A stretch of 48,626 nt of DNA from a virus, in IMG/VR virus record IMGVR_UViG_3300020192_000016, positions 1 to 48,626 of that record. The stretch is one strand, 5' to 3'. Shown piece by piece: positions 1 through 48,626 of this stretch. How positions within the stretch are numbered: position 1 is the stretch's first letter; each line of letters begins with the position of its first letter. The position numbers and the translations under genes were made by a program. The notes under the pieces were generated by a model. That model worked only from the letters and a program-made list of their open reading frames with translations, did no database searches and was not told the origin of the DNA.

Positions 1-127
1 TGATTGCAATAATTAAAGCTGGGTTTGCTAATTCACGGTCACGGTCATGTTCAGGGTCATGTTCACATTCATGGTCACGTTCACGTTCACGTTCACGAAG
101 CAGATATTTATGATTGCAATAATTAAA
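1..127. repeat. Terminal direct repeat, left copy (circular junction)
   Basis: These 127 bases are identical to 48500-48626, so the two ends of the window are the same piece of DNA. The simplest reading is a circular assembly graph whose ends overlap by one k-mer, since 127 is a commonly used maximum k-mer length. A short true terminal redundancy is the alternative. The overlap falls inside a larger non-coding repeat region and itself begins and ends with a copy of the TGATTGCAATAATTAAA box. Confidence 0.9.
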
Positions 128-580
128 TTTGGGCTTGAGTGGCCAGTCTCATTTTCGCGTTCGCGAGCAAGGGCAGGAATATCCTCAAGGTCAGGTTCCT
201 TGGCGTGGTCAGGAAAACGATCACGTTCCAGGTCATTTTCAAGGGCACTCTCGTGCTCATTTTCGTGCTCGTGGTCTCAGTCAAGAAATAGGTCTTCATG
301 ATTGCAATTCTTGGAATTGGGCTTGAACGCTCAATGGTATGGTCTCGCTCACGAGCACGATCTCGATCAATGTCAAAATCACTATCATGGTCACGAAGTA
401 GGTCTTCATGATAGCAATAATTAAAGCTGGGTTTGATCAGTCAGGGTCACGTTCAGGGTCACGTTCACGAAGTAGTTCATGGTCATGGTCACGTTCATGG
501 TCATGGTCACGTCTACATTCAAGAAGTAGGTCTTCATGATTGTAATAATTAAAGTTGGGTTTGATCGGCAACGGTCACGG
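1..580. repeat. Non-coding multi-box repeat region (candidate control region)
   Basis: The region holds five copies of a box beginning TGAT(T/A)G(C/T)AAT and usually continuing AATTAAA-(G/T)(C/T)TGGG(T/C)TTG. They start at 1, 111, 299, 409 and 537; the copy at 299 is the most diverged. Between boxes the DNA is built of short hexamer-like words such as GGTCAC, GTTCAC and GGTCAT, strongly depleted in A on the plus strand. Several boxes are preceded by AAGTAGGTCTTCA. Long open frames here consist only of repeat-encoded Arg-Ser or Thr-Phe-Val runs and look non-coding. The repeat could bind a replication or packaging protein, or a regulator of the rightward genes starting at 596; no standard promoter was clear. 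Confidence 0.8.
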
Positions 581-595
581 TCAAGGAGTGGATAA

Positions 596-823
596 ATGAA
601 AAAAAGTAAACCCGTATTAGAAAGAGGCATTAAAATTTATAGAAAACTTTTCATTTCGACGATGGAAAGAATTGAATCAATAACACACACCCCATTTTGT
701 GATATTGACTCAAACTTGGAAGAGGCTTTTTGGATTGCTTCGGATTCAGATAACCTTTATGGAATTAGAAAAGCATATAGGTTGTTATGTGAGATTCACG
801 ATAATTTAACAATGGATAAATAA
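596..823 (+). CDS. Hypothetical small early protein
   Basis: 75-residue protein of unknown function and the first gene after the non-coding repeat region. It starts at ATG with a good ribosome-binding site (AAGGAG, 7 bases upstream). It is rich in Lys/Arg near the N-terminus and acidic in the middle. No signal peptide, membrane segment or recognisable motif is visible. It is followed nine bases later by a lipoprotein gene, and its position suggests an early-expressed host-takeover gene, which is inference only. Confidence 0.75.
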   Translation: MKKSKPVLERGIKIYRKLFISTMERIESITHTPFCDIDSNLEEAFWIASDSDNLYGIRKAYRLLCEIHDNLTMDK

Positions 824-832
824 AAGGAAAAT

Positions 833-1108
833 ATGAAATACTTAATCTTTGCTTTACTACCTTTAATGCTGCCTAGCTGTGGTGGAAACGTTAGAAACTC
901 AACCAATGCAGTACCTACAACGGTTCAACCGGCCATTAAATCAATGCAAGTTGGCCATCCCCTCGAAGTTAACCACATTTTAAATGATGCAATTTCTCTG
1001 GGCCGTTTGCACGAGTACAATAACGTACACTGGTATTTATACAATGGTACGCCTCTATTCGTATCGATAGTTACGAGTAACTACCATTATCAGTTGAGGG
1101 TAATGTGA
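833..1108 (+). CDS. Small early lipoprotein
   Basis: 91-residue predicted lipoprotein. The N-terminus has a Lys followed by a hydrophobic stretch and a good lipobox, LPSC, with the modifiable Cys at residue 16 followed by Gly-Gly. This implies Sec export and lipidation in a Gram-negative envelope. The ribosome-binding site is AAGGAA just before ATG. The stop overlaps the GTG start of the next tiny gene, indicating translational coupling. Phage early lipoproteins of this size are often superinfection-exclusion proteins that block a receptor (T5 Llp is the classic case); that role is inferred here from architecture and position, not from homology. Confidence 0.8.
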   Translation: MKYLIFALLPLMLPSCGGNVRNSTNAVPTTVQPAIKSMQVGHPLEVNHILNDAISLGRLHEYNNVHWYLYNGTPLFVSIVTSNYHYQLRVM

Positions 1109-1224
1109 TTTTAACAATCGTAATTGTTTTCATTTTATTAACCATACATCGATGTGGTAAACAATTACGTAAATGTAAAACCTACGAGATTTATACAGTT
1201 CGTTCAAAGAAGAGAAAGGTATGA
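1105..1224 (+). CDS. 39-residue membrane peptide
   Basis: A very short gene, starting at GTG and overlapping both neighbours: GTGA with the stop of the lipoprotein gene and ATGA with the start of the next gene. The product begins with about 13 hydrophobic residues (Ile/Val/Leu/Phe/Thr) and ends with a strongly basic tail containing two Cys, typical of a single-pass inner-membrane peptide. A GAGG motif sits just upstream of the GTG. The tight overlap at both ends supports translation. Function unknown; it may act with the lipoprotein. Confidence 0.6.
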   Translation: MILTIVIVFILLTIHRCGKQLRKCKTYEIYTVRSKKRKV

Positions 1225-1454
1225 TTGATTTCCACCAGACGTATAAAGATATTGAAACTGGAGAGCTAGTAACTTTTAGAAGAGTTGGGCCAGGTATGTA
1301 TTGCTCGTCAAAAGACGGTAAGGCAATTACTGTTATTGCGCTCAATAAAAGATACAAGTGGGTGTCTGAAAAGGATATTCCAAAACGTCTAGGACATTGG
1401 GAAACTAATATCAATGGGTTTAGAGTGTGGCATAGTAAGAAGAAGTTAAAATAA
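1221..1454 (+). CDS. Hypothetical protein
   Basis: 77-residue basic protein of unknown function. The start ATG overlaps the stop of the 39-residue membrane peptide and has AGAGAAAGG immediately upstream. Aromatic and Gly residues in the centre and a Lys-rich C-terminus suggest a small folded, possibly nucleic-acid-binding domain, but no known motif is recognised. It is the last gene of an overlapping three-gene group (lipoprotein, membrane peptide, this gene). Confidence 0.7.
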   Translation: MIDFHQTYKDIETGELVTFRRVGPGMYCSSKDGKAITVIALNKRYKWVSEKDIPKRLGHWETNINGFRVWHSKKKLK

Positions 1455-1458
1455 CCAC

Positions 1459-1504
1459 GATAGGCAAATTTTTTGTGGGAGTCACTTGTTTGGGTGTGCC
1501 TATC
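1459..1504 (+). promoter_or_regulatory. Intergenic inverted repeat
   Basis: GATAGGCA at 1459-1466 is perfectly complementary to TGCCTATC at 1497-1504, with a loop of about 30 bases. A smaller GTG/CAC pairing is possible inside the loop. There is no T-tract after the stem, so it is not an obvious terminator. It could stabilise or process the early transcript. Confidence 0.4.
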
Positions 1505-1526
1505 CACCTAAAAATTTAAGGATGTT

Positions 1527-1601
1527 ATGGAATCATTTGCTGTAGTCATTATGTTATTGGTGATTGGTTTTCTTGGGCACTATCTATCAAGGAGAAATTA
1601 G
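1527..1601 (+). CDS. 24-residue membrane peptide
   Basis: A 25-codon open frame starting at ATG with AAGGA five bases upstream. The product is one hydrophobic helix (Ala, Val, Ile, Leu, Phe, Gly) followed by a short basic end. Its TAG stop overlaps the GTG start of the next gene, and that gene's strong AAGGAG site lies inside this frame. The coupling and the membrane-like composition support it, but at this length chance cannot be excluded. Confidence 0.45.
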   Translation: MESFAVVIMLLVIGFLGHYLSRRN

Positions 1602-2227
1602 TGACAATATATACAAAGAAGCAGTTAGTTGATGAGGTATTAAATATCTCGGATAGCATAACACTTCAAAGTATTATCATCAAAACTATTGATGCGGCCA
1701 AGTCCAAGTATGTCATCGATGGACTTTCTGGTATTATACTTAATACTGATAGGTTAGGTAAGGGCCATCCAGTCTTTGAGCTTAACAAGGGCAGAGTTTT
1801 ACCAGAGTACATAGTGGAAAGATTTATTGATTCAGAGATTCACGATTATACTAAGGCCATCATAGAGCATGTCGATGGTAATACTGGTAATGTGCTTCAG
1901 GCCCGGGACATTCTTCTACATGTTGTTTCGTTGTGTGAAAAGCTTCCCTACTTTTATAAAGGCGGTAAAGTATGTATAACCGCAAAGCGTGAGGCCGGAT
2001 ATATTTTGTGCCTCGCTGGATATACGAATAGAAGTACTTTTTGTAAGACGAGAAAAATCACTTCGAAGGGTTGGTCAAAAACTACGGGCTTTGGGCGTTT
2101 AACAGTTGATGAGCGTGTGAAAGTTGTGGTTGATTATGTACGTTACGCTAGAATATCTATTGTGGAGAATCAAAAATCTCGTGCTTTAGATCTCTTAAGT
2201 AAAAACAAATATGATTATTTAGTATGA
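1601..2227 (+). CDS. Hypothetical protein, 208 residues
   Basis: Protein of unknown function at the head of the replication block. The GTG start is supported by AAGGAG at ideal spacing. It is a soluble, mixed alpha/beta-looking protein with a basic, Thr/Ser/Lys-rich segment near residues 140-165 that could contact nucleic acid. No motif is recognised. Its stop overlaps the ATG of the next gene (ATGA), so the two are probably co-translated. Confidence 0.8.
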   Translation: MTIYTKKQLVDEVLNISDSITLQSIIIKTIDAAKSKYVIDGLSGIILNTDRLGKGHPVFELNKGRVLPEYIVERFIDSEIHDYTKAIIEHVDGNTGNVLQARDILLHVVSLCEKLPYFYKGGKVCITAKREAGYILCLAGYTNRSTFCKTRKITSKGWSKTTGFGRLTVDERVKVVVDYVRYARISIVENQKSRALDLLSKNKYDYLV

Positions 2228-2451
2228 TGTGGGAAATTGCTATTGAGATTGGGAAGCGTGAAGCTAAAATTTACGCAGATAGAAAATCAAATAATTCTAA
2301 TTCTATTGACTGGTGTTTTGCGTTTAATGGATACTTTGACGGGTACATGCAAAGCAAAGGAGAGATTGAATCTCTTCGTAAAATTAATGAGCGTCTTCAA
2401 CCCAGTAAAGACATCGAAGTTAATAAAAAAGTTTTGGATGACTTAATTTAA
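2224..2451 (+). CDS. Hypothetical small protein
   Basis: 75-residue, largely helical and charged protein of unknown function. It has no good ribosome-binding site, but the ATG overlaps the upstream stop, so translation is probably coupled. A second ATG lies immediately after the first. It precedes the SNF2-type helicase gene by 12 bases. A longer frame in another register over the same DNA looks like a shadow. Confidence 0.65.
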   Translation: MMWEIAIEIGKREAKIYADRKSNNSNSIDWCFAFNGYFDGYMQSKGEIESLRKINERLQPSKDIEVNKKVLDDLI

Positions 2452-2463
2452 TCTTGGATTATT

Positions 2464-3810
2464 GTGACAATTTTTCGTAGGCCTAGAAAGCATCAGCAAG
2501 AAGCTATAACTTTTCATGAAAGCAGTCCAATGTTAGGAACTATGCTGTGGCATGGGATGGGCCTTGGAAAAACTCTTTCAACTTTATGGATAGCAAGAAA
2601 TCATCTTTCGAAACTCCGAGTGGGTCTGACTAATCCAAAGTTTGTAGTTATAGTCCCTAAGTCTGCAATCCCTACATGGAAGCGTGAATGTTTTGAGCAA
2701 GCACCTGACCTATTACAGTCAATGGTTATATATCCCTACTCCCAACTACATAATGCAATCAAGTCTTTGAAGTACATCGACGTTAGATTATTAATACTCG
2801 ATGAGAGTCACTATCTTAAGTCTCCTGATACGGGTCGTATAAAGCACTTAGCTGAATTTCTAATTGAGATGAGTAAGGTAACTGGTAAGTTTGAGTTGGG
2901 GCGTATTATAAGCCTTACAGGTACTCCCATGCCCAATGGTGCTCATGAGTTATTCACTTCGTGGGCAATGTGCTGCGCCCCTAACTTACGTGAGGCCGTA
3001 AATAGGCTTTTAGACCCTGAAAGGTACTTAAAGTGGAAGACTACATTTTCACAGAAAAAAGAAAAGAAATGGAGTGTTGGTAAAGGCAAAGCAAAGCGCA
3101 GCAAGTTTGGTAATACCTGGGAAGGTGTGGCAAATGAGGGTATGCTGGGCGAATTGTTGGCACCTTTTGTGCATTATAGACGAGTTGAAGACTGTATTGA
3201 CCTTCCTGAAAAAGAAGAGATATGCATAGACTTGGGGCTTCCTGATGATAAGCTTTTGGCAAATGCCAACATTGAAGAGCCTGAAGCTTATATGGCCCTT
3301 CTGGAGAGGCTTTCACGGGCAAAGCTTCCTTACCTCATGGATTGGGTAGACGACTACCTAGGCACGAAGCAAGGGCAATTAGTGGTGTTTAGTAACTACC
3401 GTTATCCTATCGAAGAACTTGCAAAAAAGTACCCTAAAGATGTTCGTATGATTACGGGTTCAGAAAAAGCACATGACAGGGCAATCAATCTTAAAGACTT
3501 TCAGGAAGGTAATTACCGTGTTCTTGCAATGACTTATAAATGTGGGTCAGAATCCTTAAACTTGCAAAACTGTTCAGTATCCCTTTATCATGGCTACCCA
3601 TGGACACCTGGCACAGTTCAACAAGCTATGGCACGAACTTTCCGCTCTGGCCAAAACAAACGGACACTTCACTATTTCCTGACTAGTGGTATGAATGACC
3701 AGCGAATACTAGGGATAATTCGAAGAAAAGAGGATGCTATAACATCGGTGGAGAATCTTTTATCTGTGCCAAATCCACATGTTAATTTAAAGCTTGACCC
3801 TTTAGTTTAA
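2464..3810 (+). CDS. SNF2/SF2-type DNA helicase or translocase
   Basis: 448-residue ATPase of helicase superfamily 2 (SNF2-like). Visible motifs in order: Walker A GMGLGKT at residues 31-37, DESH (motif II) at 113-116, motif III-like LTGTP at 151-155, and a motif VI-like segment QQAMARTFRSGQ near 388. These cover both RecA-like lobes at a size typical of phage versions. Such proteins translocate on duplex DNA and occur in phage replication/recombination blocks beside DUF2800 and DUF2815 genes, exactly as here. The start is GTG with a weak site. Its precise role (fork remodelling or stripping host proteins) is inference. Confidence 0.9.
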   Translation: MTIFRRPRKHQQEAITFHESSPMLGTMLWHGMGLGKTLSTLWIARNHLSKLRVGLTNPKFVVIVPKSAIPTWKRECFEQAPDLLQSMVIYPYSQLHNAIKSLKYIDVRLLILDESHYLKSPDTGRIKHLAEFLIEMSKVTGKFELGRIISLTGTPMPNGAHELFTSWAMCCAPNLREAVNRLLDPERYLKWKTTFSQKKEKKWSVGKGKAKRSKFGNTWEGVANEGMLGELLAPFVHYRRVEDCIDLPEKEEICIDLGLPDDKLLANANIEEPEAYMALLERLSRAKLPYLMDWVDDYLGTKQGQLVVFSNYRYPIEELAKKYPKDVRMITGSEKAHDRAINLKDFQEGNYRVLAMTYKCGSESLNLQNCSVSLYHGYPWTPGTVQQAMARTFRSGQNKRTLHYFLTSGMNDQRILGIIRRKEDAITSVENLLSVPNPHVNLKLDPLV

Positions 3811-3845
3811 TGCTTTTAAGCTTCTAGAACCTTTGAGGGGAAAAA

Positions 3846-5126
3846 ATGCAAAAACAAACAAAACCACGTATCCACGAAGGTCTACTTACGTTTAAACGTC
3901 CAAGTGACCACAGTACCTTTTCACCATCCTCGGCAGAGCGTTGGCTAGGCGGTTGCGCCTACTCATTGCAAGCATCGAAGGATATTCCTAATGAGACATC
4001 GACATATTCTGAAGAAGGAACTGTAGCGCACAGTGTATGTGAAGCGGTATTTCGACAAGAATTTTTCATGGTTCCTTTCCCTTCCGAACTATCCATGGCC
4101 ATGATGAAATACGACAGTCAGGAGATGATGGAATGTGCTTATCAGTATGTTGAAGTAGTATCTTATTGGCTTAAAAACAAAGATCAAATTGGTGATGTAA
4201 TCCACTATGGCCTTGAAATGGGAATTCCTGTTTTCCCTGAAGAGGGATGCTTTGGTACGGGTGACTGTATAATTATAGGCACTAAGTCAGCAGTGGTTAT
4301 TGATTTTAAATATGGCAAAGGTAAATCGGTTAACGCTAATACTACACAACTTAAAGTATATGCAGCAGGTATCGCTCGGCATTTACTTGATGTGCCTCAA
4401 GACTATAAGATCTTCACTGTCATTCACCAACCAAGAATAGGCCAAGAATTTAAAGAGCACTCTTGGACAATGCCGGAACTTAACGAGTGTTTAGGTGATA
4501 TATGGAAAGCAATTCAAGAATCTAAGCGAAGTGATTTACAACCCATCGAAGGTAATCATTGTTTTTGGTGCCCGGCCTCAAGGACTAAAGACGTTAAGCT
4601 CATGTGTTCAGTTAAAAAAGAAAGACCACTAAGATTAGCGAAAGAAAATTTTTCTCAGTTCATGTCAGATATGAATACTAAGAGTGGCCAGGAAGTTTCC
4701 AGTATTGCTAGGGATAATGCGATATTGAAGATCATGGCACTAATGCCACTTATGAAGAAAGTATCTGAAGATGGAGAAGAAGAGTTTTTAATGCGCCTAC
4801 AGTCTGGGGAAGCTATACCTGGATGTAGAGTAGTTGAGCAATATGGCCGTAGAACTCTTAATGCGGATACTGATAAAGACATCGAGGAACTAATAAAATC
4901 TAAGTTCCCTAAAGTTAATGTTTGGAAAGTAATTCCAGAATCTAAAAAGATTCGAACTGTTACAGAGCTTGAAAAAGAGTTAGGGAAAAATAAGTTAGAC
5001 CCGATATGCATTAAAAAAGTTTCTAAAAAACTAGACATCATGGACGATAAAGTACGTGCAATTCTTGGCGAGATGAGCACTTATGCATCGATGATTCAAA
5101 ACAACAACATAGGAGATCTTGTATGA
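3846..5126 (+). CDS. DUF2800 family, PD-(D/E)XK nuclease-like protein
   Basis: 426-residue protein. Recognisable DUF2800 features are an N-terminal FSPSSAERWLGG segment, an EEGTVAH segment, GTGD with Asp at about residue 140, D-F-K at 153-155 followed by YGKG, and a QLKVYA helix. Together these match the Cas4/RecB-like PD-(D/E)XK nuclease pattern. Cysteines near residues 238-260 (CFWCP and a later C) could form the metal or Fe-S site seen in such nucleases. The ribosome-binding site is GAGGGG. Its stop overlaps the DUF2815 start, the usual partner. Probable role: DNA end processing in recombination or replication. Confidence 0.85.
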   Translation: MQKQTKPRIHEGLLTFKRPSDHSTFSPSSAERWLGGCAYSLQASKDIPNETSTYSEEGTVAHSVCEAVFRQEFFMVPFPSELSMAMMKYDSQEMMECAYQYVEVVSYWLKNKDQIGDVIHYGLEMGIPVFPEEGCFGTGDCIIIGTKSAVVIDFKYGKGKSVNANTTQLKVYAAGIARHLLDVPQDYKIFTVIHQPRIGQEFKEHSWTMPELNECLGDIWKAIQESKRSDLQPIEGNHCFWCPASRTKDVKLMCSVKKERPLRLAKENFSQFMSDMNTKSGQEVSSIARDNAILKIMALMPLMKKVSEDGEEEFLMRLQSGEAIPGCRVVEQYGRRTLNADTDKDIEELIKSKFPKVNVWKVIPESKKIRTVTELEKELGKNKLDPICIKKVSKKLDIMDDKVRAILGEMSTYASMIQNNNIGDLV

Positions 5127-5950
5127 CAATGACAGCAGACCAAGAAAAGGCTTTTTTTAGGGCCGCACAATTTACTTTTAAGGGTAGGATTTTTCATCCT
5201 GCACTATTAGCACCTAAGCCTAATAAAGAAGGAACTAAGATTAACTATAACGTTATGTTCGCTTTTAAGCCTGGAGAAAACGCTGAAGTTTTAGCGAAGC
5301 TAAACGAATTCTTAACTACCGTTTACAACACATGGTATCCAACAGTTCCAATGCAGTTTTTTGTTAACCCACTTAAGAAGTTTGAGACTTACCAAAGGAT
5401 GAACGGTCAACCAAATGCAGAATACCTTCGAGGTCATTATTGGTTTAATGCGGCAACAGGAATTGCAGTTCCTCCTCAAGTAGTTAAGCAGGGCCCTATG
5501 GGAACTTTTATAGCGTTGACTGAAATGGATGAAGCTGAATGTTACTCTGGAAGAAACGCAGTTACCCAAGTTTCTTTCTACAAGATAAAAGAGAAAAAGC
5601 AAGGACTAAGCACAAATGTAAATGCGGTCTTACTTCTTGAAGGTGGAGACAAAGAAGCTGGATTTGCACAAATGAATCCTGCTGAAGTTTTTGGAAGTTT
5701 TGTTACTGACTCTCGCCCAGCACAGGGATTTGGTGGGCCACAGCAGCCACAGAATGCGCCTGCACAGGGCACTAACAACAATTACCAGTACCCATTGCCA
5801 CAACAGCCACAGAATGCGCCTGCACAGGGCACTAACAACAATTACCAGTACCCATTGCCACAACAGCCACAACAGCCAATTCCTAATCAGTATGTGCCAC
5901 AGCAGCAACAACAGTATCCCACTCAACCAGTAAACCCTGGATTCGTTTAA
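5123..5950 (+). CDS. DUF2815-like single-stranded DNA-binding protein
   Basis: 275-residue protein. The first 200 residues look like the DUF2815 family, an OB-fold relative of T7 gp2.5-type ssDNA-binding proteins that is characteristically encoded next to DUF2800 and a family A polymerase. The C-terminal 75 residues are a flexible Gln/Pro/Asn tail with a duplicated 20-residue unit. Unlike classic SSBs, the tail is not acidic. The ATG overlaps the upstream stop (ATGA). It is likely to coat ssDNA at the fork. Confidence 0.8.
   Translation: MTMTADQEKAFFRAAQFTFKGRIFHPALLAPKPNKEGTKINYNVMFAFKPGENAEVLAKLNEFLTTVYNTWYPTVPMQFFVNPLKKFETYQRMNGQPNAEYLRGHYWFNAATGIAVPPQVVKQGPMGTFIALTEMDEAECYSGRNAVTQVSFYKIKEKKQGLSTNVNAVLLLEGGDKEAGFAQMNPAEVFGSFVTDSRPAQGFGGPQQPQNAPAQGTNNNYQYPLPQQPQNAPAQGTNNNYQYPLPQQPQQPIPNQYVPQQQQQYPTQPVNPGFV
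5744..5871 (+). repeat. Perfect 60-bp tandem duplication inside the DUF2815 gene
   Basis: Bases 5744-5811 are identical to 5804-5871, giving two 60-bp units plus eight bases. The repeat encodes two 20-residue copies of the Gln/Pro/Asn linker. Perfect identity points to a recent slippage or recombination event, so linker length may vary between isolates. Confidence 0.9.
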
Positions 5951-5967
5951 TATAAAGGAGAATCTCA

Positions 5968-6489
5968 ATGTATAAGTTAAGTGTAGAATTCAAATCAATC
6001 GAAGAACTCGGAGAATTTATAACTAAGGTTGGAGGAAATGTAATTTCTGGCCATGTTGCATTTGAACCTCCGATGGCAGAAAAACCAGAAGTTATTAAAA
6101 AAGCTACTGTCCAGGGTTTGACTCCTGCTGAAAAAGCTAAAGCGACTAGAGAGCGCAAGAAAATTGAAGCTGAAGTAATTGAAGAAGAAGAAATGGAAGA
6201 AATAGAAAGTCCATATTCTAAAACTTCTTCAAAAGCACCTGCTTTAAACCGTGAAGCTGCAATTGCAGAGGCCTCTTCTTTAGTTCAAGTACTACGAACT
6301 AAGGGACTAAATGATTCTCAAATCATGCCAGAAATCCATTCGGTGTTTGATCTTATTGGTGCTGCTAAGAATCTTCGCATCAGTGAGCTTGATGATTCTA
6401 TGCTAAGCGAATTCCTTCCGCTTTTCTCTCATAAAGTTGGGATGATTACGGGCAAGAATAAAGCCGCTCCCGTTGGTTCGTTTATCTAA
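5968..6489 (+). CDS. Hypothetical protein with acidic linker
   Basis: 173-residue protein of unknown function between the ssDNA-binding gene and the polymerase genes. The ribosome-binding site AAAGGAG is well placed. An N-terminal region of about 35 residues is followed by a Lys/Arg then Glu-rich linker (about 50-80) and a helical C-terminal domain (about 90-165). The layout suggests an accessory replication protein with two modules, but no family is recognised. Confidence 0.75.
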   Translation: MYKLSVEFKSIEELGEFITKVGGNVISGHVAFEPPMAEKPEVIKKATVQGLTPAEKAKATRERKKIEAEVIEEEEMEEIESPYSKTSSKAPALNREAAIAEASSLVQVLRTKGLNDSQIMPEIHSVFDLIGAAKNLRISELDDSMLSEFLPLFSHKVGMITGKNKAAPVGSFI

Positions 6490-6496
6490 CTAATTT

Positions 6497-6522
6497 TTGG
6501 GCAAAGAAATCTATTTGCCCAA
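6497..6522 (+). terminator. Possible weak terminator or attenuator hairpin
   Basis: A perfect 9-bp stem, TTGGGCAAA paired with TTTGCCCAA, has an 8-base loop and is followed by TTTAAA. It lies just after the stop at 6489 and before the gene at 6540. The T-tract is short, so partial termination or mRNA stabilisation is as likely as full termination. Confidence 0.45.
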
Positions 6523-6539
6523 TTTAAACAAGGAATTAT

Positions 6540-6809
6540 ATGGATACCCCGATATTGTCGGAGCATGTTGGTATTGAAGACGATGCAATGTCTGAAATGT
6601 TAAACCAATTAGTAGAATCTTTATCTATAATCGATTCGAATATTATAAAACTTATTGAGCTTCTCCCATGTAAACAACTCCAACTAATTAACATGGACGT
6701 TGAGAGCATTTTTATTCACCTTGAGGACCTCAAAGAAAATGGGCCGCAACCATGTTTTCTAGACATCCCACTCGTCGATTCTGAAATGCCAGATGAAAGC
6801 TTAAAGTGA
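6540..6809 (+). CDS. Hypothetical acidic protein
   Basis: 89-residue acidic protein of unknown function, with AAGGA upstream of its ATG. It looks mostly helical, with many Leu, Ile, Glu and Asp residues and no motif. Its stop overlaps the GTG start of the DNA polymerase, which lacks its own strong site, so reading this gene may set polymerase synthesis. Confidence 0.7.
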   Translation: MDTPILSEHVGIEDDAMSEMLNQLVESLSIIDSNIIKLIELLPCKQLQLINMDVESIFIHLEDLKENGPQPCFLDIPLVDSEMPDESLK

Positions 6810-8800
6810 ATCTAATTGATTTCATTTTTGATTTTGAAACCCGTAGCAGAATTCACTTAAGAAATCAGGGGGTCGTGGTTTATGCCACGGACCCCTCAAC
6901 CGAAGCCACTTTACTCACCTACTGTTTTGGAAGAACTGGCCATATCAAGGTATGGAGAAAAGGCAATCCCATACCTCTTGACATTCTGGACGTGGCATAT
7001 AACCCAGAGAAGTATAGATTCGTAGCTCAAAACATAGCGTTTGATTATCTCATTTGGACAATATCTTTTGCTAGATTAATCCCAAGGCTTAGAAAACCAG
7101 AAATTGAGCGCATAGAAGATCTAATGGGATTGTCCTGCAATTTTAGAACTGGTGCTTCCCTCGAATCAATAGCAGCAATGCTCAACCTAAACTTATCTAA
7201 AGATAAGCTAGGGCGACAGTTGATGCTAAAGTCTTGTTCACCAAGGTCTAATGGGGAATTCTATGAGCTAACAGAGGAAGAGTACGGACACTTCGAGAGG
7301 TATGGTAAGATGGATACGCAGATTTTGCGTGAAGCATATTACCGTCTGCCTTCTCTACCTGAAGGCGAAAGATGGGCATGGGAGTGGACGTTTAAAAGAA
7401 ACCTTCGAGGTATTCGCATTGATGAGAATCTCTTAGCGGAACTAATCTCAATAGTGGAAGAGGCAATGCCAAAAGCCGTCGAAGAGTTTAATTTTCTTGT
7501 TGGGTATAAGTGCAAGATTGGTTCGCCCACTACTTGCAAAGCTTTCTTTGAGCAGTACTACCCAGGTATCACAGGTATGGGCGCGGATATTGTGAGAGAT
7601 ATGTTGGTATCTGGCCATGAAGTACCGTGGCAAGTTAAGAGAGCACTCGAAATTAAATCCCTTGTAGGTTCAACTTCAATTGCAAAATTAAAAACAGCAC
7701 AACTACAAAAATATTCTGGGCGCATATATGCAATTCTTGCTTTTAGCTTTGCCCAAACAAAGCGTTGGGCCGGTAGAGGGATTCAAATACATAACTTCCC
7801 TAGAGTGGATAACAAGAAATCAGACCCCCTAGACTTCGATATGGATGTCCATGACCTCGCATCCGTTATACGACAAAAAAGGGCAAACCTTAAAGACCCA
7901 ATAGGATTTGTGAAAAACCTACTTCGAAGGATATGGATACCGTCAGAAGGTAAAACATTTTACTGTGGAGACTTCGCAAAAGTTGAACCCACTGTTTTAT
8001 TTTGGCTAACCGGAATGGGTACTATACCCAGTAAGTGGTATGAGGAAATGGCAGCAGAAATCTATGGCAAGCGCATTGATGAGATAGGTAAAGAATCAGA
8101 AGAAAGACAAATTGGTAAGATGGCAAACTTATCCTGTCAGTATGGCACTGGATGGGAAGGCTTTAGAGATGCAGTTAAAAAAGATACCGGCATAGTGCTT
8201 TCTGAAGAAATGGCAAAGCAAGTTATAAATGCATACCGTAGAAAAAACTCTTTAGTTGTAAATTTTTGGGATGATCTAGCTAAGTCATTTAGAAGGGCCA
8301 TTTACGGGGAAACTACAAAGCTAAGTAACGGCATGATTTATGTTATGCCTATGCCCTCCCCATGGAAAGGTGTTCAAATACGATTACCGTCGGGGAACTA
8401 TCTTTATTACCACAAGGCAAGAGAATCAATTCAAGAATATCAAGAAGAGATTTCTGAAATAAGAAATGGTGAGACATACACGTACACAGTAACTAGAACC
8501 CGAAAAGCATTGTCATACCTGGCCGATCAAGGTGCAGGTAGAGTTGCATGGGACTATGTGTATGGTGGTAAATTGACCGAGAATGTTGTTTCAACAACAA
8601 GCCGAGACATACTTATCCCATCGATGTTCAGGCTAGAGAGGGCCGGATTTGACGTTTTAAATTCTGTCCATGACGAGATATGGGCAGAAGCAGAAAGCGG
8701 GAGAGAAGAAGAATTTAAACGCCTGATGTGCATACAACCTTCATGGTGTGACATGGACATTAGTGCAGAAGTAAAATCGGGGAAGAGGTATTTAAAATGA
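6806..8800 (+). CDS. Family A DNA polymerase with 3'-5' exonuclease
   Basis: 664-residue replicative polymerase. The proofreading domain carries Asp9 and Glu11 (FDFET), Asp80 (after the NIAF segment) and Asp170 (YGKMD). The polymerase domain carries motif A with Asp389 (GDFAKVEP), motif B with Arg434, Lys438 and Tyr446-Gly447 (RQIGKMANLSCQYG), and motif C His622-Asp623-Glu624. All catalytic positions appear intact. There is no 5'-3' exonuclease domain, as is usual for phage enzymes of this size. The start is GTG, coupled to the upstream stop. It presumably works with the primase/helicase at 9516 and the DUF2815 protein. Confidence 0.95.
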   Translation: MNLIDFIFDFETRSRIHLRNQGVVVYATDPSTEATLLTYCFGRTGHIKVWRKGNPIPLDILDVAYNPEKYRFVAQNIAFDYLIWTISFARLIPRLRKPEIERIEDLMGLSCNFRTGASLESIAAMLNLNLSKDKLGRQLMLKSCSPRSNGEFYELTEEEYGHFERYGKMDTQILREAYYRLPSLPEGERWAWEWTFKRNLRGIRIDENLLAELISIVEEAMPKAVEEFNFLVGYKCKIGSPTTCKAFFEQYYPGITGMGADIVRDMLVSGHEVPWQVKRALEIKSLVGSTSIAKLKTAQLQKYSGRIYAILAFSFAQTKRWAGRGIQIHNFPRVDNKKSDPLDFDMDVHDLASVIRQKRANLKDPIGFVKNLLRRIWIPSEGKTFYCGDFAKVEPTVLFWLTGMGTIPSKWYEEMAAEIYGKRIDEIGKESEERQIGKMANLSCQYGTGWEGFRDAVKKDTGIVLSEEMAKQVINAYRRKNSLVVNFWDDLAKSFRRAIYGETTKLSNGMIYVMPMPSPWKGVQIRLPSGNYLYYHKARESIQEYQEEISEIRNGETYTYTVTRTRKALSYLADQGAGRVAWDYVYGGKLTENVVSTTSRDILIPSMFRLERAGFDVLNSVHDEIWAEAESGREEEFKRLMCIQPSWCDMDISAEVKSGKRYLK

Positions 8801-9063
8801 CACGGCATGAACAAGAAATTTTTTACTCAAAGGTTGCTAGGGCATTGACCGAAGCAAGAAAAAACGCAAGCATGGACATCCCCAGGTTAGTAAAACTATC
8901 AGGGGAACAATACAAAACTATTCAAAGTATTGAATCAGGTAAAGGGTGCTCATTCCATCACATAGTTTGGATGAGAAGTATTTTTAACATTGATGTTAAC
9001 AGCATTTTCATGGATTTAGAGGGAAACAATGACAAAAAAGAAATTAAAGACAGTCTTATCTAA
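8797..9063 (+). CDS. Small XRE-like helix-turn-helix protein
   Basis: 88-residue protein. The central part (about 15-65) has the spacing of an XRE/Cro-type helix-turn-helix: an amphipathic helix, then SMDIPRLVKLSG and a recognition-like helix ending in IESGKG. The ATG overlaps the polymerase stop (ATGA). Its last 35 bases overlap the next gene. It may be a transcriptional regulator embedded in the replication operon. There is no partner integrase or repressor region, so a lysogeny role is not supported. Confidence 0.7.
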   Translation: MTRHEQEIFYSKVARALTEARKNASMDIPRLVKLSGEQYKTIQSIESGKGCSFHHIVWMRSIFNIDVNSIFMDLEGNNDKKEIKDSLI

Positions 9064-9496
9064 GAAAAAGCCCAGAGTTAATGGTATTAATAAAGGAAAG
9101 AGCTATGAGAGAGAAGTCGCGAATGAGATTGGACACATATTTCCTCAAGCGCAAAGAAACCTAGAATATCAGGCCGGTGATTTACAAGGGCATGACATTT
9201 CGGGGACCGATAGATTTAAAATACAGTGCAAGTTTCGTCAAAACTATGTGCCAATTAATACAATTAGAGAAGTTGAATTAAAAAACATCGGTGATATTCC
9301 AGTTCTTGTAACGAAGGGTAATCACCGTGAGGCCATGGCCGTACTTCCGTGGAAGAAGTTTGTCACCCTTCTAGAAATTGTGTACGGCCTTGAGCTTCCT
9401 TTCCCTCTACCTACGGATTTATATCATAATCCCTTAGAGGAATTTGGAATTAGGAGAAAAAGTATTAGTTTTAATAATTTAGATTCATTAATTTAA
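9029..9496 (+). CDS. PD-(D/E)XK endonuclease, Holliday-junction-resolvase-like
   Basis: 155-residue basic protein. The pattern NKGKSYEREV (Glu27/Glu29), then GHDISG (Asp56), then Q-C-K at 66-68, fits the PD-(D/E)XK nuclease fold of archaeal-type Holliday junction resolvases. The last motif has Gln in place of the usual Glu/Asp, a substitution known in some family members. It starts within the HTH gene at an ATG preceded by GAGGG. In a recombination/replication block, a junction-resolving or branch-trimming role before packaging is likely, but substrate specificity is inferred. Confidence 0.75.
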   Translation: MTKKKLKTVLSKKKPRVNGINKGKSYEREVANEIGHIFPQAQRNLEYQAGDLQGHDISGTDRFKIQCKFRQNYVPINTIREVELKNIGDIPVLVTKGNHREAMAVLPWKKFVTLLEIVYGLELPFPLPTDLYHNPLEEFGIRRKSISFNNLDSLI

Positions 9497-9515
9497 ACTG
9501 CCAAAGGTGACACTC

Positions 9516-11600
9516 ATGCAGGACATTCAAGCAATACGTTTTGTGAACGGTACTAAGATTACTCACGACTATGAAGGTAAAGGCATTAATAGCTATAGCT
9601 ATTCGCACCTATGTAACCTTGGCGTTCCTTCGATAGGTATTCCAGCGAAGCAAAATAGATTCTTAATCATCGATGTTGATGTAGTTTCTACTCAGCATAA
9701 GCATGATGGCCGTGAATGGTGGTGGAACTTTCTAACAGAAAATGGGATACCCACAACATACGCAGTAAAAACTCCTAGCGGTGGATTTCATTTCTATTAC
9801 AAAATCCCAGAGTCAGTTAATGTTGACACGTTTTCACCTCCAGGGAAACTTGCCGATGGAGTAGATGTTAAGTGGAATGGTTGGGTAGGAAGCCCTCCAA
9901 CAGCAGGCTACACAAAAATATCAAGGGATATTTACGATATGGAATTTGCTCCTCCATCGCTAATGATGGAGCTTGCTAGAAAAGCTAATAGCAAAGAAGT
10001 TAAAACCTTCGACTATGGTAATTCCCCCAAGCCGCTAAACTTGTACAAAGACTTTTCTAAGGAGCAGATAGCGCATATTAGGAAAGGGATTCAATGGATA
10101 CAACAAAACGCAACATTAAGCAGAGAAGAATGGCGTAATGGTATCTTTGCACTTAGGTCAGGGATTAGTGACCTAACGCTATTGGAAGAGCTTGTACATA
10201 AGTGGTCTAATAATAAGGCATATAAACCAGGAGATGAACAACTAGCTTTTGGTATGGCAATGGATGCGGATAGGCATGGATCTATAGGGCCAGGGACTAT
10301 TATCTCGATCATTAAAGAAACTCAACAAAAAGCTGGAGCAATCGAAGCGGTTACGAATGACACCTATATCGAAACGATAGAAAAAGCAAAAGTAAAAACA
10401 ACCATTAATAAGGATGGAACTCAAAAAGTTGAACCCTCCGAAACAAATGCCGCTGCTTTATTAGGTGCTTTATTTCCCAAAGAAATCTTATACCAAGATG
10501 CTAGAAGAAGGATGTACGTTTTTAGAGGTAAACCACAAAGCGACACAGACCTAGTTAATAAAATCATTCCATACATACAGAGTTCCTCCACTGGCCTTGG
10601 GATGGAAAAATTCAGAGGTCCCTCAATTGCAAAAGGTCTTGATATTCTCATGGCCTCAAGACAGATTGACCCCCACGTCGAATATCTTAAGGGAGTAATA
10701 TGGGATGGCAAAAAAAGGATAGCAAACTTTTTTGAGCAATATCTTGGAGTACAGGATTCAGAATATATTAGAATTGTAAGTACTAACTTTTGGACCTCCC
10801 TGGCCGCGAGAGGTTTAGTTCCTGGTAGTAAAGTAGATTCAATCGTAGTCATAGAAGGTCATGAAGGTATTGCAAAGTCCTCTTTGATAGAGGCAATTGG
10901 TGGTGAGTACACTTTTGCCCCGTCAAAACGGGACGCATTTAGGGACTTGGAAAGCCTAAGGTCTATGCACCAATCAATCATAGTAGAACTCCCAGAAATG
11001 CTAGGAGTGGTCGGAGAGCAATCCGAAATCGTTAAAGGCTTCCTCTCAAGCCCCTTCGACTATATGAGAGATCTTTTTGCTAAGGTCTCTACTAACAGGA
11101 AGAGAGGTTTTATTCTGGTAGGCACAACGAATTCCTATAAATATCTCACTGCCTCAATGGGACAAAGAAGATTCTGGCCAGTGAAAATTCCAAGGCACGT
11201 TAGGTCTATAAATATTGGAAAGCTCAAGTCCGAAAGAGATCAGCTTTTTGCCGAGGCCGTTCAGATGTTTAATGATGGACATCCATATTGGTACATGCCG
11301 GAAAATCTTCTAGATGCAATAGTGGAAACTAGAGTTGTTCACGAACCCCTTGTGGCACCAATAAGAGATATGCTGCTAACACTTCCCTCTATTTTTACAA
11401 ACACCGACGTTTATAAAAGATTAGAATCAAATGCGATTATTCCCAGAGGTATGTCTGCATCGATAATATCAAGAATTGAGCACTCTCTTAAAAGGTCAGG
11501 ATGCGAATATATAGAAGACGGTTTTGGCAAAGATCACTGGAAGCGTATAGAGGAAGTTATGCCTGAAAATGAGATGATCGAAATGGATAGATTGATTTAA
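9516..11600 (+). CDS. Primase-polymerase / VapE-like helicase
   Basis: 694-residue two-domain replication protein. The N-terminal primase-polymerase-like domain shows D53-V-D55, then SGGFH with His92, then a GVDVKWNG segment. The C-terminal SF3/VapE-type ATPase shows a Walker A-like GHEGIAKSS (Lys454), Walker B-like IIVELPEM and sensor GTTN, followed by QRRFWPV. It should prime and unwind DNA for the family A polymerase. A GTG nine bases upstream (9507) is in frame, but the AAAGG site is correctly spaced only for the ATG used here. It is the last rightward gene before the convergent arm. Confidence 0.9.
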   Translation: MQDIQAIRFVNGTKITHDYEGKGINSYSYSHLCNLGVPSIGIPAKQNRFLIIDVDVVSTQHKHDGREWWWNFLTENGIPTTYAVKTPSGGFHFYYKIPESVNVDTFSPPGKLADGVDVKWNGWVGSPPTAGYTKISRDIYDMEFAPPSLMMELARKANSKEVKTFDYGNSPKPLNLYKDFSKEQIAHIRKGIQWIQQNATLSREEWRNGIFALRSGISDLTLLEELVHKWSNNKAYKPGDEQLAFGMAMDADRHGSIGPGTIISIIKETQQKAGAIEAVTNDTYIETIEKAKVKTTINKDGTQKVEPSETNAAALLGALFPKEILYQDARRRMYVFRGKPQSDTDLVNKIIPYIQSSSTGLGMEKFRGPSIAKGLDILMASRQIDPHVEYLKGVIWDGKKRIANFFEQYLGVQDSEYIRIVSTNFWTSLAARGLVPGSKVDSIVVIEGHEGIAKSSLIEAIGGEYTFAPSKRDAFRDLESLRSMHQSIIVELPEMLGVVGEQSEIVKGFLSSPFDYMRDLFAKVSTNRKRGFILVGTTNSYKYLTASMGQRRFWPVKIPRHVRSINIGKLKSERDQLFAEAVQMFNDGHPYWYMPENLLDAIVETRVVHEPLVAPIRDMLLTLPSIFTNTDVYKRLESNAIIPRGMSASIISRIEHSLKRSGCEYIEDGFGKDHWKRIEEVMPENEMIEMDRLI

Positions 11601-11871
11601 GGACAGGGTATTGATTGATTTAACGACCGAGGATAGACAGTAGCAATTAACTTTGAGGGAAACTTCTAGATTGTATACCCCCGGTCACTTGGGACTTTAC
11701 TAATAAGATTTCGAAGTGACAATAGTATATGTAAGATAAATTACCAACTAGCAGGCAAGTCCTGCCAAGGGTTTTTTGACATGAATTACGTACCAGTCTA
11801 GGGTGTGCCCGTAAGTCAAAAGCGGACTCCTTTAAGCTTGTCCGATGGCGCAAGTAAACTCTAGACGGCCA
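11601..11871. other. Convergent intergenic region, 271 bases
   Basis: The rightward replication block and the leftward late block meet here. No convincing gene is seen; a 68-codon leftward frame has no ribosome-binding site and no family resemblance. There is a 7-bp inverted repeat (GTCACTT at 11684, AAGTGAC at 11714) and a possible terminator at 11751-11777. A GAGGG site near 11655 has no usable start after it. A structured RNA is possible but unproven. Confidence 0.5.
11751..11777 (+). terminator. Candidate rho-independent terminator of the rightward block
   Basis: GCAGG (11751-11755) pairs with CCTGC (11761-11765) across a 5-base loop, and a run of six T residues lies at 11772-11777. The stem is short and six bases separate it from the T run, so strength is doubtful. 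Its position between convergent operons is right. Confidence 0.4.
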
Positions 11872-12279
11872 TCACCTTTTACACTGGAAATGTAGGTGCT
11901 CTGTCTTGACCACCTTACCACCCCGAACTATCGAAGGTTCGAATATTACCTCTCTCTCACTTCCATCAGAAAAAGATATAGCACCAATGCTTAAGTGCTC
12001 ATTGATTACACCAACCAAAAAAGTTATATCCTCAGTAGACCACCCTCTTACGCTTATATCAAACGCTCTGCCCTCAGAGTGGGTTTTAGATACCGAAATT
12101 CCCTTAATCCCAGGTCGGATAATCGAAGTAAAGACAATGGGCAAACCGTAGGTATCACAATGGGACATGAGATAATCAGCGATGGTCAGAAGATGTGGAC
12201 TAACTTTATCCCAGTCGCCACTATCCACCCCGTCTTTATGCACATAAGTTTTAAGCATCGATATAGTTTGAGATTTCAT
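11872..12279 (-). CDS. Endolysin, M15 zinc peptidase
   Basis: 135-residue single-domain peptidoglycan peptidase of the M15 family (phage T5 endolysin type). SKTHSEGRAFD gives His67 and Asp74, and the C-terminal TEHLHF gives Glu127 and His130; these are the expected zinc ligands and general base. It would cut peptide cross-links at lysis. It has no signal peptide, so it needs a holin for release. AAGGC precedes the ATG, which overlaps the stop of the preceding 44-residue gene. It is the last gene of the leftward lysis cassette. Confidence 0.9.
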   Translation of the reverse strand: MKSQTISMLKTYVHKDGVDSGDWDKVSPHLLTIADYLMSHCDTYGLPIVFTSIIRPGIKGISVSKTHSEGRAFDISVRGWSTEDITFLVGVINEHLSIGAISFSDGSEREVIFEPSIVRGGKVVKTEHLHFQCKR

Positions 12280-12410
12280 TTCTTGCCTTCTAGCTTTTTA
12301 AGGACACTTTGCCATAACCGTTTTTCTTTATCCGTCTTTGAGTTGAAAATGTTTTGGTGAATTCTATCTAAGCTAATGGCCTTCGGTCTCTTTAGCTTCT
12401 TACCGTTCAT
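12276..12410 (-). CDS. 44-residue basic protein coupled to the endolysin
   Basis: A short gene starting at ATG inside the end of the lipoprotein gene (11-base overlap), with its TGA overlapping the endolysin ATG. The product is very basic (more than a quarter Lys/Arg), with a helical-looking C-terminal half. Overlap at both ends argues for real translation, possibly only as a coupling peptide that delivers ribosomes to the endolysin start. Function unknown. Confidence 0.6.
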   Translation of the reverse strand: MNGKKLKRPKAISLDRIHQNIFNSKTDKEKRLWQSVLKKLEGKK

Positions 12411-12714
12411 CTTGGAGTACCGCGTGGTCTATACTCTTAAGAAGATTAGCTTTATCCTGATTAGATATTTTCAGGAATTGAACAAACCTTCGAAGCTCTG
12501 TCCACTTACTCTTCGACATACAAGCAAACTCTGAAAACTTTGGTTCATAACAATAAACTATAGTTTCATCTTCACTTACAATGGCTTCGATATAATGGTT
12601 TGCACGATGGGCATTAGGGTCAAACTTGGGTCGGTTAGTAACACAACTGCTACTTACGAAAGCTATCGTTAATATCTTTAGCAGCCTGGGCAGTCTCTTT
12701 AACGGTTTGTACAT
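12400..12714 (-). CDS. Lysis-cassette lipoprotein, possible outer-membrane spanin
   Basis: 104-residue protein. A basic N-terminus (Lys/Arg) is followed by a hydrophobic stretch and a lipobox-like SSSC with Cys24, so export and lipidation are likely although the -3 residue is not ideal. The ATG at 12714 has AAGGGA at correct spacing and is preferred over an in-frame TTG at 12741. Its first 65 bases overlap the preceding short membrane gene, reminiscent of overlapping Rz/Rz1 spanin pairs. The mature part is charged, not Pro-rich as in classic Rz1, so the spanin call rests on position and lipidation. Confidence 0.65.
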   Translation of the reverse strand: MYKPLKRLPRLLKILTIAFVSSSCVTNRPKFDPNAHRANHYIEAIVSEDETIVYCYEPKFSEFACMSKSKWTELRRFVQFLKISNQDKANLLKSIDHAVLQDER

Positions 12715-12862
12715 TTGCAAATCCCTTGTCAAGCCTTTCAATCCCTAGCCGAATATCTTTTTCTGTAATCCCTAACTTGACTCTCTTGTCAATAACCTGC
12801 ACGAACTGAACCACATACTTAAAATTCTGTAGTATGAGCATTATTATTGACCCGAAATTCAT
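12650..12862 (-). CDS. Small membrane-anchored helical protein, possible inner-membrane spanin
   Basis: 70-residue protein with a hydrophobic N-terminal segment (about residues 5-23) and a long charged amphipathic helix after it. Its start lies two bases after the stop of the holin-like gene. Its end overlaps the lipoprotein gene by 65 bases in another frame. That membrane anchor plus periplasmic helix paired with an overlapping lipoprotein matches i-spanin/o-spanin organisation, but it is short for an i-spanin (usually over 100 residues). The ribosome-binding site is weak. Confidence 0.55.
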   Translation of the reverse strand: MNFGSIIMLILQNFKYVVQFVQVIDKRVKLGITEKDIRLGIERLDKGFANVQTVKETAQAAKDINDSFRK

Positions 12863-12864
12863 GA

Positions 12865-13029
12865 TTACTTCTTAGAAAACTTACTAAGGAATTCAATTAT
12901 TCCCTTAAGAGCTTTCTCTGGTTGCTCACCAGGAATGACCAAAGCAATTGCCATAACTGCAGTAAGTAGGGCCACAAGAAGCGTTATGTACATCGGCAAA
13001 TCTTCAATTATCTTTAAAAAAACTTCCAT
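12865..13029 (-). CDS. 54-residue holin-like membrane protein
   Basis: Short gene with a clear GGAG site five bases before ATG. A short amphipathic N-terminus is followed by one strong transmembrane helix (about residues 13-32: Leu, Val, Ala, Thr, Met), then VIPGEQPEKA and a basic helical tail. Size, single membrane span and location upstream of the endolysin fit a small phage holin. A role other than pore formation cannot be excluded. Confidence 0.65.
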   Translation of the reverse strand: MEVFLKIIEDLPMYITLLVALLTAVMAIALVIPGEQPEKALKGIIEFLSKFSKK

Positions 13030-13100
13030 ATAAACTCCATGTTATGTACCACTCACTATTCCATATTCTACGATATTCAAAATAGAAGTCAAGTGGTGCG

Positions 13101-13277
13101 TTATGAAAAAATCTTGTTAAAAATAAATGAGGATACGGAACCTATAATTGCCCCGAAGGTTGCCACCTTAATCTTAAGGGTAAGCATCTCCTCCTGTATT
13201 CTCTTAACGTCGGCCTTAATTTCTTTAAGCTCTGCCATTAAGAAATACCTCCACTCCCTATCGTTATCTATGTCCAT
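13101..13277 (-). CDS. XhlA-like membrane protein
   Basis: 58-residue protein with AAGGAG perfectly spaced before ATG. It has an acidic N-terminus, a coiled-coil-like charged helix (about 8-36) and a C-terminal transmembrane segment beginning KVATFGAIIG and ending in NKIF. This order is typical of phage XhlA-type proteins that assist holins at the membrane. It is the second candidate holin component in the cassette. Confidence 0.65.
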   Translation of the reverse strand: MDIDNDREWRYFLMAELKEIKADVKRIQEEMLTLKIKVATFGAIIGSVSSFIFNKIFS

Positions 13278-13288
13278 AAAAAACTCCT

Positions 13289-13570
13289 TTAAGAGACTTT
13301 ATAAAGCATGTTGTGCTGGTTATCCCACGCCTCTTTCTCATAGTTAATATGCATATAAGCATCGAAGTGGGAAAACCCCGAACATCGATGCTTATAGTAT
13401 TCCCTAAAGTATCTGTAATAAAAAGCAAAACACCCATCACGTTTAATTTGATCTAGATGAATCCGCTCATGATTCACAAGAACCATGGATGGGTTTTTAT
13501 CAACGTATAACACCCATTTCCAGAGTGTTATACCATTGATGTTAAAAAGTTTAAGCCAGGGTGCGTACAT
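13289..13570 (-). CDS. Small zincin-like protein with HExxH motif
   Basis: 93-residue protein (100 if an in-frame GTG at 13591 inside the fibre gene is used). It contains VNHERIHLDQ, an exact HExxH zinc-peptidase motif, followed 40-odd residues later by YEKEAW, whose Glu could be the third zinc ligand. Aromatic-rich flanks suggest membrane contact, but no signal peptide is seen. Similar tiny HExxH proteins of unknown role occur in bacteria. It lies between the exported fibre gene and the lysis genes; it could process the fibre or a host envelope protein, which is inference. Confidence 0.65.
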   Translation of the reverse strand: MYAPWLKLFNINGITLWKWVLYVDKNPSMVLVNHERIHLDQIKRDGCFAFYYRYFREYYKHRCSGFSHFDAYMHINYEKEAWDNQHNMLYKVS

Positions 13571-13572
13571 GC

Positions 13573-15990
13573 CTAGTATTGACCTTGGCACGTAATAACG
13601 CCTGTGGTGTCAATTGTTGCACCATTGTCTCGGCGTACTGTTGCAAATACGATTGAGCTGCAAGAGCTACACTGCATAGTCTCGTTAAGCAATGCTTGTA
13701 TAGTCGCATTTGCAAAAGCGTTCGCAGTACATTTTAATTTTGAGTATGTCTTTGCAACATTAAAAGTATAGTTCCCTCCGCTTGCCCTTGTTATGCTTGT
13801 AACCGCGTTACCAATTTGATCGAGGTAAGAACATGGAGAAGCAGAACATACAGTTGTTGCATTTGTTGTTCCGTAACTAGCGCTAAATATTTCAAGATTG
13901 GAAGAAGCACCTGGAGTTATTGAGACACCTCGACTCTGAATAATTTGCTGACTAACAAATGAAGACTGAGTGTCTACAGTGCCTTTGCTACAAACCACCG
14001 ACACTGGTTTTTGATGAAGGGAAGTCCCGTCAAATACAGGCTTAAATTTAAGCGTCGTATTCGTCGAAACAACTGCCCGAACTGAAGACCCAGAAGAGTC
14101 ATCTGTAACGTTAATAGCGCAATTCATACCTTGAGTTAATATTGAAGAGTTGTAAGTACAAGTCCACTCATTAGAAGCGTACACGCAGTTACCATTTACA
14201 ATATCAAAGTTCTCATTGCTCACAACGCCGGCCGAACTTACCTGCCACGAGAAGTTTGTGGCGCAAAGGCGAGGATCAGAGCATTTTGTAGTGAAGGCTC
14301 CGGTGTCACCATCTAAAACGGGAACCGAATAATTGAGCGTCCATTTGGCAGAGCTTCCTATAAAAGCACTTACGTTGACAGGCGCAGTCATCGCGGCATT
14401 GTTAAAAGTGCCGGCCATGTAAACTCTGTCTGTTGCGGTGCCTGTAGCCGTAACAATGTTACCTAAAGAACTTGCACCATTCGTGCTGTATCGACCTACA
14501 ACATCACCTGAGGCGCCCGTGTTGTTAGTATTAATAATTCTTGAAGTGTCGATAGTGTAGCCGGTCGGAAGAAGCATCGCCCCAAGTGTCGCTGCGACTG
14601 TCCCTCCAGTAAAAGCACATTGTACGTGAAGTGTTGAACCATCCTGCCTGTACTTGCATGGAGTAGAACCACTTCCAGTCATGGTTCCCTGTCCAAAAAG
14701 GGTAGTGTCTGCCGTGAACGCTCCAAAGTTTGTCCAGTTAACATTCTTTGGACCAAAAGCCGTGTCCGATCTATCACCGACGTAAGCGTCATCTACGAGG
14801 TATGTAATCGCAGTCGCACCGATAAGTTCAACACCTGTAGAGGTGCCACCAAACAAAGGAAACACTGTTAGCTTTTGAGGTGCTCCGAAGTTTGTATAGT
14901 TCATACATCCGTTTTCAACCGATGCAGAGGAGACAGAAGTTCCGTTAATCAATGGACACAACCAAACGTTTCCAAGAGTCGATGAAGTTTGGAACCAAAT
15001 GGAACCCTCTGCATTGTTGCCAGACTTCGCGGTAGCATAAAGAGAAGACGCTTGTTTGAAAGTCCACGCGCCCGTTGAGGTATTAGTTAAAGATCTTAGC
15101 CCATCATGTAGGTTTGTAGATGATGAAGCAGGTGTACCCCCACCTGTAATGGTCCAGCTAGTCGCAAGAGAAGTATGCTCGAAGCTAGGATTCGCTAAAA
15201 GGTTTTTATTTCCCATCTCAACTAAAAACTTCTTAGCCGCTGTTTCAGTCAAAAGATTATTTGGAACCTGGATCTCTTCCAGTGGAGTTGATGATATAGC
15301 TTGTGACTTAGCCGAGACTACTCCACCATACTCAACCCAAGCAGCCCCACTATAATAGTTTGGCTTCGTCGTCGACGTATTATAAACAACAAGGCCAGTC
15401 GCAGGTGAAGCTATCGCATCCCTTTGAGCAGTAGTCATTCGAGGCGGAAGAAGTCCACGAGTTGTTGAAGTTAGATCAAGTAAAGCAGAACTATCTTCTA
15501 TAGAATTGTTAATAGCCAATGATCCGCTTGCAAATAGACGCATCTTTTCGGTCGCACCACCACCGTTTGCTGTTTGGACGAAGAAATCACCTTTATTATC
15601 AGCACCGCCTCGCAAGAAACCTAACCGCCCCAAAGTTGTTGGCCCAATGGCGTTATCAGCTACCGTGAATTGTAACCTAGACCCAAAGCCATCAACCATA
15701 TCGTTTACTGTCGTTCGATTAATGTTAAATACCGTTCCAGTTGTGCTTGTTGCGGCTGTACTGGCCACCGTAGTAAGTGAAACAGCGTCAGTGCCAGTTG
15801 ATATGGCCACTCCACCAGTACCGTTTGGAGCAAGGTTAATAGCCCCGTTTGCGTCGGTAGAAATAACAGTATTCGCAGATGCCTTAATGTTACCTGCTTG
15901 TACGCTCGTAAAGCTTGGCGTCTCTCCGACATACCCGGCCCAAGAATTGACGGCAATAATGCACGAAAGTAAAAGTAAAATTCTATTCAT
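13573..15990 (-). CDS. Exported cysteine-rich chimeric fibre protein
   Basis: 805-residue fibre-like protein. It starts with an apparent Sec signal peptide: Met-Asn-Arg, a hydrophobic core of about 13 residues, and a likely SWA/GY cleavage near residue 18. The ATG is firmly supported by AAGGAG. Next come Gly/Ser/Thr-rich trimeric-fibre repeats, the LPPRMTTAQRDAI segment common in fibre stalks (about 185-197), an NPSFE carbohydrate-binding-like module (about 268-400), and a C-terminal third with about 12 Cys. Signal peptide and many Cys are unlike cytoplasmically assembled phage fibres and imply export. It could be a host-surface adhesin carried by the phage, or a virion fibre recently derived from one. 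Confidence 0.75.
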   Translation of the reverse strand: MNRILLLLSCIIAVNSWAGYVGETPSFTSVQAGNIKASANTVISTDANGAINLAPNGTGGVAISTGTDAVSLTTVASTAATSTTGTVFNINRTTVNDMVDGFGSRLQFTVADNAIGPTTLGRLGFLRGGADNKGDFFVQTANGGGATEKMRLFASGSLAINNSIEDSSALLDLTSTTRGLLPPRMTTAQRDAIASPATGLVVYNTSTTKPNYYSGAAWVEYGGVVSAKSQAISSTPLEEIQVPNNLLTETAAKKFLVEMGNKNLLANPSFEHTSLATSWTITGGGTPASSSTNLHDGLRSLTNTSTGAWTFKQASSLYATAKSGNNAEGSIWFQTSSTLGNVWLCPLINGTSVSSASVENGCMNYTNFGAPQKLTVFPLFGGTSTGVELIGATAITYLVDDAYVGDRSDTAFGPKNVNWTNFGAFTADTTLFGQGTMTGSGSTPCKYRQDGSTLHVQCAFTGGTVAATLGAMLLPTGYTIDTSRIINTNNTGASGDVVGRYSTNGASSLGNIVTATGTATDRVYMAGTFNNAAMTAPVNVSAFIGSSAKWTLNYSVPVLDGDTGAFTTKCSDPRLCATNFSWQVSSAGVVSNENFDIVNGNCVYASNEWTCTYNSSILTQGMNCAINVTDDSSGSSVRAVVSTNTTLKFKPVFDGTSLHQKPVSVVCSKGTVDTQSSFVSQQIIQSRGVSITPGASSNLEIFSASYGTTNATTVCSASPCSYLDQIGNAVTSITRASGGNYTFNVAKTYSKLKCTANAFANATIQALLNETMQCSSCSSIVFATVRRDNGATIDTTGVITCQGQY

Positions 15991-16001
15991 ATTTGAACTC
16001 C

Positions 16002-16451
16002 TTAAATAAAGAACCAGTCAGTGTTGTTATTAAAAATCTTAAGTCCTTGATGAACTGAGCTTGTAACAAAATCAGCAGCAGCGAATTCTATCTTCTCAGC
16101 CGCTGCTCTTAGTATTGTTACGTTACCCCCATCAACTATTTTAACCTCGATGTCACCTTGTCCAGATAACACAGCAGGTAATTGCATGTTAATTGAATTG
16201 GATACTAGATACCTTTTATTGTACTCAGCAGTAAAGTTTGCTGTTTTTGTTTCTTGGGTTAGTGGGGATAGTGCTGAAACTCTTTGAGCAAGCTCGTCCA
16301 GCCCCTCCAAAGCTCCTGTAGGTGCCACAACCCAGTTTCCGGCCACATCAGGTACATAGGCAAGGTCGCCCGTTGAATCCCACTGAATCAGTTTTAGCGC
16401 GTCGGATGTTACCGATTTATCCGCAATAAACTTTAACTTAATCCTAGACAT
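16002..16451 (-). CDS. Small tail-fibre-module protein
   Basis: 149-residue virion-type protein. The N-terminal half resembles short fibre-attachment sequences. The C-terminal half, from FTAEYNKRYL to the final TDWFF, closely matches the end of the fibre protein encoded at 19835-20707 (FTAQYSKAYL ... TDWFF), so the two share a C-terminal domain. It has a GAGGA ribosome-binding site. A hairpin terminator lies just upstream, so it may be expressed differently from the preceding fibre gene. Confidence 0.7.
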   Translation of the reverse strand: MSRIKLKFIADKSVTSDALKLIQWDSTGDLAYVPDVAGNWVVAPTGALEGLDELAQRVSALSPLTQETKTANFTAEYNKRYLVSNSINMQLPAVLSGQGDIEVKIVDGGNVTILRAAAEKIEFAAADFVTSSVHQGLKIFNNNTDWFFI

Positions 16452-16494
16452 AGTAGTTCCTCATTTTATCATCGGCGTTTGCCGGTAAAGGAAA

Positions 16495-16514
16495 GAGGGA
16501 GCCTAGGCCCCCTC
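16495..16514 (-). terminator. Intergenic hairpin, probable terminator
   Basis: Between two fibre-module genes. On the minus strand GAGGG-GGCC pairs with the facing GGCT-CCCTC arm around a tight turn, followed by TTTCCTTT. One mismatch interrupts the stem. It would reduce read-through into the last part of the late block. Confidence 0.55.
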
Positions 16515-16524
16515 AATTTAAATA

Positions 16525-17376
16525 TTAAACGTAGCTGTAACGAATAGCTAATTTATCACCACTAATAAGCGCAGACAATCCAGCAGTAGCAAGATCAGCA
16601 AGAAAACTAATTCTTGTTACACCAGCAACACCACCAGTTAAAGCGATTGAGTAATCAACTGCTTTCTCCTGTATAGGTCCGCCTAGGACGAACATACTGA
16701 TTGAAGCAGCAGAAACACCAGCATTGGCCAGGTCTTTATACTGGTTAGTAATGTCAGTGCCATTAAGAACTAGAAGCTCCTCAACGTGATTTACTAACGT
16801 TGGAGCAGCTTTTTTAACAAAAACGATAGGGTCAGTGTTAAGAGTAGCAGGAGAAGAAGTTGTTACATAAATTTCACCAACACTAGAACCAAACTGAACT
16901 ACTGTGTATGCCCCAGGAATTTCTGAAACAAGGTCCATATCTAATGAACGAGTCCAAGTAGTTGGGTCTGCCGCTGTTACAGCGATGTAGATACCGTTTT
17001 TTTCTGAAGCTGTTTGACCAGCAAGTAGAACTCTTTGTCCATTAGTAATGGTATGTGCTCCAACTGGGTTAGGGTTAACAGCAGCAGCAAGATCAATATC
17101 AATTAGGGAAACGGTTGCTACCGCTGCCTTAGGCTTCTCAGCTTGGAATAAAGAAACAACTTGAGAGTAACGAACTAAATCGTTAGCAACCGCTGCGTCA
17201 GCATTAACTTGAGGTACAGAAGCGAACTCAATAACATCTGAAGCATTAACTTTCATAGTGTTAATGTCAGCACTGTCAGCAGCATTACGACCACGAATGT
17301 ACGAATTGTTTTCTAATAGAATTTTCGTAGCTCCAACTTGGTCGTTGCCTAAAAACTTTTTCTTTAACTGGGCCAT
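16525..17376 (-). CDS. Tail-fibre or virion-surface protein
   Basis: 283-residue protein. The segment around residues 85-155 (ITNGQRVLLAGQTASEKNGI, then TTWTRSLDMD) is a module often repeated in phage tail fibres and baseplate-distal proteins. The N-terminus (MAQLKKKFLGNDQVG) resembles fibre proteins that attach to the tail. AGGAGG precedes the ATG at good spacing. The C-terminal 70 residues could be a separate receptor-side domain. The exact place in the virion is not known. Confidence 0.75.
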   Translation of the reverse strand: MAQLKKKFLGNDQVGATKILLENNSYIRGRNAADSADINTMKVNASDVIEFASVPQVNADAAVANDLVRYSQVVSLFQAEKPKAAVATVSLIDIDLAAAVNPNPVGAHTITNGQRVLLAGQTASEKNGIYIAVTAADPTTWTRSLDMDLVSEIPGAYTVVQFGSSVGEIYVTTSSPATLNTDPIVFVKKAAPTLVNHVEELLVLNGTDITNQYKDLANAGVSAASISMFVLGGPIQEKAVDYSIALTGGVAGVTRISFLADLATAGLSALISGDKLAIRYSYV

Positions 17377-17401
17377 TTAATCCTCCTAGGATTGTATTAC
17401 T

Positions 17402-17521
17402 TTATGGGACAATAAAAGCTAATCCGGCCATCACGGCCAGAGCTTGTTTAAATTCTGTTCTCTTCTCTGTAGTAGAAACATCTCTCAATCGTATTATTTC
17501 TCTCGCTTGAAATGCAGTCAT
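17402..17521 (-). CDS. 39-residue hypothetical protein
   Basis: Very short gene between two fibre genes, with a near-perfect AGGAGG site eight bases before ATG. The N-terminal 27 residues form a charged helix and the last dozen are hydrophobic. The strong site and clean spacing to both neighbours support translation. Function unknown; a fibre-assembly helper peptide is one possibility. Confidence 0.55.
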   Translation of the reverse strand: MTAFQAREIIRLRDVSTTEKRTEFKQALAVMAGLAFIVP

Positions 17522-17531
17522 TTACTACCTC

Positions 17532-19421
17532 CTATATTTTATACACCACTACAAAGCTATCTCCAGCTTCAGCAATTGTTTCATAACCAAGAGTATCCCA
17601 AGAAAGTACGTTCCCTGTGACAGTGAAGTCCGTTGTATATCCTTGCTGTATCCCTCCTATAACATCGAGGGTTACATCTGAAGGAGTTAAGGGAGTGCTT
17701 GGCAGAGTAATTTCCTTTGCGGCAATGTCAGCAGCTTGAAGGACATACTTGTAAGTTACTGCTGTGTTACCTGCAATACCGCCAACAACTGTCAGAGTTC
17801 CCCTAATCTTAGCATTCCCTTGAACGTCAAGATCAAAGCCTACTTCTGGGACATCAGCCCCGCCAATTTTAAGTGGCGCAGACATGAAGTTTTTAGAATG
17901 CCCAGATTCGTAGAAGCCCCAAGAGTCATCTGCTGGATCTCCAAAAGGAAGATCTGCAAACCAACCATAATGCCGGTTAAGAGTTGTTATCCCGTTAGGT
18001 ATTACAACAGCTCTACCCCCATAAGTCTGCCCAATTGTTCCGCCCGTAGAAGTACCATCGAAGCTTAGTGCAAATGTAGCTCCTGACATATAGTCAAGAG
18101 TTGAACCTGACTTGGTTATAACAACACAAGGTAATGCAAGAGCGGTAAAACCTAAACCAAATCCACCAGAAGTATTAACTGAGTTATCTTCTAGAGTTAC
18201 CAACATCGCTGTGTTGACACCAATTGTATCACAGTTAGCTGTGGTGACACCATTCGCTGCAACGACTGCAGAAATTAGTGAGTGTACTGTTGTAGGGATT
18301 CCTCCACCATTAATTACAGGACTAATTTCATAGAAAGCATTTAACTGACCAATGGACAGTGCTCCTGTAAAACTTAAATCCCCATTGATTGAAACGTTAC
18401 CTGTAATATCCATTGCCTTAACATTTGTAGCACTTACGCCACTCATATTAATTCGCATACCCGTAGAGTTATCCCCTCCAGTATTTACAGTGGGATTAAT
18501 GTTAATCCCCACGAAGTAGCCTGTATCAAAAGAATCTATAATCGGAGTTAAAGAAAAACCGCTAAAGTTTGCATTACCAATAAATTCTGTAATGTTTGGG
18601 TTAGCATTAAATGCTGTGTAATTTCTATTGTTTTGTACCCCAGCGATAGTTGGGCTTGCAGTGAATGAAGTGTAGTTACTAATATCACAGTCAAATATTG
18701 CAAAGTCATAGAAAGCATTTATGTTCGAAGCGGCCACAAGTATTGCTAATGCGTCTACGTTTGGTTGAAATCCATAACCTTGAATAGCTCCTAGTATTGT
18801 AACGTTTGCGTTTACATCCCCAAAACCATAACTATACGAGATACCTTTAACCTCTATCGGGTCTACCCCATTTCCAAGGGAAAAAAAGTTCTTAATAAAA
18901 ACTATATCCCCAACATCCCCTGAACCTGAATGGTTTATGTTGTTGTTTAGGATTGTTACTGCTGTCCCTGAATCTCCCTGAGAAAACCCCGAATCTGATT
19001 GGTCTAGTTCTACTGTGTATGACTGAACGTCGATGCTTTCGTTAGGTGAATTTTGAAGAGGTCTAACATTTAGGGTTAACTGTTTTATTGCAACGTAACC
19101 ATTATTGTCTGGTTCAAAAGGTAAATTCTCAAGTAGCCCACCAGTAATAGTGCTGATGCTAAATCCATCAATTGATGTTATCTCCCCAGCAGCATCGAAG
19201 CCTGCGACCCCATTAGCAGTTCCCGTAAAAGCTTCTTGCTTTAAATCTATAGCCGTTTGCTGTGCTGTAGATACAGGCTTATTTGCGTCAGAAGTGTTGG
19301 TCACATTTCCCAGGCCAATGTTCGCTTTGGTGATTACGACTAAAGGGCCCACATCTCCATTAACTGAAGTAACTCCGCCACCACCGCCACCAGCACCAGG
19401 CCGGTTATCTATAATAGGCAT
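17532..19421 (-). CDS. Tail-fibre protein
   Basis: 629-residue fibre. A Gly-rich hinge (Gly8-Gly16 region) is followed by VTSVNGDVGPLVV and NIGLGNVTNTSDANKPVS, the classic beginning of phage fibre shafts. A long beta-rich middle of Asn/Thr/Gly/Ile repeats follows (about 130-480), and a C-terminal domain carries a DVTLDVIGGI segment. AAGGTG precedes the ATG. It overlaps no neighbour and follows the 116-residue gene by one base. Probably a long host-recognition fibre. Confidence 0.85.
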   Translation of the reverse strand: MPIIDNRPGAGGGGGGVTSVNGDVGPLVVITKANIGLGNVTNTSDANKPVSTAQQTAIDLKQEAFTGTANGVAGFDAAGEITSIDGFSISTITGGLLENLPFEPDNNGYVAIKQLTLNVRPLQNSPNESIDVQSYTVELDQSDSGFSQGDSGTAVTILNNNINHSGSGDVGDIVFIKNFFSLGNGVDPIEVKGISYSYGFGDVNANVTILGAIQGYGFQPNVDALAILVAASNINAFYDFAIFDCDISNYTSFTASPTIAGVQNNRNYTAFNANPNITEFIGNANFSGFSLTPIIDSFDTGYFVGININPTVNTGGDNSTGMRINMSGVSATNVKAMDITGNVSINGDLSFTGALSIGQLNAFYEISPVINGGGIPTTVHSLISAVVAANGVTTANCDTIGVNTAMLVTLEDNSVNTSGGFGLGFTALALPCVVITKSGSTLDYMSGATFALSFDGTSTGGTIGQTYGGRAVVIPNGITTLNRHYGWFADLPFGDPADDSWGFYESGHSKNFMSAPLKIGGADVPEVGFDLDVQGNAKIRGTLTVVGGIAGNTAVTYKYVLQAADIAAKEITLPSTPLTPSDVTLDVIGGIQQGYTTDFTVTGNVLSWDTLGYETIAEAGDSFVVVYKI

Positions 19422-19422
19422 A

Positions 19423-19773
19423 TTACACCTTCCGAGTTATGTTGGCCGTCATATTTGCTGAACCTAAAGTGTGTGTAAATCTTAGCCTAAAAGAACCAAT
19501 AGCTAGATTTGAATCTAGAAACATCACTTCTTGAAATGTACCGTCAAGATTTACTGCACTCTTAACTGTCCAAACTGAAACCCCATCTGAATCATTGCCT
19601 TGCTCTGCCGAATAATCCAAAAATACATCACCTTCAAGGGCAGCATTATCCCAACCAAGTTGTATACAAAGATGTTTATTAAGCCCAAGCTCGTAGTCCT
19701 TAGTAGTCCAATCCGCATCGAGGTCTATGATGGGGAGATAGTTTTGGTCCCTAAGACCGATAATGTTATCCAT
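19423..19773 (-). CDS. Hypothetical tail-associated protein
   Basis: 116-residue, beta-rich, acidic protein with AAGGAG upstream of ATG. It lies between the T7-like fibre-base gene and the long fibre gene, which suggests an adaptor or a small virion-surface domain. No family is recognised. Confidence 0.7.
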   Translation of the reverse strand: MDNIIGLRDQNYLPIIDLDADWTTKDYELGLNKHLCIQLGWDNAALEGDVFLDYSAEQGNDSDGVSVWTVKSAVNLDGTFQEVMFLDSNLAIGSFRLRFTHTLGSANMTANITRKV

Positions 19774-19834
19774 TTAAGACTCCTTGTATTCGCAAAGTTT
19801 AAGAGTGATTCCCTATTAAATCAATGCAGATATA

Positions 19835-20707
19835 TTATGTAAAAAACCAATCAGTTCCGTCAGTTAATAAGGTTACTCCCTCTCGCGTCGAGGTTAGGGT
19901 TTTATTCGAAGCTACGAACTCAATCTTCTCCCCTGCATTTCTAACCAGGGTTACAGTGCTTCCATCTGACTTCTTGATTTTAAAACTTCGATTTGCTACT
20001 GGGACAGGAAGCTGAATAAACAAAGCACCAGTAGTTAAGTATGCCTTACTATACTGCGCTGTGAAATCTATCGCCACGGCCTCAACTACAGGGTCCGCTG
20101 CTGGGCTTGATTGAAGGGTAACAATATCCGCCTGGGCAGTTACCATTTCAGCTTGAAGAGTCGCTACATCAGCTTCAAGGGTAACAATATCCGCTAGGGC
20201 CGCTACCATTTGAGCTTCAAGAGTCGAAACATCAGCTTGAAGGGCAGAAACATTCACATTCGTAGAATCTAGATCAGATTGAATTACAAATATCCCACCA
20301 GTATTAATAGTGCTTTGCTCTGAATTCGCTTTGATTGTCATAGCTAATCGGTCTAAAGATTTTTCAATTGCTTCTGGGGCAAAACGCCCCAAGTCTCGAA
20401 GCCTAGCTGGTTGCTGAGCTTCTTTAGTAAACTTAATTTGTAGGATGTATCCGGCCTTAAGGCCACCGCCAGCATCAAGCCATGGCTGAGCAGCAACCAC
20501 GAGGGTTAAGGAAGCGTCCCTATTAGGGATGCCTATATCCTCTAGGGTATAGTCATCATCAATTTCAAGGGCAGTTACAACGTCTAAGGCATCGACTACT
20601 TGAACCTCGACATTCTCTTTCTCAAAAGTTGGGAAAGGTATAGTAAACTCGATAACTGTACTATTCCTTGGGTAGCTAATGCTTGCTGTTTCAGTTAGAG
20701 CTATCAT
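19835..20707 (-). CDS. T7-type tail-fibre base protein with coiled coil
   Basis: 290-residue protein. The N-terminal about 130 residues look like the T7 gp17-type fibre domain that docks on the tail tube (beta-rich, with the IPNRDASLTL and RDLGRFAPEAIEKSLDRL segments). Residues about 165-210 are a regular coiled coil with a repeated ADIVTLEAD-like unit. The C-terminal 80 residues match the end of the protein at 16002-16451. The ATG overlaps the stop of the giant ejection-protein gene. Likely a trimeric adaptor that links longer fibres to the tail. Confidence 0.8.
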   Translation of the reverse strand: MIALTETASISYPRNSTVIEFTIPFPTFEKENVEVQVVDALDVVTALEIDDDYTLEDIGIPNRDASLTLVVAAQPWLDAGGGLKAGYILQIKFTKEAQQPARLRDLGRFAPEAIEKSLDRLAMTIKANSEQSTINTGGIFVIQSDLDSTNVNVSALQADVSTLEAQMVAALADIVTLEADVATLQAEMVTAQADIVTLQSSPAADPVVEAVAIDFTAQYSKAYLTTGALFIQLPVPVANRSFKIKKSDGSTVTLVRNAGEKIEFVASNKTLTSTREGVTLLTDGTDWFFT

Positions 20708-23700
20708 CTGTTATTCCTTTTAACTTCTCTTATTTGTCTTTGTCTTAAACGCTTATCTTGTCTTTTTTCTTGCTTAGAAGTTGTGTAGTCTAGGTCTAAG
20801 ATTAATCCCTTTCCAATTACAGATAAAGGGATTCCCGTCACTATTGTTAAAGTATTCATCAACGCAGTAACTTGCCTAGTGGTCATGTCAACCCCTTCAG
20901 CTTTTTTCTTAGTCGCAGTCACGGTTGTACTTAAATCTTTTACCTGGTCAAATACTGGACTTATTCCGGCCCTATCAAAAAACAAAGGAGCAATTAATGG
21001 CCGAGCGTAAAAGGGTATTGAGTTACCGATAAGAGTAGAACCCATCTCTATTGCAAGAGCTTTATTTTGCTTTTCTTGGAATTTAACTGAATCTTTTTTC
21101 TTTTCCTCTTCCTCTTCAGAAGTGTTGAGCTTAACTTGTGAAATTAGCCACGCCCCTATGGCCGGGAAGATACTCACATACATTGCCAGCTTAATCATCG
21201 ATGTTGCCCGATTTCTTGCCTTGTTATCTCTGTATGCTTCTTCGTGCATAAGATTACCCATAGCAATCTCAATCGTACTAATTGCTGTAAACGCTTTCCA
21301 GATTTCGTTTCCATTACCCTTAAGGTTTGATTGAGCACTAATCGCAGAAGACCCCTGAGTCCTTTTAACTGTATCGTCTGCATAAGCTATTGCCTGTGCT
21401 TCAGTAGAATCATTATCTAAAGAGTAGTTATATGCCGCAACCCATATAGGAACGCTCACTGCATTTTGAAATGCTTGAATTGCAAAAACTGCAAACCCTA
21501 AAGATTTATCCGACGTAAGTGTTAACCAATCCCAATGCAGATCTAATTGCTCAAAGGATTTGAAAGTGTTTTTCATCCCTTGACCTAACTCCGATCTCAT
21601 TACCGTTGATTTCTCCATTACCATTTCAGTAGTTTGTTTTGGGGACGCTCCATGCTGCCCGATAGCCAGGAGCATATTTGTTTTCCCTGTGAAAGGAATC
21701 GCAGGAGAAAAACCTAGAAACTGTTTCCCCCACACGTTAGGGTTAAGAAAAAATAACTTAATTGTTACGCCTTTTCTTATATGCCTCATAACCGTATTTG
21801 CAGAATCAACTCCAGAAGATTCGGTACGCCTTTGTAGTTTAATCCTATCAAACCATGGAGCTAATTGATTTTCCATAGACAATGGCCGTTTCTCTTCCAG
21901 CATAGAGCTAACCTGCTCAGACCCAAGTACCTTACCAAAGTCCGTCAACGCTTCTTTGATAAACGCCACGTTTGCTACACTGCCAAGAATTCCCATTATT
22001 TTATTAATATTCAAGTCAACAGGTTTGTATTTCTTAGATCGGCTATTAGCGAATCCAGTATCCATGTTTGGGAATAAATCGATGGAAGGGTAGTTATCAC
22101 TGTCTGGATTGAGTATAGAAGATATTCCCTCCGATGCGACAAAATCCTTTATGCTTCTTAGTGGGACATATCCACCCTCATAGTCACCCCAAGGAGTTTT
22201 AACTTTTCGCCCCTCGATGTATCCAACGTTTCTTCCGTCTACTTTTCTTAGCGTTTCTTTTGCTATTGGGTGTATCTCTTTAAATGCGTCCCATATAGTT
22301 TGGATAGCATCCATAAGCTCTTTAGTAATATCCCCAGAAGCTATTCGAGAATTGAAAAACTCTTGCCATTTACTCTCATCGAGTATTCCGGTATCAGGAT
22401 TTACGGCCCCCCAATCATTACCTAAAACTAGATGTCTTGCTCCTGAGTCACTTCCCATGTGAAGTATTGCCATTATCTCTTCACCTTGATTTGTGAAGGT
22501 ATAGTTAAGCCCTGGTGCAATGATAGGCCTTAGATCTGAAATGAACGACTGGATTATTGGTATAGTTCTCAAAGGAGATAAAATGCTTTTTAGTATAGAG
22601 TTTTTACTTGCTGCTTTTGTGAATGCATTTTGTATTATATTTATGTTCTTATTCATGAATATAGACCGCTCGGCTTCACCGTTTACAACCCTATTGTAAA
22701 CATACCCCAACATCGATTTATTGAACTCTAATGGGTTTTCAAACATAGAACCGAAAACCGTTCTTACGTCTGCGATATCCCTTAAGATTTCTCCTGTTAG
22801 GTTATCCCCTGCAGCGAATGTTAGGGGTGTGCTCCCAGACATCTCCTGAACTACTAAACTATTTGCTACTTCTATCTGAATTACTTTCCCATTAACTTCA
22901 ATCTCTTTTGCCTTCTTTGCTGCAAAGGCAATTGAATCTAGGATTTGTCCAAACTGTATAGACGAAGCAACATTTATTTTATCTCCAAGATTTCCTAAAC
23001 TCTGCCTAACAAATGCATCTATAGAACTGTTAATCATTTTTATGTGAGACTCTGGCAAAGCACTGTGGTCACTACTAAAGTTATCTCGGTCCATTGGTTC
23101 AATTGAATTCTGATTCGTAGCTACACTAATAATTAACTTCACTCCGAATTCTATAGCATCAACGTCTAGCTTATTTTTAAGAGCAGAAAGGTTATTAAGA
23201 CTTTTCTTAAACCACTTCATTCTAACTCTTGTTTTTGCCAATTTCTTCTGTGCCTCTTGAGCATTCTTATAAGCAAAGAAACTTACTGCTTCGGCCCTCT
23301 TTGCCTCAAATGCTCCGATTATATCGCCCTTGCCAAATAGGACAGATGCCTCTCTGCCGTGACGGATTGAATCCCCAAGAAACTTATTTGACGTAAACTT
23401 TTTACTAGGAGAATTTTCTACTACTAGATTTGCCTCTTCTATAATCGCAGGTTTTGACAGCCTAGCAATTAATGCCGCTGGAAGTATTGCTCTAGCCGAT
23501 AGCTTTCTAAGAGTTCCTAAGTGTAAATCAGCTAGTATCCTCATCTCTTCCAGAAGAAGCTTTTCTTTGCCATTACTATTGACTGCATCCACCGCTATCT
23601 GATGGATCTCTTCATCAGACTTCATGATAGGAAACTTCTCCTCGATTAGTGCATTCAACTTAGCTTGAATCATATTTCCGCGAGCACCTGCATCAAGCAT

Positions 23701-26700
23701 CATGTCTAAAAGAATTTGCTTATTAGATATGCCAAGCTGAAGTAGGACTACACTGACATCTAGTCCACCTTTCTTTTTACCTGTAATTAAATGCTGTGGT
23801 ATACGGGTTTTTAGTTCATCGGCAAAAGCAGCGTCCCCATTGGAAAACTCTCTTGCAAAAGATTCATAACTAATACGAGGATCTCCGCCCGTACTTCCGG
23901 CGTCCCTGAATTCCTTATAAGCATTTGCAAACTGGTCAGACATAACCATCGAAGGTAAACCAGAAATCTCTCTCGTTGCCTCTTCTAGTAATTGATTTTT
24001 CTGAGCATCAATTTGTGCCTCTCGCTCTTTAAGAGTTTTATTAAATGACTTTGTATACGCCTCTCCAATTGCTTGCGATCGGACATCTGCAAGCATGCCC
24101 ATATACTTAGGGCCATCTGGTCCTAGCTGTTTGGCATCGAATAACGGCTCTGTAAACATAGGAATAACTTCAGACTCAACCTTGCTTGAAACTCCAAGTA
24201 TTGCCTCAAACATTCTTTCAATCTCAGGAGATATTTCTACTCCCTGAAACTTTTTAATTCGAAGTATGTTTTCCGCAAATTCAGTTATCCAGTTACGAAA
24301 AGATTCCATAAGAGCTTTGACTTTATTGTTTTCAAATTTACCCTCAAGGAAATACTTCTCCGATGTACTAGCGAAACCCTCTTGAATCCTCGTAGCATCT
24401 TCAAGGGAAAGTAATTGTAGCTCTTGAATATTGTTAAGGCCAAAAGCTTCAGCGGCAATAACCATCGCAGCTTTGTACTCCGCTTGAGATGTAGTCAGCT
24501 TATCTTCAGGGATTGAAAATATGTATGCCGCATCCTCCGACATTTCCTGCAACCACGAATGTCCAAACTCATGAACTAGTGTCTTAACTGTTGCGTCTTT
24601 TGTAAGAGCAATAATATTTGGGTCCATTGCCGTAGGCCCAGTGGTGAAAGCTCCACCTTTACCTGGGGACACTGCACCCAACACTTTTATTCTCAGTGCT
24701 ACATCTTTAATTGGAAGCCCGAGAACCTCCGCTCTTACCTGTAAATGCCTGAATTGAAGATCGGCGAATATAACTAATGATTCAGGATTTACCTGAGAGC
24801 CCTTTGTGAATTTTCTTAAGTTAAAAAGTAGGCTGTTATAAACCTGCTTTTCATCCTGTGACCTAAATCTACTAACAAGTTCTACAGGTCTAGATATTGC
24901 ATTGTCGCCTGCTTCTATTGGAGTAATCATGGGGATTAAATCCGCAGAATCAATACTTACTGTATCGCCCTCTTTCCTAGGAACTCCTGGGATAGGTGAA
25001 GGTAACTCACCAGTTTCCTCGAAGAATGTTTTAGAAACTTCGATGTCACTATCTTTAAATACTACAAAGTTATACTTATTAGATTTTCCACCCTCTGCTT
25101 TATACTTTACCCCTTTTATCCCAAGATCATAAAGAAGCTTAGAAACTGCATCAGGACTACCTTCAGACTTTTCTAGTGATTTATAAAAAGTTTCTCCAGA
25201 CACATTTTGTTTTATTAAAAAAGAAAGCTTACCTTGTACATAGGGGTCTTGCTCATTTAATGGTAAACCCCAGTCAAGCATTTGCTCTTTTACTGCATTT
25301 ATCTTAACTTCAAATAACTGTCCCTCATTTTTTGGGATTACGGGGATTTGTGACTCTTCAATATAGTCCGTTATTATTTTCTTTGCTTCATCAGGTAGGT
25401 TTATTTCACTGTCATATTCCAAATTAGTAGGGTCTTTAATTTCAGTAAGTAATATTCTGGGTTCCCACATCGCGTATAACAACTCTGCAATTACATTTAC
25501 TAATGTGTAATCGCTTTTAAACTCTTCAAAGTCAAAAAGCAGAGTGGCATTGTTTTCCATGTAACTAAACGTATTTTCATATATAGCTTCTACGACTTCT
25601 GGATTACCACTTAACTGCTTTTCCAATTTTCTTGAAACTTCAAGTATAGTATAAAGGTTTACCGTTTTTCCCCTTTCGGAATCTAATTCTTTAGTTAACA
25701 TTCTTCTGTAGTAATCTGCAATGCCCTTATCTTCGGAGAAATAAAGCCCATGCCCAAATGCTTGATTACCCTCTCCTGTACCTATGCCCGATTTTTCAAA
25801 CTTATCAAATTTATGTTTAGTTCCGTGAAATGCAGTTTCCTCGAAGAATGTAAACGGGTCCTTCTGAATAGCATTATAAAGGTCTTCCCCTTCATTACCA
25901 CTTAGCTCATTACCATTGACTCGGGCAATCCCATCAACCTTCTTATCGCCTTCAGTGAATCTTAGCCACTCGCCAATTGAAATGTTCACCGATGTATTAC
26001 TTTCTCTATTCGCCTGGTACTCCCCAAGCTTCTCAGACCCAAAGCTACTCATTGCTACAGAAGGGTCGATATTTTTATTTAAGAAGTACTCGTCCCATTC
26101 CTTAGGAGATACAGAAACAATTCCGTTATTAGCTTCTTTTTCAAGCCTAACCGCTTCAACTTCTGCTGCCACGCTAAGACTGTCCGTAACCGTTCCTTCA
26201 GGTTCTACTACCCCACCGTTAATAACGGTATCTACAAGGTCCTGTGACTGCTGAGGGTTATCCGTAGATGCCTTAGAAGATTCTTTTGCCTCTCTTAACT
26301 CTGTTAGATTCAAGTGAGCTTGATTTGCTTTATTAGCTTCTTCGGCCCTAGCTACCGTTTTGTCTACGCCCCTCTTGAATATTTGGGAGCCTATACGAAT
26401 CCCGGCCGCAACAGGTGCAGTACCTAAAGTAGTTACCCCAGCAAAAACCCCTTCAGTCGTTGACTCCACGGCATTTACCGCAACAGCATTTCGGGTCAAT
26501 TCCCCTACTAAAGCATCTGCTGCATTCCTACCAAGAAAGTCTGCTCCTGCTTCTGAAACACCTTGAATTAAAACTTCTTTTCCAAGTCCAGTTACAACTC
26601 CACCAGCTTTCTTAATTACACCTTTCTTAGCTGCCATTACAACTGAGACGGGTTTAACCATGAACTTACCAAGAAGAGGAGTAGTTACAAAATCAGCACC

Positions 26701-28293
26701 ACCGACAATTAAACCAAATGCCGCTGCTTTCTTTCTCCTCTTTAAAACTTCTAATGGATCGGAAAAAGCTAGATCATAATCAATAATCCCCGTTTGTGGA
26801 TCACGATACTTCTCAATTTCTTTATCTAGATATTCGGAGTACCCAAGGGCCGAACCACCCGCTAATGAACCAAGTTTAAAACCCGCTGCCGCCCCCACAG
26901 GACCACCAACAATAGCACCGGCCACGCCTCCAGCCACCCCAGGGAGTAATGCCCCAAGAGACTCAGAAGCAATCAGAGTAGCAGCTACTTTATTCTCCGA
27001 TACTGTTTTGAATAAATTCATCAAAGCATCGAGGGACTCTTCCGTTCCATCATAGGATTTTTTAAGTCCCTCAACAAATCCGTCCCAACCTACACCCTCA
27101 ATAGGAGTTCGAGGGGCCATGAACTTTTGGTACGCTGGAAGTAAAGCAGATATGGAATCATTGATTTTTTTAACATCGTCTTTATTTAATGAATATTGAT
27201 TGGCCTGTCTTTCTTGGTCAATTCTTGATAAAAGTTTCTTGCCATCCTTAATGCCAATTGCTCCTAATGTCATACCAACGTGGACCTTACTAGCTTCAAA
27301 CATTAAACTATTAGATTTAACTGACTTAACAATATCGCCCCAAGCACTAGGGTTAAGAGGTTTTGCCGTAGCGGCAACCTGTGTTGCCCAATCCCCATTA
27401 TCTCTCATGAGAGCATAGTTGTTAGGCTCCCTAAGCCACGTATAAAGCTCAGGCATATACATAGAAATTACGTCATGCTTAGAATCTGCTTCGATCTGCT
27501 CAGGTGTTTTAATGGATAGTAGAGCGTCTACATCCTCGATGGGGATTCCAGTCTTAGCTGAAACTTCTCTCGCCTTTTGCTGATACGCTACCTCTTCATT
27601 GTCAATGGCACCAGAAACAAACTCAAGCCCAGATCTTCTCGTCTGAACGGGATCTGCAGGTCTTTGCTCACTATAAAAACTACCTGCAGCTTCATCAATT
27701 AACATATCTGGAGTTTTTAAAACCCCAACAGATGAATCAATATTCGGAGTTATTTCTGTGTCGTAGAATTGGGCCGTAGCTTCTGCTATTGAATTGTCAG
27801 AAGAAATAGATTGCTCAGTGGGGGATACAGGAACTAACTGGTCTGATGTTTGGCCAGACCATAATCTTGATCTGTCACTCGTTCTAGTAATCAAAGCAGG
27901 AACAACTTCCTTCTGCCCTGTAATAACGTTATCCGCCTTATTATACTCAAGTAGTTTTTGCTTTAGCTCATCATCAGAAGACCCCGAGTTGACCAAAGAA
28001 ATGAACCCTTCCATATTATGAGGACCCAAATTATAATACTTATCAATTAAAACGTTTTGCTGCGCTTGAGTTAAAGGTCTTGTAATCCTCGATGATAAAT
28101 ATGTTTCTGCTCGGGCCACATGACTACGTAGTCTTCTCTCTGCTTCATCCTCACTAATTGGTTTAGATTTATCCCCAAGGGTATCTCCATAGCCAATGGC
28201 AGTTTTGCCAGTATTTAAATCAGGATAAGATCTTGGAACAAATGATTCATGGTCCCTAATAAATTGTAAACCTTCTTCAGATGCTTTAATCAC
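20704..28293 (-). CDS. Giant ejected polyvalent protein: lysozyme, ART-like and zinc-peptidase-like segments
   Basis: 2,529 residues, the position and size class of the large T7-type ejected internal protein. Residues about 1-145 are a GH24 phage lysozyme (catalytic Glu in HESF, then GKTAIGYG and the TRTSDRSRLW end). Residues about 440-490 are a glycine-zipper hydrophobic segment. Around 823-855, FHGT ... GHGLYFSED matches ADP-ribosyltransferase-like domains of phage polyvalent proteins. HEFGH at 1241-1245 is a zinc-peptidase motif. The remainder is helical with a very basic C-terminus. It should be ejected first, cut the wall and line a conduit, and may modify host targets. Start GTG with AAAGGG upstream. 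Confidence 0.85.
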   Translation of the reverse strand: MIKASEEGLQFIRDHESFVPRSYPDLNTGKTAIGYGDTLGDKSKPISEDEAERRLRSHVARAETYLSSRITRPLTQAQQNVLIDKYYNLGPHNMEGFISLVNSGSSDDELKQKLLEYNKADNVITGQKEVVPALITRTSDRSRLWSGQTSDQLVPVSPTEQSISSDNSIAEATAQFYDTEITPNIDSSVGVLKTPDMLIDEAAGSFYSEQRPADPVQTRRSGLEFVSGAIDNEEVAYQQKAREVSAKTGIPIEDVDALLSIKTPEQIEADSKHDVISMYMPELYTWLREPNNYALMRDNGDWATQVAATAKPLNPSAWGDIVKSVKSNSLMFEASKVHVGMTLGAIGIKDGKKLLSRIDQERQANQYSLNKDDVKKINDSISALLPAYQKFMAPRTPIEGVGWDGFVEGLKKSYDGTEESLDALMNLFKTVSENKVAATLIASESLGALLPGVAGGVAGAIVGGPVGAAAGFKLGSLAGGSALGYSEYLDKEIEKYRDPQTGIIDYDLAFSDPLEVLKRRKKAAAFGLIVGGADFVTTPLLGKFMVKPVSVVMAAKKGVIKKAGGVVTGLGKEVLIQGVSEAGADFLGRNAADALVGELTRNAVAVNAVESTTEGVFAGVTTLGTAPVAAGIRIGSQIFKRGVDKTVARAEEANKANQAHLNLTELREAKESSKASTDNPQQSQDLVDTVINGGVVEPEGTVTDSLSVAAEVEAVRLEKEANNGIVSVSPKEWDEYFLNKNIDPSVAMSSFGSEKLGEYQANRESNTSVNISIGEWLRFTEGDKKVDGIARVNGNELSGNEGEDLYNAIQKDPFTFFEETAFHGTKHKFDKFEKSGIGTGEGNQAFGHGLYFSEDKGIADYYRRMLTKELDSERGKTVNLYTILEVSRKLEKQLSGNPEVVEAIYENTFSYMENNATLLFDFEEFKSDYTLVNVIAELLYAMWEPRILLTEIKDPTNLEYDSEINLPDEAKKIITDYIEESQIPVIPKNEGQLFEVKINAVKEQMLDWGLPLNEQDPYVQGKLSFLIKQNVSGETFYKSLEKSEGSPDAVSKLLYDLGIKGVKYKAEGGKSNKYNFVVFKDSDIEVSKTFFEETGELPSPIPGVPRKEGDTVSIDSADLIPMITPIEAGDNAISRPVELVSRFRSQDEKQVYNSLLFNLRKFTKGSQVNPESLVIFADLQFRHLQVRAEVLGLPIKDVALRIKVLGAVSPGKGGAFTTGPTAMDPNIIALTKDATVKTLVHEFGHSWLQEMSEDAAYIFSIPEDKLTTSQAEYKAAMVIAAEAFGLNNIQELQLLSLEDATRIQEGFASTSEKYFLEGKFENNKVKALMESFRNWITEFAENILRIKKFQGVEISPEIERMFEAILGVSSKVESEVIPMFTEPLFDAKQLGPDGPKYMGMLADVRSQAIGEAYTKSFNKTLKEREAQIDAQKNQLLEEATREISGLPSMVMSDQFANAYKEFRDAGSTGGDPRISYESFAREFSNGDAAFADELKTRIPQHLITGKKKGGLDVSVVLLQLGISNKQILLDMMLDAGARGNMIQAKLNALIEEKFPIMKSDEEIHQIAVDAVNSNGKEKLLLEEMRILADLHLGTLRKLSARAILPAALIARLSKPAIIEEANLVVENSPSKKFTSNKFLGDSIRHGREASVLFGKGDIIGAFEAKRAEAVSFFAYKNAQEAQKKLAKTRVRMKWFKKSLNNLSALKNKLDVDAIEFGVKLIISVATNQNSIEPMDRDNFSSDHSALPESHIKMINSSIDAFVRQSLGNLGDKINVASSIQFGQILDSIAFAAKKAKEIEVNGKVIQIEVANSLVVQEMSGSTPLTFAAGDNLTGEILRDIADVRTVFGSMFENPLEFNKSMLGYVYNRVVNGEAERSIFMNKNINIIQNAFTKAASKNSILKSILSPLRTIPIIQSFISDLRPIIAPGLNYTFTNQGEEIMAILHMGSDSGARHLVLGNDWGAVNPDTGILDESKWQEFFNSRIASGDITKELMDAIQTIWDAFKEIHPIAKETLRKVDGRNVGYIEGRKVKTPWGDYEGGYVPLRSIKDFVASEGISSILNPDSDNYPSIDLFPNMDTGFANSRSKKYKPVDLNINKIMGILGSVANVAFIKEALTDFGKVLGSEQVSSMLEEKRPLSMENQLAPWFDRIKLQRRTESSGVDSANTVMRHIRKGVTIKLFFLNPNVWGKQFLGFSPAIPFTGKTNMLLAIGQHGASPKQTTEMVMEKSTVMRSELGQGMKNTFKSFEQLDLHWDWLTLTSDKSLGFAVFAIQAFQNAVSVPIWVAAYNYSLDNDSTEAQAIAYADDTVKRTQGSSAISAQSNLKGNGNEIWKAFTAISTIEIAMGNLMHEEAYRDNKARNRATSMIKLAMYVSIFPAIGAWLISQVKLNTSEEEEEKKKDSVKFQEKQNKALAIEMGSTLIGNSIPFYARPLIAPLFFDRAGISPVFDQVKDLSTTVTATKKKAEGVDMTTRQVTALMNTLTIVTGIPLSVIGKGLILDLDYTTSKQEKRQDKRLRQRQIREVKRNNR

Positions 28294-28303
28294 AATGTAC
28301 CCT

Positions 28304-30004
28304 TTACTTTGCTGGATTGCTTAAATTGATTCCGTTGAATTGCATACGGTTTAAAATGCCCGTAATAACAGAATCATCGATGGATGCACCATTCTTTTTC
28401 TGTCTCTCTATAACTGCATCTCTCCACGATGGGTGGATTTTTGGACCTATAGTTTCTGGTTGTATTTCTTCTTCATTAAATGTTGGGATAAGCCCAAAGG
28501 TGATTCTATTAAAAAACCCTGGAGTCTTTACAACCGTAGGGACATACTTCGTAATTAGTGCTGCTTTAATCTTCCTTGATAACTCCGCTCTCCCAATCTT
28601 AGGATTCTCTTGCTTAAGCCTCTCGGCCTCTTCGAAGGCAATAGAGCTTATTCGCGAATACTCAGGGTCAGCAGGTATAAGATCGCCATTCAAAGCAGCG
28701 AAGTTCCTAACTACATCAGAATAAGCACTCTCAGTAAGAGAAGCAGTTTTACTCTGAAGCTCCAGACCAATTCTAGTTTGGGCAGAAGAGAAGGTACTAA
28801 AATCTTTACGGCTTAGCTTTGTTCTAAAAGAGCTTAAATCCCTTTCTGAAAATGCTTTGCGGTCATTTGCCATTTGATTAGAAAGGTCATCAAATACCCT
28901 GAAGTCCGTAGATACTGGAAGACCCTTAGAAATTACTTCCGCATTTCTTATTACTTCGGCCCTTTGCGCTTCTGGGACACTTAAGAGTAAATCGTTAGTT
29001 AACTGGCCACCCTTAATCAAGTGGGTGTTTACGGCCCCCATGATTTTTTCACCTTCAGCTTTCTTTTGCTTATTAGCAATCGAGTTACGAGAGTTAAGTA
29101 TGCTCATCGTTCGAGTGTATACAGCAGCGTCCATGCCATTATTAGTTACATGGCTACGAACTACAGCTTCCTGGGCTATCAAGTTATCTGAAGTCTTCAT
29201 GGCCTCTTCGGATAGTCCAAGAGCGTACCTGTCACCCTCATCTTTTTTGGCAGAGTCTAGTAGTCCAATAGCTTTTACTTTGTCATCTGGAGTGAAAACG
29301 TCTGCATTAACCCCATACAATATTTCAGCCGCTCGGTTAAGATTTCCCGACTTTGCTTGTATCCCCACCGATCTCAGTAATGCATCTGATTGTGATTTAT
29401 TAACAGCACCAGCAATTAGCTCTACATTATCGCCATACTTATTTCTTGCACTTTGAATAACAGACTTCGATATTTCATCTAACGAAACTCGTAGGCCCAT
29501 ATCAGAACCAGAACTTTCAATCGTAGAGTTTATGGTGTTTAATGAGTGTTGGTTAAAAGCTTCTTGCTTTACCTTCTGACTCTGCATAACTGTATATGGA
29601 AGTGCTGTTCCCTCATATCGATTTCTGAACTTACCGCTTATGCCCTCGCCTTCAATCAGTGGTCTAAATCTCTCGGGAACAGATTCTAAATTTTTCGCTA
29701 ACTGTTTATCTAAGTTATCTCTATTGTCTTTAAGTGCCTTAATTGAGTTAAGACCGCTCTGACTTGTAACTCCGACTTTTGCCTGAATTAAAGCATTCTC
29801 GTTCTTATTCTCAAGATCCGCTTTAAAAAATGAATAGTCTCTTTTATCTTGTATTTCTTGTCTGGTTTGTTGGTCTTTAAAGCCTTGGGCGGCTGTGTTC
29901 AAAAAAGTCTTATCAATCTTAGGTGCAACAGCACCCGAAAATCTCGTTCCTTGTTGAGGACGAAGCCTTACAGTATCCATTTGTTGAGGTGATCTAAATC
30001 CCAT
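28304..30004 (-). CDS. Internal virion protein, T7 gp15-like
   Basis: 566-residue, almost entirely helical and charged protein, with a proline-rich start (residues 1-30). It lies directly between the gp14-like gene and the giant lysozyme-containing protein, matching the T7 order gp14-gp15-gp16. The function by analogy is a part of the ejected trans-envelope conduit. AAGGA precedes the ATG. There is no catalytic motif. The assignment rests mainly on synteny, length and helical composition. Confidence 0.75.
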   Translation of the reverse strand: MGFRSPQQMDTVRLRPQQGTRFSGAVAPKIDKTFLNTAAQGFKDQQTRQEIQDKRDYSFFKADLENKNENALIQAKVGVTSQSGLNSIKALKDNRDNLDKQLAKNLESVPERFRPLIEGEGISGKFRNRYEGTALPYTVMQSQKVKQEAFNQHSLNTINSTIESSGSDMGLRVSLDEISKSVIQSARNKYGDNVELIAGAVNKSQSDALLRSVGIQAKSGNLNRAAEILYGVNADVFTPDDKVKAIGLLDSAKKDEGDRYALGLSEEAMKTSDNLIAQEAVVRSHVTNNGMDAAVYTRTMSILNSRNSIANKQKKAEGEKIMGAVNTHLIKGGQLTNDLLLSVPEAQRAEVIRNAEVISKGLPVSTDFRVFDDLSNQMANDRKAFSERDLSSFRTKLSRKDFSTFSSAQTRIGLELQSKTASLTESAYSDVVRNFAALNGDLIPADPEYSRISSIAFEEAERLKQENPKIGRAELSRKIKAALITKYVPTVVKTPGFFNRITFGLIPTFNEEEIQPETIGPKIHPSWRDAVIERQKKNGASIDDSVITGILNRMQFNGINLSNPAK

Positions 30005-30015
30005 CGCTGTTTTCC

Positions 30016-30744
30016 TTATACAGCGGCAAATGCCAACTGTGTACCAAATTTAAGTCCCGACCCTATAACGGCATTGTTGCGAGCAACCCTCGCCTGCTCT
30101 ACTTGGTATTCGTAGTTTATCTGCTCAAGCTCAAAACCTAGAGCTTCTCTAAGAGAGTTAACTTCCTCTCTCATTCCATTCATAATTCCCATAGCTTCAA
30201 AAGACCCTTGGATCCGTTGAACCCCTGCGCCATCTACTGCTTGCCCTTGCGCTGCCATTGCAAGCAAAGCGTCCTGTCCCGCATTGTATCCTCCTGATTG
30301 TGCATCTGACTGCGCTTGGCGTCCACGAAATAGAGAATCTGCTGCCTGATTTCTTGATTGGATTATGTTTAACTGCGCCTGACCTTTAACCGTCTGGTAT
30401 GCACTATTAGCATTTAAGATGTCTGTAGCAAAGCCTACCCCTGCTAAAGCGAGGTTTAGATTGCGGGTCTTATTTGCTTGGGCTTCAATTGTCTCTGCTG
30501 TAGTCTTAGGTTTAACGATTTGTCCGGCCTCCACCTTATCTTCTAACCCCATCGACATTTCATTGCTTACGGTATTACCAGAGAGCTTCATTTCCTGCTT
30601 AGGAGTAGTTCGTATAAGGTCTGTCTCAGGGAGGACATCCGAAAGGACATTTACCCCACCAGAAAAGTTTCTCTTCTTTGTTACTGGGTCCAAATAAACA
30701 TTTATTGGTTCTCCATATATAGTGCTAGAATCTCTAAATGCCAT
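30016..30744 (-). CDS. Internal virion protein, T7 gp14-like
   Basis: 242-residue protein. An Ala/Gln/Gly-rich helical region of about residues 95-205 has a hydrophobic stretch near 98-112, as in gp14-type ejected proteins that insert in the outer membrane. AGGAG lies just upstream of ATG, and the start follows the tail-nozzle stop by one base. Order and size fit the T7-like ejection module. Confidence 0.75.
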   Translation of the reverse strand: MAFRDSSTIYGEPINVYLDPVTKKRNFSGGVNVLSDVLPETDLIRTTPKQEMKLSGNTVSNEMSMGLEDKVEAGQIVKPKTTAETIEAQANKTRNLNLALAGVGFATDILNANSAYQTVKGQAQLNIIQSRNQAADSLFRGRQAQSDAQSGGYNAGQDALLAMAAQGQAVDGAGVQRIQGSFEAMGIMNGMREEVNSLREALGFELEQINYEYQVEQARVARNNAVIGSGLKFGTQLAFAAV

Positions 30745-30745
30745 A

Positions 30746-33685
30746 CTAATCTCCTGATATACCCTTCGGATATACCGAGAGGATTGTTATTGGAGCTGGG
30801 TCAACCTGCTTAATATTTATTCTACCAGCTTTACTCCATGTGGCCGGAATATTTATAGATAAATGGCCATTAACGTTTTTAGTCTGATTGCTTAAATCTT
30901 CATCTTCCCTGTCCTGAATCTCTTCCATATTGGTTAAGTCTTGGTCAGGCATTCCGTAGAAACCACCACGAGTTTCCATAAAACCCACACCAACTGCATT
31001 AAGGAGTTTTTTTGAATCCGTCAAAGTTCTACTGTCTTGTGTTTCTAAATCAAGAGTTTCAAACTCCGAAGTATAAGGGACTCCTATGTATCCGTAAGAA
31101 ATGTAATCTGGAAATGTAACCCCTATTTCCGAACTCCATTCTTTTTCTGCGTAGATTGTAGATGCGTAAGGATTGTTTGGGGAGGATAGGACTTCTCCCT
31201 CTCCTGATACTGTAACAGCGGCCAGAACATATATCGAAATACTTCCCGACTCTGTATGAGTAAAATCTCTATCTGTCAGTATCGTTGTGCCAATAATGGA
31301 TATGACGTTTATAGGGCCTACATATCCGTCAACTCGAAGTTTGCTGCCTGCTACGATATTTGATAATCCAGTAGCGTTTGTTATGCTAGGGTTTGGTGTT
31401 ACCGCGCCTGAAAAATCTCCCTGAACCCCAAGTGCCAAAGGGTCTAAGAAAGCTGCATACTTAATATTGGTAAGGCCTGCATTGCCCAAACCTAAAACTG
31501 CTGGTGCCCATCGTCTTTGACGTTTTTTCTTTTCTACTAAAGATATGATCTGTGCCTCAGCATCTTGGAGATATGTAGGTACGTCTGACTCAAAATAGCC
31601 AGTGAATCCATGGGGAAAATTAACATCCCCTGTTGCAAATATACTACTGCCATTTTTTCTATATCGGAGGAACTGAACATTCCCTTGCGCATCATCGTAG
31701 AAGAAATGGAATACCCCATCATTGTCTATTGAACCTAAATATAAGTTATTATGACTTGCCCAAATATCTATGGGCTCTCCAGCCGTCCAGATGCCTGATA
31801 TAGGCGTTTGGATGTTTATCCTAGGGTTATTACTATCCGGTGCATTTGCCTTCAAATAACCCTCATTACCGTACTCAGAAAGGCGAAGCCCAAAGGAAGT
31901 AAAGCAATCTGCGAAGAACTCACCCTCTCGGTGTAAATCGTCACGGATTACTATTTGTTCTAAAATCCTATGCCCTGAACGGATTACGTACGCCCCAAGA
32001 ACATCAACCACCTTAATTCTATCTGCAGATGCTACTAGATTTGGTTCATATCCCCTAAGCCCCTTGGCACGGTATATGCTCTCAATATACCCGTCTGTCT
32101 CAACGGTAGAAAACCCAACTATATCACCTGATACTGTGACCCAAGTTATTTTTCCATCTCTTCGAAGTAAACAGACTGAATCATCTCCGCCGCCCCCGTT
32201 AAGAACAACCAACTGCATTACGTCTTCAATCAAAAGATGATCGGAGAATGCTGAAATTTCTACAACGGTCAAATTCCCGTCAATGCTAAATTCTATGGCC
32301 ATCAGCTTTGTATGAGAATTGTTTATAAAGAACCCACGACGGCCACTCATTGCAGGTTCAACTGTAGTTGAGCACCCTTCCTCAGATATTAGTAAAGGGC
32401 TTATAGATGTTGGAGATAGTGTTCCTTGATCTCCACCACGAATTACATAAACTCCGCGCTCAGTAAAAGCTATAAGCCTTTCCATTGCAAGCTGTGCCAC
32501 TACGGCCGTCCCATCAGTAATAGGGATGCTAAACTGAAACGCACCATTATTGCTGTAGATAATAGGCGGAACTATTTGCTCAGGTGCACCAAGCTTGGAT
32601 GCCAACATATCCCCAGTTTTTAAAGAGGGTGCCAAAGGAAAAGGATTAGCTTCCAATCCCATGATTAATCTTTGTTGGTAATAGGAAGCGTTTTTTGCAG
32701 TATCAAAGAGTTCAAAATCAAATTTATCTATAGGAGGAGTTAGAGAATAATCTGATACGCCATAGTCTGTTAGCCTTATCGTTGTTGTTCCACCATCGTA
32801 TAATGCTTTTCCTGCTAAAGAAAAAAACCCTGACAATAAAACACCAGGAGACTCCCAGCCAGCAGCACGATAAAGGTTAAAAAATTTAACTCCTGGTAGC
32901 GCACCCGCACCGAATATTATATTCATATCCGTAGTTAGTTCACCATGGGGAAGCACTGTATTCCCTGGGGCAAGGGAGTTAGGATCTGGAGTAAATCCTG
33001 TGTCTGTCTTTCTTAAAAATACTTCCCGCCCATCATCTAAAATTCCCGTAAGAATATAAGTAACTGCAAGAAATGGAGGTCTACCTACAGAGTTACCCGA
33101 TATTTGGAATGCAGCACTAGATGCAGCAGGCGTTACTGCTGCGTAATTATCGTAACCGTAAAAATTATATAAAGCTGGAGGGTTAAAGAGTTTATCAAAG
33201 TATAAATTCGGATAAGTGATACTATTCGCAACATCACGAACCCTAAACTGAGGAGTTATAAATATGTGATCTTTCAAAACGGTAAAACGTATATGTAGTG
33301 GACTTGGGAATTCTAGCTTTTGATCGTCTATTACATTCCCATAAGATAAAATGCTAAAAAGTTGGTAATTAAATACAAACGAATATCCCGAAATAAGGGA
33401 CGTAGGAAACGTTCCATATTCTACAACAGTCCATTGTTTATTTTTATCATCCCAATAACTAAATGCCTTAATGCCTGGATTCTCTCCAGGTACAGGGATG
33501 TTTTCCTGGGACTCCGAAACCTTTACGAACTGAAACCCTGCACGATTACTAACCCCACCAGCACGACGAACATACATATTCGTAAGCTTCGAAAGTCCTG
33601 TTGAGTACGAAGCTGCATCTGATCTAAATCTTAACGAAGGTGCGACTTCACCGGATTGAAAGGAGGTTTGTTTTCCTGATGGCAT
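30746..33685 (-). CDS. Tail nozzle protein, T7 gp12-like
   Basis: 979-residue structural protein. The N-terminus (FQSGEVAPSLRFRSDAASY, then RRAGGVSNRAGFQFV) is the signature start of the podovirus tail-tube B/nozzle family. It is somewhat longer than T7 gp12 (about 790 residues), with the extra length in the beta-rich middle. It follows the gp11-like gene. GAGG precedes the ATG at moderate spacing. It would form the hexameric tail nozzle and contact the fibres. Confidence 0.9.
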   Translation of the reverse strand: MPSGKQTSFQSGEVAPSLRFRSDAASYSTGLSKLTNMYVRRAGGVSNRAGFQFVKVSESQENIPVPGENPGIKAFSYWDDKNKQWTVVEYGTFPTSLISGYSFVFNYQLFSILSYGNVIDDQKLEFPSPLHIRFTVLKDHIFITPQFRVRDVANSITYPNLYFDKLFNPPALYNFYGYDNYAAVTPAASSAAFQISGNSVGRPPFLAVTYILTGILDDGREVFLRKTDTGFTPDPNSLAPGNTVLPHGELTTDMNIIFGAGALPGVKFFNLYRAAGWESPGVLLSGFFSLAGKALYDGGTTTIRLTDYGVSDYSLTPPIDKFDFELFDTAKNASYYQQRLIMGLEANPFPLAPSLKTGDMLASKLGAPEQIVPPIIYSNNGAFQFSIPITDGTAVVAQLAMERLIAFTERGVYVIRGGDQGTLSPTSISPLLISEEGCSTTVEPAMSGRRGFFINNSHTKLMAIEFSIDGNLTVVEISAFSDHLLIEDVMQLVVLNGGGGDDSVCLLRRDGKITWVTVSGDIVGFSTVETDGYIESIYRAKGLRGYEPNLVASADRIKVVDVLGAYVIRSGHRILEQIVIRDDLHREGEFFADCFTSFGLRLSEYGNEGYLKANAPDSNNPRINIQTPISGIWTAGEPIDIWASHNNLYLGSIDNDGVFHFFYDDAQGNVQFLRYRKNGSSIFATGDVNFPHGFTGYFESDVPTYLQDAEAQIISLVEKKKRQRRWAPAVLGLGNAGLTNIKYAAFLDPLALGVQGDFSGAVTPNPSITNATGLSNIVAGSKLRVDGYVGPINVISIIGTTILTDRDFTHTESGSISIYVLAAVTVSGEGEVLSSPNNPYASTIYAEKEWSSEIGVTFPDYISYGYIGVPYTSEFETLDLETQDSRTLTDSKKLLNAVGVGFMETRGGFYGMPDQDLTNMEEIQDREDEDLSNQTKNVNGHLSINIPATWSKAGRINIKQVDPAPITILSVYPKGISGD

Positions 33686-33688
33686 GGG

Positions 33689-34312
33689 CTAATACCTCGC
33701 ACGTAAAAACGGACTAGGCGAGTCCTCCATTAAAGGCTGCCTTCCTAGATCATCGGCGATGCCTAGAGTAATGTCTATCCTTGCACTGCTGTTAAGCGTG
33801 TCACGGACTTTTCCGAAATTATTTGTTATTAAAGATGGAGCAATATCCATAGAAAGTTGAGCTGCAAATGCGCGCCCAAAGTGCGTAGGAAATGCGATAC
33901 TATCTAGAACCCGAGTAGTGTATTTCGCATGGGCATTATAAATATCAGTTTGAATTGATTGGCCAGAGCCAGAGTATATTTGTTGCCATCGAAGTTTCTG
34001 GTCCTCGTAAAGATTTTGCTGATTAAATATCCCATCAAAAGCAATCTCTCGGAGGACTAAACAATCCGAAGGAAGTGAGTAAGTAAATCTTCTCATTGGC
34101 CCTGCATTTAAATCATCTGAAAGAAGATTCAATACCTGGTACTGAGTTGCAAAATTCCAAGCATGCATTTCAAGAGTAGTATCAAGCGCCATCCTAAAAT
34201 GCCGCCTAATAATTTTAGCTTGATTTGAGTTTTCAGTTTCTAGATCTATTATAGATAAAGATACACCTAGACGGCCAAGAGCGAGATTTGCAATATCGTT
34301 TTTATAAAGCAC
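33689..34312 (-). CDS. Tail adaptor protein, T7 gp11-like
   Basis: 207-residue protein matching the tail-tube A/head-tail adaptor family. The start DIANLALGRLG is followed by LRxHF-like IRRHFRMALDTTLEMHAWNFA, a strongly conserved signature. It should form the ring joining portal to nozzle. The GTG start is preceded by a G-rich site. It sits directly before the gp12-like gene, as in other podoviruses. Confidence 0.9.
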   Translation of the reverse strand: MLYKNDIANLALGRLGVSLSIIDLETENSNQAKIIRRHFRMALDTTLEMHAWNFATQYQVLNLLSDDLNAGPMRRFTYSLPSDCLVLREIAFDGIFNQQNLYEDQKLRWQQIYSGSGQSIQTDIYNAHAKYTTRVLDSIAFPTHFGRAFAAQLSMDIAPSLITNNFGKVRDTLNSSARIDITLGIADDLGRQPLMEDSPSPFLRARY

Positions 34313-34326
34313 ATCCGCCCCCTACC

Positions 34327-34575
34327 TTATATTAAAACTATCTTATCTTCTAATTTAGGTTCTAATTTAGCTTCTAATTTAGGTTCTAATTTAGCTTCTA
34401 ATTTAGGTTCTAATTTAGGAGCTTTAAAATCTTTAGGTGCTTCAACCCAAAGAGGCAATTTTCCTTCTTTGAGAAGACCTTCGTATTTAAAACTTTCACC
34501 AACCTGAATGATTTTACCTTTGTAGTACCCAAGAGAAATGGCCTTAACTACAACACTTACTTTTTGGTTAGACAT
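34327..34575 (-). CDS. Hypothetical protein with Lys-Leu-Glu-Pro repeat tail
   Basis: 82-residue protein. The start is at 34575 (ATG with AGGAG); a longer in-frame reading to 34620 only translates a terminator hairpin. A short beta-rich domain (1-50) is followed by a tail of alternating KLEP and KLEA tetrapeptides (about 57-78). It lies between capsid cement and tail adaptor genes, so a minor virion role is likely. Function unknown. Confidence 0.75.
   Translation of the reverse strand: MSNQKVSVVVKAISLGYYKGKIIQVGESFKYEGLLKEGKLPLWVEAPKDFKAPKLEPKLEAKLEPKLEAKLEPKLEDKIVLI
34346..34430 (-). repeat. 12-bp tandem repeat inside a virion gene
   Basis: About seven copies of TTCTAATTTAG(G/C) run through the 3' end of the small gene above, with G and C alternating to encode KLEP/KLEA. 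The near-identity suggests slippage and a variable-length tail. Confidence 0.85.
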
Positions 34576-34587
34576 GATCACTCCTAA

Positions 34588-34617
34588 TAAAAAAGGTGGA
34601 CCATTAGGCCCACCTTT
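34588..34617 (-). terminator. Strong rho-independent terminator after the capsid genes
   Basis: On the minus strand AAAGGTGGGCC pairs with GGTCCACCTTT around TAAT, followed by a T run; there is one G-T wobble in an 11-bp stem. It lies just after the cement-protein gene. It would let capsid and cement proteins be made in excess of tail proteins, with read-through for the rest. On the plus strand it is followed by too few T residues to work well. Confidence 0.8.
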
Positions 34618-34637
34618 CACTTAATCTATTTTATTAA

Positions 34638-35075
34638 TTAAACGTTGCCTCTATAAGCACCGTCTACTGCACCTACGAAACCTGCAGTGATCTTACCAAG
34701 AGTCGGATTCGCTCCAACCACAGTATAGTTAAGGCGCAAATAACGCTCTTTAACTCCACGAGGTAGGTTGTCTATTGGAGATATGTATCCCTCAATTAGG
34801 TTCGCAAGAGGAACGGTAACTGATAGCACTACTTTAGGAGAAGTAAAAGCTACGTTATCATCTGTTTGAATTTCAACAACCAATGATGTCAACGTATTAA
34901 ACGTTTCTGTAACTTGGATAAGCAAAGGCTCTTCGCAGATACCAATGTTACGACGAAGTTGAACTGAATTGTATGCAGTTCGCCCAGGAGCACCAAGGTC
35001 ATAAGTATTTGTAGATACTGCCGAAGCAGTAATCACTTGTTGGTCTGAAAATATTGAATGCATTCCTAAAATCAT
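34638..35075 (-). CDS. Capsid cement protein, Bbp16-like
   Basis: 145-residue beta-rich protein. The start MILGMHSIFSDQQVITASAV, the early STNTYDLG and the LPRGVKERYLRLNYTV segment match the Bbp16 capsid-cement family of Bordetella phage BPP-1. It is encoded immediately after the major capsid gene, the usual place. It would stabilise the expanded head. A terminator follows it directly. Confidence 0.8.
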   Translation of the reverse strand: MILGMHSIFSDQQVITASAVSTNTYDLGAPGRTAYNSVQLRRNIGICEEPLLIQVTETFNTLTSLVVEIQTDDNVAFTSPKVVLSVTVPLANLIEGYISPIDNLPRGVKERYLRLNYTVVGANPTLGKITAGFVGAVDGAYRGNV

Positions 35076-35116
35076 TAAAAACCTCTCTAATTAAAAAACC
35101 TATTAAAAACTTAAAA

Positions 35117-36130
35117 TTAAACTACTCGGTCTTCAGTGTTTAAAATTGCATCAGACTCGCGAATAGGAATCCCTCTGAAATGAAGAACTTCTTTTGCGTT
35201 TACTCCAACTCTATCAAAAGTTAGGAATAGATTTTGGTTAACATTCAAGCGAGCTTGGTAATCTAGGTATTTAACAATGCCAGTATTCATGTAGATATAA
35301 GTCTTGCCCTTGCTAGTACGACGACCTTTGTGCTTGTAATACATTTCAGTCATCAAGTTAATGATGTTAGCACCAGTCGCAGCATTAATAGTAAGGTCAG
35401 AAACGTCGATGTTAGCAACACGAGCAACATACTGCCAGTTACGAACTGAAAGGCCAAAGTGCCAAGCAAATTCTTCTCTGAAAACCATATAGGTGTCATT
35501 GTTAGTATCTAGCTTAGGAATTAACCCACGGTCTTTACGCTCAATTCCACCCTTGTATGATCTAGGGTAGATCATGTGACAAGAACTCTTGTCCCAAGTA
35601 ATCATCCAAATCGAAGTGTTATCATTTCCAACACCACCGCCATCTACAATTTGAGATCCGTTTTCAGCAGATAGTGAATTAAAACGTGGAGCAAATCCTG
35701 TAGGCTTTTCAGGATCAACAGCAGAATCATGGTAGAAAAGTGCAGTAGCACCTTCTTGCGCCATAGCTTCTAAGTGATCATTTGCCATATCCATACGGAT
35801 AGAAGCTTTCTCTTCAGCTTTTTCAAAAATATTTACATAGCGTTCATCAACTTCAGCAGCAGAGTTTACAAACCCTGTTGTGTCCTTGACCATTTGCATG
35901 TTGCCTTTACCAGCAGGGATACCTTTATAAAGTCTACCCCAAGTTACTGATGGTAAACCTGTCTTAACAGTAGTCTTGTGAGACAAACCGTCATTACAAG
36001 GAAACATCGCTGCATCTTCAAGAATTGGGTTTTGCTGAGTGAGTAGATTGATGATTTCACTTACATCGCTATTCTCAGGCATAAGTGCCAAATCTAAAAG
36101 TGTTGGGTATAAAGCATTCAATAGTGCCAT
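35117..36130 (-). CDS. Major capsid protein
   Basis: 337-residue protein with HK97-fold-type composition: an N-terminal helix, an E-loop-like region around residues 75-115, and a DHLEAMAQEGATALFYHDS segment common in BPP-1-like capsid proteins. The position between scaffold and cement genes and the excellent AAGGAAA site are as expected for the most abundant late protein. No delta-domain or protease is fused to it. Confidence 0.85.
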   Translation of the reverse strand: MALLNALYPTLLDLALMPENSDVSEIINLLTQQNPILEDAAMFPCNDGLSHKTTVKTGLPSVTWGRLYKGIPAGKGNMQMVKDTTGFVNSAAEVDERYVNIFEKAEEKASIRMDMANDHLEAMAQEGATALFYHDSAVDPEKPTGFAPRFNSLSAENGSQIVDGGGVGNDNTSIWMITWDKSSCHMIYPRSYKGGIERKDRGLIPKLDTNNDTYMVFREEFAWHFGLSVRNWQYVARVANIDVSDLTINAATGANIINLMTEMYYKHKGRRTSKGKTYIYMNTGIVKYLDYQARLNVNQNLFLTFDRVGVNAKEVLHFRGIPIRESDAILNTEDRVV

Positions 36131-36179
36131 GTTAATTTCCTTTTATCAAAAGTCACACGTATAACACATATCATTAGCC

Positions 36180-36201
36180 TAGTTGAGATTAGAGTCAACT
36201 A
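36180..36201. promoter_or_regulatory. Inverted repeat between scaffold and capsid genes
   Basis: TAGTTGA (36180-36186) and TCAACTA (36195-36201) form a perfect 7-bp stem with an 8-base loop in the 83-base gap upstream of the major capsid gene. There is no adjacent T-tract. A TTGACT within it, on the minus strand, has no good -10 partner. It could be an mRNA processing or stabilising hairpin. Confidence 0.4.
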
Positions 36202-36213
36202 CTTTCTAACGCT

Positions 36214-36849
36214 TTATTTGTAGAATTCAGGGTAAGAACGTTTTAAAGAATCATTATCCTTTCCACCATGCTCCATCGATATTCCTTTATGAAGAGGTAT
36301 CTCAGGCGCCATAGCATCCCCAATCTTCTTTAAAAACTTTGCCAGAGTGATATTGTTTCCTATCTCTGGGGTCCTTAATAATTCGGCCATCTCCGAATCT
36401 CCGAATGTCTCTACCGCTCGGTTTATAGCCTCATAAGTCTTTGCCTTCTCATCACCAATAAACATTGGATCTGAAATAATGGCGTTATAGTCTTTAACCA
36501 AACGGTCGTTATACTCTTTGCTTTTAAACTCTACTCCCTTATTGTAGGAAGCTTCTCTAGAAGCAATCAGCTTATTTGCATCTTCCCTAGATAGATTCCG
36601 CGCCGATGCCTCTTCAGCAATCTCGTTCAAATCTTCTGCCGATAGAGGTGAGTCGTCAGATAGTTCAATTTCATACTCATCTGGATCAATAATACTGGAA
36701 ACCGCTGTAGCTTCAGGAATTTCAGTCGCTACTGGGACTTCAGAAGATGGGACTTTTAATACTTCCGGTGTCGTTTGCAAAGCTTGGGAATTCGGTGGAA
36801 CTTCCAATGATGTGGTCGATAGATCCGGTGTTTCTGTTGTAATTGTCAT
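36214..36849 (-). CDS. Scaffold protein
   Basis: 211-residue acidic, helical protein. A disordered Ser/Thr/Pro/Glu-rich N-terminus (1-50) is followed by a charged coiled-coil-like middle and a Lys/Arg-containing C-terminus that would bind capsid subunits. It lies between the portal-side genes and the major capsid gene, the canonical scaffold position. GAGGAG precedes the ATG at long spacing. Its first 110 bases overlap the Bbp19-like gene in another frame. Confidence 0.75.
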   Translation of the reverse strand: MTITTETPDLSTTSLEVPPNSQALQTTPEVLKVPSSEVPVATEIPEATAVSSIIDPDEYEIELSDDSPLSAEDLNEIAEEASARNLSREDANKLIASREASYNKGVEFKSKEYNDRLVKDYNAIISDPMFIGDEKAKTYEAINRAVETFGDSEMAELLRTPEIGNNITLAKFLKKIGDAMAPEIPLHKGISMEHGGKDNDSLKRSYPEFYK

Positions 36850-37114
36850 GATTTATTTTCTCCTCTATAGCGCGGTTTTTTGCTTCTTGCATCATCTTGA
36901 ATAAACGATCTTCCGAAACGTCTGAAACTAATGCCAGTAGGTGCAAACCTACTTGACGTCTTCCTAGTTGTTTATGCATTTCGACATCAGTGCCTTCGAT
37001 GTCCCTATAGATTCCACAGTGAGACAGTATTCTCCAATAGAACCTACGCCCTTGCTCCGTCGATGTTACCCAATCAACGTCACCCCTATCTCTGTCCTGA
37101 ATTTCTGTTCCCAT
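36740..37114 (-). CDS. Bbp19-like phage protein
   Basis: 124-residue protein. TEQGRRFYWRILSHCGIYRD, then LGRRQVGLHLLALV and the following helix, match the Bbp19 family encoded near portal genes in BPP-1-like phages. Function not established. The ATG has GAGG upstream. The last about 37 residues (Asn/Ser/Ile-rich) are read from DNA that also encodes the scaffold N-terminus, an unusually long out-of-frame overlap. Confidence 0.75.
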   Translation of the reverse strand: MGTEIQDRDRGDVDWVTSTEQGRRFYWRILSHCGIYRDIEGTDVEMHKQLGRRQVGLHLLALVSDVSEDRLFKMMQEAKNRAIEEKINHDNYNRNTGSIDHIIGSSTEFPSFANDTGSIKSPIF

Positions 37115-37126
37115 GAATCCTCAAAG

Positions 37127-38884
37127 TTATACTTCCGATGCCGTCAATAATGTATCAAGTAGAGAGCCTTGTCCAACCTTTGCCGCAGATAAATCTTTGG
37201 CAGCAGAAGCTTGCTGCATATCTTGTTGCGCTTCTAATTGCTGCTGGTTCTGAGCAGATATTTCTTTTTGAATCTCTTCAAACTCATCCTCATCACGAAT
37301 TAAGATAGGGTCTAAAGCTACATAATCCATGTACTGCCTAATCGCCATTTCAGAATTTATAAGCTTAAGGAGAGATGGATCTTGGTTCATTTGAGAAACA
37401 CTACTCGCAAAGTTTAAGGCGCGCTCCATAGAATTCATCATCGATACTTTTGCCGCTTGAGCAATGATCGAAATGTACTCAGGACGAAGCTGCTCACCCT
37501 CAAGCTCTTTAGGCTTCGCAGGCATACGCTTCGCTACCTCTAAAATTATCTGCGCATTTTCAATTATCTTACTATTTAAATCCTGATCCAATTGACCCAA
37601 AGCAGGTGCCAAGGCCGTCATCTTCTCAGAAGCCTTCTCGTCAATTTCCCTCGCAGATACATGGGAAACCGTTTTTTCACTCGAAAGCATCAAAAACAAA
37701 TCCTCAAAGTAACTCTGACGGATTGAATTACTATACTTATCTTGAGTCAAAAGAAGCTCCGACATCCTAGGGTCAACTTCAAACGCAGGCTTAAACCCAG
37801 CTAATGCCCCCTGGTCATCGACATAAGTGATTCCTCCGGCAAGGATGGATGCCTGGTGACGTCTTAGAGATGCATGCCCAACCATCGGAGGTCTAAGCAA
37901 TTTATCCACACCAACTAAACGGGCCTTCTCCATTTCTTGAAACGCCATGATGTCACTCAAAGCAATCTGAGTAGGTCCATCAACGCCATAATTTTCTTCG
38001 GCCTGGACTTCCCATCTAGGAGTTATAATAGGGAAGTAATCAAATCCACTACACTTAATAAATTCACTCTTGCCCGAAGAGTTTTCATTTCTGAAACCCG
38101 ACGATGATTGAGGAGGTAATCCCGCCCCACCAGACTGAATATAAGTGTAGGAAATAAACTTTTTATCGTAAGCGTTTAATGAAAGTTTGATTGGGTTATA
38201 GTTACCATTCGGAATAATAACAGTAGTCAGAACTACAACTTCCAAAAATCTAGATGCCTTATAATGATCTTCTATCCAATTCGGAATGTTAGCGTAATCA
38301 ATATGACCTGTTTTTGTTAGATGCGCATACTGGTCTACAACCTGCTTAACTGACAAAGAAAAATCTCTTGTAAACGTATTTGTATTCCCCTCAGCATCAC
38401 AAGCAAATGCATAAGTCCCAATAGCAAATGGGTAAAACCAAAAGCCATAACGGACATGCGGCAACATTGCAAAAGCGCTATTGGAAAATACTCCGACATC
38501 CTTGTACGCCAAAGGCAGGACTCGGTATAAATTTGAAACTTGAAAGTGATTATTTATAATACCTTCGACCTTAGAAAAATATTTCCTCGCCGATGATGTA
38601 TTAGCTTTAGCTATGTCATTTGTCGTAAGGTTAAACCAAGGTCGTGCTCTTGGTGTTGCACCATTCATCATACCCGAAACAAACGTCCTAAGAGAACGTC
38701 CGGCCTGGTTATCAATGATTCTATGGTCGTTTCTTCTACCAGGTGCCTTGTTAGATAAATTCTCACGCAAACGATTGGGAGCTACAAACGCAGCAGCAAG
38801 CCTCCACTCTGGAAGCATAATGGATAGATCTTGTCGCATTGTGTTTCTGAGGTTATTAACCTCAGAGTAGCTTAATTTTCCCAC
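37127..38884 (-). CDS. Portal (head-tail connector) protein
   Basis: 585-residue protein typical of T7/BPP-1-type connectors. It has an N-terminal RPNRLREN-like PNRLRENL segment, DNQAGRSLRTFVSGMMNGATP, and the YKDVGVFSNSAF region. The C-terminus is a long Gln/Ala-rich helical barrel-like part (about 520-585). It should form the dodecameric DNA gate at the head vertex. The GTG start overlaps the upstream stop (TAGTG), with AAGGT before it. Confidence 0.9.
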   Translation of the reverse strand: MGKLSYSEVNNLRNTMRQDLSIMLPEWRLAAAFVAPNRLRENLSNKAPGRRNDHRIIDNQAGRSLRTFVSGMMNGATPRARPWFNLTTNDIAKANTSSARKYFSKVEGIINNHFQVSNLYRVLPLAYKDVGVFSNSAFAMLPHVRYGFWFYPFAIGTYAFACDAEGNTNTFTRDFSLSVKQVVDQYAHLTKTGHIDYANIPNWIEDHYKASRFLEVVVLTTVIIPNGNYNPIKLSLNAYDKKFISYTYIQSGGAGLPPQSSSGFRNENSSGKSEFIKCSGFDYFPIITPRWEVQAEENYGVDGPTQIALSDIMAFQEMEKARLVGVDKLLRPPMVGHASLRRHQASILAGGITYVDDQGALAGFKPAFEVDPRMSELLLTQDKYSNSIRQSYFEDLFLMLSSEKTVSHVSAREIDEKASEKMTALAPALGQLDQDLNSKIIENAQIILEVAKRMPAKPKELEGEQLRPEYISIIAQAAKVSMMNSMERALNFASSVSQMNQDPSLLKLINSEMAIRQYMDYVALDPILIRDEDEFEEIQKEISAQNQQQLEAQQDMQQASAAKDLSAAKVGQGSLLDTLLTASEV

Positions 38885-39405
38885 TAGTTACCTTGCATAT
38901 ATTTTTGACCACGGCCGGCCTCAATCTCTTTAATTATTTCTTCCATATTTGGCTTCTTGCTTTTTGCTTTAGCAACAGTAGCTTTAGGCTTAGCTTTAGG
39001 CTTAGCAGCAACATTCTTTGCCGTTTGTATAGCATCGCCATTAACTGCAATTTTTGCCTTATTCATTTCTATCTGGTCCATCGCCTGAGATAAACTAGGG
39101 CGAAATTCATTACCCGATTGACCTGGAATTCCCTGAGAAAAAGGAGTCGTCATCTGAGGTTTCAAACCAGGCTCAAAAGGAGTCGTCATCTGAGGTTTCA
39201 AACCAGGCTCAAAAGGAGTCGTCATCTGAGGTTTCAAACCAGGCTCAAAAGGAGTCGTCATCTGAGGTTTCAAACCAGGCTGTAAAGCACTTGGTGCTAC
39301 TTTACTCGGATTCCTCCTAGCATAGTCCATTGCACTCTGTTTTGCCTGGGCCGTAGTAAACCCAGGAAATGCTTTCTTACTTACTTTCTTTGTCGCTTTT
39401 GCCAT
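38884..39405 (-). CDS. Basic repeat-containing virion-associated protein
   Basis: 173-residue protein. A basic N-terminus (Lys/Ala) is followed by four tandem copies of the 12-residue unit PGLKPQMTTPFE (about 43-90), then a helical region and a Lys/Ala/Pro-rich stretch (about 133-152) that could bind DNA. It sits between the glycine-zipper protein and the portal gene, with AAGGGG before ATG. Function unknown; a head-interior or DNA-condensing role is possible. Confidence 0.75.
   Translation of the reverse strand: MAKATKKVSKKAFPGFTTAQAKQSAMDYARRNPSKVAPSALQPGLKPQMTTPFEPGLKPQMTTPFEPGLKPQMTTPFEPGLKPQMTTPFSQGIPGQSGNEFRPSLSQAMDQIEMNKAKIAVNGDAIQTAKNVAAKPKAKPKATVAKAKSKKPNMEEIIKEIEAGRGQKYMQGN
39138..39281 (-). 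repeat. 36-bp tandem repeat, four copies
   Basis: Four head-to-tail 36-bp units are spaced exactly 36 bases (equivalent positions 39146, 39182, 39218 and 39254). They are essentially identical in sequence and encode the PGLKPQMTTPFE unit. Synonymous sites do not differ among units, so the expansion is recent. Confidence 0.9.
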
Positions 39406-39414
39406 ATAATCCCC

Positions 39415-39867
39415 TTAAAAAGTTCCTGAAGTTGATAGATTTGCGCCTATAGCACCTAGAGGGGCATTTGCAGGATTATTCCCGCCCGTACCTGCAGCTT
39501 TACCTCGAAGTCCGGCAACTGCCAAACTCTCCGCTTGTTGTTGCGCCCCAAGCTGTTTATTCACCGAACCTATTCTAGCTGCTTCTGAATCCCTAAGAGC
39601 TTTAATATTTGCCTTTTTCTGATTCCCTTTTTGGGCTTCTGCTGCACCAATAGAACCACCAATAGCAGCACCAGCACTTGCACCAGCTATAACTCCCGCA
39701 GGGTTTAAAGTAATAGTACCTAATGCAGCACCAATAGCCCCACCAATAACAGTACCAGCAACTTGCTTATCGTCATCACTAATGGTTATCTTGGGTATCT
39801 CGGCATTAAATAGCTCTACCTTTTTGCCTGCTTGAAAGGATTCCCGTATTTTGTCAAAAAGCCCCAT
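39415..39867 (-). CDS. Glycine-zipper virion-associated protein
   Basis: 150-residue protein. Residues about 36-75 form a Gly/Ala-rich hydrophobic zipper (GGAIGAALG, GASAGAAIGG), and the C-terminal half is Ala/Gly/Asn-rich and disordered. AGGAG precedes the ATG. The gene lies between terminase and portal. Glycine-zipper proteins can insert in membranes, so a role in genome ejection is plausible but inferred. Confidence 0.7.
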   Translation of the reverse strand: MGLFDKIRESFQAGKKVELFNAEIPKITISDDDKQVAGTVIGGAIGAALGTITLNPAGVIAGASAGAAIGGSIGAAEAQKGNQKKANIKALRDSEAARIGSVNKQLGAQQQAESLAVAGLRGKAAGTGGNNPANAPLGAIGANLSTSGTF

Positions 39868-39878
39868 GAATAGTACTC

Positions 39879-41441
39879 CTATGATCTGTAATTAGGCGAT
39901 GGCCTAAAGTTTTTGTCAAGGTGTGATTGATCCGTCACGTAAGAATTTAGTTGACTTCCCCGATCTTGCCACTCATTCACTACCTCATCATAAGACTTTT
40001 CACGTCCATCAGATGCCTTTCCTTGCACCGAATAGTTACCATAAAAACTTGGCTGCTCTACATCAGCAAAGGTCTGCGCAAGCGCATCTGCTTTATCTGG
40101 TGATCTTCCAAGCCGAGCTTTAATCTGCTCTTTTTCTTCAAGCCTAAAAATTCCACCATGGAAGATTAATTTAGGCATCATGAGTTCCTCAGCAAGCCCA
40201 GGATCGTTCGGGAGGCAACCCCCCTTCTTGACCCAATCTCTAAGTCTAACCCACATCTCGGTTCTTTTGTTAAAGTAACGAGAGTCTTGAGCTTTAGCAT
40301 TATAAATAACTGGAGTCACCTCTAGATGAGGAAATAATGCCAACGAGTCTATTACTGATGAACCATACCCACCCGTATTATCGACGAAGATTCTTTCTAT
40401 TCCTTCTTCCTGTTGCATAAAAGCAATCTTTCCGGCCATCTCTGGGCCATAAACATCGGAACTCATGGCCGTAATAGGGTAAGCTTTAAGCCCCCTACGC
40501 TTCGCCAAAGCACTCCTGTCAATACCACCACGAGCTACATCAACCCCTAGGCGGCATTGACTATTTGAAACCGTACGCTCTTCAATTTGACGGTTCATCG
40601 ATTCATGAATTTCTGGGTCAGATAAAAGAGTATTCGACGCTTGAGCAGGATACCTACCAAATACGTTTACTTGCACCCAAGGATCGTCTTTACCATAGGT
40701 AAGTATTTGCTCCCTTGCCCAGGTAACGGATACTCTCGGCGCTCTCCTAGGATCGTCTGGATCTCCTGAGATATGATATATGCCCCACTTCTGTAATGTT
40801 CGCCCCACCGATGCTCTATATAGGACCCCTTGAGGTCTTTCAGGATTTGCCATCGCTAGAATCTTTGCACACTTAGTATCTGAATCACCCGTCGATAATG
40901 CCGCATCTGCTGTTGCAAAAATTGAATCTGGAATCATCCCTGCTTCGTCCAGTCCGAACATAACGTTATCTGCGTGAAGCCCTGCAAGTGCAGATGCCAT
41001 TTGAGTTTCATCTGCTTGTTTTGGAAATGACCTTGCATCTATGAATGAATAACCTTCATGACCTTTAAGTGTTATTTTCTCCATACCTTCATTTGTTGAT
41101 TTCACCATGAGCTCCGACATTGCCCGCAATCGAAGTAGCTCCGCCCATAAGTTTGATTTTAAATGCTCTTTAGTAATCGAGAGCACTGCGATTTTTGGCT
41201 GGTGGCGTGTCGCAAAGAAGTGAAGTAGTAGTGTGGCCTGAACAAAAGTTTTCCCAGGTCCCTTCGAGGCAATAACACCAATGCGCTGATTCGACACATA
41301 GAGGTCAACCACATCCTCTTGCCAAGCATCGAGGGTTATATCAAATGCATCCTTCATAAATATCTTAGGTCGATGCCGCCATAACTTAAGTACATGTGAA
41401 GGCTGCAACTCTAAAGGTTTGTGAATTATGTTTAATGTCAT
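39879..41441 (-). CDS. terL: Terminase large subunit
   Basis: 520-residue packaging motor. The ATPase carries Walker A SKGPGKT (59-65) and Walker B FGLDEA with Asp165-Glu166. The RNase H-like nuclease carries Asp301 (GVDVARGG), Asp354 (IFVDNTGGYG) and Asp452 (SPDKADAL). All key residues are present. The ATG overlaps the terS stop (ATGA). With the nuclease intact it should cut concatemers; a headful or cohesive-end mode cannot be told from sequence. Confidence 0.95.
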   Translation of the reverse strand: MTLNIIHKPLELQPSHVLKLWRHRPKIFMKDAFDITLDAWQEDVVDLYVSNQRIGVIASKGPGKTFVQATLLLHFFATRHQPKIAVLSITKEHLKSNLWAELLRLRAMSELMVKSTNEGMEKITLKGHEGYSFIDARSFPKQADETQMASALAGLHADNVMFGLDEAGMIPDSIFATADAALSTGDSDTKCAKILAMANPERPQGVLYRASVGRTLQKWGIYHISGDPDDPRRAPRVSVTWAREQILTYGKDDPWVQVNVFGRYPAQASNTLLSDPEIHESMNRQIEERTVSNSQCRLGVDVARGGIDRSALAKRRGLKAYPITAMSSDVYGPEMAGKIAFMQQEEGIERIFVDNTGGYGSSVIDSLALFPHLEVTPVIYNAKAQDSRYFNKRTEMWVRLRDWVKKGGCLPNDPGLAEELMMPKLIFHGGIFRLEEKEQIKARLGRSPDKADALAQTFADVEQPSFYGNYSVQGKASDGREKSYDEVVNEWQDRGSQLNSYVTDQSHLDKNFRPSPNYRS

Positions 41442-42022
41442 ATTAAGTAGTCCATACCCTCAATCGGAGTGTAATGCGGTGTCTCGGCGCAGTCTGATTC
41501 CGAAGGGTTAAGCTCAATAACAGGCACCTGCTTCTTATCCTTAAGCAAATAGTATTCCGCCTCGATATCCTCGATCGTTCTACCGTCATCGATGTAGGAT
41601 TTCTTAATAAGGTCCGTCACAGTTACCTGCGCAGTTATATCTATTTTGTCTATGAAATCAGCTTCAGATTTACCCAGCAACTCCGATGCCTTCAAACGAG
41701 TCGGCAAAGGAATGTTAGGCGACATCTTGATAGGGACATTATTAGAATCAACCTCTTCTTTTTGGTAACGGTCTTCATTCCTCATAATATCTGACCAAAG
41801 CTTCTGACGCTCCTCACGGGATGCGATCGTAGTCTTCAATGCATTGATATAGCGGGAACGCTCCCTAATCGCCTCGACAATCAGAGGCTCATTCATAAGC
41901 CCATTGCCCTTATAGGTGAGGTAATTGTCCGCGCCCGAATACCCCGCAATCCTCATAGCAGAAGGAAGATCCCCATCATACGCCTCCACAAACAACCTAT
42001 GGGCCTTACTAAGCTTATTCAT
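41438..42022 (-). CDS. terS: Terminase small subunit
   Basis: 194-residue protein. An N-terminal helix-turn-helix region (SKAHRLFVEAYDGDLPSAMRIAGY at about 4-27, written here in two overlapping parts) is typical of small terminases that recognise the packaging site. A long helical middle and an acidic C-terminus follow. The ATG at 42022 is preferred over the longer in-frame start, because it overlaps the csrA stop by eight bases and removes 25 residues that read through csrA codons. Confidence 0.85.
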   Translation of the reverse strand: MNKLSKAHRLFVEAYDGDLPSAMRIAGYSGADNYLTYKGNGLMNEPLIVEAIRERSRYINALKTTIASREERQKLWSDIMRNEDRYQKEEVDSNNVPIKMSPNIPLPTRLKASELLGKSEADFIDKIDITAQVTVTDLIKKSYIDDGRTIEDIEAEYYLLKDKKQVPVIELNPSESDCAETPHYTPIEGMDYLI

Positions 42023-42215
42023 AATCGTGGATCGTTTTGTTATGTGTTGTAGGGGAGTAAATCTCGCCCCTTCGAATAATAAAATCCTTCGGCGCATCGA
42101 TTCCTATAGTGCACTTGTTGGAAGCCTGGATCTTAGTCACCGTAATACGAATAACTTTATTGTCAGGGGTAGTTATGTAAATTTCTTCTTGGGGCCTTCG
42201 AGTAAATGCTAGCAT
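42015..42215 (-). CDS. csrA: CsrA-family RNA-binding translational regulator
   Basis: 66-residue protein aligning along its length with CsrA/RsmA. It starts MLAFTRR (bacterial MLxLTRR), has IGIDAPKD (bacterial IGxNAPK) and ends the core with IRRGEIY, keeping the Arg equivalent to RNA-contacting Arg44. CsrA dimers bind GGA motifs in mRNA leaders and block or stabilise translation. It is the first gene of the leftward late block and its end overlaps terS. A double ATG is present; the second is preferred because GAGG is better spaced. Likely role: remodelling host metabolism or timing phage translation. Confidence 0.9.
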   Translation of the reverse strand: MLAFTRRPQEEIYITTPDNKVIRITVTKIQASNKCTIGIDAPKDFIIRRGEIYSPTTHNKTIHDYE

Positions 42216-42246
42216 CATGCCTCAGTGGTTTTAGGTGAAGTAGTTT

Positions 42247-42276
42247 AGTGTAGAGCAGTAAATCTCCATTTGACAA
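42247..42276 (-). promoter_or_regulatory. Candidate sigma-70 promoter for the late block
   Basis: On the minus strand TTGTCA (42276-42271) and TACACT (42252-42247) are separated by 18 bases. This places transcription start about 25 bases before csrA. The -35 matches 5 of 6 and the -10 matches 4 of 6 consensus bases. The triple repeat at 42421-42565 lies upstream and could bind a regulator. Confidence 0.45.
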
Positions 42277-42420
42277 GGTAGTTATGACGTGCGGAGATAT
42301 AACCGTGGTGGACTCCGATGGAATGGCAGTTCAAGCTCAGGACGAGCGCCACCACACCAATTATTTAGGTAATCACACCCTCGACTTTTATATCTTTATT
42401 TCGGTAATTCCTTTTGTGAG

Positions 42421-42565
42421 ATTCTGCCCATTTATTACAATAAGCCTCTTAGGGGACTCTGCCCATTTATTACAATAAGCCTCTTGGAGAACTCCAAAAA
42501 CTTTGTGGGATTCTGCCCAATTATTACAATAAGCCTCTCTGTGAACTTCAAAAACTTTGTGGGGG
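42421..42565. repeat. Three tandem boxes upstream of the late block
   Basis: TTCTGCCCA-TTATTACAATAAGCCTCT-like boxes lie at 42422, 42458 and 42511. The last two are each followed by GAACTNCAAAAACTTTGTGGG, making a 53-bp unit. Box spacing is 36 and 53 bases. They sit upstream of the csrA promoter in DNA with no gene. They look like repeated protein-binding sites controlling late transcription or a nearby origin. Confidence 0.75.
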
Positions 42566-42614
42566 GGTGGGTATACCAGCCAACGCCGGCCGCCAAAAGG
42601 GGGACCCCACCCCC
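42563..42614. promoter_or_regulatory. GC-rich inverted repeat
   Basis: GGGGGTGGG (42563-42571) is perfectly complementary to CCCACCCCC (42606-42614). The 34-base loop contains a CCGGC/GCCGG-like core. The all-GC stem is striking in an AT-richer genome. It could be a replication-fork barrier, an ssDNA initiation structure, or an RNA hairpin shielding the low-complexity arrays from transcription. Confidence 0.55.
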
Positions 42615-42636
42615 TCTGAGCACGAAGTCTTGTTGC

Positions 42637-42925
42637 TCATAGCCTTCACGCCCTGATAGCCTTCACGCCCTGATAGCCTTCACGCCCTGATAGCCTCATA
42701 GCCTCATAGCCTCATAGCCATGCCATGCCGTGCTCATAGGCTCATAGCCATCACGCCCTGATAGCCTGATAGCCTTCACGCCCTGATAGCCTCATAGCCA
42801 TCACGCCCTTCACGTGCTCATAGCCTCATAGCCTCATAGCCATCACGCCCTTCACGCCCTGATAGCCTCATAGCCTCATAGCCATCACGCCCTCATAGCC
42901 TCATAGTCTCATAGCCATGCCGTGG
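42637..42925. repeat. C-rich low-complexity array (left arm)
   Basis: Irregular tandem array of CATAGCCT-type 9-mers and the 17-mer GATAGCCTTCACGCCCT, with interruptions such as CATGCCGTG. The plus strand is strongly C-rich and G-poor. No open frame is credible. Its reverse complement resembles the G-rich array at 43031-43180 (CTATGAGGCT is the complement of AGCCTCATAG), so the two could pair as a large imperfect hairpin. Confidence 0.85.
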
Positions 42926-43030
42926 TGTATGCCTTAAATCGTCACGCTTTGCCGCCTAGGTGCCACTTTCACCCCCATGCCGCTACCCTCATAGCCATCG
43001 ACGGTATAAAGCTCACCTCGGAGAGTTTAG

Positions 43031-43180
43031 AGGCTTAGAGGCTTGGTGGCTGGTGGCTATGAGGCTTGGTGGCTGGTGGCTATGAGGCTTGGTGGCTGGT
43101 GGCTTGGTGGCTTGGTGGCACTGAGGTGCTGAGGTGCTGAGGGGCTTGGTGGCTTGGTGGCTTGGTGGCTTGGAGAGTTA
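43031..43180. repeat. G-rich low-complexity array (right arm)
   Basis: Tandem units of GGCTTGGTG (9 bp) and the 23-mer formed by GGCTTGGTGGCTGG plus TGGCTATGA, followed by GAGGTGCT copies. The plus strand is G-rich and nearly C-free compared with the left arm, so strand skew flips in the about 100 bases between the arrays (42926-43030). No gene is seen in this 560-base stretch. Confidence 0.85.
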
Positions 43181-43200
43181 ACGCACCAAGGCGCAGTTAT

Positions 43201-43419
43201 TCAAATATTAATAAGTAAATCTCTAAAATCGATAAATTCAATATGACCACTTTTTGTATAATTCGCTGAAACTTCATATTCAATATTGCTACTATTATCT
43301 AAATCGCGCTCGTTGATCTCACTTATCAACGCATCAATGCGCCACTCCTTTTTAAGAACAACATTCGCTCGATCAGTTAATATTTTTATATTGCTTTCGT
43401 TTAATTCTAGAACTTTCAT
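43201..43419 (-). CDS. Hypothetical small protein
   Basis: 72-residue protein of unknown function, second gene of a two-gene leftward operon; its ATG lies one base after the upstream stop. A Leu/Ile/Asn/Glu-rich, probably alpha/beta composition. No motif recognised. Located between the G-rich array and a good promoter, so it is likely expressed early. Confidence 0.7.
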   Translation of the reverse strand: MKVLELNESNIKILTDRANVVLKKEWRIDALISEINERDLDNSSNIEYEVSANYTKSGHIEFIDFRDLLINI

Positions 43420-43420
43420 T

Positions 43421-43687
43421 TTAATTCTTTAATTCTTGTATTAAGAGTCTCAAGCAAGCTTCTTTGCCGAATTTTCGAAAAGATTTTTCATTACTATCTC
43501 GACACAACCCCTCGTCGTAACCGCCGTTTTCAGTGATTTTTTTAGTTAACTTTCCTTTTTTTCCTTGATTTAAGCAAAGTTGCAAATAGTATGTTTCTTC
43601 GTAAAATTTAAATTCCATCCAGAAAAATCCGCTGTCAATCTCTTTTTTAATTATTTCTATTTCTAGTTTTATAAATGTATTTTTCAT
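43421..43687 (-). CDS. Hypothetical small protein
   Basis: 88-residue protein of unknown function, first gene of the leftward pair. AAGGAA precedes the ATG. The N-terminal half has alternating hydrophobic and charged residues (beta-strand-like, with WMEFKFYEETYYL), and the C-terminus is a basic helix with three Cys overall. A strong promoter lies 34 bases upstream. Its position in the control region suggests an early regulator or anti-host factor, by inference only. Confidence 0.75.
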   Translation of the reverse strand: MKNTFIKLEIEIIKKEIDSGFFWMEFKFYEETYYLQLCLNQGKKGKLTKKITENGGYDEGLCRDSNEKSFRKFGKEACLRLLIQELKN

Positions 43688-43720
43688 TTTAATTCCTTAA
43701 GTTTGAAGTGCCTATGCGTT

Positions 43721-43749
43721 ACAATACTACAATAACTAAACACTGTCAA
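43721..43749 (-). promoter_or_regulatory. Sigma-70 promoter with duplicated operator-like element
   Basis: On the minus strand TTGACA (43749-43744) and TATTGT (43726-43721) are 17 bases apart. A 13-base element TA(C/T)TGTAGTATTG occurs twice with 26-base spacing, overlapping the -35 and -10 regions, and looks like a pair of repressor sites. It would drive the genes at 43687 and 43419. Confidence 0.7.
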
Positions 43750-44009
43750 TACTACAGTAACTTGCTGTGTTTAGTGGCTTTGAGGGCTATTTGCATTGAG
43801 CATGTTTTCGTCAATATTTGCATTGAGCTTGTCGGCTTTATTTTTGCTTGCGTGGCGCGTTGTGTTTTTCGCGTTTTTTGACTTTTGACCGCCGAATTTA
43901 ACGAGAAAGGGGAGTAAATATTTCTTTTTTTATTCGACATTCGCTCACTAACAAACATGGTATGTACTATTTGTAGCAATCCGGTAACTTTACTTCGAAT
44001 CAATTGCAC

Positions 44010-44100
44010 TTTCTATTATACCTATCTATTACTCTATATATACTTAATAATAATAGTAATAATAAGAGGTTATAGGATAGAAGTATAATAAAGAACAGCT
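44010..44100. other. AT-rich block with inverted repeat
   Basis: About 90 bases almost entirely A and T. An imperfect inverted repeat (TTATAC-C-TATC facing GATAG-AA-GTATAA) flanks runs of TAATAATAG. It resembles a DNA-unwinding element and lies beside repeated ATTCGC sites, the usual makeup of an iteron-type origin. No gene is supported over 43,760-44,398; a basic leftward frame at 43752-44009 has no ribosome-binding site. Confidence 0.5.
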
Positions 44101-44143
44101 CAATAAAAAAGAAGCCACTAACTATGCGTATTTACTACCAAAT

Positions 44144-44306
44144 ATTCGCCGACGAGCGAATACTCAACACACCAGTCTTATACTCAAGCATGTGTATTCG
44201 TTGATGTGTTTTCTAAGCGTATTCGCCCAACAGTTTCGACATATTCAGTACTTGCAAAGGAAATGGGCGAATGAAAAACGTGTTGGGTATTCGCTCGTGG
44301 GCGAAT
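44144..44306. promoter_or_regulatory. Palindromic ATTCGC-N6-GCGAAT sites
   Basis: Two perfect palindromes of form ATTCGC-N6-GCGAAT lie at 44144-44161 and 44289-44306. Between them are half sites at 44221 (ATTCGC) and 44267 (GCGAAT) and a variant ATTCGT at 44196; one more half site lies at 43939. They precede the gene at 44399. They are probable dimer-binding sites for a repressor or replication initiator. Two TTGACA sequences (44342, 44373) follow but have poor -10 partners. Confidence 0.7.
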
Positions 44307-44398
44307 AAATAACGCTAGGTGCCACAAAAAACGCCCATTTATTGACATAGCTGCTGTGAGTCACTAAACCCTTTGACAAGCTCATAATCAAATGATAC

Positions 44399-45250
44399 AT
44401 GAGCATAATGAAGAGTAAAAACAGTTCGGTATCAAGACGTATCTTAAGTGCAATATATCGATTCGCAGGACTATCTCTCGAGCAGTTCGAATCCAAGTAC
44501 GGCAAAATTAAGGTTGGTGAAGCAGAGAAAGAAAGAGTACAGAAAATCGGTTACAGGGTTTATCAATGTCCACGAGTTGCGCAATCTAAAGAAAGAAGAC
44601 AATCAGTCTTTGTCTCAATCGCTATGAGTTCACTCACCTTTGATGAGTATGAAAGTCTCACTAAAATATGCTTCCCCCCGATTTATCACATTAAAAAGTC
44701 GAGGGTGTACGATTTATACTCGGGGTCGGTTCACATGACAATTCTCGAAGCAAGAATTCTTGCAATGACTTCAAAGCTTAACTATGAAACTTTCACAGTT
44801 TTGGATGTGCCAAGACATAAGAACAATGCAATGGCCAGGCTTCCCAATTTTCGCGGGCATTGGCAGTACACAATACCGAGAGGGCGAGGGAATAGAAGCA
44901 TTGCGTATGGTGATAATGCCCGACTTTATAATAGCGTAAAGGATAAGAGCTTATTCGAGATAATACACCTAGGGATGCTTATATCTATGCCGCCCACTAT
45001 TAATCCAGCCCTTGCATTACTACCCACGACCATGCCTATGATTGAGCTTTCCGAATCTGAGCTACTCCAGCGTCGACTAGCGTTTTGGGAAGCACGTAAA
45101 GAGCTTATATCGCTCTTTGAAGCAACAATCAGGCAGCGCACGGATATAATCGTCGTCGATGATGATATGTATGATGATTTAGACTTCGACGCTTTAGACT
45201 TTTATGATCTTGGCGGCATTGACCCCGGTGATATTGATTCTCTAGTATAA
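44399..45250 (+). CDS. Hypothetical protein with highly acidic tail
   Basis: 283-residue protein of unknown function. A basic N-terminal region of about 75 residues (many Lys, Arg) contains an AGLSLEQFESKYG segment that could be part of a DNA-binding helix-turn-helix. A central domain has Trp, Arg and His (FRGHWQYTIPRGRGNRSIAYG), and the C-terminal 35 residues are mostly Asp. Basic DNA-binding head plus acidic tail beside palindromic sites suggests a regulator or replication initiator; that is inference. The start is uncertain: another ATG is nine bases downstream and neither has a good ribosome-binding site. Confidence 0.75.
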   Translation: MSIMKSKNSSVSRRILSAIYRFAGLSLEQFESKYGKIKVGEAEKERVQKIGYRVYQCPRVAQSKERRQSVFVSIAMSSLTFDEYESLTKICFPPIYHIKKSRVYDLYSGSVHMTILEARILAMTSKLNYETFTVLDVPRHKNNAMARLPNFRGHWQYTIPRGRGNRSIAYGDNARLYNSVKDKSLFEIIHLGMLISMPPTINPALALLPTTMPMIELSESELLQRRLAFWEARKELISLFEATIRQRTDIIVVDDDMYDDLDFDALDFYDLGGIDPGDIDSLV

Positions 45251-45280
45251 CATCGAAGTTGTATTAATTTCAAAACGGCA

Positions 45281-45309
45281 TTGACACCACAAGACGACTA
45301 AAGTATAAC
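45281..45309 (+). promoter_or_regulatory. Strong sigma-70 promoter
   Basis: TTGACA (45281-45286) and TATAAC (45304-45309) have an ideal 17-base spacer. Transcription would start about 30 bases before the pentapeptide-repeat operon's first ATG. It is the best consensus promoter in the window and marks an early rightward unit. Confidence 0.8.
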
Positions 45310-45345
45310 GCCTCTAGATTTTTAAACTTTGAGGGGAACTAAATC

Positions 45346-46299
45346 ATGAAAAAAGAAGAATTAAAACTAATACTAGATAACCACGCACTTTGGGTGTCAA
45401 ACAATTCGAAGGGCATGAAAGCTGATTTAACTCATGCTGATTTAACTCAAGCTGATTTATCAAATGCTAATTTAAGTCGCGCTGATTTATCAAATGCTAA
45501 TTTATATAATGCTGATTTATCAAATGCTAATTTATATAATGCTGATTTATCAAATGCTAATTTACGTCATGCTGATTTATCAAATGCTGATTTATCAAAT
45601 GCTGATTTATCAAATGCTAATTTAACTCATGCTAATTTACGTCATGCTGATTTATCAAATGCTAATTTACGTCATGCTGATTTATCAAATGCTGATTTAA
45701 CTCATGCTAATTTACGTCATGCTGATTTAACTCATGCTAATTTACGTCATGCTGATTTATCAAATGCTGATTTACGTGATGCTGATTTATCAAATGCTGA
45801 TTTATCAAATGCTGATTTAACTCATGCTAATTTAAGTCGCGCTGATTTATCAAAAGCTGATTTATCAAATGCTGATTTATATGAAGCTGATTTCACTTCG
45901 ACGCTCTTGAGACTAAGTAACTTACGATTTGCGAATAACTTACTTACAATAAAAAGTTTACCGGCCGCAAAAAGAGAGTTGTTTGAAAAGCTTGGCGCAT
46001 TTAAAAATGAAGCTCAAGGACTATATAAAGCAGCTGTTGGCGGAAAGATCGACGGTTCAGCATATGAGGGCGACTGTGCTTGTTTTGTTGGCACTATTGC
46101 AAACTTGTTGGATCAAAATTACAAAGAGCTAGAAAACTTGAAACATGATGATGAGTCACTCATTGAGCGTCTTTTTTCAGCTGTTACTACGGGCGATACA
46201 CCAACGAATAACCCAATATCGAAGATTGTACAAGATTGGTTGATTGAATTTATGGGCATATACGACATCGAAGTTCCAACTTTAAATTGGAGTAAATAG
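45346..46299 (+). CDS. Pentapeptide-repeat protein with C-terminal domain
   Basis: 317-residue protein. After a short head (EELKLILDNHALWV, common in phage members), residues about 25-185 are some 32 pentapeptides of the A(D/N)LxN type, predicted to form a right-handed square beta-helix. The last about 120 residues are a different domain with GKIDGSAYEGDCACFVGTIA, seen in other pentapeptide proteins. Some family members (Qnr, MfpA) mimic DNA and bind gyrase; whether this one does is unknown. GAGGGG precedes the ATG. Nearly every unit uses the same codons. Confidence 0.9.
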   Translation: MKKEELKLILDNHALWVSNNSKGMKADLTHADLTQADLSNANLSRADLSNANLYNADLSNANLYNADLSNANLRHADLSNADLSNADLSNANLTHANLRHADLSNANLRHADLSNADLTHANLRHADLTHANLRHADLSNADLRDADLSNADLSNADLTHANLSRADLSKADLSNADLYEADFTSTLLRLSNLRFANNLLTIKSLPAAKRELFEKLGAFKNEAQGLYKAAVGGKIDGSAYEGDCACFVGTIANLLDQNYKELENLKHDDESLIERLFSAVTTGDTPTNNPISKIVQDWLIEFMGIYDIEVPTLNWSK

Positions 46300-46301
46300 C
46301 C

Positions 46302-46829
46302 ATGACTAAAGAAGAATTAAAAAAGATCTTGGATAGCCATAAGCTCTGGCTATCCGACGGCATGAAGGGCAAGAAAGCTGATTTATCATATGCTAATTTA
46401 CATAATGCTGATTTACATAATGCTAATTTACGTGATGCTGATTTACATAATGCTAATTTACGTGATGCTGATTTAAGTCGAGCTAATTTACACTTCGCTA
46501 ATTTACGCTACGCTGATTTAAGTTTCGCTGATTTACGTTTCGCTGATTTACGTTTAGCTGATTTACATAATGCTAATTTACGTGATGCTGATTTAAGTCG
46601 AGCTAATTTACGCTACGCTAATTTACGTCATGCTGATTTATCAAATGCTGATTTAACTCATGCTGATTTAACTCATGCTGATTTATCAAATGCTAATTTA
46701 CGTCATGCTGATTTATCAAATGCTAATTTACGTGAATCTGATTTACGTGCCACGAATTTACTTCACGTTAATTTACATGAAGTTAAAAGGTCACTAGATG
46801 ATACGGAAATGAATGAAGGTAGGAACTAA
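46302..46829 (+). CDS. Pentapeptide-repeat protein
   Basis: 175-residue protein, second of three tandem pentapeptide genes, starting two bases after the first gene. It has the same head (EELKKILDSHKLWLSDG) and about 25 pentapeptides, then a short tail (ATNLLHVNLHEVKRSLDD). The head and the last 99 bases are nearly identical to the third gene, marking a recent duplication with only the repeat interior diverging. There is no C-terminal domain as in the first gene. Confidence 0.9.
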   Translation: MTKEELKKILDSHKLWLSDGMKGKKADLSYANLHNADLHNANLRDADLHNANLRDADLSRANLHFANLRYADLSFADLRFADLRLADLHNANLRDADLSRANLRYANLRHADLSNADLTHADLTHADLSNANLRHADLSNANLRESDLRATNLLHVNLHEVKRSLDDTEMNEGRN

Positions 46830-46832
46830 GTC

Positions 46833-47270
46833 ATGAAAAAAGAAGAATTAAAAAAGATCTTGGATAGCCATAAGCTCTGGCTATCCGACGGCATGAAGGG
46901 CAAGAAAGCTGATTTATCATATGCTAATTTGAGTAACGCTGATTTGAGTAACGCTGATTTGAGTCATGTTAATTTATATGAAGCTAATTTACGTGAAGCT
47001 AATTTACGTGATGCTAATTTATATGATGCTGATTTACGTGAAGCTGATTTACGTTACGCTGATTTACGTTACGCGGATTTATCATACGCTGATTTACGTG
47101 AAGCTGATTTACGTCACGCTAATTTACGTTACGCTGATTTATCATACGCTAATTTAACTTACGCTGATTTACGTGAATCTGATTTACGTGCCACGAATTT
47201 ACTTCACGCTAATTTACATGAAGTTAAAAGGTCACTAGATGATACGGAAACGAATGAAGGTAGGAACTAA
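46833..47270 (+). CDS. Pentapeptide-repeat protein
   Basis: 145-residue paralogue of the preceding gene, with about 20 pentapeptides. The head is the same as in the second gene, and the tail differs by only two bases in 99. The interior units use more Tyr, Glu and Arg (LREAD, LRYAD) than the first gene. Its stop overlaps the ATG of the coiled-coil gene (TAATG). The variable interior between constant ends suggests shuffling of repeat units between copies. Confidence 0.9.
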   Translation: MKKEELKKILDSHKLWLSDGMKGKKADLSYANLSNADLSNADLSHVNLYEANLREANLRDANLYDADLREADLRYADLRYADLSYADLREADLRHANLRYADLSYANLTYADLRESDLRATNLLHANLHEVKRSLDDTETNEGRN

Positions 47271-47632
47271 TGAAAATTGAAAATGAAATTAAGAAGATTG
47301 AAAACAAACTTAAAGCTATTAAAGATGCTGTGTCATTAGAAGCATACTCAATTGCGCCCTTCATCGAAGGTATTGAGGAAAACTTAGGTAGCATAATCGA
47401 ATTGTTTGAGTCTAAAGAAGATGAAATTGAAGAGTTACAAAGTGAAGTCAAAGAGCTTGAATGTCATATTGAAGAAGTAAGTGATGAGGCAGAAGAAGTT
47501 TTCCAATTGCTTAAATCGTTATGTAATTCGTACATGCTTTCTAATTCACAGTACATGCAAGATGAGATTTTAAACCTACTCGAATATAACTTTGGTTTAA
47601 AGTTAATTGTAGCACCAGCACATAACCCATAA
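47270..47632 (+). CDS. Acidic coiled-coil protein
   Basis: 120-residue acidic protein. Residues about 1-20 and 45-85 have Glu/Lys/Leu/Ile heptads of a coiled coil. The rest is helical. The ATG overlaps the stop of the third pentapeptide gene, so it is probably part of that operon and co-translated. Function unknown; a partner of the pentapeptide proteins is possible. Confidence 0.75.
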   Translation: MKIENEIKKIENKLKAIKDAVSLEAYSIAPFIEGIEENLGSIIELFESKEDEIEELQSEVKELECHIEEVSDEAEEVFQLLKSLCNSYMLSNSQYMQDEILNLLEYNFGLKLIVAPAHNP

Positions 47633-47647
47633 ATAATAAACAATAAA

Positions 47648-47682
47648 CGCATAAATTTATATGCGCTACTTAGGAGAGATAT
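47648..47682 (+). promoter_or_regulatory. Hairpin leader, copy 1
   Basis: CGCATA-AATTTA-TATGCG forms a 6-bp hairpin (47648-47665), followed by the TTAGGAGAGATAT ribosome-binding region and ATG at 47683. It is preceded by CAATAAA units. A nearly identical leader precedes the gene at 48157, so the two genes are probably regulated alike at translation. Confidence 0.7.
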
Positions 47683-48090
47683 ATGGCCTTAGAAACAATG
47701 AAAAATGTTACACAAATTAATGGCGAAAAAATTGTTTGTATGGATGACTTAAGAATACAATTTCCCGAGAAATTTAATGAATTGGGTTCTATGGACTATA
47801 AGTGGTTTGAAAAAGAAATTAGGCCACATAACTTTATTTATGTCCGCCATGATGTTAATTCCCTTTCATTTACAATCCAAAACGGGCCTATAAAAGAAGT
47901 TGGGAAGAACGGTTGTCAAGTTGAAGATGTCATAGCGGTAGCTAAACACATTATAGAGCAGTTAAATGAAAAGTTTCCATGCAGAGAAAACTCAATGATT
48001 ATTACAAAGCTTGATGAGGCCGTAATGTGGTCAAAGAAAAGGACACTAGATAGACAAAATAGGTCTTTTGAAGGATTAATTACGAACTAG
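47683..48090 (+). CDS. Acb2/Tad1-like cyclic-nucleotide sponge (anti-CBASS/anti-Thoeris candidate)
   Basis: 135-residue protein. From residue 64 to the end it matches by eye the phage proteins sharing the Acb2/Tad1 hairpin domain: IQNGPIKEVGKNGC (65-78), FPCRENS (98-104), TKLDEAVMW (108-116) and KRTLDRQNRSFEG (119-131). Known members bind signalling nucleotides made by CBASS or Thoeris immunity and so block defence. The first 60 residues (MDDLRIQFPEKFNELGSMDY region) are an extra N-terminal part not recognised. It lies next to other likely anti-host genes. The family is fairly sure; the ligand is unknown. Confidence 0.75.
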   Translation: MALETMKNVTQINGEKIVCMDDLRIQFPEKFNELGSMDYKWFEKEIRPHNFIYVRHDVNSLSFTIQNGPIKEVGKNGCQVEDVIAVAKHIIEQLNEKFPCRENSMIITKLDEAVMWSKKRTLDRQNRSFEGLITN

Positions 48091-48115
48091 AAACAATAAA
48101 CAATAAACAATAAAC

Positions 48116-48156
48116 AATTAGCGCATAAATTTATATGCGCTAATTAGGAGAGATAT
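48116..48156 (+). promoter_or_regulatory. Hairpin leader, copy 2
   Basis: AATTAGCGCATA (48116-48127) pairs perfectly with TATGCGCTAATT (48134-48145) across the loop AATTTA, giving a 12-bp stem. It is followed directly by AGGAGAGATAT and ATG at 48157. Four CAATAAA-type heptamers come just before. The core and ribosome-binding site equal copy 1. It may be a weak terminator or a translational control element; a CsrA site at AGGA is possible. Confidence 0.75.
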
Positions 48157-48492
48157 ATGATTTTAGAAACCCTTACTTATGGACAAATTAAAGAAATTCA
48201 AAAGCTATTCAAGCAAGAATCTTCGGTGAAAGAAACACCTTTTGAAATTGGGAAAAACTATTTGATTCGTACTGTGACAATGACACATTCGGGGAAAGTA
48301 AAAGCTATCATCGGAGACTTCCTAGTCCTCACAAGTGCCGCTTGGATTGCGGATACTGGTAGGTTTTCAGAAGCACTTGTTGACCAAAATAAATTCAATG
48401 AGGTTGAACCTTTTCTAAACGAAGTATTTGTAAATATCACTACGATTATCGACGCCACACAAATTGAGAAGCTTATCACATCGATGAAGTAG
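48157..48492 (+). CDS. Hypothetical protein, last rightward early gene
   Basis: 111-residue beta-rich protein. The central part (GKNYLIRTVTM, then DFLVLTSAAWIADTGRFSEAL and FNEVEPF) resembles a family of small uncharacterised proteins seen in phages and bacterial genomes; no function is known to me. It has the same hairpin leader and strong AGGAGAG site as the Acb2/Tad1-like gene, so the two are probably expressed together. It is the last gene before the non-coding junction region. Confidence 0.75.
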   Translation: MILETLTYGQIKEIQKLFKQESSVKETPFEIGKNYLIRTVTMTHSGKVKAIIGDFLVLTSAAWIADTGRFSEALVDQNKFNEVEPFLNEVFVNITTIIDATQIEKLITSMK

Positions 48493-48499
48493 TAATTTA

Positions 48500-48626
48500 T
48501 GATTGCAATAATTAAAGCTGGGTTTGCTAATTCACGGTCACGGTCATGTTCAGGGTCATGTTCACATTCATGGTCACGTTCACGTTCACGTTCACGAAGC
48601 AGATATTTATGATTGCAATAATTAAA
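48500..48626. repeat. Terminal direct repeat, right copy (circular junction)
   Basis: Exact copy of bases 1-127. Position 48493 to the end, continued at 1-595, forms one uninterrupted non-coding region after circularisation. No gene is seen between the stop of the gene ending at 48492 and the start at 596. Confidence 0.9.

Follow-up and report, generated by a model that had tools for sequence, protein, structure and literature searches.

A probable gp16-position internal virion protein carrying lysozyme, ADP-ribosyltransferase-like and zincin segments on a chassis shared with podovirus polyvalent proteins

The stretch of DNA analysed here, a 48,626 bp IMG/VR virus contig that we refer to as the window, encodes a 2,529-residue polyvalent protein that probably takes the gp16 position among the internal virion ("ejection") proteins of a podovirus and works during DNA entry in the manner proposed below. 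It joins an N-terminal GH24 lysozyme, a predicted ADP-ribosyltransferase (ART), a zincin-type segment and a long helical C-terminal part, and comparison with its relatives separates the constant parts of this architecture from the exchanged ones.

Gene position and domain layout

The large gene reads on the minus strand, with an AAAGGG-like stretch preceding the GTG start of its 2,529 codons, and the plus strand of the same interval is full of stops. The gene and its neighbours are as follows.

20704-28293, minus strand: the whole open reading frame, 2,529 aa, GTG start, a single open frame without stops
19835-20707, minus strand: fibre-like protein in the gp17 position; its N-terminus matches tail-fibre families and its gene overlaps the large gene by 4 bases
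28304-30004, minus strand: 566-residue protein in the gp15 position; the SLT hydrolase insert of relatives is missing here
30016-30744, minus strand: 242-residue protein in the gp14 position, assigned by position only, with no family match

On this strand, genes for the terminase subunits, portal, protease, major head protein and two tail proteins are followed by those for the 242-residue, 566-residue, 2,529-residue and fibre-like proteins. This order agrees with T7 genes 12-14-15-16-17 and, ahead of them, with T7 genes 8-10-11. Annotated relatives show a parallel arrangement of "internal virion protein A/B, structural lysozyme, large protein". From the gene order, together with the precedent of the cyanophage A4 pre-ejectosome, we infer with good reason that the protein is packaged in the virion and ejected. 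The window also encodes a family A DNA polymerase, helicases, a primase and an exonuclease; the ORFs scanned in the window included no RNA polymerase gene, and a search for the host through prophage relatives returned none.

Within the large protein we delimited the following segments, all encoded on the minus strand.

27799-28293, minus strand: GH24 phage lysozyme, residues 1-165 (PF00959, E 3.9e-13; phrog_7 endolysin, E 1.2e-19; E16/D25/T31)
27391-27576, minus strand: degenerate LPD22, a polyvalent-protein associated domain, residues 240-301 (E 0.15 here)
26656-26958, minus strand: glycine-zipper/hydrophobic segments by hydropathy, residues 446-546, a candidate for inner-membrane insertion
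25012-25845, minus strand: predicted ART domain, an exchangeable cassette, residues 817-1094 (PF18760; H823 and Y851; K1080/D1081 as third-residue candidates), absent in the relatives L098 and L100
24064-24621, minus strand: putative zincin-type metallopeptidase domain of the CLCA_X type, residues 1225-1410
24559-24573, minus strand: HEFGH motif, residues 1241-1245, exact in the translation
22774-24066, minus strand: conserved helical region, residues 1410-1840 (model; the H2 segment profile matches 102 ORFs)
21565-22773, minus strand: region matched to the T7 gp16 and PhiM1 ejectosome structures, residues 1841-2243 (VIA-align ranks 1 and 2)
20806-22524, minus strand: phrog_9880 C-terminal module, residues 1924-2496 (E 7e-110), with hydrophobic segments at 2364-2384 and 2481-2501

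A sequence-only reading of this DNA had placed a GH24 lysozyme at the N-terminus, and the PF00959 match over residues 14-137, at 50.3 bits against a Pfam cut-off of 22.3, bears this out. E16, D25 and T31 stand in the translation with the catalytic E-D-T spacing of 9 and 6 residues, which we take to be that of E11/D20/T26 in T4 lysozyme; the relative L088 carries L at the T position. The glycine-zipper membrane segment of the same reading reappears in the hydropathy profile, with membrane insertion as a candidate function.

Both sequence and model identify residues 817-1094 as an ADP-ribosyltransferase of the ART-PolyVal/PARP type with predicted activity. The FHGT...GHGLYF region earlier proposed at about 823-855 lies where it had been located, within a match to PF18760 (ART-PolyVal, of the Tox-ART-HYD2 clade) at residues 822-914 whose E value is 1.9e-5 and whose 25.9 bits stay under the Pfam gathering score of 31.2; the ART domains that DC33, ctQRb9 and Jess A carry in this slot reach 72-79 bits against PF18760. 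Relatives of the ART-region alignment are encoded by 573 viral-contig stretches. All 110 aligned rows have H823, the His of strand 1, and 103 of them have Y851, the Tyr of strand 2. Polyvalent ARTs are described with an H-Y-D configuration (Iyer et al. 2017, PMC5512222). The third residue, an Asp in strand 5, is ambiguous here: the window protein has K1080, in a column with D in 65 of 90 relatives, followed by D1081, in a column with D or E in 60 of 90.

Structure prediction in segments, suggested earlier as a check on this assignment, returned an ART fold. The AlphaFold2 model of residues 800-1420 has a confident ART core, mostly at pLDDT >85, that VIA-align matches to diphtheria toxin (Z 8.7, 143 residues, 4.0 A) and tankyrase (Z 8.3, 129 residues). 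The first VIA-align row, 9k3a_B, has Z 10.6 with an rmsd of 17.6 over two separate parts. Foldseek listed tankyrases without significance, and 32 of 33 matches of the ART+zincin profile to PDB sequences were PARPs or cholix toxin, each of them weak alone.

The zinc-peptidase motif claimed at 1241-1245 is exact; H1241, E1242, H1245 and also E1305 are invariant, each in 104 of 104 aligned rows, and the chance of an HExxH in a shuffled copy of the protein is P 0.016. E1305 lies within a predicted helix of the AlphaFold2 model, so that the Glu expected in the second C-terminal helix of zincins is present. Residues 700-1000 of Bbp10 served as a seed of the CLCA_X zincin family (Lenart et al. 2013, PMC3650047), which places the segment in a family with an earlier zincin prediction. 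Its model has a pLDDT of about 90. The structure match list covered model residues 9-303 only, filled by ART, and the fold lists of the 800-1420 model, holding no zincin because ART occupies them, are uninformative either way. Searching PDB sequences with profiles of the zincin and of the C-terminal part gave nothing convincing.

The roughly 1,200 residues after the HExxH motif had been called unexplained; they instead form a conserved helical module with a very strong phrog_9880 match and best structural matches to T7 gp16 and PhiM1. The model of the C-terminal 1,128 residues (pTM 0.71) is almost wholly helical. VIA-align ranked T7 core chain I (gp16; Z 7.8, 231 residues) and the PhiM1 ejectosome (Z 6.5, 230 residues) first and second of 452 chains, with Z values under the helical noise level, i.e. 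below chance expectation for helical models. Both alignments fall on model residues 440-840, and the other near-top rows span about 80-130 residues. Among predicted viral structures there were 70 matches at E <= 0.001, several of them named polyvalent ART, MuF-C or nuclease. Profile-profile comparison of the C-terminal module with T7 gp16 (hhalign) gave a probability of about 1% and E 0.06, that is, no sequence similarity, and no sequence similarity was found to the C-terminal part of the N4 virion RNA polymerase (vRNAP). The modelled resemblance to T7 gp16 is suggestive only, and the gene position supports it independently. A basic C-terminus as in T7 gp16 was also considered; it is present in the window protein and in L098, was not above background in 93 relatives and was dropped.

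Relatives, exchanged slot and murein hydrolase

Sixty-nine phage records match by tblastn at low identity, and scans of viral contigs with our own profiles detected 103 zincin and 102 C-terminal ORFs, some overlapping loci being counted twice. Across about 100 viral-contig and phage relatives the large proteins have a common chassis consisting of LPD22 near the N-terminus, the HExxH zincin, the helical region and the C-terminal module, with HExxH aligned in every full relative inspected. The slot before the zincin is exchanged and the chassis is constant. When the N-terminal parts of 71 proteins were scanned against Pfam, 66 showed LPD22 and 23 showed ART-PolyVal, the commonest payload; PBECR1/3/5 nuclease, LPD3, MuF-C, GNAT, ddrB-ParB, RadC or Pol-beta domains occur as other payloads. 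As single cases, the slot holds PBECR1 in BPP-1, PBECR5 in Carin1 and Ab9, ART in Jess A, DC33 and ctQRb9, and ddrB-ParB in ctCJ8213.

The exchange is visible among the closest sequences as well. L088 has all parts, including ART and lysozyme, L100 is missing both, and L098 is without exactly the ART, since residues 2-820 and 1118-2526 of the window protein align to its residues 6-770 and 783-2197. The zincin, invariant and kept where the ART is lost, therefore appears to have a role in the chassis, such as self-processing or release, that is not tied to the ART.

The murein hydrolase also changes place. In most relatives the protein in the gp15 position has about 700-770 residues and an SLT domain, as against 566 residues without SLT in the window; iterated profiles link the family of the 566-residue protein to 50 of the 51 SLT-bearing homologues, whose SLT separates the two halves that match. 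The absence of SLT upstream and the presence of GH24 on the large protein thus place the hydrolase on the large protein in the window's clade, as in T7, whose gp16 carries an SLT. Swaps of the hydrolase between gp15 and gp16 have already been described (PMC8954989), and PhiM1 has hydrolase-like domains on the counterparts of both (PMC11440229). GH24 was found in the window's clade only, namely in the window, in one Pfam-scored relative and, by our own profile, in L098. We considered a replacement hydrolase in every phage without upstream SLT, and none was detectable in the large protein outside the window's clade, which limits the "swap" to that clade.

Proposed role during DNA entry

T7 gp16 is laid out as a hydrolase, a membrane region, a cytoplasmic hub and a second membrane region (PMC8954989). 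We propose that the window protein would sit inside the head, above the portal, and would exit with or ahead of the DNA. The N-terminal GH24 would open the murein locally, which is the job of the SLT in the neighbouring gp15-like protein of related phages, and the glycine-zipper and C-terminal hydrophobic segments would enter the inner membrane, where the gp16-like helical C-terminal part may serve as an inner-membrane/cytoplasmic hub for DNA entry. If the T7 gp16 layout applies here, the ART and zincin, lying between the membrane segments 446-546 and 2364-2501, would be delivered to the cytoplasm. There the ART may ADP-ribosylate a host macromolecule; that its target is host defence or RNA polymerase is no more than a guess. 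The zincin, as part of the chassis, would most likely process the protein itself, or release or activate the payload.

Several GenBank names on relatives or analogues ("lysis protein", "lysin", "tail protein") would make the product a lysis or tail protein that is not ejected. This is very improbable: the A-4L "tail protein" is chain B of a solved pre-ejectosome, the window gene stands in the gp14-15-16 position, and in relatives the endolysin has a gene of its own. Doubt about the individual segments carries more weight, and for the ART it starts from the third catalytic position, which is not clean, and from the fact that close relatives dispense with the domain. Both would suit a self-directed or degenerate ART that acts as a structural spacer or binds NAD or ADP-ribose and does not attack host RNA polymerase or defence. 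We regard such a pseudo-enzyme as unlikely, since H823 and Y851 are more strongly conserved than expected of a spacer and the ART is the commonest payload in the census.

For the zincin, a purely structural role has somewhat more in its favour and is still the less probable reading. The segment would then be a carrier fold holding the adjacent payload in check up to the moment of ejection, as reported for the HExxH-containing C-terminal part of N4 vRNAP, which has the same layout (C1 2124-2375, C2 2376-3500) and a C-terminal domain that autoinhibits the polymerase (PMC12633501); the almost all-helical C-terminal model would fit this. Restraint alone, however, does not require the invariance of four putative zinc/catalytic residues, and the C-terminal part is without sequence similarity to N4, while alignment of the zincin segment on the motif reaches only P 0.08. 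We accordingly prefer a catalytic zincin within the ejected, polyvalent gp16-position protein proposed above.

It is possible, and we put this forward tentatively, that podovirus polyvalent proteins with the LPD22-zincin-phrog_9880 layout generally serve as the gp16 of their phages. They would share one chassis fold-homologous to T7 gp16-C, with a slot carrying ART, RNase, ParB or acetyltransferase and a hydrolase moving between the gp15-like and gp16-like proteins, and the N4 RNA polymerase would follow the same plan with the polymerase in the slot. In that case many small phages would use their DNA-entry machine to deliver effectors as well, from a cargo bay of modular design. Natural pairs are provided by the window and L088, which have the ART, versus L098 and L100, which do not, and the Caulobacter phage Jess A is a culturable relative with an ART in the same slot.

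Comparison with known systems

The closest architectures are those of Bbp10 of Bordetella phage BPP-1, AF gp16, Jess A, Carin1 and DC33, which share the order of LPD22, payload, HExxH and helical C-terminus at the same place in the genome. They differ from the window protein by an identity of 20-28% and by payloads comprising PBECR1, LPD23, PBECR5 and ART; BPP-1, AF, Jess A and Carin1 moreover have the SLT on the upstream protein, unlike the window.

T7 gp16 and the tetrameric ejection protein of PhiM1 resemble the window protein in gene position and as the best matches of residues 1841-2243, and T7 gp16 also in its N-terminal murein hydrolase. As described, T7 gp16 has hydrolase, membrane and hub regions and is without ART or zincin; it shows no detectable sequence similarity. 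ORF27 of cyanophage A-4L (PDB 9k3a chain B; Hou et al. 2025, as cited in PMC12810830) is a pre-ejectosome protein from the same position whose C-terminal segment is ART-like, YHGT 1425 ... GTYFS. The stretch of 9k3a_B matched by our model begins at this motif, and the solved structure of a podovirus pre-ejectosome thus includes a physically resolved segment of ART-like kind. Its ART is C-terminal, unlike that of the window protein, and there is no zincin or phrog_9880 similarity; sequence comparison ruled ORF27 out as a relative of the chassis. The closest functional parallel is the N4 virion RNA polymerase, likewise an ejected giant protein in which a payload is followed by HExxH and a helical part of about 1,100 residues; it differs in that the payload is an RNA polymerase and the C-terminal parts are not alignable.

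The polyvalent architecture named by the sequence-only reading holds, through an ART-PolyVal match that is weak in the window protein alone and strong in the family, and through membership of the LPD22/zincin family. The window protein belongs to the polyvalent-protein class, having several unrelated catalytic domains and LPDs in one large late-gene protein. This class, with ART, zincin MPTase, lysozyme and LPDs fused in giant late-gene proteins and including the combination of LPD22 with a zincin, is known from Iyer et al. 2017 (PMC5512222). New here are the comparison of fixed with exchanged parts, given as a census of chassis and payloads, the joining of an N-terminal GH24 with ART, zincin and phrog_9880, and the near relative that lacks the ART.

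Two further proteins of the window

Beyond the large protein, two genes of the window deserve mention.

45346-46299, + strand: pentapeptide-repeat protein of 317 aa (PF00805, E 1.7e-56)
13573-15990, - strand: 805-aa tail-region protein with a signal-peptide-like N-terminus, MNRILLLLSCIIAVNSWAG

Pentapeptide-repeat proteins can mimic DNA and act on gyrase. The signal-peptide-like start of the 805-aa protein is unusual for a virion protein, and a search of genome_contigs with peptide patterns found no relatives of it.

Large proteins of other viruses

L008:7558-13482: large protein of Caudoviricetes sp. vir555, a window-type chassis with ART
L185:20116-25269: ORF27 of cyanophage A-4L

The listed host of vir555 is archaeal (Methanomicrobiales), and its ART shows 54% identity over 54 residues; neither GH24 nor SLT was detected. 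The large protein of phage AF (L013) carries a second HExxH motif, HEVQH at residue 807; it precedes the conserved motif and lies within the payload slot, adjoining LPD23. Upstream of the ART in A-4L ORF27, residues ~1300-1410 resemble a ParB-type domain by eye. Limnohabitans phage DC33 (L003, PQ492659) is listed under Inoviridae in the GenBank taxonomy, whereas it carries the genes of a tailed podovirus, so it is likely misclassified there.

A stand-alone ART in phiGT1

L009:4918-6081: gp5 of Sulfitobacter phage phiGT1, a 387-aa ART of the window's type that stands alone

As this gene, whose product shares 26% identity with the window ART, is flanked by portal and scaffold genes, the domain also travels as a separate gene of the structural region.

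Follow-up and report, generated by a model that had tools for sequence, protein, structure and literature searches.

A divergent CsrA homologue overlapping the terminase small subunit gene of an uncultured phage

Phage CsrA homologues and the genome analyzed

Homologues of CsrA/RsmA occur in phages. Campa et al. 2021 surveyed the phage homologues and proposed an anti-CRISPR use for them (PMC8450108), and 30 csrA-carrying phages were listed by Sobrero and Valverde 2020 (PMC7366521). In Burkholderia phage JC1 the csrA gene stands ahead of the capsid gene (PMC9144972), and its position in CSP3 is similar (PMC10269572). Phage CsrAs are known mostly by sequence; one has been shown to affect plaque size, namely the homologue of phage PTXU04, the knock-down of which led to smaller plaques (PMC11879866).

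A tblastn search with E. coli CsrA matched 85 phage-collection records, some of them bacterial. The record “Acinetobacter phage MD-2021a” (L057, CAKLQH020000034.1) was rejected as a csrA phage: its csrA lies among chromosomal alaS, thrA, and other genes, and it looks like a mislabelled bacterial contig. The neighbourhoods of csrA were viewed in a sample of 13 annotated phage records. DC1, Parlo, and Skulduggery have it ahead of the capsid gene, and Itty13 has it ahead of the matching gene, annotated as hypothetical; in the other nine it stands elsewhere, and it overlaps an annotated terminase small subunit gene (terS) in none of the 13. A description of such an overlap was likewise not found in a literature search that reached few subscription papers and the accessible parts of others.

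The DNA analyzed here (the window) is the whole IMG/VR record IMGVR_UViG_3300020192_000016 of 48,626 bases, from an uncultured bacterial virus. It carries a direct terminal repeat of 127 bases and is therefore probably a complete genome that was assembled as a circle. Its packaging and structural genes lie on the minus strand and run leftward from about 42.2 to 11.9 kb, and the small and replication genes run mainly rightward. Pfam matches are GP7 (PF20911, 2e-106) for the major capsid protein and PF12236 (6.7e-89) for the connector, a pair that we take to indicate an epsilon15/T7-like short-tailed phage. Neither tRNA genes nor known RNA families at gathering scores were detected in the window. 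Searches of phage records with positions 38000-48626 and with 9 kb of the relative G009 returned no near DNA match, and a host search by alignment of the large terminase subunit gene (terL) against genome_contigs gave nine loci from unrelated taxa, the best at 31% identity. Two repeat-bearing regions were also observed. Three tandem genes at 45346-47270 (plus strand) encode pentapeptide-repeat proteins, as judged by 15-nt DNA repeats and, for the third gene only, by Pfam, and a 36-nt repeat in four perfect copies at 39139-39281 codes for PGLKPQMTTPFE units in a 173-aa protein adjoining the connector gene.

The csrA gene and its overlap with terS

The csrA homologue occupies 42015..42215 on the minus strand, with its stop codon at 42015-42017 and an ATG at 42215, which gives 66 amino acids plus the stop; an alternative in-frame ATG at 42218 would give 67. 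The sequence-only reading of this DNA had given no strand, and the plus-strand reading at the same coordinates is not CsrA. The protein scores 50.3 bits against the Pfam CsrA profile (PF02599, cut-off 27, E 2.4e-13), and its best PHROG is 9500, “CsrA-like regulator” (3.9e-9, covering residues 2-65 in the 67-aa form). No other part of the record matches CsrA. At the sequence level, solved CsrA/RsmA structures match it weakly (best 0.0048). It scored 29.9 bits with TIGR00202 (cut-off 70.1) and 39.1 bits with NF002469 (cut-off 73), below both NCBIfam csrA equivalog cut-offs. The predicted structure has the order E-E-E-E-E-H at a mean pLDDT of 75.3, falling under 50 in the C-terminal helix region, and this order of five strands plus a C-terminal helix agrees with the CsrA superfamily. 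A Foldseek search of the monomer model against the PDB gave no matches at E <= 0.001, possibly because a monomer was modelled while CsrA is a strand-swapped dimer. By profile and residues, the protein is best classed as a divergent member of the CsrA superfamily that falls outside the equivalog cut-offs.

Residues were compared in an alignment of 19 rows, comprising the window, 13 phage loci, three sequences of the same clade, E. coli CsrA, and the mislabelled bacterial contig. A CsrA profile run on 21 loci matched 14; DC1 (L141) and Skulduggery (L155) were unmatched and so fall outside the 19 rows. The RNA-contact set is presumed, partly from general knowledge, to be L4, R6, R7, V42, and R44 of strands beta1 and beta5. 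The equivalents of R6, R7, and R44 are identical in the window protein, V42 is represented by Ile, and the Phe in place of L4 counts as the sole departure among these residues. The R6 residue occurs in 18 of the 19 rows; R44 is likewise conserved as Arg in 18 rows, with Lys in Parlo. The claim of a full-length CsrA with its RNA-contacting Arg stands. Position 4 of the window protein is Phe, as had been claimed; Phe occurs in no other row, 17 of the 19 having Leu and one Ile. The further suggestion that Phe4 alters target preference is a guess, and the comparison does not favour it: the other three sequences of the clade have Leu at this position, and in the RsmN-RNA structure, where the Leu4 and Arg44 equivalents are RNA contacts, Leu4 packs against a purine base (PMC3791407), a role that Phe4 could serve as well. 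In the same source, loss of the Arg44 equivalent lowers RNA binding by RsmN more than 1,000-fold (PMC3791407). The clade also shares a beta1-beta2 turn that is longer by four residues (TTPDNK, TLPNNE, TTPNGD, and TLPNNE), and the Glu45 position is Gly in the window protein.

Downstream of csrA, the minus strand carries terS (41438..42022, 194 aa; PHROG 51 “terminase small subunit”, 3.2e-11) and terL (39879..41441, 520 aa; PHROG 2, 1e-24; 47 relatives in viral_contigs). The end of csrA and the start of terS overlap by 8 nt (ATGAATAA), the terS start at 42022 being backed by alignment to relatives, and the end of terS overlaps terL by 4 nt. Over the 25 nt that precede the ATG of terS in the window, no Shine-Dalgarno-like sequence was detected. 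Translation of terS therefore probably depends on ribosomes finishing csrA, and less so in the relatives: a Shine-Dalgarno sequence for terS lies inside csrA in L007 (AGAGGAA) and L009 (AAGGAGG), a weak purine stretch precedes terS in G005, and the csrA-less L002 has a purine-rich ribosome site, GGGGA, ahead of terS. Of the earlier claim that csrA overlaps the packaging genes and is coupled to them, the overlap is thus observed, and the coupling is deduced from it together with the lack of a Shine-Dalgarno sequence before terS.

Distribution of csrA and the region upstream

The terL relatives collected amounted to 47 loci, and the records of 20 of these were searched with the Pfam CsrA profile. 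Five of the 20 matched, and several of the 15 without a match are fragments that begin within or after terS. Searching by terS alignment yielded 70 loci. In a profile search of the collected loci, five uncultured contigs other than the window (G005, L007, L009, L003, and L019) had csrA directly ahead of terS. L003 does not differ from L009 over 900 bases, and L019 encodes the same csrA protein, which leaves four distinct csrA sequences with the window included. The overlap with terS measures 8 nt in the window, 23 nt in G005, and 26 nt in both L007 and L009. Among loci with terS and upstream sequence present, no csrA precedes terS in L002, L077, L078/L079, L081, L082/L083 (about 200 nt of upstream sequence only in L082), L010, L012, L013, L014/L018, or L016/L023. 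As the close relatives L002 and L078 have no csrA at the very site where the others carry it, csrA is best regarded as an accessory gene whose site is fixed. A separate feature was seen in terL of L016, L017, and L023: close to the Walker A motif, it carries a long insertion ending in HNT that looks like an intein.

A terL tree with 13 rows places the four csrA-carrying rows within a six-row clade (support 80/96) that also includes the csrA-less L002 and L078. Three changes of state are needed on this tree, either a single gain with two losses or else separate gains, and csrA labels cluster no better than in many shuffles, 165 of 500 scoring as low. A single gain is favoured by the common site and the common insertion, and csrA would then have been inserted once just ahead of terS in the ancestor of the clade and afterwards lost in some branches. 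The beta1-beta2 insertion is present also in L090, a more distant phage contig with a CsrA gene at 462-713 (Pfam 1.5e-7) that lies 765 nt ahead of terS (1479), with terL at 2210.

The csrA gene diverges faster than its neighbours. Protein identities for distant pairs and for L007 vs L009 were 26-38 and 59% in CsrA, 58-67 and 73% in TerS, and 70-84 and 91% in TerL, respectively. Between L007 and L009, dN of csrA was 0.35 and dS 1.69, the latter near saturation and the ratio therefore rough; with dN well below dS, csrA is under purifying selection between these two despite its fast evolution.

The sequence-only reading had placed csrA first after a late promoter, which the region itself does not bear out. 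Sigma-70-like sites number 13 on both strands of 41400-44500 vs 7.1 +/- 2.9 expected, and none stands out; a scan of the same stretch gave no terminator-like site. Two further minus-strand open reading frames without Pfam matches (43201-43419 and 43421-43687) lie upstream, separated from csrA by about 1 kb of repeats. Three copies of AGAGGCTTATTGTAATAAWTGGGCAGA occur on the minus strand at 42423..42538, 217-315 nt upstream of csrA (three exact matches, 0 expected in shuffles). Their core, ATTGYAATAA, matches eight times in the genome vs 0.56 expected, two of the eight being terminal-repeat duplicates. All matches fall in two non-coding gaps, one before csrA (42423-42538) and one flanked by rightward genes across the joint of the record (1-560 and 48498-48621), between a gene end at 48492 and an open reading frame start at 596. 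In both gaps the core is oriented along the genes downstream, and the array ahead of csrA may serve as an operator, a promoter, or a binding array for TerS. A second non-coding element, CCCCCTTTT-N17-19-GTATACCCACC, occurs once in the window at 42566..42603 (minus strand). It was aligned in seven rows and is conserved in relatives with and without csrA, with looser forms in L078, L083, and L013; it is possibly a packaging or end site. Imperfect repeats of the CCTCATAG / GGCTTGGT type extend over about 0.5 kb at 42639-43173, between csrA and the small upstream open reading frames.

Targets and possible roles

The sequence-only reading had also proposed that CsrA could gate phage mRNAs, and suggested scanning phage leaders for ANGGA. 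GGA and ANGGA were counted at -70..-19, -18..-1, and -150..-71 and compared with dinucleotide shuffles, in three genomes with csrA (44, 43, and 36 called genes in the window, G005, and G007, respectively) and three without (52, 53, and 46 in G009, G015, and G020). No excess tracked csrA in the leaders of these six genomes, and none of the three sets with csrA rose clearly above the shuffles, in a test of low power, since each genome gave 36-53 genes, gene calling was crude, and the motifs overlap with Shine-Dalgarno sequences. The largest excess, 15 ANGGA vs 9.0 +/- 2.6, fell in the Shine-Dalgarno zone of the csrA-less G015. The csrA leaders themselves share no common GGA site, and gating of phage messages thus gains no backing from the scan. 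Two specific candidates were rejected. One was autoregulation by GGA in the leader of csrA: the four leaders have no such site in common, and in the window the nearest GGA, about 50 nt upstream of csrA, is paired in the predicted fold; the four leaders are no more stably folded than shuffles (z between -0.36 and 1.20). A CsrB-like sponge RNA at the GGA-dense stretch 581-830 was discarded since that stretch is a 75-aa open reading frame. The approximately 1-kb stretch upstream of csrA holds four GGA on the minus strand.

Our preferred reading, to which we give an even chance, is that the window CsrA is an accessory RNA-binding regulator, directed mainly at the host and co-expressed with the packaging genes. 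It would be a small protein of the GGA-binding kind, probably dimeric, and its gene is read in the same direction as terS and terL. Its main targets would most likely be host mRNAs of metabolism, motility, or defence rather than phage messages, with the host’s own Csr targets as obvious candidates. Host rather than phage targets are suggested by the lack of GGA enrichment in phage leaders, by the lack of a sponge-like GGA cluster, by the divergence of csrA faster than terS and terL, and by the quite different csrA operons of other phages. Precedents are the PTXU04 knock-down (PMC11879866) and the repression of CRISPR-Cas by host RsmA (PMC8450108). The rewiring of host metabolism put forward in the sequence-only reading is possible. 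Against the host-target reading, the fixed place before the packaging genes would be explained no less well by a local phage role, and the low power of the GGA test and the missed equivalog cut-offs also count against it.

Such a local role is the main rival, which we consider possible but rather unlikely: CsrA would bind its own leader, set the amount of TerS through the overlap, and time the start of packaging. The terS overlap in all four distinct csrA sequences, the want of a Shine-Dalgarno sequence before terS in the window, the four other phages in which csrA immediately precedes the capsid gene position, and a GGA within the csrA Shine-Dalgarno of L007 and L009 speak for it. However, the four leaders have no GGA site in common and that of the window is paired, csrA-less relatives such as L002 have their own ribosome site before terS, and terS of L007 and L009 has a Shine-Dalgarno inside csrA. 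A stricter form, which we hold to be unlikely, would hard-wire CsrA to a packaging switch, completion of CsrA licensing TerS by re-initiation and CsrA then repressing its own leader or host messages; if true, one RNA-binding protein would time the change from replication to packaging.

It is more doubtful that CsrA is packaged in the virion, delivered at infection, and acts on host RNA before phage gene expression. The gene lies beside virion genes, and one CsrA peptide was recovered from purified JC1 virions, but this single peptide was termed unconfirmed by its authors (PMC9144972), and a location by terS does not demand packaging. We give equally little credence to a competitor of host CsrA, in which a weak or altered protein would mix with host subunits or occupy sites without repressing. 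The low identity to E. coli CsrA, the unique Phe4, the beta1-beta2 insertion, and the Gly for Glu45 could be read in this way, but the RNA-contact Arg and hydrophobic positions are retained and Phe4 is absent from the relatives. A non-functional relic or chance open reading frame, to which fast divergence and absence from some relatives might point, is very improbable given the Pfam match, the site and residues conserved in divergent relatives, and the dN well below dS. The presence or absence of csrA at one terS-adjoining site within the clade yields matched phages with and without the gene, and thereby a clean comparison for phage CsrA function.

Compared with known systems, the window protein shares with E. 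coli CsrA the PF02599 profile and the equivalents of L2, R6, R7, P37, R44, E46, and I47, but is only 31% identical to it in the alignment and differs in Phe4, the four extra beta1-beta2 residues, and the missed equivalog cut-offs. Burkholderia phage DC1, Serratia phage Parlo, and Pseudomonas phages Skulduggery and Itty13 resemble the window in carrying csrA within the virion/packaging block on the same strand. In these phages, however, csrA is flanked by a portal-side gene and the capsid position and does not overlap terS, and the best PHROG of the DC1 protein is 8397 instead of 9500. The gap from csrA to the capsid position is about 95 to 190 nt in DC1 (L141), Parlo (L154), Skulduggery (L155), and Itty13 (L171), and might be a regulated leader. 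Gp28 of Escherichia phage PTXU04 is likewise a phage CsrA homologue (PHROGs 5527 and 9500), but its gene closes a leftward operon, next to a holin gene. Vibrio phages D279, D65, and 1.232.O also encode a CsrA, annotated as CsrA-like or global regulator; these are about 65-67% identical to E. coli CsrA and, unlike the window gene, sit within a small-gene operon, with terS annotated about 4-5 kb from csrA in D65 and 1.232.O. Viral copies of CsrA are thus already known, and what is new here is a divergent lineage at a terS-overlapping position that is conserved in its clade.

Follow-up and report, generated by a model that had tools for sequence, protein, structure and literature searches.

A conserved element upstream of terS, a candidate packaging site, lies beside hypervariable tandem arrays in an uncultivated podovirus-like phage

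The window, that is, the whole 48,626-nucleotide stretch of DNA that we analyzed, was a circularly assembled phage genome whose ends overlapped exactly over 127 bp, as expected from assembly with k=127. The phage is uncultivated and podovirus-like, and its capsid (PF20911) and connector (PF12236) placed it near the BPP-1/BcepC6B podovirus type. The closest terminase match among 50,697 phage records was 40% identical, TerS had no close match, and no close phage record was found. Host identity or a host-derived repeat was considered and rejected; a terL scan of GTDB contigs yielded only 28-46% identical stretches and no host. The genes fell into two modules. The leftward module contained the capsid, portal, terL, and terS genes and a csrA homologue. 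The rightward module, which ran from 44399 across the assembly joint to 11600, encoded pentapeptide-repeat proteins, a helicase, an exonuclease, an SSB-like protein, a DNA polymerase, and a PrimPol-VapE replication protein with VapE-like and Prim-Pol domains. The features around the non-coding stretch that separated the late and early modules were as follows.

39879-41441, minus strand: terL, terminase large subunit (PHROG 2, E=1e-24)
41438-42025, minus strand: terS, terminase small subunit (PHROG 51, E=1.4e-11, using the longer ORF reading 41438-42097)
42015-42218, minus strand: CsrA homologue directly upstream of terS (Pfam PF02599, 50.3 bits, cut-off 27)
42418-42563, minus strand: imperfect direct repeat in three copies, spaced 35/54 bp and carrying the near-palindrome TTATTACAATAA, toward terS from the core (TRF/repeat search)
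42540-42632, minus strand: clade-specific conserved core, candidate pac site (leave-one-out profile E=8.5e-11; alignment of 16 relatives)
42637-42920, plus strand: C-rich array (TRF and repeat search; 8/17/25-bp units; GC skew -0.41)
43020-43026, minus strand: ACTCTCC box (GGAGAGT on the plus strand), left edge of the G-rich array (motif search)
43024-43176, plus strand: G-rich array (TRF and repeat search; 8/23-bp units; GC skew +0.59)
43172-43178, minus strand: ACTCTCC box (GGAGAGT on the plus strand), right edge of the G-rich array (motif search)
43201-43419, minus strand: small leftward ORF, 72 aa, no homologue found
43421-43687, minus strand: small leftward ORF, 88 aa, directly upstream of the 72-aa ORF (ORF call)
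43641-43700, no strand: AT-richest 60 bp of the genome (87%), overlapping the 5' end of the 88-aa ORF
43721-43749, minus strand: sigma-70-like promoter TTGACA-17-TATTGT ahead of both small leftward ORFs (10/12 matches, consensus match only)
44399-45250, plus strand: first rightward gene, 283 aa (ORF call)

The sequence-only reading had described opposed C-rich and G-rich arrays at this locus, and our repeat searches recovered both at nearly the same coordinates. The C-rich array started with 3.4 exact copies of ATAGCCTTCACGCCCTG, which were followed by CATAGCCT and ATCACGCCCT words, and the G-rich array was built of GGCTTGGT and GGCTGGTGGCTATGA words. Among 150-bp windows of the genome, those of the G-rich array had the highest skew, and those of the C-rich array were among the lowest. 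The arrays had also been called rough reverse complements of each other. This resemblance exceeded chance, as the best ungapped reverse-complement match scored 25, whereas 100 Markov shuffles averaged 9.6 and never exceeded 18 (the direct-orientation match scored 7), but it was partial and rested mainly on one shared TGGCTATGAGGCT/AGCCTCATAGCCA word. A cruciform between the arrays was not indicated, since the folded strand fell just 1.9 sd short of the level of 20 dinucleotide shuffles, none of which was as low, and a search for known RNAs or tRNAs found none. An assembly artefact was rejected as unlikely because the longest exact repeat in the region was 44 bp, versus the k=127 suggested by the end overlap, and because separately assembled relatives carried arrays at the same place. 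The array pair was a real and unusual element of the control region, with the late genes running leftward on one side and the early genes running rightward on the other.

A flip in GC skew at the arrays had been said to coincide with the divergence of leftward and rightward transcription. This did not hold. Because the two small leftward ORFs and the promoter-like site lay to the right of the arrays, the divergence point, if the ORFs are real, was at about 43.75-44.4 kb, which is 0.6-1.4 kb to the right of the arrays. Neither small ORF had homologues in the fetched loci, and both may be specific to this phage. The expected cumulative-skew minimum near 43.0 kb was present at 43019, between the arrays, but it was made locally by the arrays; when they were masked, the minimum shifted to 43755, where the curve was flat between 43 and 46 kb. 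A bidirectional origin should place the minimum at the site and the maximum at the antipode, independent of gene orientation, and an origin at 43 kb would switch the skew near 18.8 kb. The maximum was instead at 11.8 kb, where rightward and leftward genes converged, and the skew between 11.8 and 18.8 kb was -0.07, the same sign as that of its leftward genes. In the relatives described below, the minimum varied in position, lying at most 0.4 kb before and 3.8 kb past the conserved core. Given the displaced maximum and the variable minimum, the skew therefore tracked transcription and provided no argument for an origin.

Several other features of the rightward module were recorded. At 45346-47270 (plus strand), three genes in a row encoded pentapeptide-repeat proteins and contained long tandem repeats of 15 bp in their coding sequence; the first of these proteins had no homologue in the fetched loci. 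The 135-aa protein encoded at 47683-48090 (plus strand) matched the Acb2/Tad1 hairpin domain weakly, at a score under the cut-off (E=7e-5), and is a possible anti-CBASS protein. A second repeat-rich non-coding stretch, from 48493 across the assembly joint to 595, contained about five copies of TTCATGATTGCAATAATTAAAGYTGGGTTTGA at a spacing of roughly 100-190 bp, separated by TTCACG/GTCACG/TTCATG hexamer satellites; the TTCACG word was common to this stretch and the C-rich array.

Relatives were found by scanning with TerL and with alignments of TerS and PrimPol, and all of them were metagenome contigs. About 20 distinct related phages, whose TerS proteins were 40-62% identical, shared the same non-coding region, which contained a conserved core, inverted ACTCTCC boxes, an AT-rich peak, and, in about half of them, tandem arrays. 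The comparison of the arrays among related phages, which the sequence-only reading had proposed, placed the arrays at the same position, but their sequences were unrelated. The units were TGACATCA and CTGTGCTGCCTGTG in G004, CAATGCCACCACGTCCA in G005, TGAGACAC in G012, and GCACACCAC in G015, and several relatives had no arrays or only weak ones. Of the 31 tandem arrays called in 7 genomes at our TRF thresholds, on which the calls depend, 11 fell within the surroundings of the core, which make up 3.3% of the DNA (P=2e-9); this test was prompted by the window, and 9 of the 11 clustered arrays belonged to other genomes. The array units shared no sequence although the PrimPol proteins were 43-56% identical. 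Because the sequences were unconserved and several relatives had no arrays, the arrays are, judged by this comparison, not conserved initiator sites. In the examined stretches of CP2, BPP-1, and Vibrio, Microcystis, and Nostoc phages, we found no comparable non-coding array beside terS.

The most conserved part of the region was the core. Its consensus in the terS-forward direction, about 65 bp and G/C-rich, was CCCCCTTTT-N18-TATACCCACCCC-G-nnn-AAATTTT, and the strict motif in the window was at 42564-42605, where it read GGGGTGGGTATAC-N-AAAAGGGGG on the plus strand. Each genome had a single core, which preceded terS by 200-580 bp and always had the same orientation. In leave-one-out profile searches, the window core (E=8.5e-11) was the sole significant match in its genome, and the cores of five of the six other genomes were detected at 2.5e-5 to 8e-14; the divergent G008 copy scored 0.05, and no other significant match was found in these genomes. 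Three core-pattern scans of 2.9 million viral contigs gave matches restricted to contigs of the TerS clade. The core was absent in the more distant TerS homologues L111-L124 and in the examined stretches of CP2, BPP-1, and Vibrio, Microcystis, and Nostoc phages, and it was not recognizable in L103 and L016, although these two had boxes. In the alignment, the most diverged cores (L105, L108, and L180) were anchored by hand, and the second half-motif was barely recognizable in L100 and L102. The sequences used for the counts were also those in which the array positions, the boxes, and the core motif had originally been spotted; only the leave-one-out profile test and the count of arrays outside the window were partly independent. 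The core is a newly recognized DNA element, known only from this phage group.

Wherever a record was long enough, TerS, TerL, and PrimPol were found together, and no genome separated them. Because the three were inherited together, linkage did not assign the core to TerS over the replication protein. In L062 / G015 (22843-24031), terL was split, and residues 10-64 and 69-520 matched about 1 kb apart, as with an intron or an inserted gene. The csrA gene was present also in G004 and G005 and was not found in G012, G015, G007, or G008. Bcep22-like podoviruses carry a CsrA as a moron gene, and in JC1 it was possibly virion-associated (PMC9144972). A CsrA-RNA link was dropped because csrA was not found in relatives that keep the core and boxes.

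The ACTCTCC boxes were enriched in the region upstream of terS, with 36 observed versus 2.5 expected by chance, and they were present in 1-4 copies. In all 12 genomes that had both box orientations, the far box was plus and the near box was minus (terS-forward). The window had two plus boxes (terS-forward) that bracketed the G-rich array, and G004 had no boxes in the region. In L110 (G015), an inverted repeat 503-527 bp upstream of terS, CGACTCTCCGCGC / GCGCGGAGAGTCG, consisted of two ACTCTCC boxes. The AT-richest 60 bp of the genome were within the region in six of seven genomes, and in the remaining one the peak of the region ranked fifth; the second-ranked AT-rich peak in the window (83%) was at 44036-44095. 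An AT-rich element beside repeats is expected of an iteron-type origin, but the pattern could equally stem from promoters, given the size of the intergenic region.

These features bear on the proposal that the region is a replication origin, at which the PrimPol-VapE protein or an early protein would bind the boxes or array units and melt the AT-rich peak to the right, so that bidirectional replication would start at the early/late boundary. The position of the AT-rich peak, the consistent inversion of the boxes, and the VapE-like and Prim-Pol domains of the replication protein are consistent with this proposal, as is the skew minimum in three genomes (the window, G004, and G008), where it lay inside the region or close by. 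In G005, G012, and G015, by contrast, the minimum was 1.7-3.8 kb from the core, and the skew obeyed gene orientation. As candidates for the conserved initiator-binding repeats of an iteron-type origin, the boxes were enriched and oriented but few and were missing from G004, and the array units had no common sequence and were lacking in some genomes. A search for homologues of the 283-aa first rightward protein, sought for co-variation with the arrays as an array-specific initiator, found none. The possible origin suggested by the sequence-only reading was thus not established, since the skew flip was due to the arrays and gene orientation and the array sequences were unconserved; we consider an origin here unlikely, though worth keeping in view.

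The core, as a single element shortly upstream of terS, fits packaging better. The TerS alignment profile matched the SF6 TerS structure 3zqp (E=1.7e-8, profile positions 3-132), so a TerS of the SPP1/SF6 family is encoded beside the core. Each genome had a single conserved non-coding site at terS, weak in G008 and not recognizable in L103 and L016. On the terS side of the core, we observed 2-4 direct repeats with AT-rich near-palindromes (TTATTACAATAA, TACTATAATATAT, and TTATTTGAATAA) whose unit sequences were unrelated; in relatives, these repeats were 173-74 bp upstream of terS in L097 and at about 2518-2636 in L180. L096 and L097, which were 99.3-99.9% identical, were nevertheless one repeat copy apart. 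The pac sites of SPP1 and SF6 are located at promoters and the start of terS and contain direct repeats, and boxA of SPP1 is replaced in SF6 by a different repeat pair. SF6 TerS is able to substitute for SPP1 TerS, and the DNA-binding domain of SF6 TerS binds without sequence specificity (PMC4737164, PMC6316719). Because the SPP1 and SF6 repeats partly differ although SF6 TerS can replace that of SPP1, and because the SF6 domain binds unspecifically, differing repeats at one position are compatible with a pac region. Because the SPP1/SF6 pattern of a conserved site with unconserved repeats recurs here, a pac-type site was the best-supported reading of the core. We therefore favor, tentatively and with confidence a little short of even, a core that serves as a pac-type packaging-initiation site and arrays that are hypervariable, dispensable tandem repeats beside it. 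Some observations did not fit this reading well. The core does not overlap the start of terS as in SPP1, being up to 0.58 kb away, and in the window, G004, and G005 csrA intervenes; none of the contigs was found to end at the core; and the most AT-rich DNA of the genome and the inverted boxes share the region, which fits an origin too.

The spacing of the core half-motifs raised the idea of a late promoter for the csrA-terS-terL operon, recognized by the host polymerase and a phage factor, with the terS-side repeats as operators and the arrays as spacer DNA. CCCCCTTTT and TATACC were 18-19 bp apart, which is near the -35/-10 spacing, and they were always upstream of terS and faced it. However, CCCCCTTTT was unlike a sigma-70 -35 box, the second half-motif ran on into a conserved C-run, the flanking DNA was G/C-rich, and no such late factor was identified, so a late promoter seems improbable. 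A cos site with fixed cohesive ends was also considered, as the core is a single conserved site upstream of terS, the position of cos in the lambda-type order, and its middle was often G/C-rich with short palindromes. The relatives did not share a dyad center (best z about 2.5 in 320 tests, in which a weak dyad could be missed), and no clade contig began or ended at the core, although assemblies need not preserve ends. For these two reasons, cos was the less likely reading of the core, and the SPP1/SF6-like TerS suggests, but does not prove, pac; we give a cos site very little credence.

If the core is a pac-type site, a ring-shaped SPP1/SF6-like TerS would bind or wrap the non-coding DNA around it, possibly using the boxes and repeats as wrapping or secondary sites. 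The initial cut by TerL would fall in the core or close to it, and packaging of concatemeric DNA would proceed toward terS. The arrays would arise via slippage or recombination in the non-coding DNA beside the packaging site and would turn over quickly, with no conserved sequence. We infer the packaging role of the core, headful (pac) over cos packaging, and the origin and dispensability of the arrays from sequence comparisons. It is also conceivable, but quite improbable in our judgment, that the region is a combined control region in which the packaging site, the inverted ACTCTCC boxes, and the origin-like AT-rich tract are coupled and the arrays form a sequence-independent scaffold for TerS wrapping or replication-fork control, with their position but not their sequence under selection. 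The core represents a compact candidate packaging site, with a possible origin nearby, for a phage clade without a close isolate. If the arrays are needed in position but not in sequence, this would bear on how low-specificity SPP1-type TerS rings find pac.

Three known systems provide points of comparison. Like a lambda-type cos region, the locus has a conserved site and repeated elements upstream of terS, but it showed no common dyad and no fixed ends, and its arrays lie beyond the core as seen from terS. Like oriL and oriR of SPP1, which have direct repeats and an AT-rich unwinding element (PMC6316719), the locus combines repeated boxes with a strong AT-rich peak within a single non-coding region, but its box is short and in 1-4 copies, its array units are unconserved, and the initiator is putative. 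It differs from the SPP1/SF6 pac sites in that csrA can separate the site from terS and in the much greater length and variability of its arrays, and cutting at the core is a prediction. The likeness to pac lies in a single site near and upstream of terS, in flanking direct repeats that differ among relatives (PMC4737164), and in a TerS that belongs to the same family by profile.

Follow-up and report, generated by a model that had tools for sequence, protein, structure and literature searches.

The gene at positions 47683-48090 of the window, the whole stretch of 48,626 nucleotides of viral DNA analysed here (IMG/VR record IMGVR_UViG_3300020192_000016), encodes a member of the known Tad1 (Thoeris anti-defence 1) family from an uncultivated phage and is thus a relative of proteins that have already been characterised. 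Judging from the family as a whole, its product probably acts as a sponge, which would sequester nucleotide immune signals and thereby keep Thoeris or CBASS effectors switched off.

The gene and its genomic setting

The open reading frame at 47683-48090 on the plus strand is intact over 135 codons and represents a real gene, as it is equipped with a ribosome-binding site and has full-length relatives under purifying selection. The gene and the parts of its product are as follows:

47672..47676, plus strand: ribosome-binding site AGGAG, read from the sequence, with the ATG 6 nt further on
47683..48090, plus strand: putative sponge gene of the Tad1 family, 135 aa plus stop, from ATG to TAG
47683..47823, plus strand: residues 1-47, lineage-specific N-terminal segment (model pLDDT ~90-94), kept in long-type relatives; the model predicts a helix at 3-6, a strand at 15-19 and helices at 20-26 and 39-49
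47824..47880, plus strand: residues 48-66, two strands (52-55 and 60-63) and the start of the Q-x-G-P stretch common to Tad1
47881..47913, plus strand: residues 67-77, conserved NGPIKEVGKNG loop with the lowest model confidence (pLDDT ~67)
47917..47973, plus strand: residues 79-97, predicted first long helix of the hairpin domain (model; PF24729)
47980..47991, plus strand: CREN motif, residues 100-103, of which C100, E102 and N103 are invariant in comparison with validated Tad1
47983..48060, plus strand: residues 101-126, predicted second long helix of the hairpin domain (model)
48061..48087, plus strand: residues 127-135, C-terminal tail with the conserved R127, E130 and G131

The window contains genes for portal/adaptor, terminase, capsid, tail, DNA polymerase, helicase and exonuclease proteins, and its terminase is about 39% like that of Xanthomonas phage CP2. 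Because the first 127 bases are identical to the last 127 (an exact direct terminal repeat, 1-127 and 48500-48626), the window probably represents an entire phage genome of about 48.5 kb, either terminally redundant or circularised. The structural genes are encoded on the minus strand, whereas the sponge gene lies on the plus strand within an accessory cluster and is co-oriented with the replication genes when the window ends are joined.

Several other features were observed in this region. A leader of 75 bases is duplicated with 88% identity, one copy (47622-47696) belonging to the sponge gene and the other (48096-48170) to the next gene; the duplicated stretch comprises AAC/AATAAA repeats, the hairpin GCGCATAAATTTATATGCGC, a ribosome-binding site and the first codons (M-x-LET). 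The hairpin has a shuffle z-score of -5.9 for the copy at 48096-48170, and the minus-strand reading is terminator-like in both copies. Just upstream of the sponge gene, positions 45346-47270 encode three pentapeptide-repeat proteins in a row, with A-D/N-L repeats and a period of 15 bases; these are clearly related copies and by appearance the result of a recent duplication. The gap separating divergent gene blocks harbours a long imperfect repeat tract (42636-43192), whose CTCATAGCC and GGCTTGGTGGC units are complementary to one another. Downstream of the sponge gene, positions 48157-48492 encode a hypothetical protein of 111 aa, which has one relative in the isolate collection (a Manatee Spring contig, 48%) and another in locus L008, 1.2 kb past the sponge gene of that locus. 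No conserved partner gene was found among the neighbouring gene families of the sponge loci.

Assignment to the Tad1 family

A first-pass annotation had assigned the protein to the Acb2/Tad1 superfamily on the basis of three motifs of the hairpin domain. All of them are present, namely CREN at residues 100-103, TKL-EA-MW as TKLDEAVMW at 108-116 and RT--R---EG as RTLDRQNRSFEG at 120-131, the full form of the latter being RT-x2-R-x2-R-x2-EG. The assignment is borne out by sequence, profile and Foldseek comparisons, which group the protein specifically with Tad1. The hairpin profile PF24729 (Acb2_Tad1_hairpin) matches the window protein with E=7.3e-5 and 23.3 bits (24.4 bits in the genome search), which is below the curated cut-off of 27 bits; since the 65% identical relative L004 clears this cut-off with 28.1 bits, the shortfall looks like a limit of sensitivity at the edge of the family. 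PHROG 2428 (phrog_2428) is matched with E=5e-19 over residues 46-132, and the best sequence match in the PDB is the Tad1 entry 8kbb (CmTad1; E=1.5e-14, residues 41-132), which was also recovered in a profile search against the PDB (E=1.7e-16). All further PDB sequence matches with E below 0.01 are either Tad1 or phiKZ gp184. Judging from the matches to PF24729, phrog_2428 and 8kbb, the motifs are not a chance resemblance. Comparison by hhalign with 30 Tad1 sequences assembled around the validated SBSphiJ7 Tad1 gave a probability of 99.9% over residues 48-134, and 18 residues besides Met1 are invariant between the window family and the SBSphiJ7, SPG24 and Thanatos proteins (Q66, G68, P69, G74, N76, G77, I84, N95, C100, E102, N103, I107, A113, R120, R124, R127, E130 and G131). 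Searches of NCBIfam and PADLOC gave no match for the window protein, and a Pfam match to Pneumovirus M2 (E=0.026) was rejected as chance. Membership of the Tad1 family is based on this sequence and profile evidence.

The predicted structure agrees with the hairpin reading. An AlphaFold2 single-chain model, which was built on an alignment of 54 sequences (pLDDT 90.2, pTM 0.82), is ordered as a strand (15-19), two helices (20-26 and 39-49), two strands (52-55 and 60-63) and two long antiparallel C-terminal helices (79-97 and 101-126; pLDDT mostly 94-98), so that the helical hairpin expected by the annotation is predicted with high confidence. In a Foldseek search against the PDB, Tad1 structures occupy all of ranks 1 to 6, some of them in complex with cAAG, gcADPR/cADPR or cA3. 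With CbTad1, VIA-align gave Z 9.1 (1.7 A over 69 residues); taken alone, this score is weak evidence, since helical hairpins as such are a widespread fold. Superpositions on PDB structures cover residues 64-135 only, or residues 22-135 at an rmsd of 6.2 A (CmTad1), and leave the N-terminal sheet unsuperposed; of the predicted strands 15-19, 52-55 and 60-63, the last two match Tad1 by sequence.

The N-terminal segment and its variation among relatives

The annotation had further placed the first 60 residues outside the family pattern and proposed that they could be a second binding or effector module, which would make for a new architecture. A segment foreign to the pattern does exist; however, it comprises about 47 residues, as Tad1 homology starts at residue 48 in the hhalign comparison. 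In the full-length alignment, the strands within residues 48-66 correspond to Tad1, whereas residues 1-47 cannot be aligned. The proposed architecture was overstated: characterised Tad1 proteins are around 122 to 142 aa long and carry an N-terminal β-sheet ahead of the hairpin (PMC12043709), and 135 aa is therefore a normal size. The layout is likewise ordinary for the family, since both these sheets and the far longer extension of phiKZ gp184 precede the hairpin. What is specific to the lineage is the sequence of residues 1-47 together with the pair of predicted helices that separates the first strand from the second.

Searches of viral contigs retrieved 20 and then 57 loci, with at least 55 relatives of the protein. 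The long type possesses the N-terminus of the window protein and is mostly 135 aa in length, and several shorter types exist besides it. Long and shorter types begin alike, with MALETLK-x-I/V-x-x-I-G-G-F-x-V, and have the QNGPIKE-G-NGCQV loop in common, but diverge in the stretch that lies between this opening and the loop. Residues 1-47 are conserved in about 35 uncultivated phages, and sister phages have shorter versions in their place. Within the long type, both parts of the protein are under purifying selection, with a pN/pS of 0.23 for residues 2-47 and 0.27 for residues 48-135 (231 pairs, pS saturated). No record of the isolate phage collection covered 80% of the query or matched at full length, and a scan of genome contigs yielded three loci at the level of the hairpin and no full-length relative. 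Matches in plasmids, from Acinetobacter, are likewise confined to the hairpin. Three homologs (L019:3001-3369, L020:733-1101 and L039:257-622) retain the N-terminal segment and have a hairpin that lacks the CREN, MW and EG motifs, for which a change of function is possible. A single-sequence model of the first of these, of modest confidence, consists of strand-helix-helix-strand-strand and two long helices; with this mediocre model as query, a fold search gave nothing above noise.

Residues 1-47 could also be an independent module, acting on a second signal or on a host or phage protein and joined to a Tad1 sponge; its conservation would then be independent of the sponge and extend to relatives whose hairpin has lost its signal-binding motifs. 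The segment is at least as conserved as the rest of the long type (mean pN 0.19 for residues 2-47 versus 0.23 for residues 48-135), L019 and L039 keep it although their hairpin motifs are gone, and the first 66 residues alone reach a probability of only 0.6% against the 30 Tad1 sequences in hhalign. Nevertheless, such a module is unlikely, both as an addition to the sponge and as a part conserved independently of it. In characterised Tad1, the corresponding position is taken by an N-terminal sheet of comparable size (PMC12043709), residues 1-47 are predicted to continue into the shared strands, and sister phages substitute shorter, different versions, as would be expected of a tolerant scaffold. 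Moreover, the segment is without a Pfam or PDB match: the N-terminal 61 residues alone had no Pfam match, only chance matches in the PDB and no relative among phage isolates. The most likely reading is that residues 1-47 provide the N-terminal scaffold that serves Tad1 for oligomerisation, in a form specific to this lineage.

Proposed function and comparison with known systems

According to what is described for the family, the protein would be made during infection, and its N-terminal sheet and helical hairpin would assemble into a multimer, which is a hexamer in characterised Tad1. This multimer would bind, but not degrade, glycocyclic ADP-ribose and/or cyclic di- or trinucleotides, and the Thoeris or CBASS effector of the host would consequently not be switched on. 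The residues kept in common with the SBSphiJ7, SPG24 and Thanatos proteins support a ligand-binding sponge. Asn92 and Phe82 of CbTad1 reportedly matter for the binding of gcADPR. In the alignments, Asn92 corresponds to N103 and is kept, whereas Phe82 corresponds to L94 and is changed in nearly the whole subfamily. As Leu94 presumably occupies the pocket position that is a Phe in characterised Tad1 (SBSphiJ7 and CbTad1), the ligand preference may differ from that of the characterised proteins. Against the sponge reading stand the PF24729 score below the cut-off, Leu94, and L019 and L039, whose N-terminal part is kept with decayed hairpin motifs, contrary to what would be expected of a pure sponge.

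A role of the hairpin-domain protein in the virion or in head assembly, either as a structural helical hairpin or as a sponge that is packaged and injected together with the DNA, is quite improbable. It is suggested by phiKZ gp184, which shares the C-terminal domain and for which injection and association with the inner body have been validated (PMC10449902), and by two relatives (L001:1077-4306 and L025:456-4286), in which the sponge gene is flanked on one side by a portal/adaptor gene and on the other by a gene resembling a protease or a scaffolding protein, a hint that some phages express it late or package its product. However, in other relatives the gene adjoins or lies near an exonuclease, methyltransferase, lysis or terminase gene, and the window gene is opposite in strand to the structural genes, in the accessory cluster; because placement varies across relatives and is here outside the structural block, a virion role is a minor rival. 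The conserved residues in common with validated Tad1 are retained as well, and the varied genomic position fits an accessory counter-defence gene. It is very unlikely that the protein is a degenerate family member with signal binding lost, as L019 and L039, clearly without the motifs, and Leu94 in place of Phe might indicate, since its CREN, TKL-EA-MW and Arg/EG tail are intact and its close relatives are under purifying selection.

Read as a Tad1-family sponge, the protein represents a sizeable uncharacterised subfamily that occurs in uncultivated phages and for which the isolate phage records searched contain no full-length match. The subfamily has an interchangeable N-terminal segment, a Phe-to-Leu change that suggests an altered ligand preference and some variants without the sponge motifs. 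Its natural N-terminal swaps could be used to probe how the scaffold influences assembly and the choice of signal in a widespread counter-defence family.

Among the known systems, CmTad1 (PDB 8kbb, 8kbc and 8kbd) and CbTad1 (7uav, 7uaw, 8smd, 8kbe and 8kbf) have the hairpin domain, the strand pair ahead of it, the Q-x-G and NG/HG loop, the CREN-type motif, T-K/H-L/V-x-E-x-x-MW and the R-x-x-x-R-x-x-R-x-x-x-G tail in common with the window protein. The chains in these entries comprise 132 and 125 residues, respectively, compared to 135 in the window protein, which differs from them in residues 1-47, in the predicted two-helix stretch (20-26 and 39-49) and in Leu94. The anti-Thoeris protein SBSphiJ7 Tad1 (OM982674, 142 aa; about 38% identity) likewise consists of an N-terminal part followed by the hairpin and shares the 18 invariant residues; however, its N-terminal part has a sequence of its own with an insertion of about 25 residues that is absent from the window protein. 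The C-terminal hairpin of phiKZ gp184 (230 aa; PDB 8y6v chain I) aligns at residues 156-226 with residues 63-132 of the window protein (E=4.2e-5), whereas its extension of around 155 residues is unrelated in sequence to the window N-terminus and its MW and CREN motifs are changed. Being virion-borne and injected (PMC10449902), gp184 suggests that virions may contain pre-loaded sponges; the position of the window gene does not suggest packaging. The hairpin domain also occurs in another jumbo-phage virion protein related to gp184 (201phi2-1 gp280, L069:838-1437). Acb2 (anti-CBASS 2) shares PF24729, but begins with a short helix and lacks an N-terminal sheet (PMC12043709), and is about 94 aa long; the window protein, with 135 aa and three predicted strands, does not have this form. 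An uncharacterised and unnamed viral protein in BFVD (A0A516MPI8, 135 aa) is a full-length structural match with a TM-score of 0.91 and 49% identity and belongs to the same subfamily.
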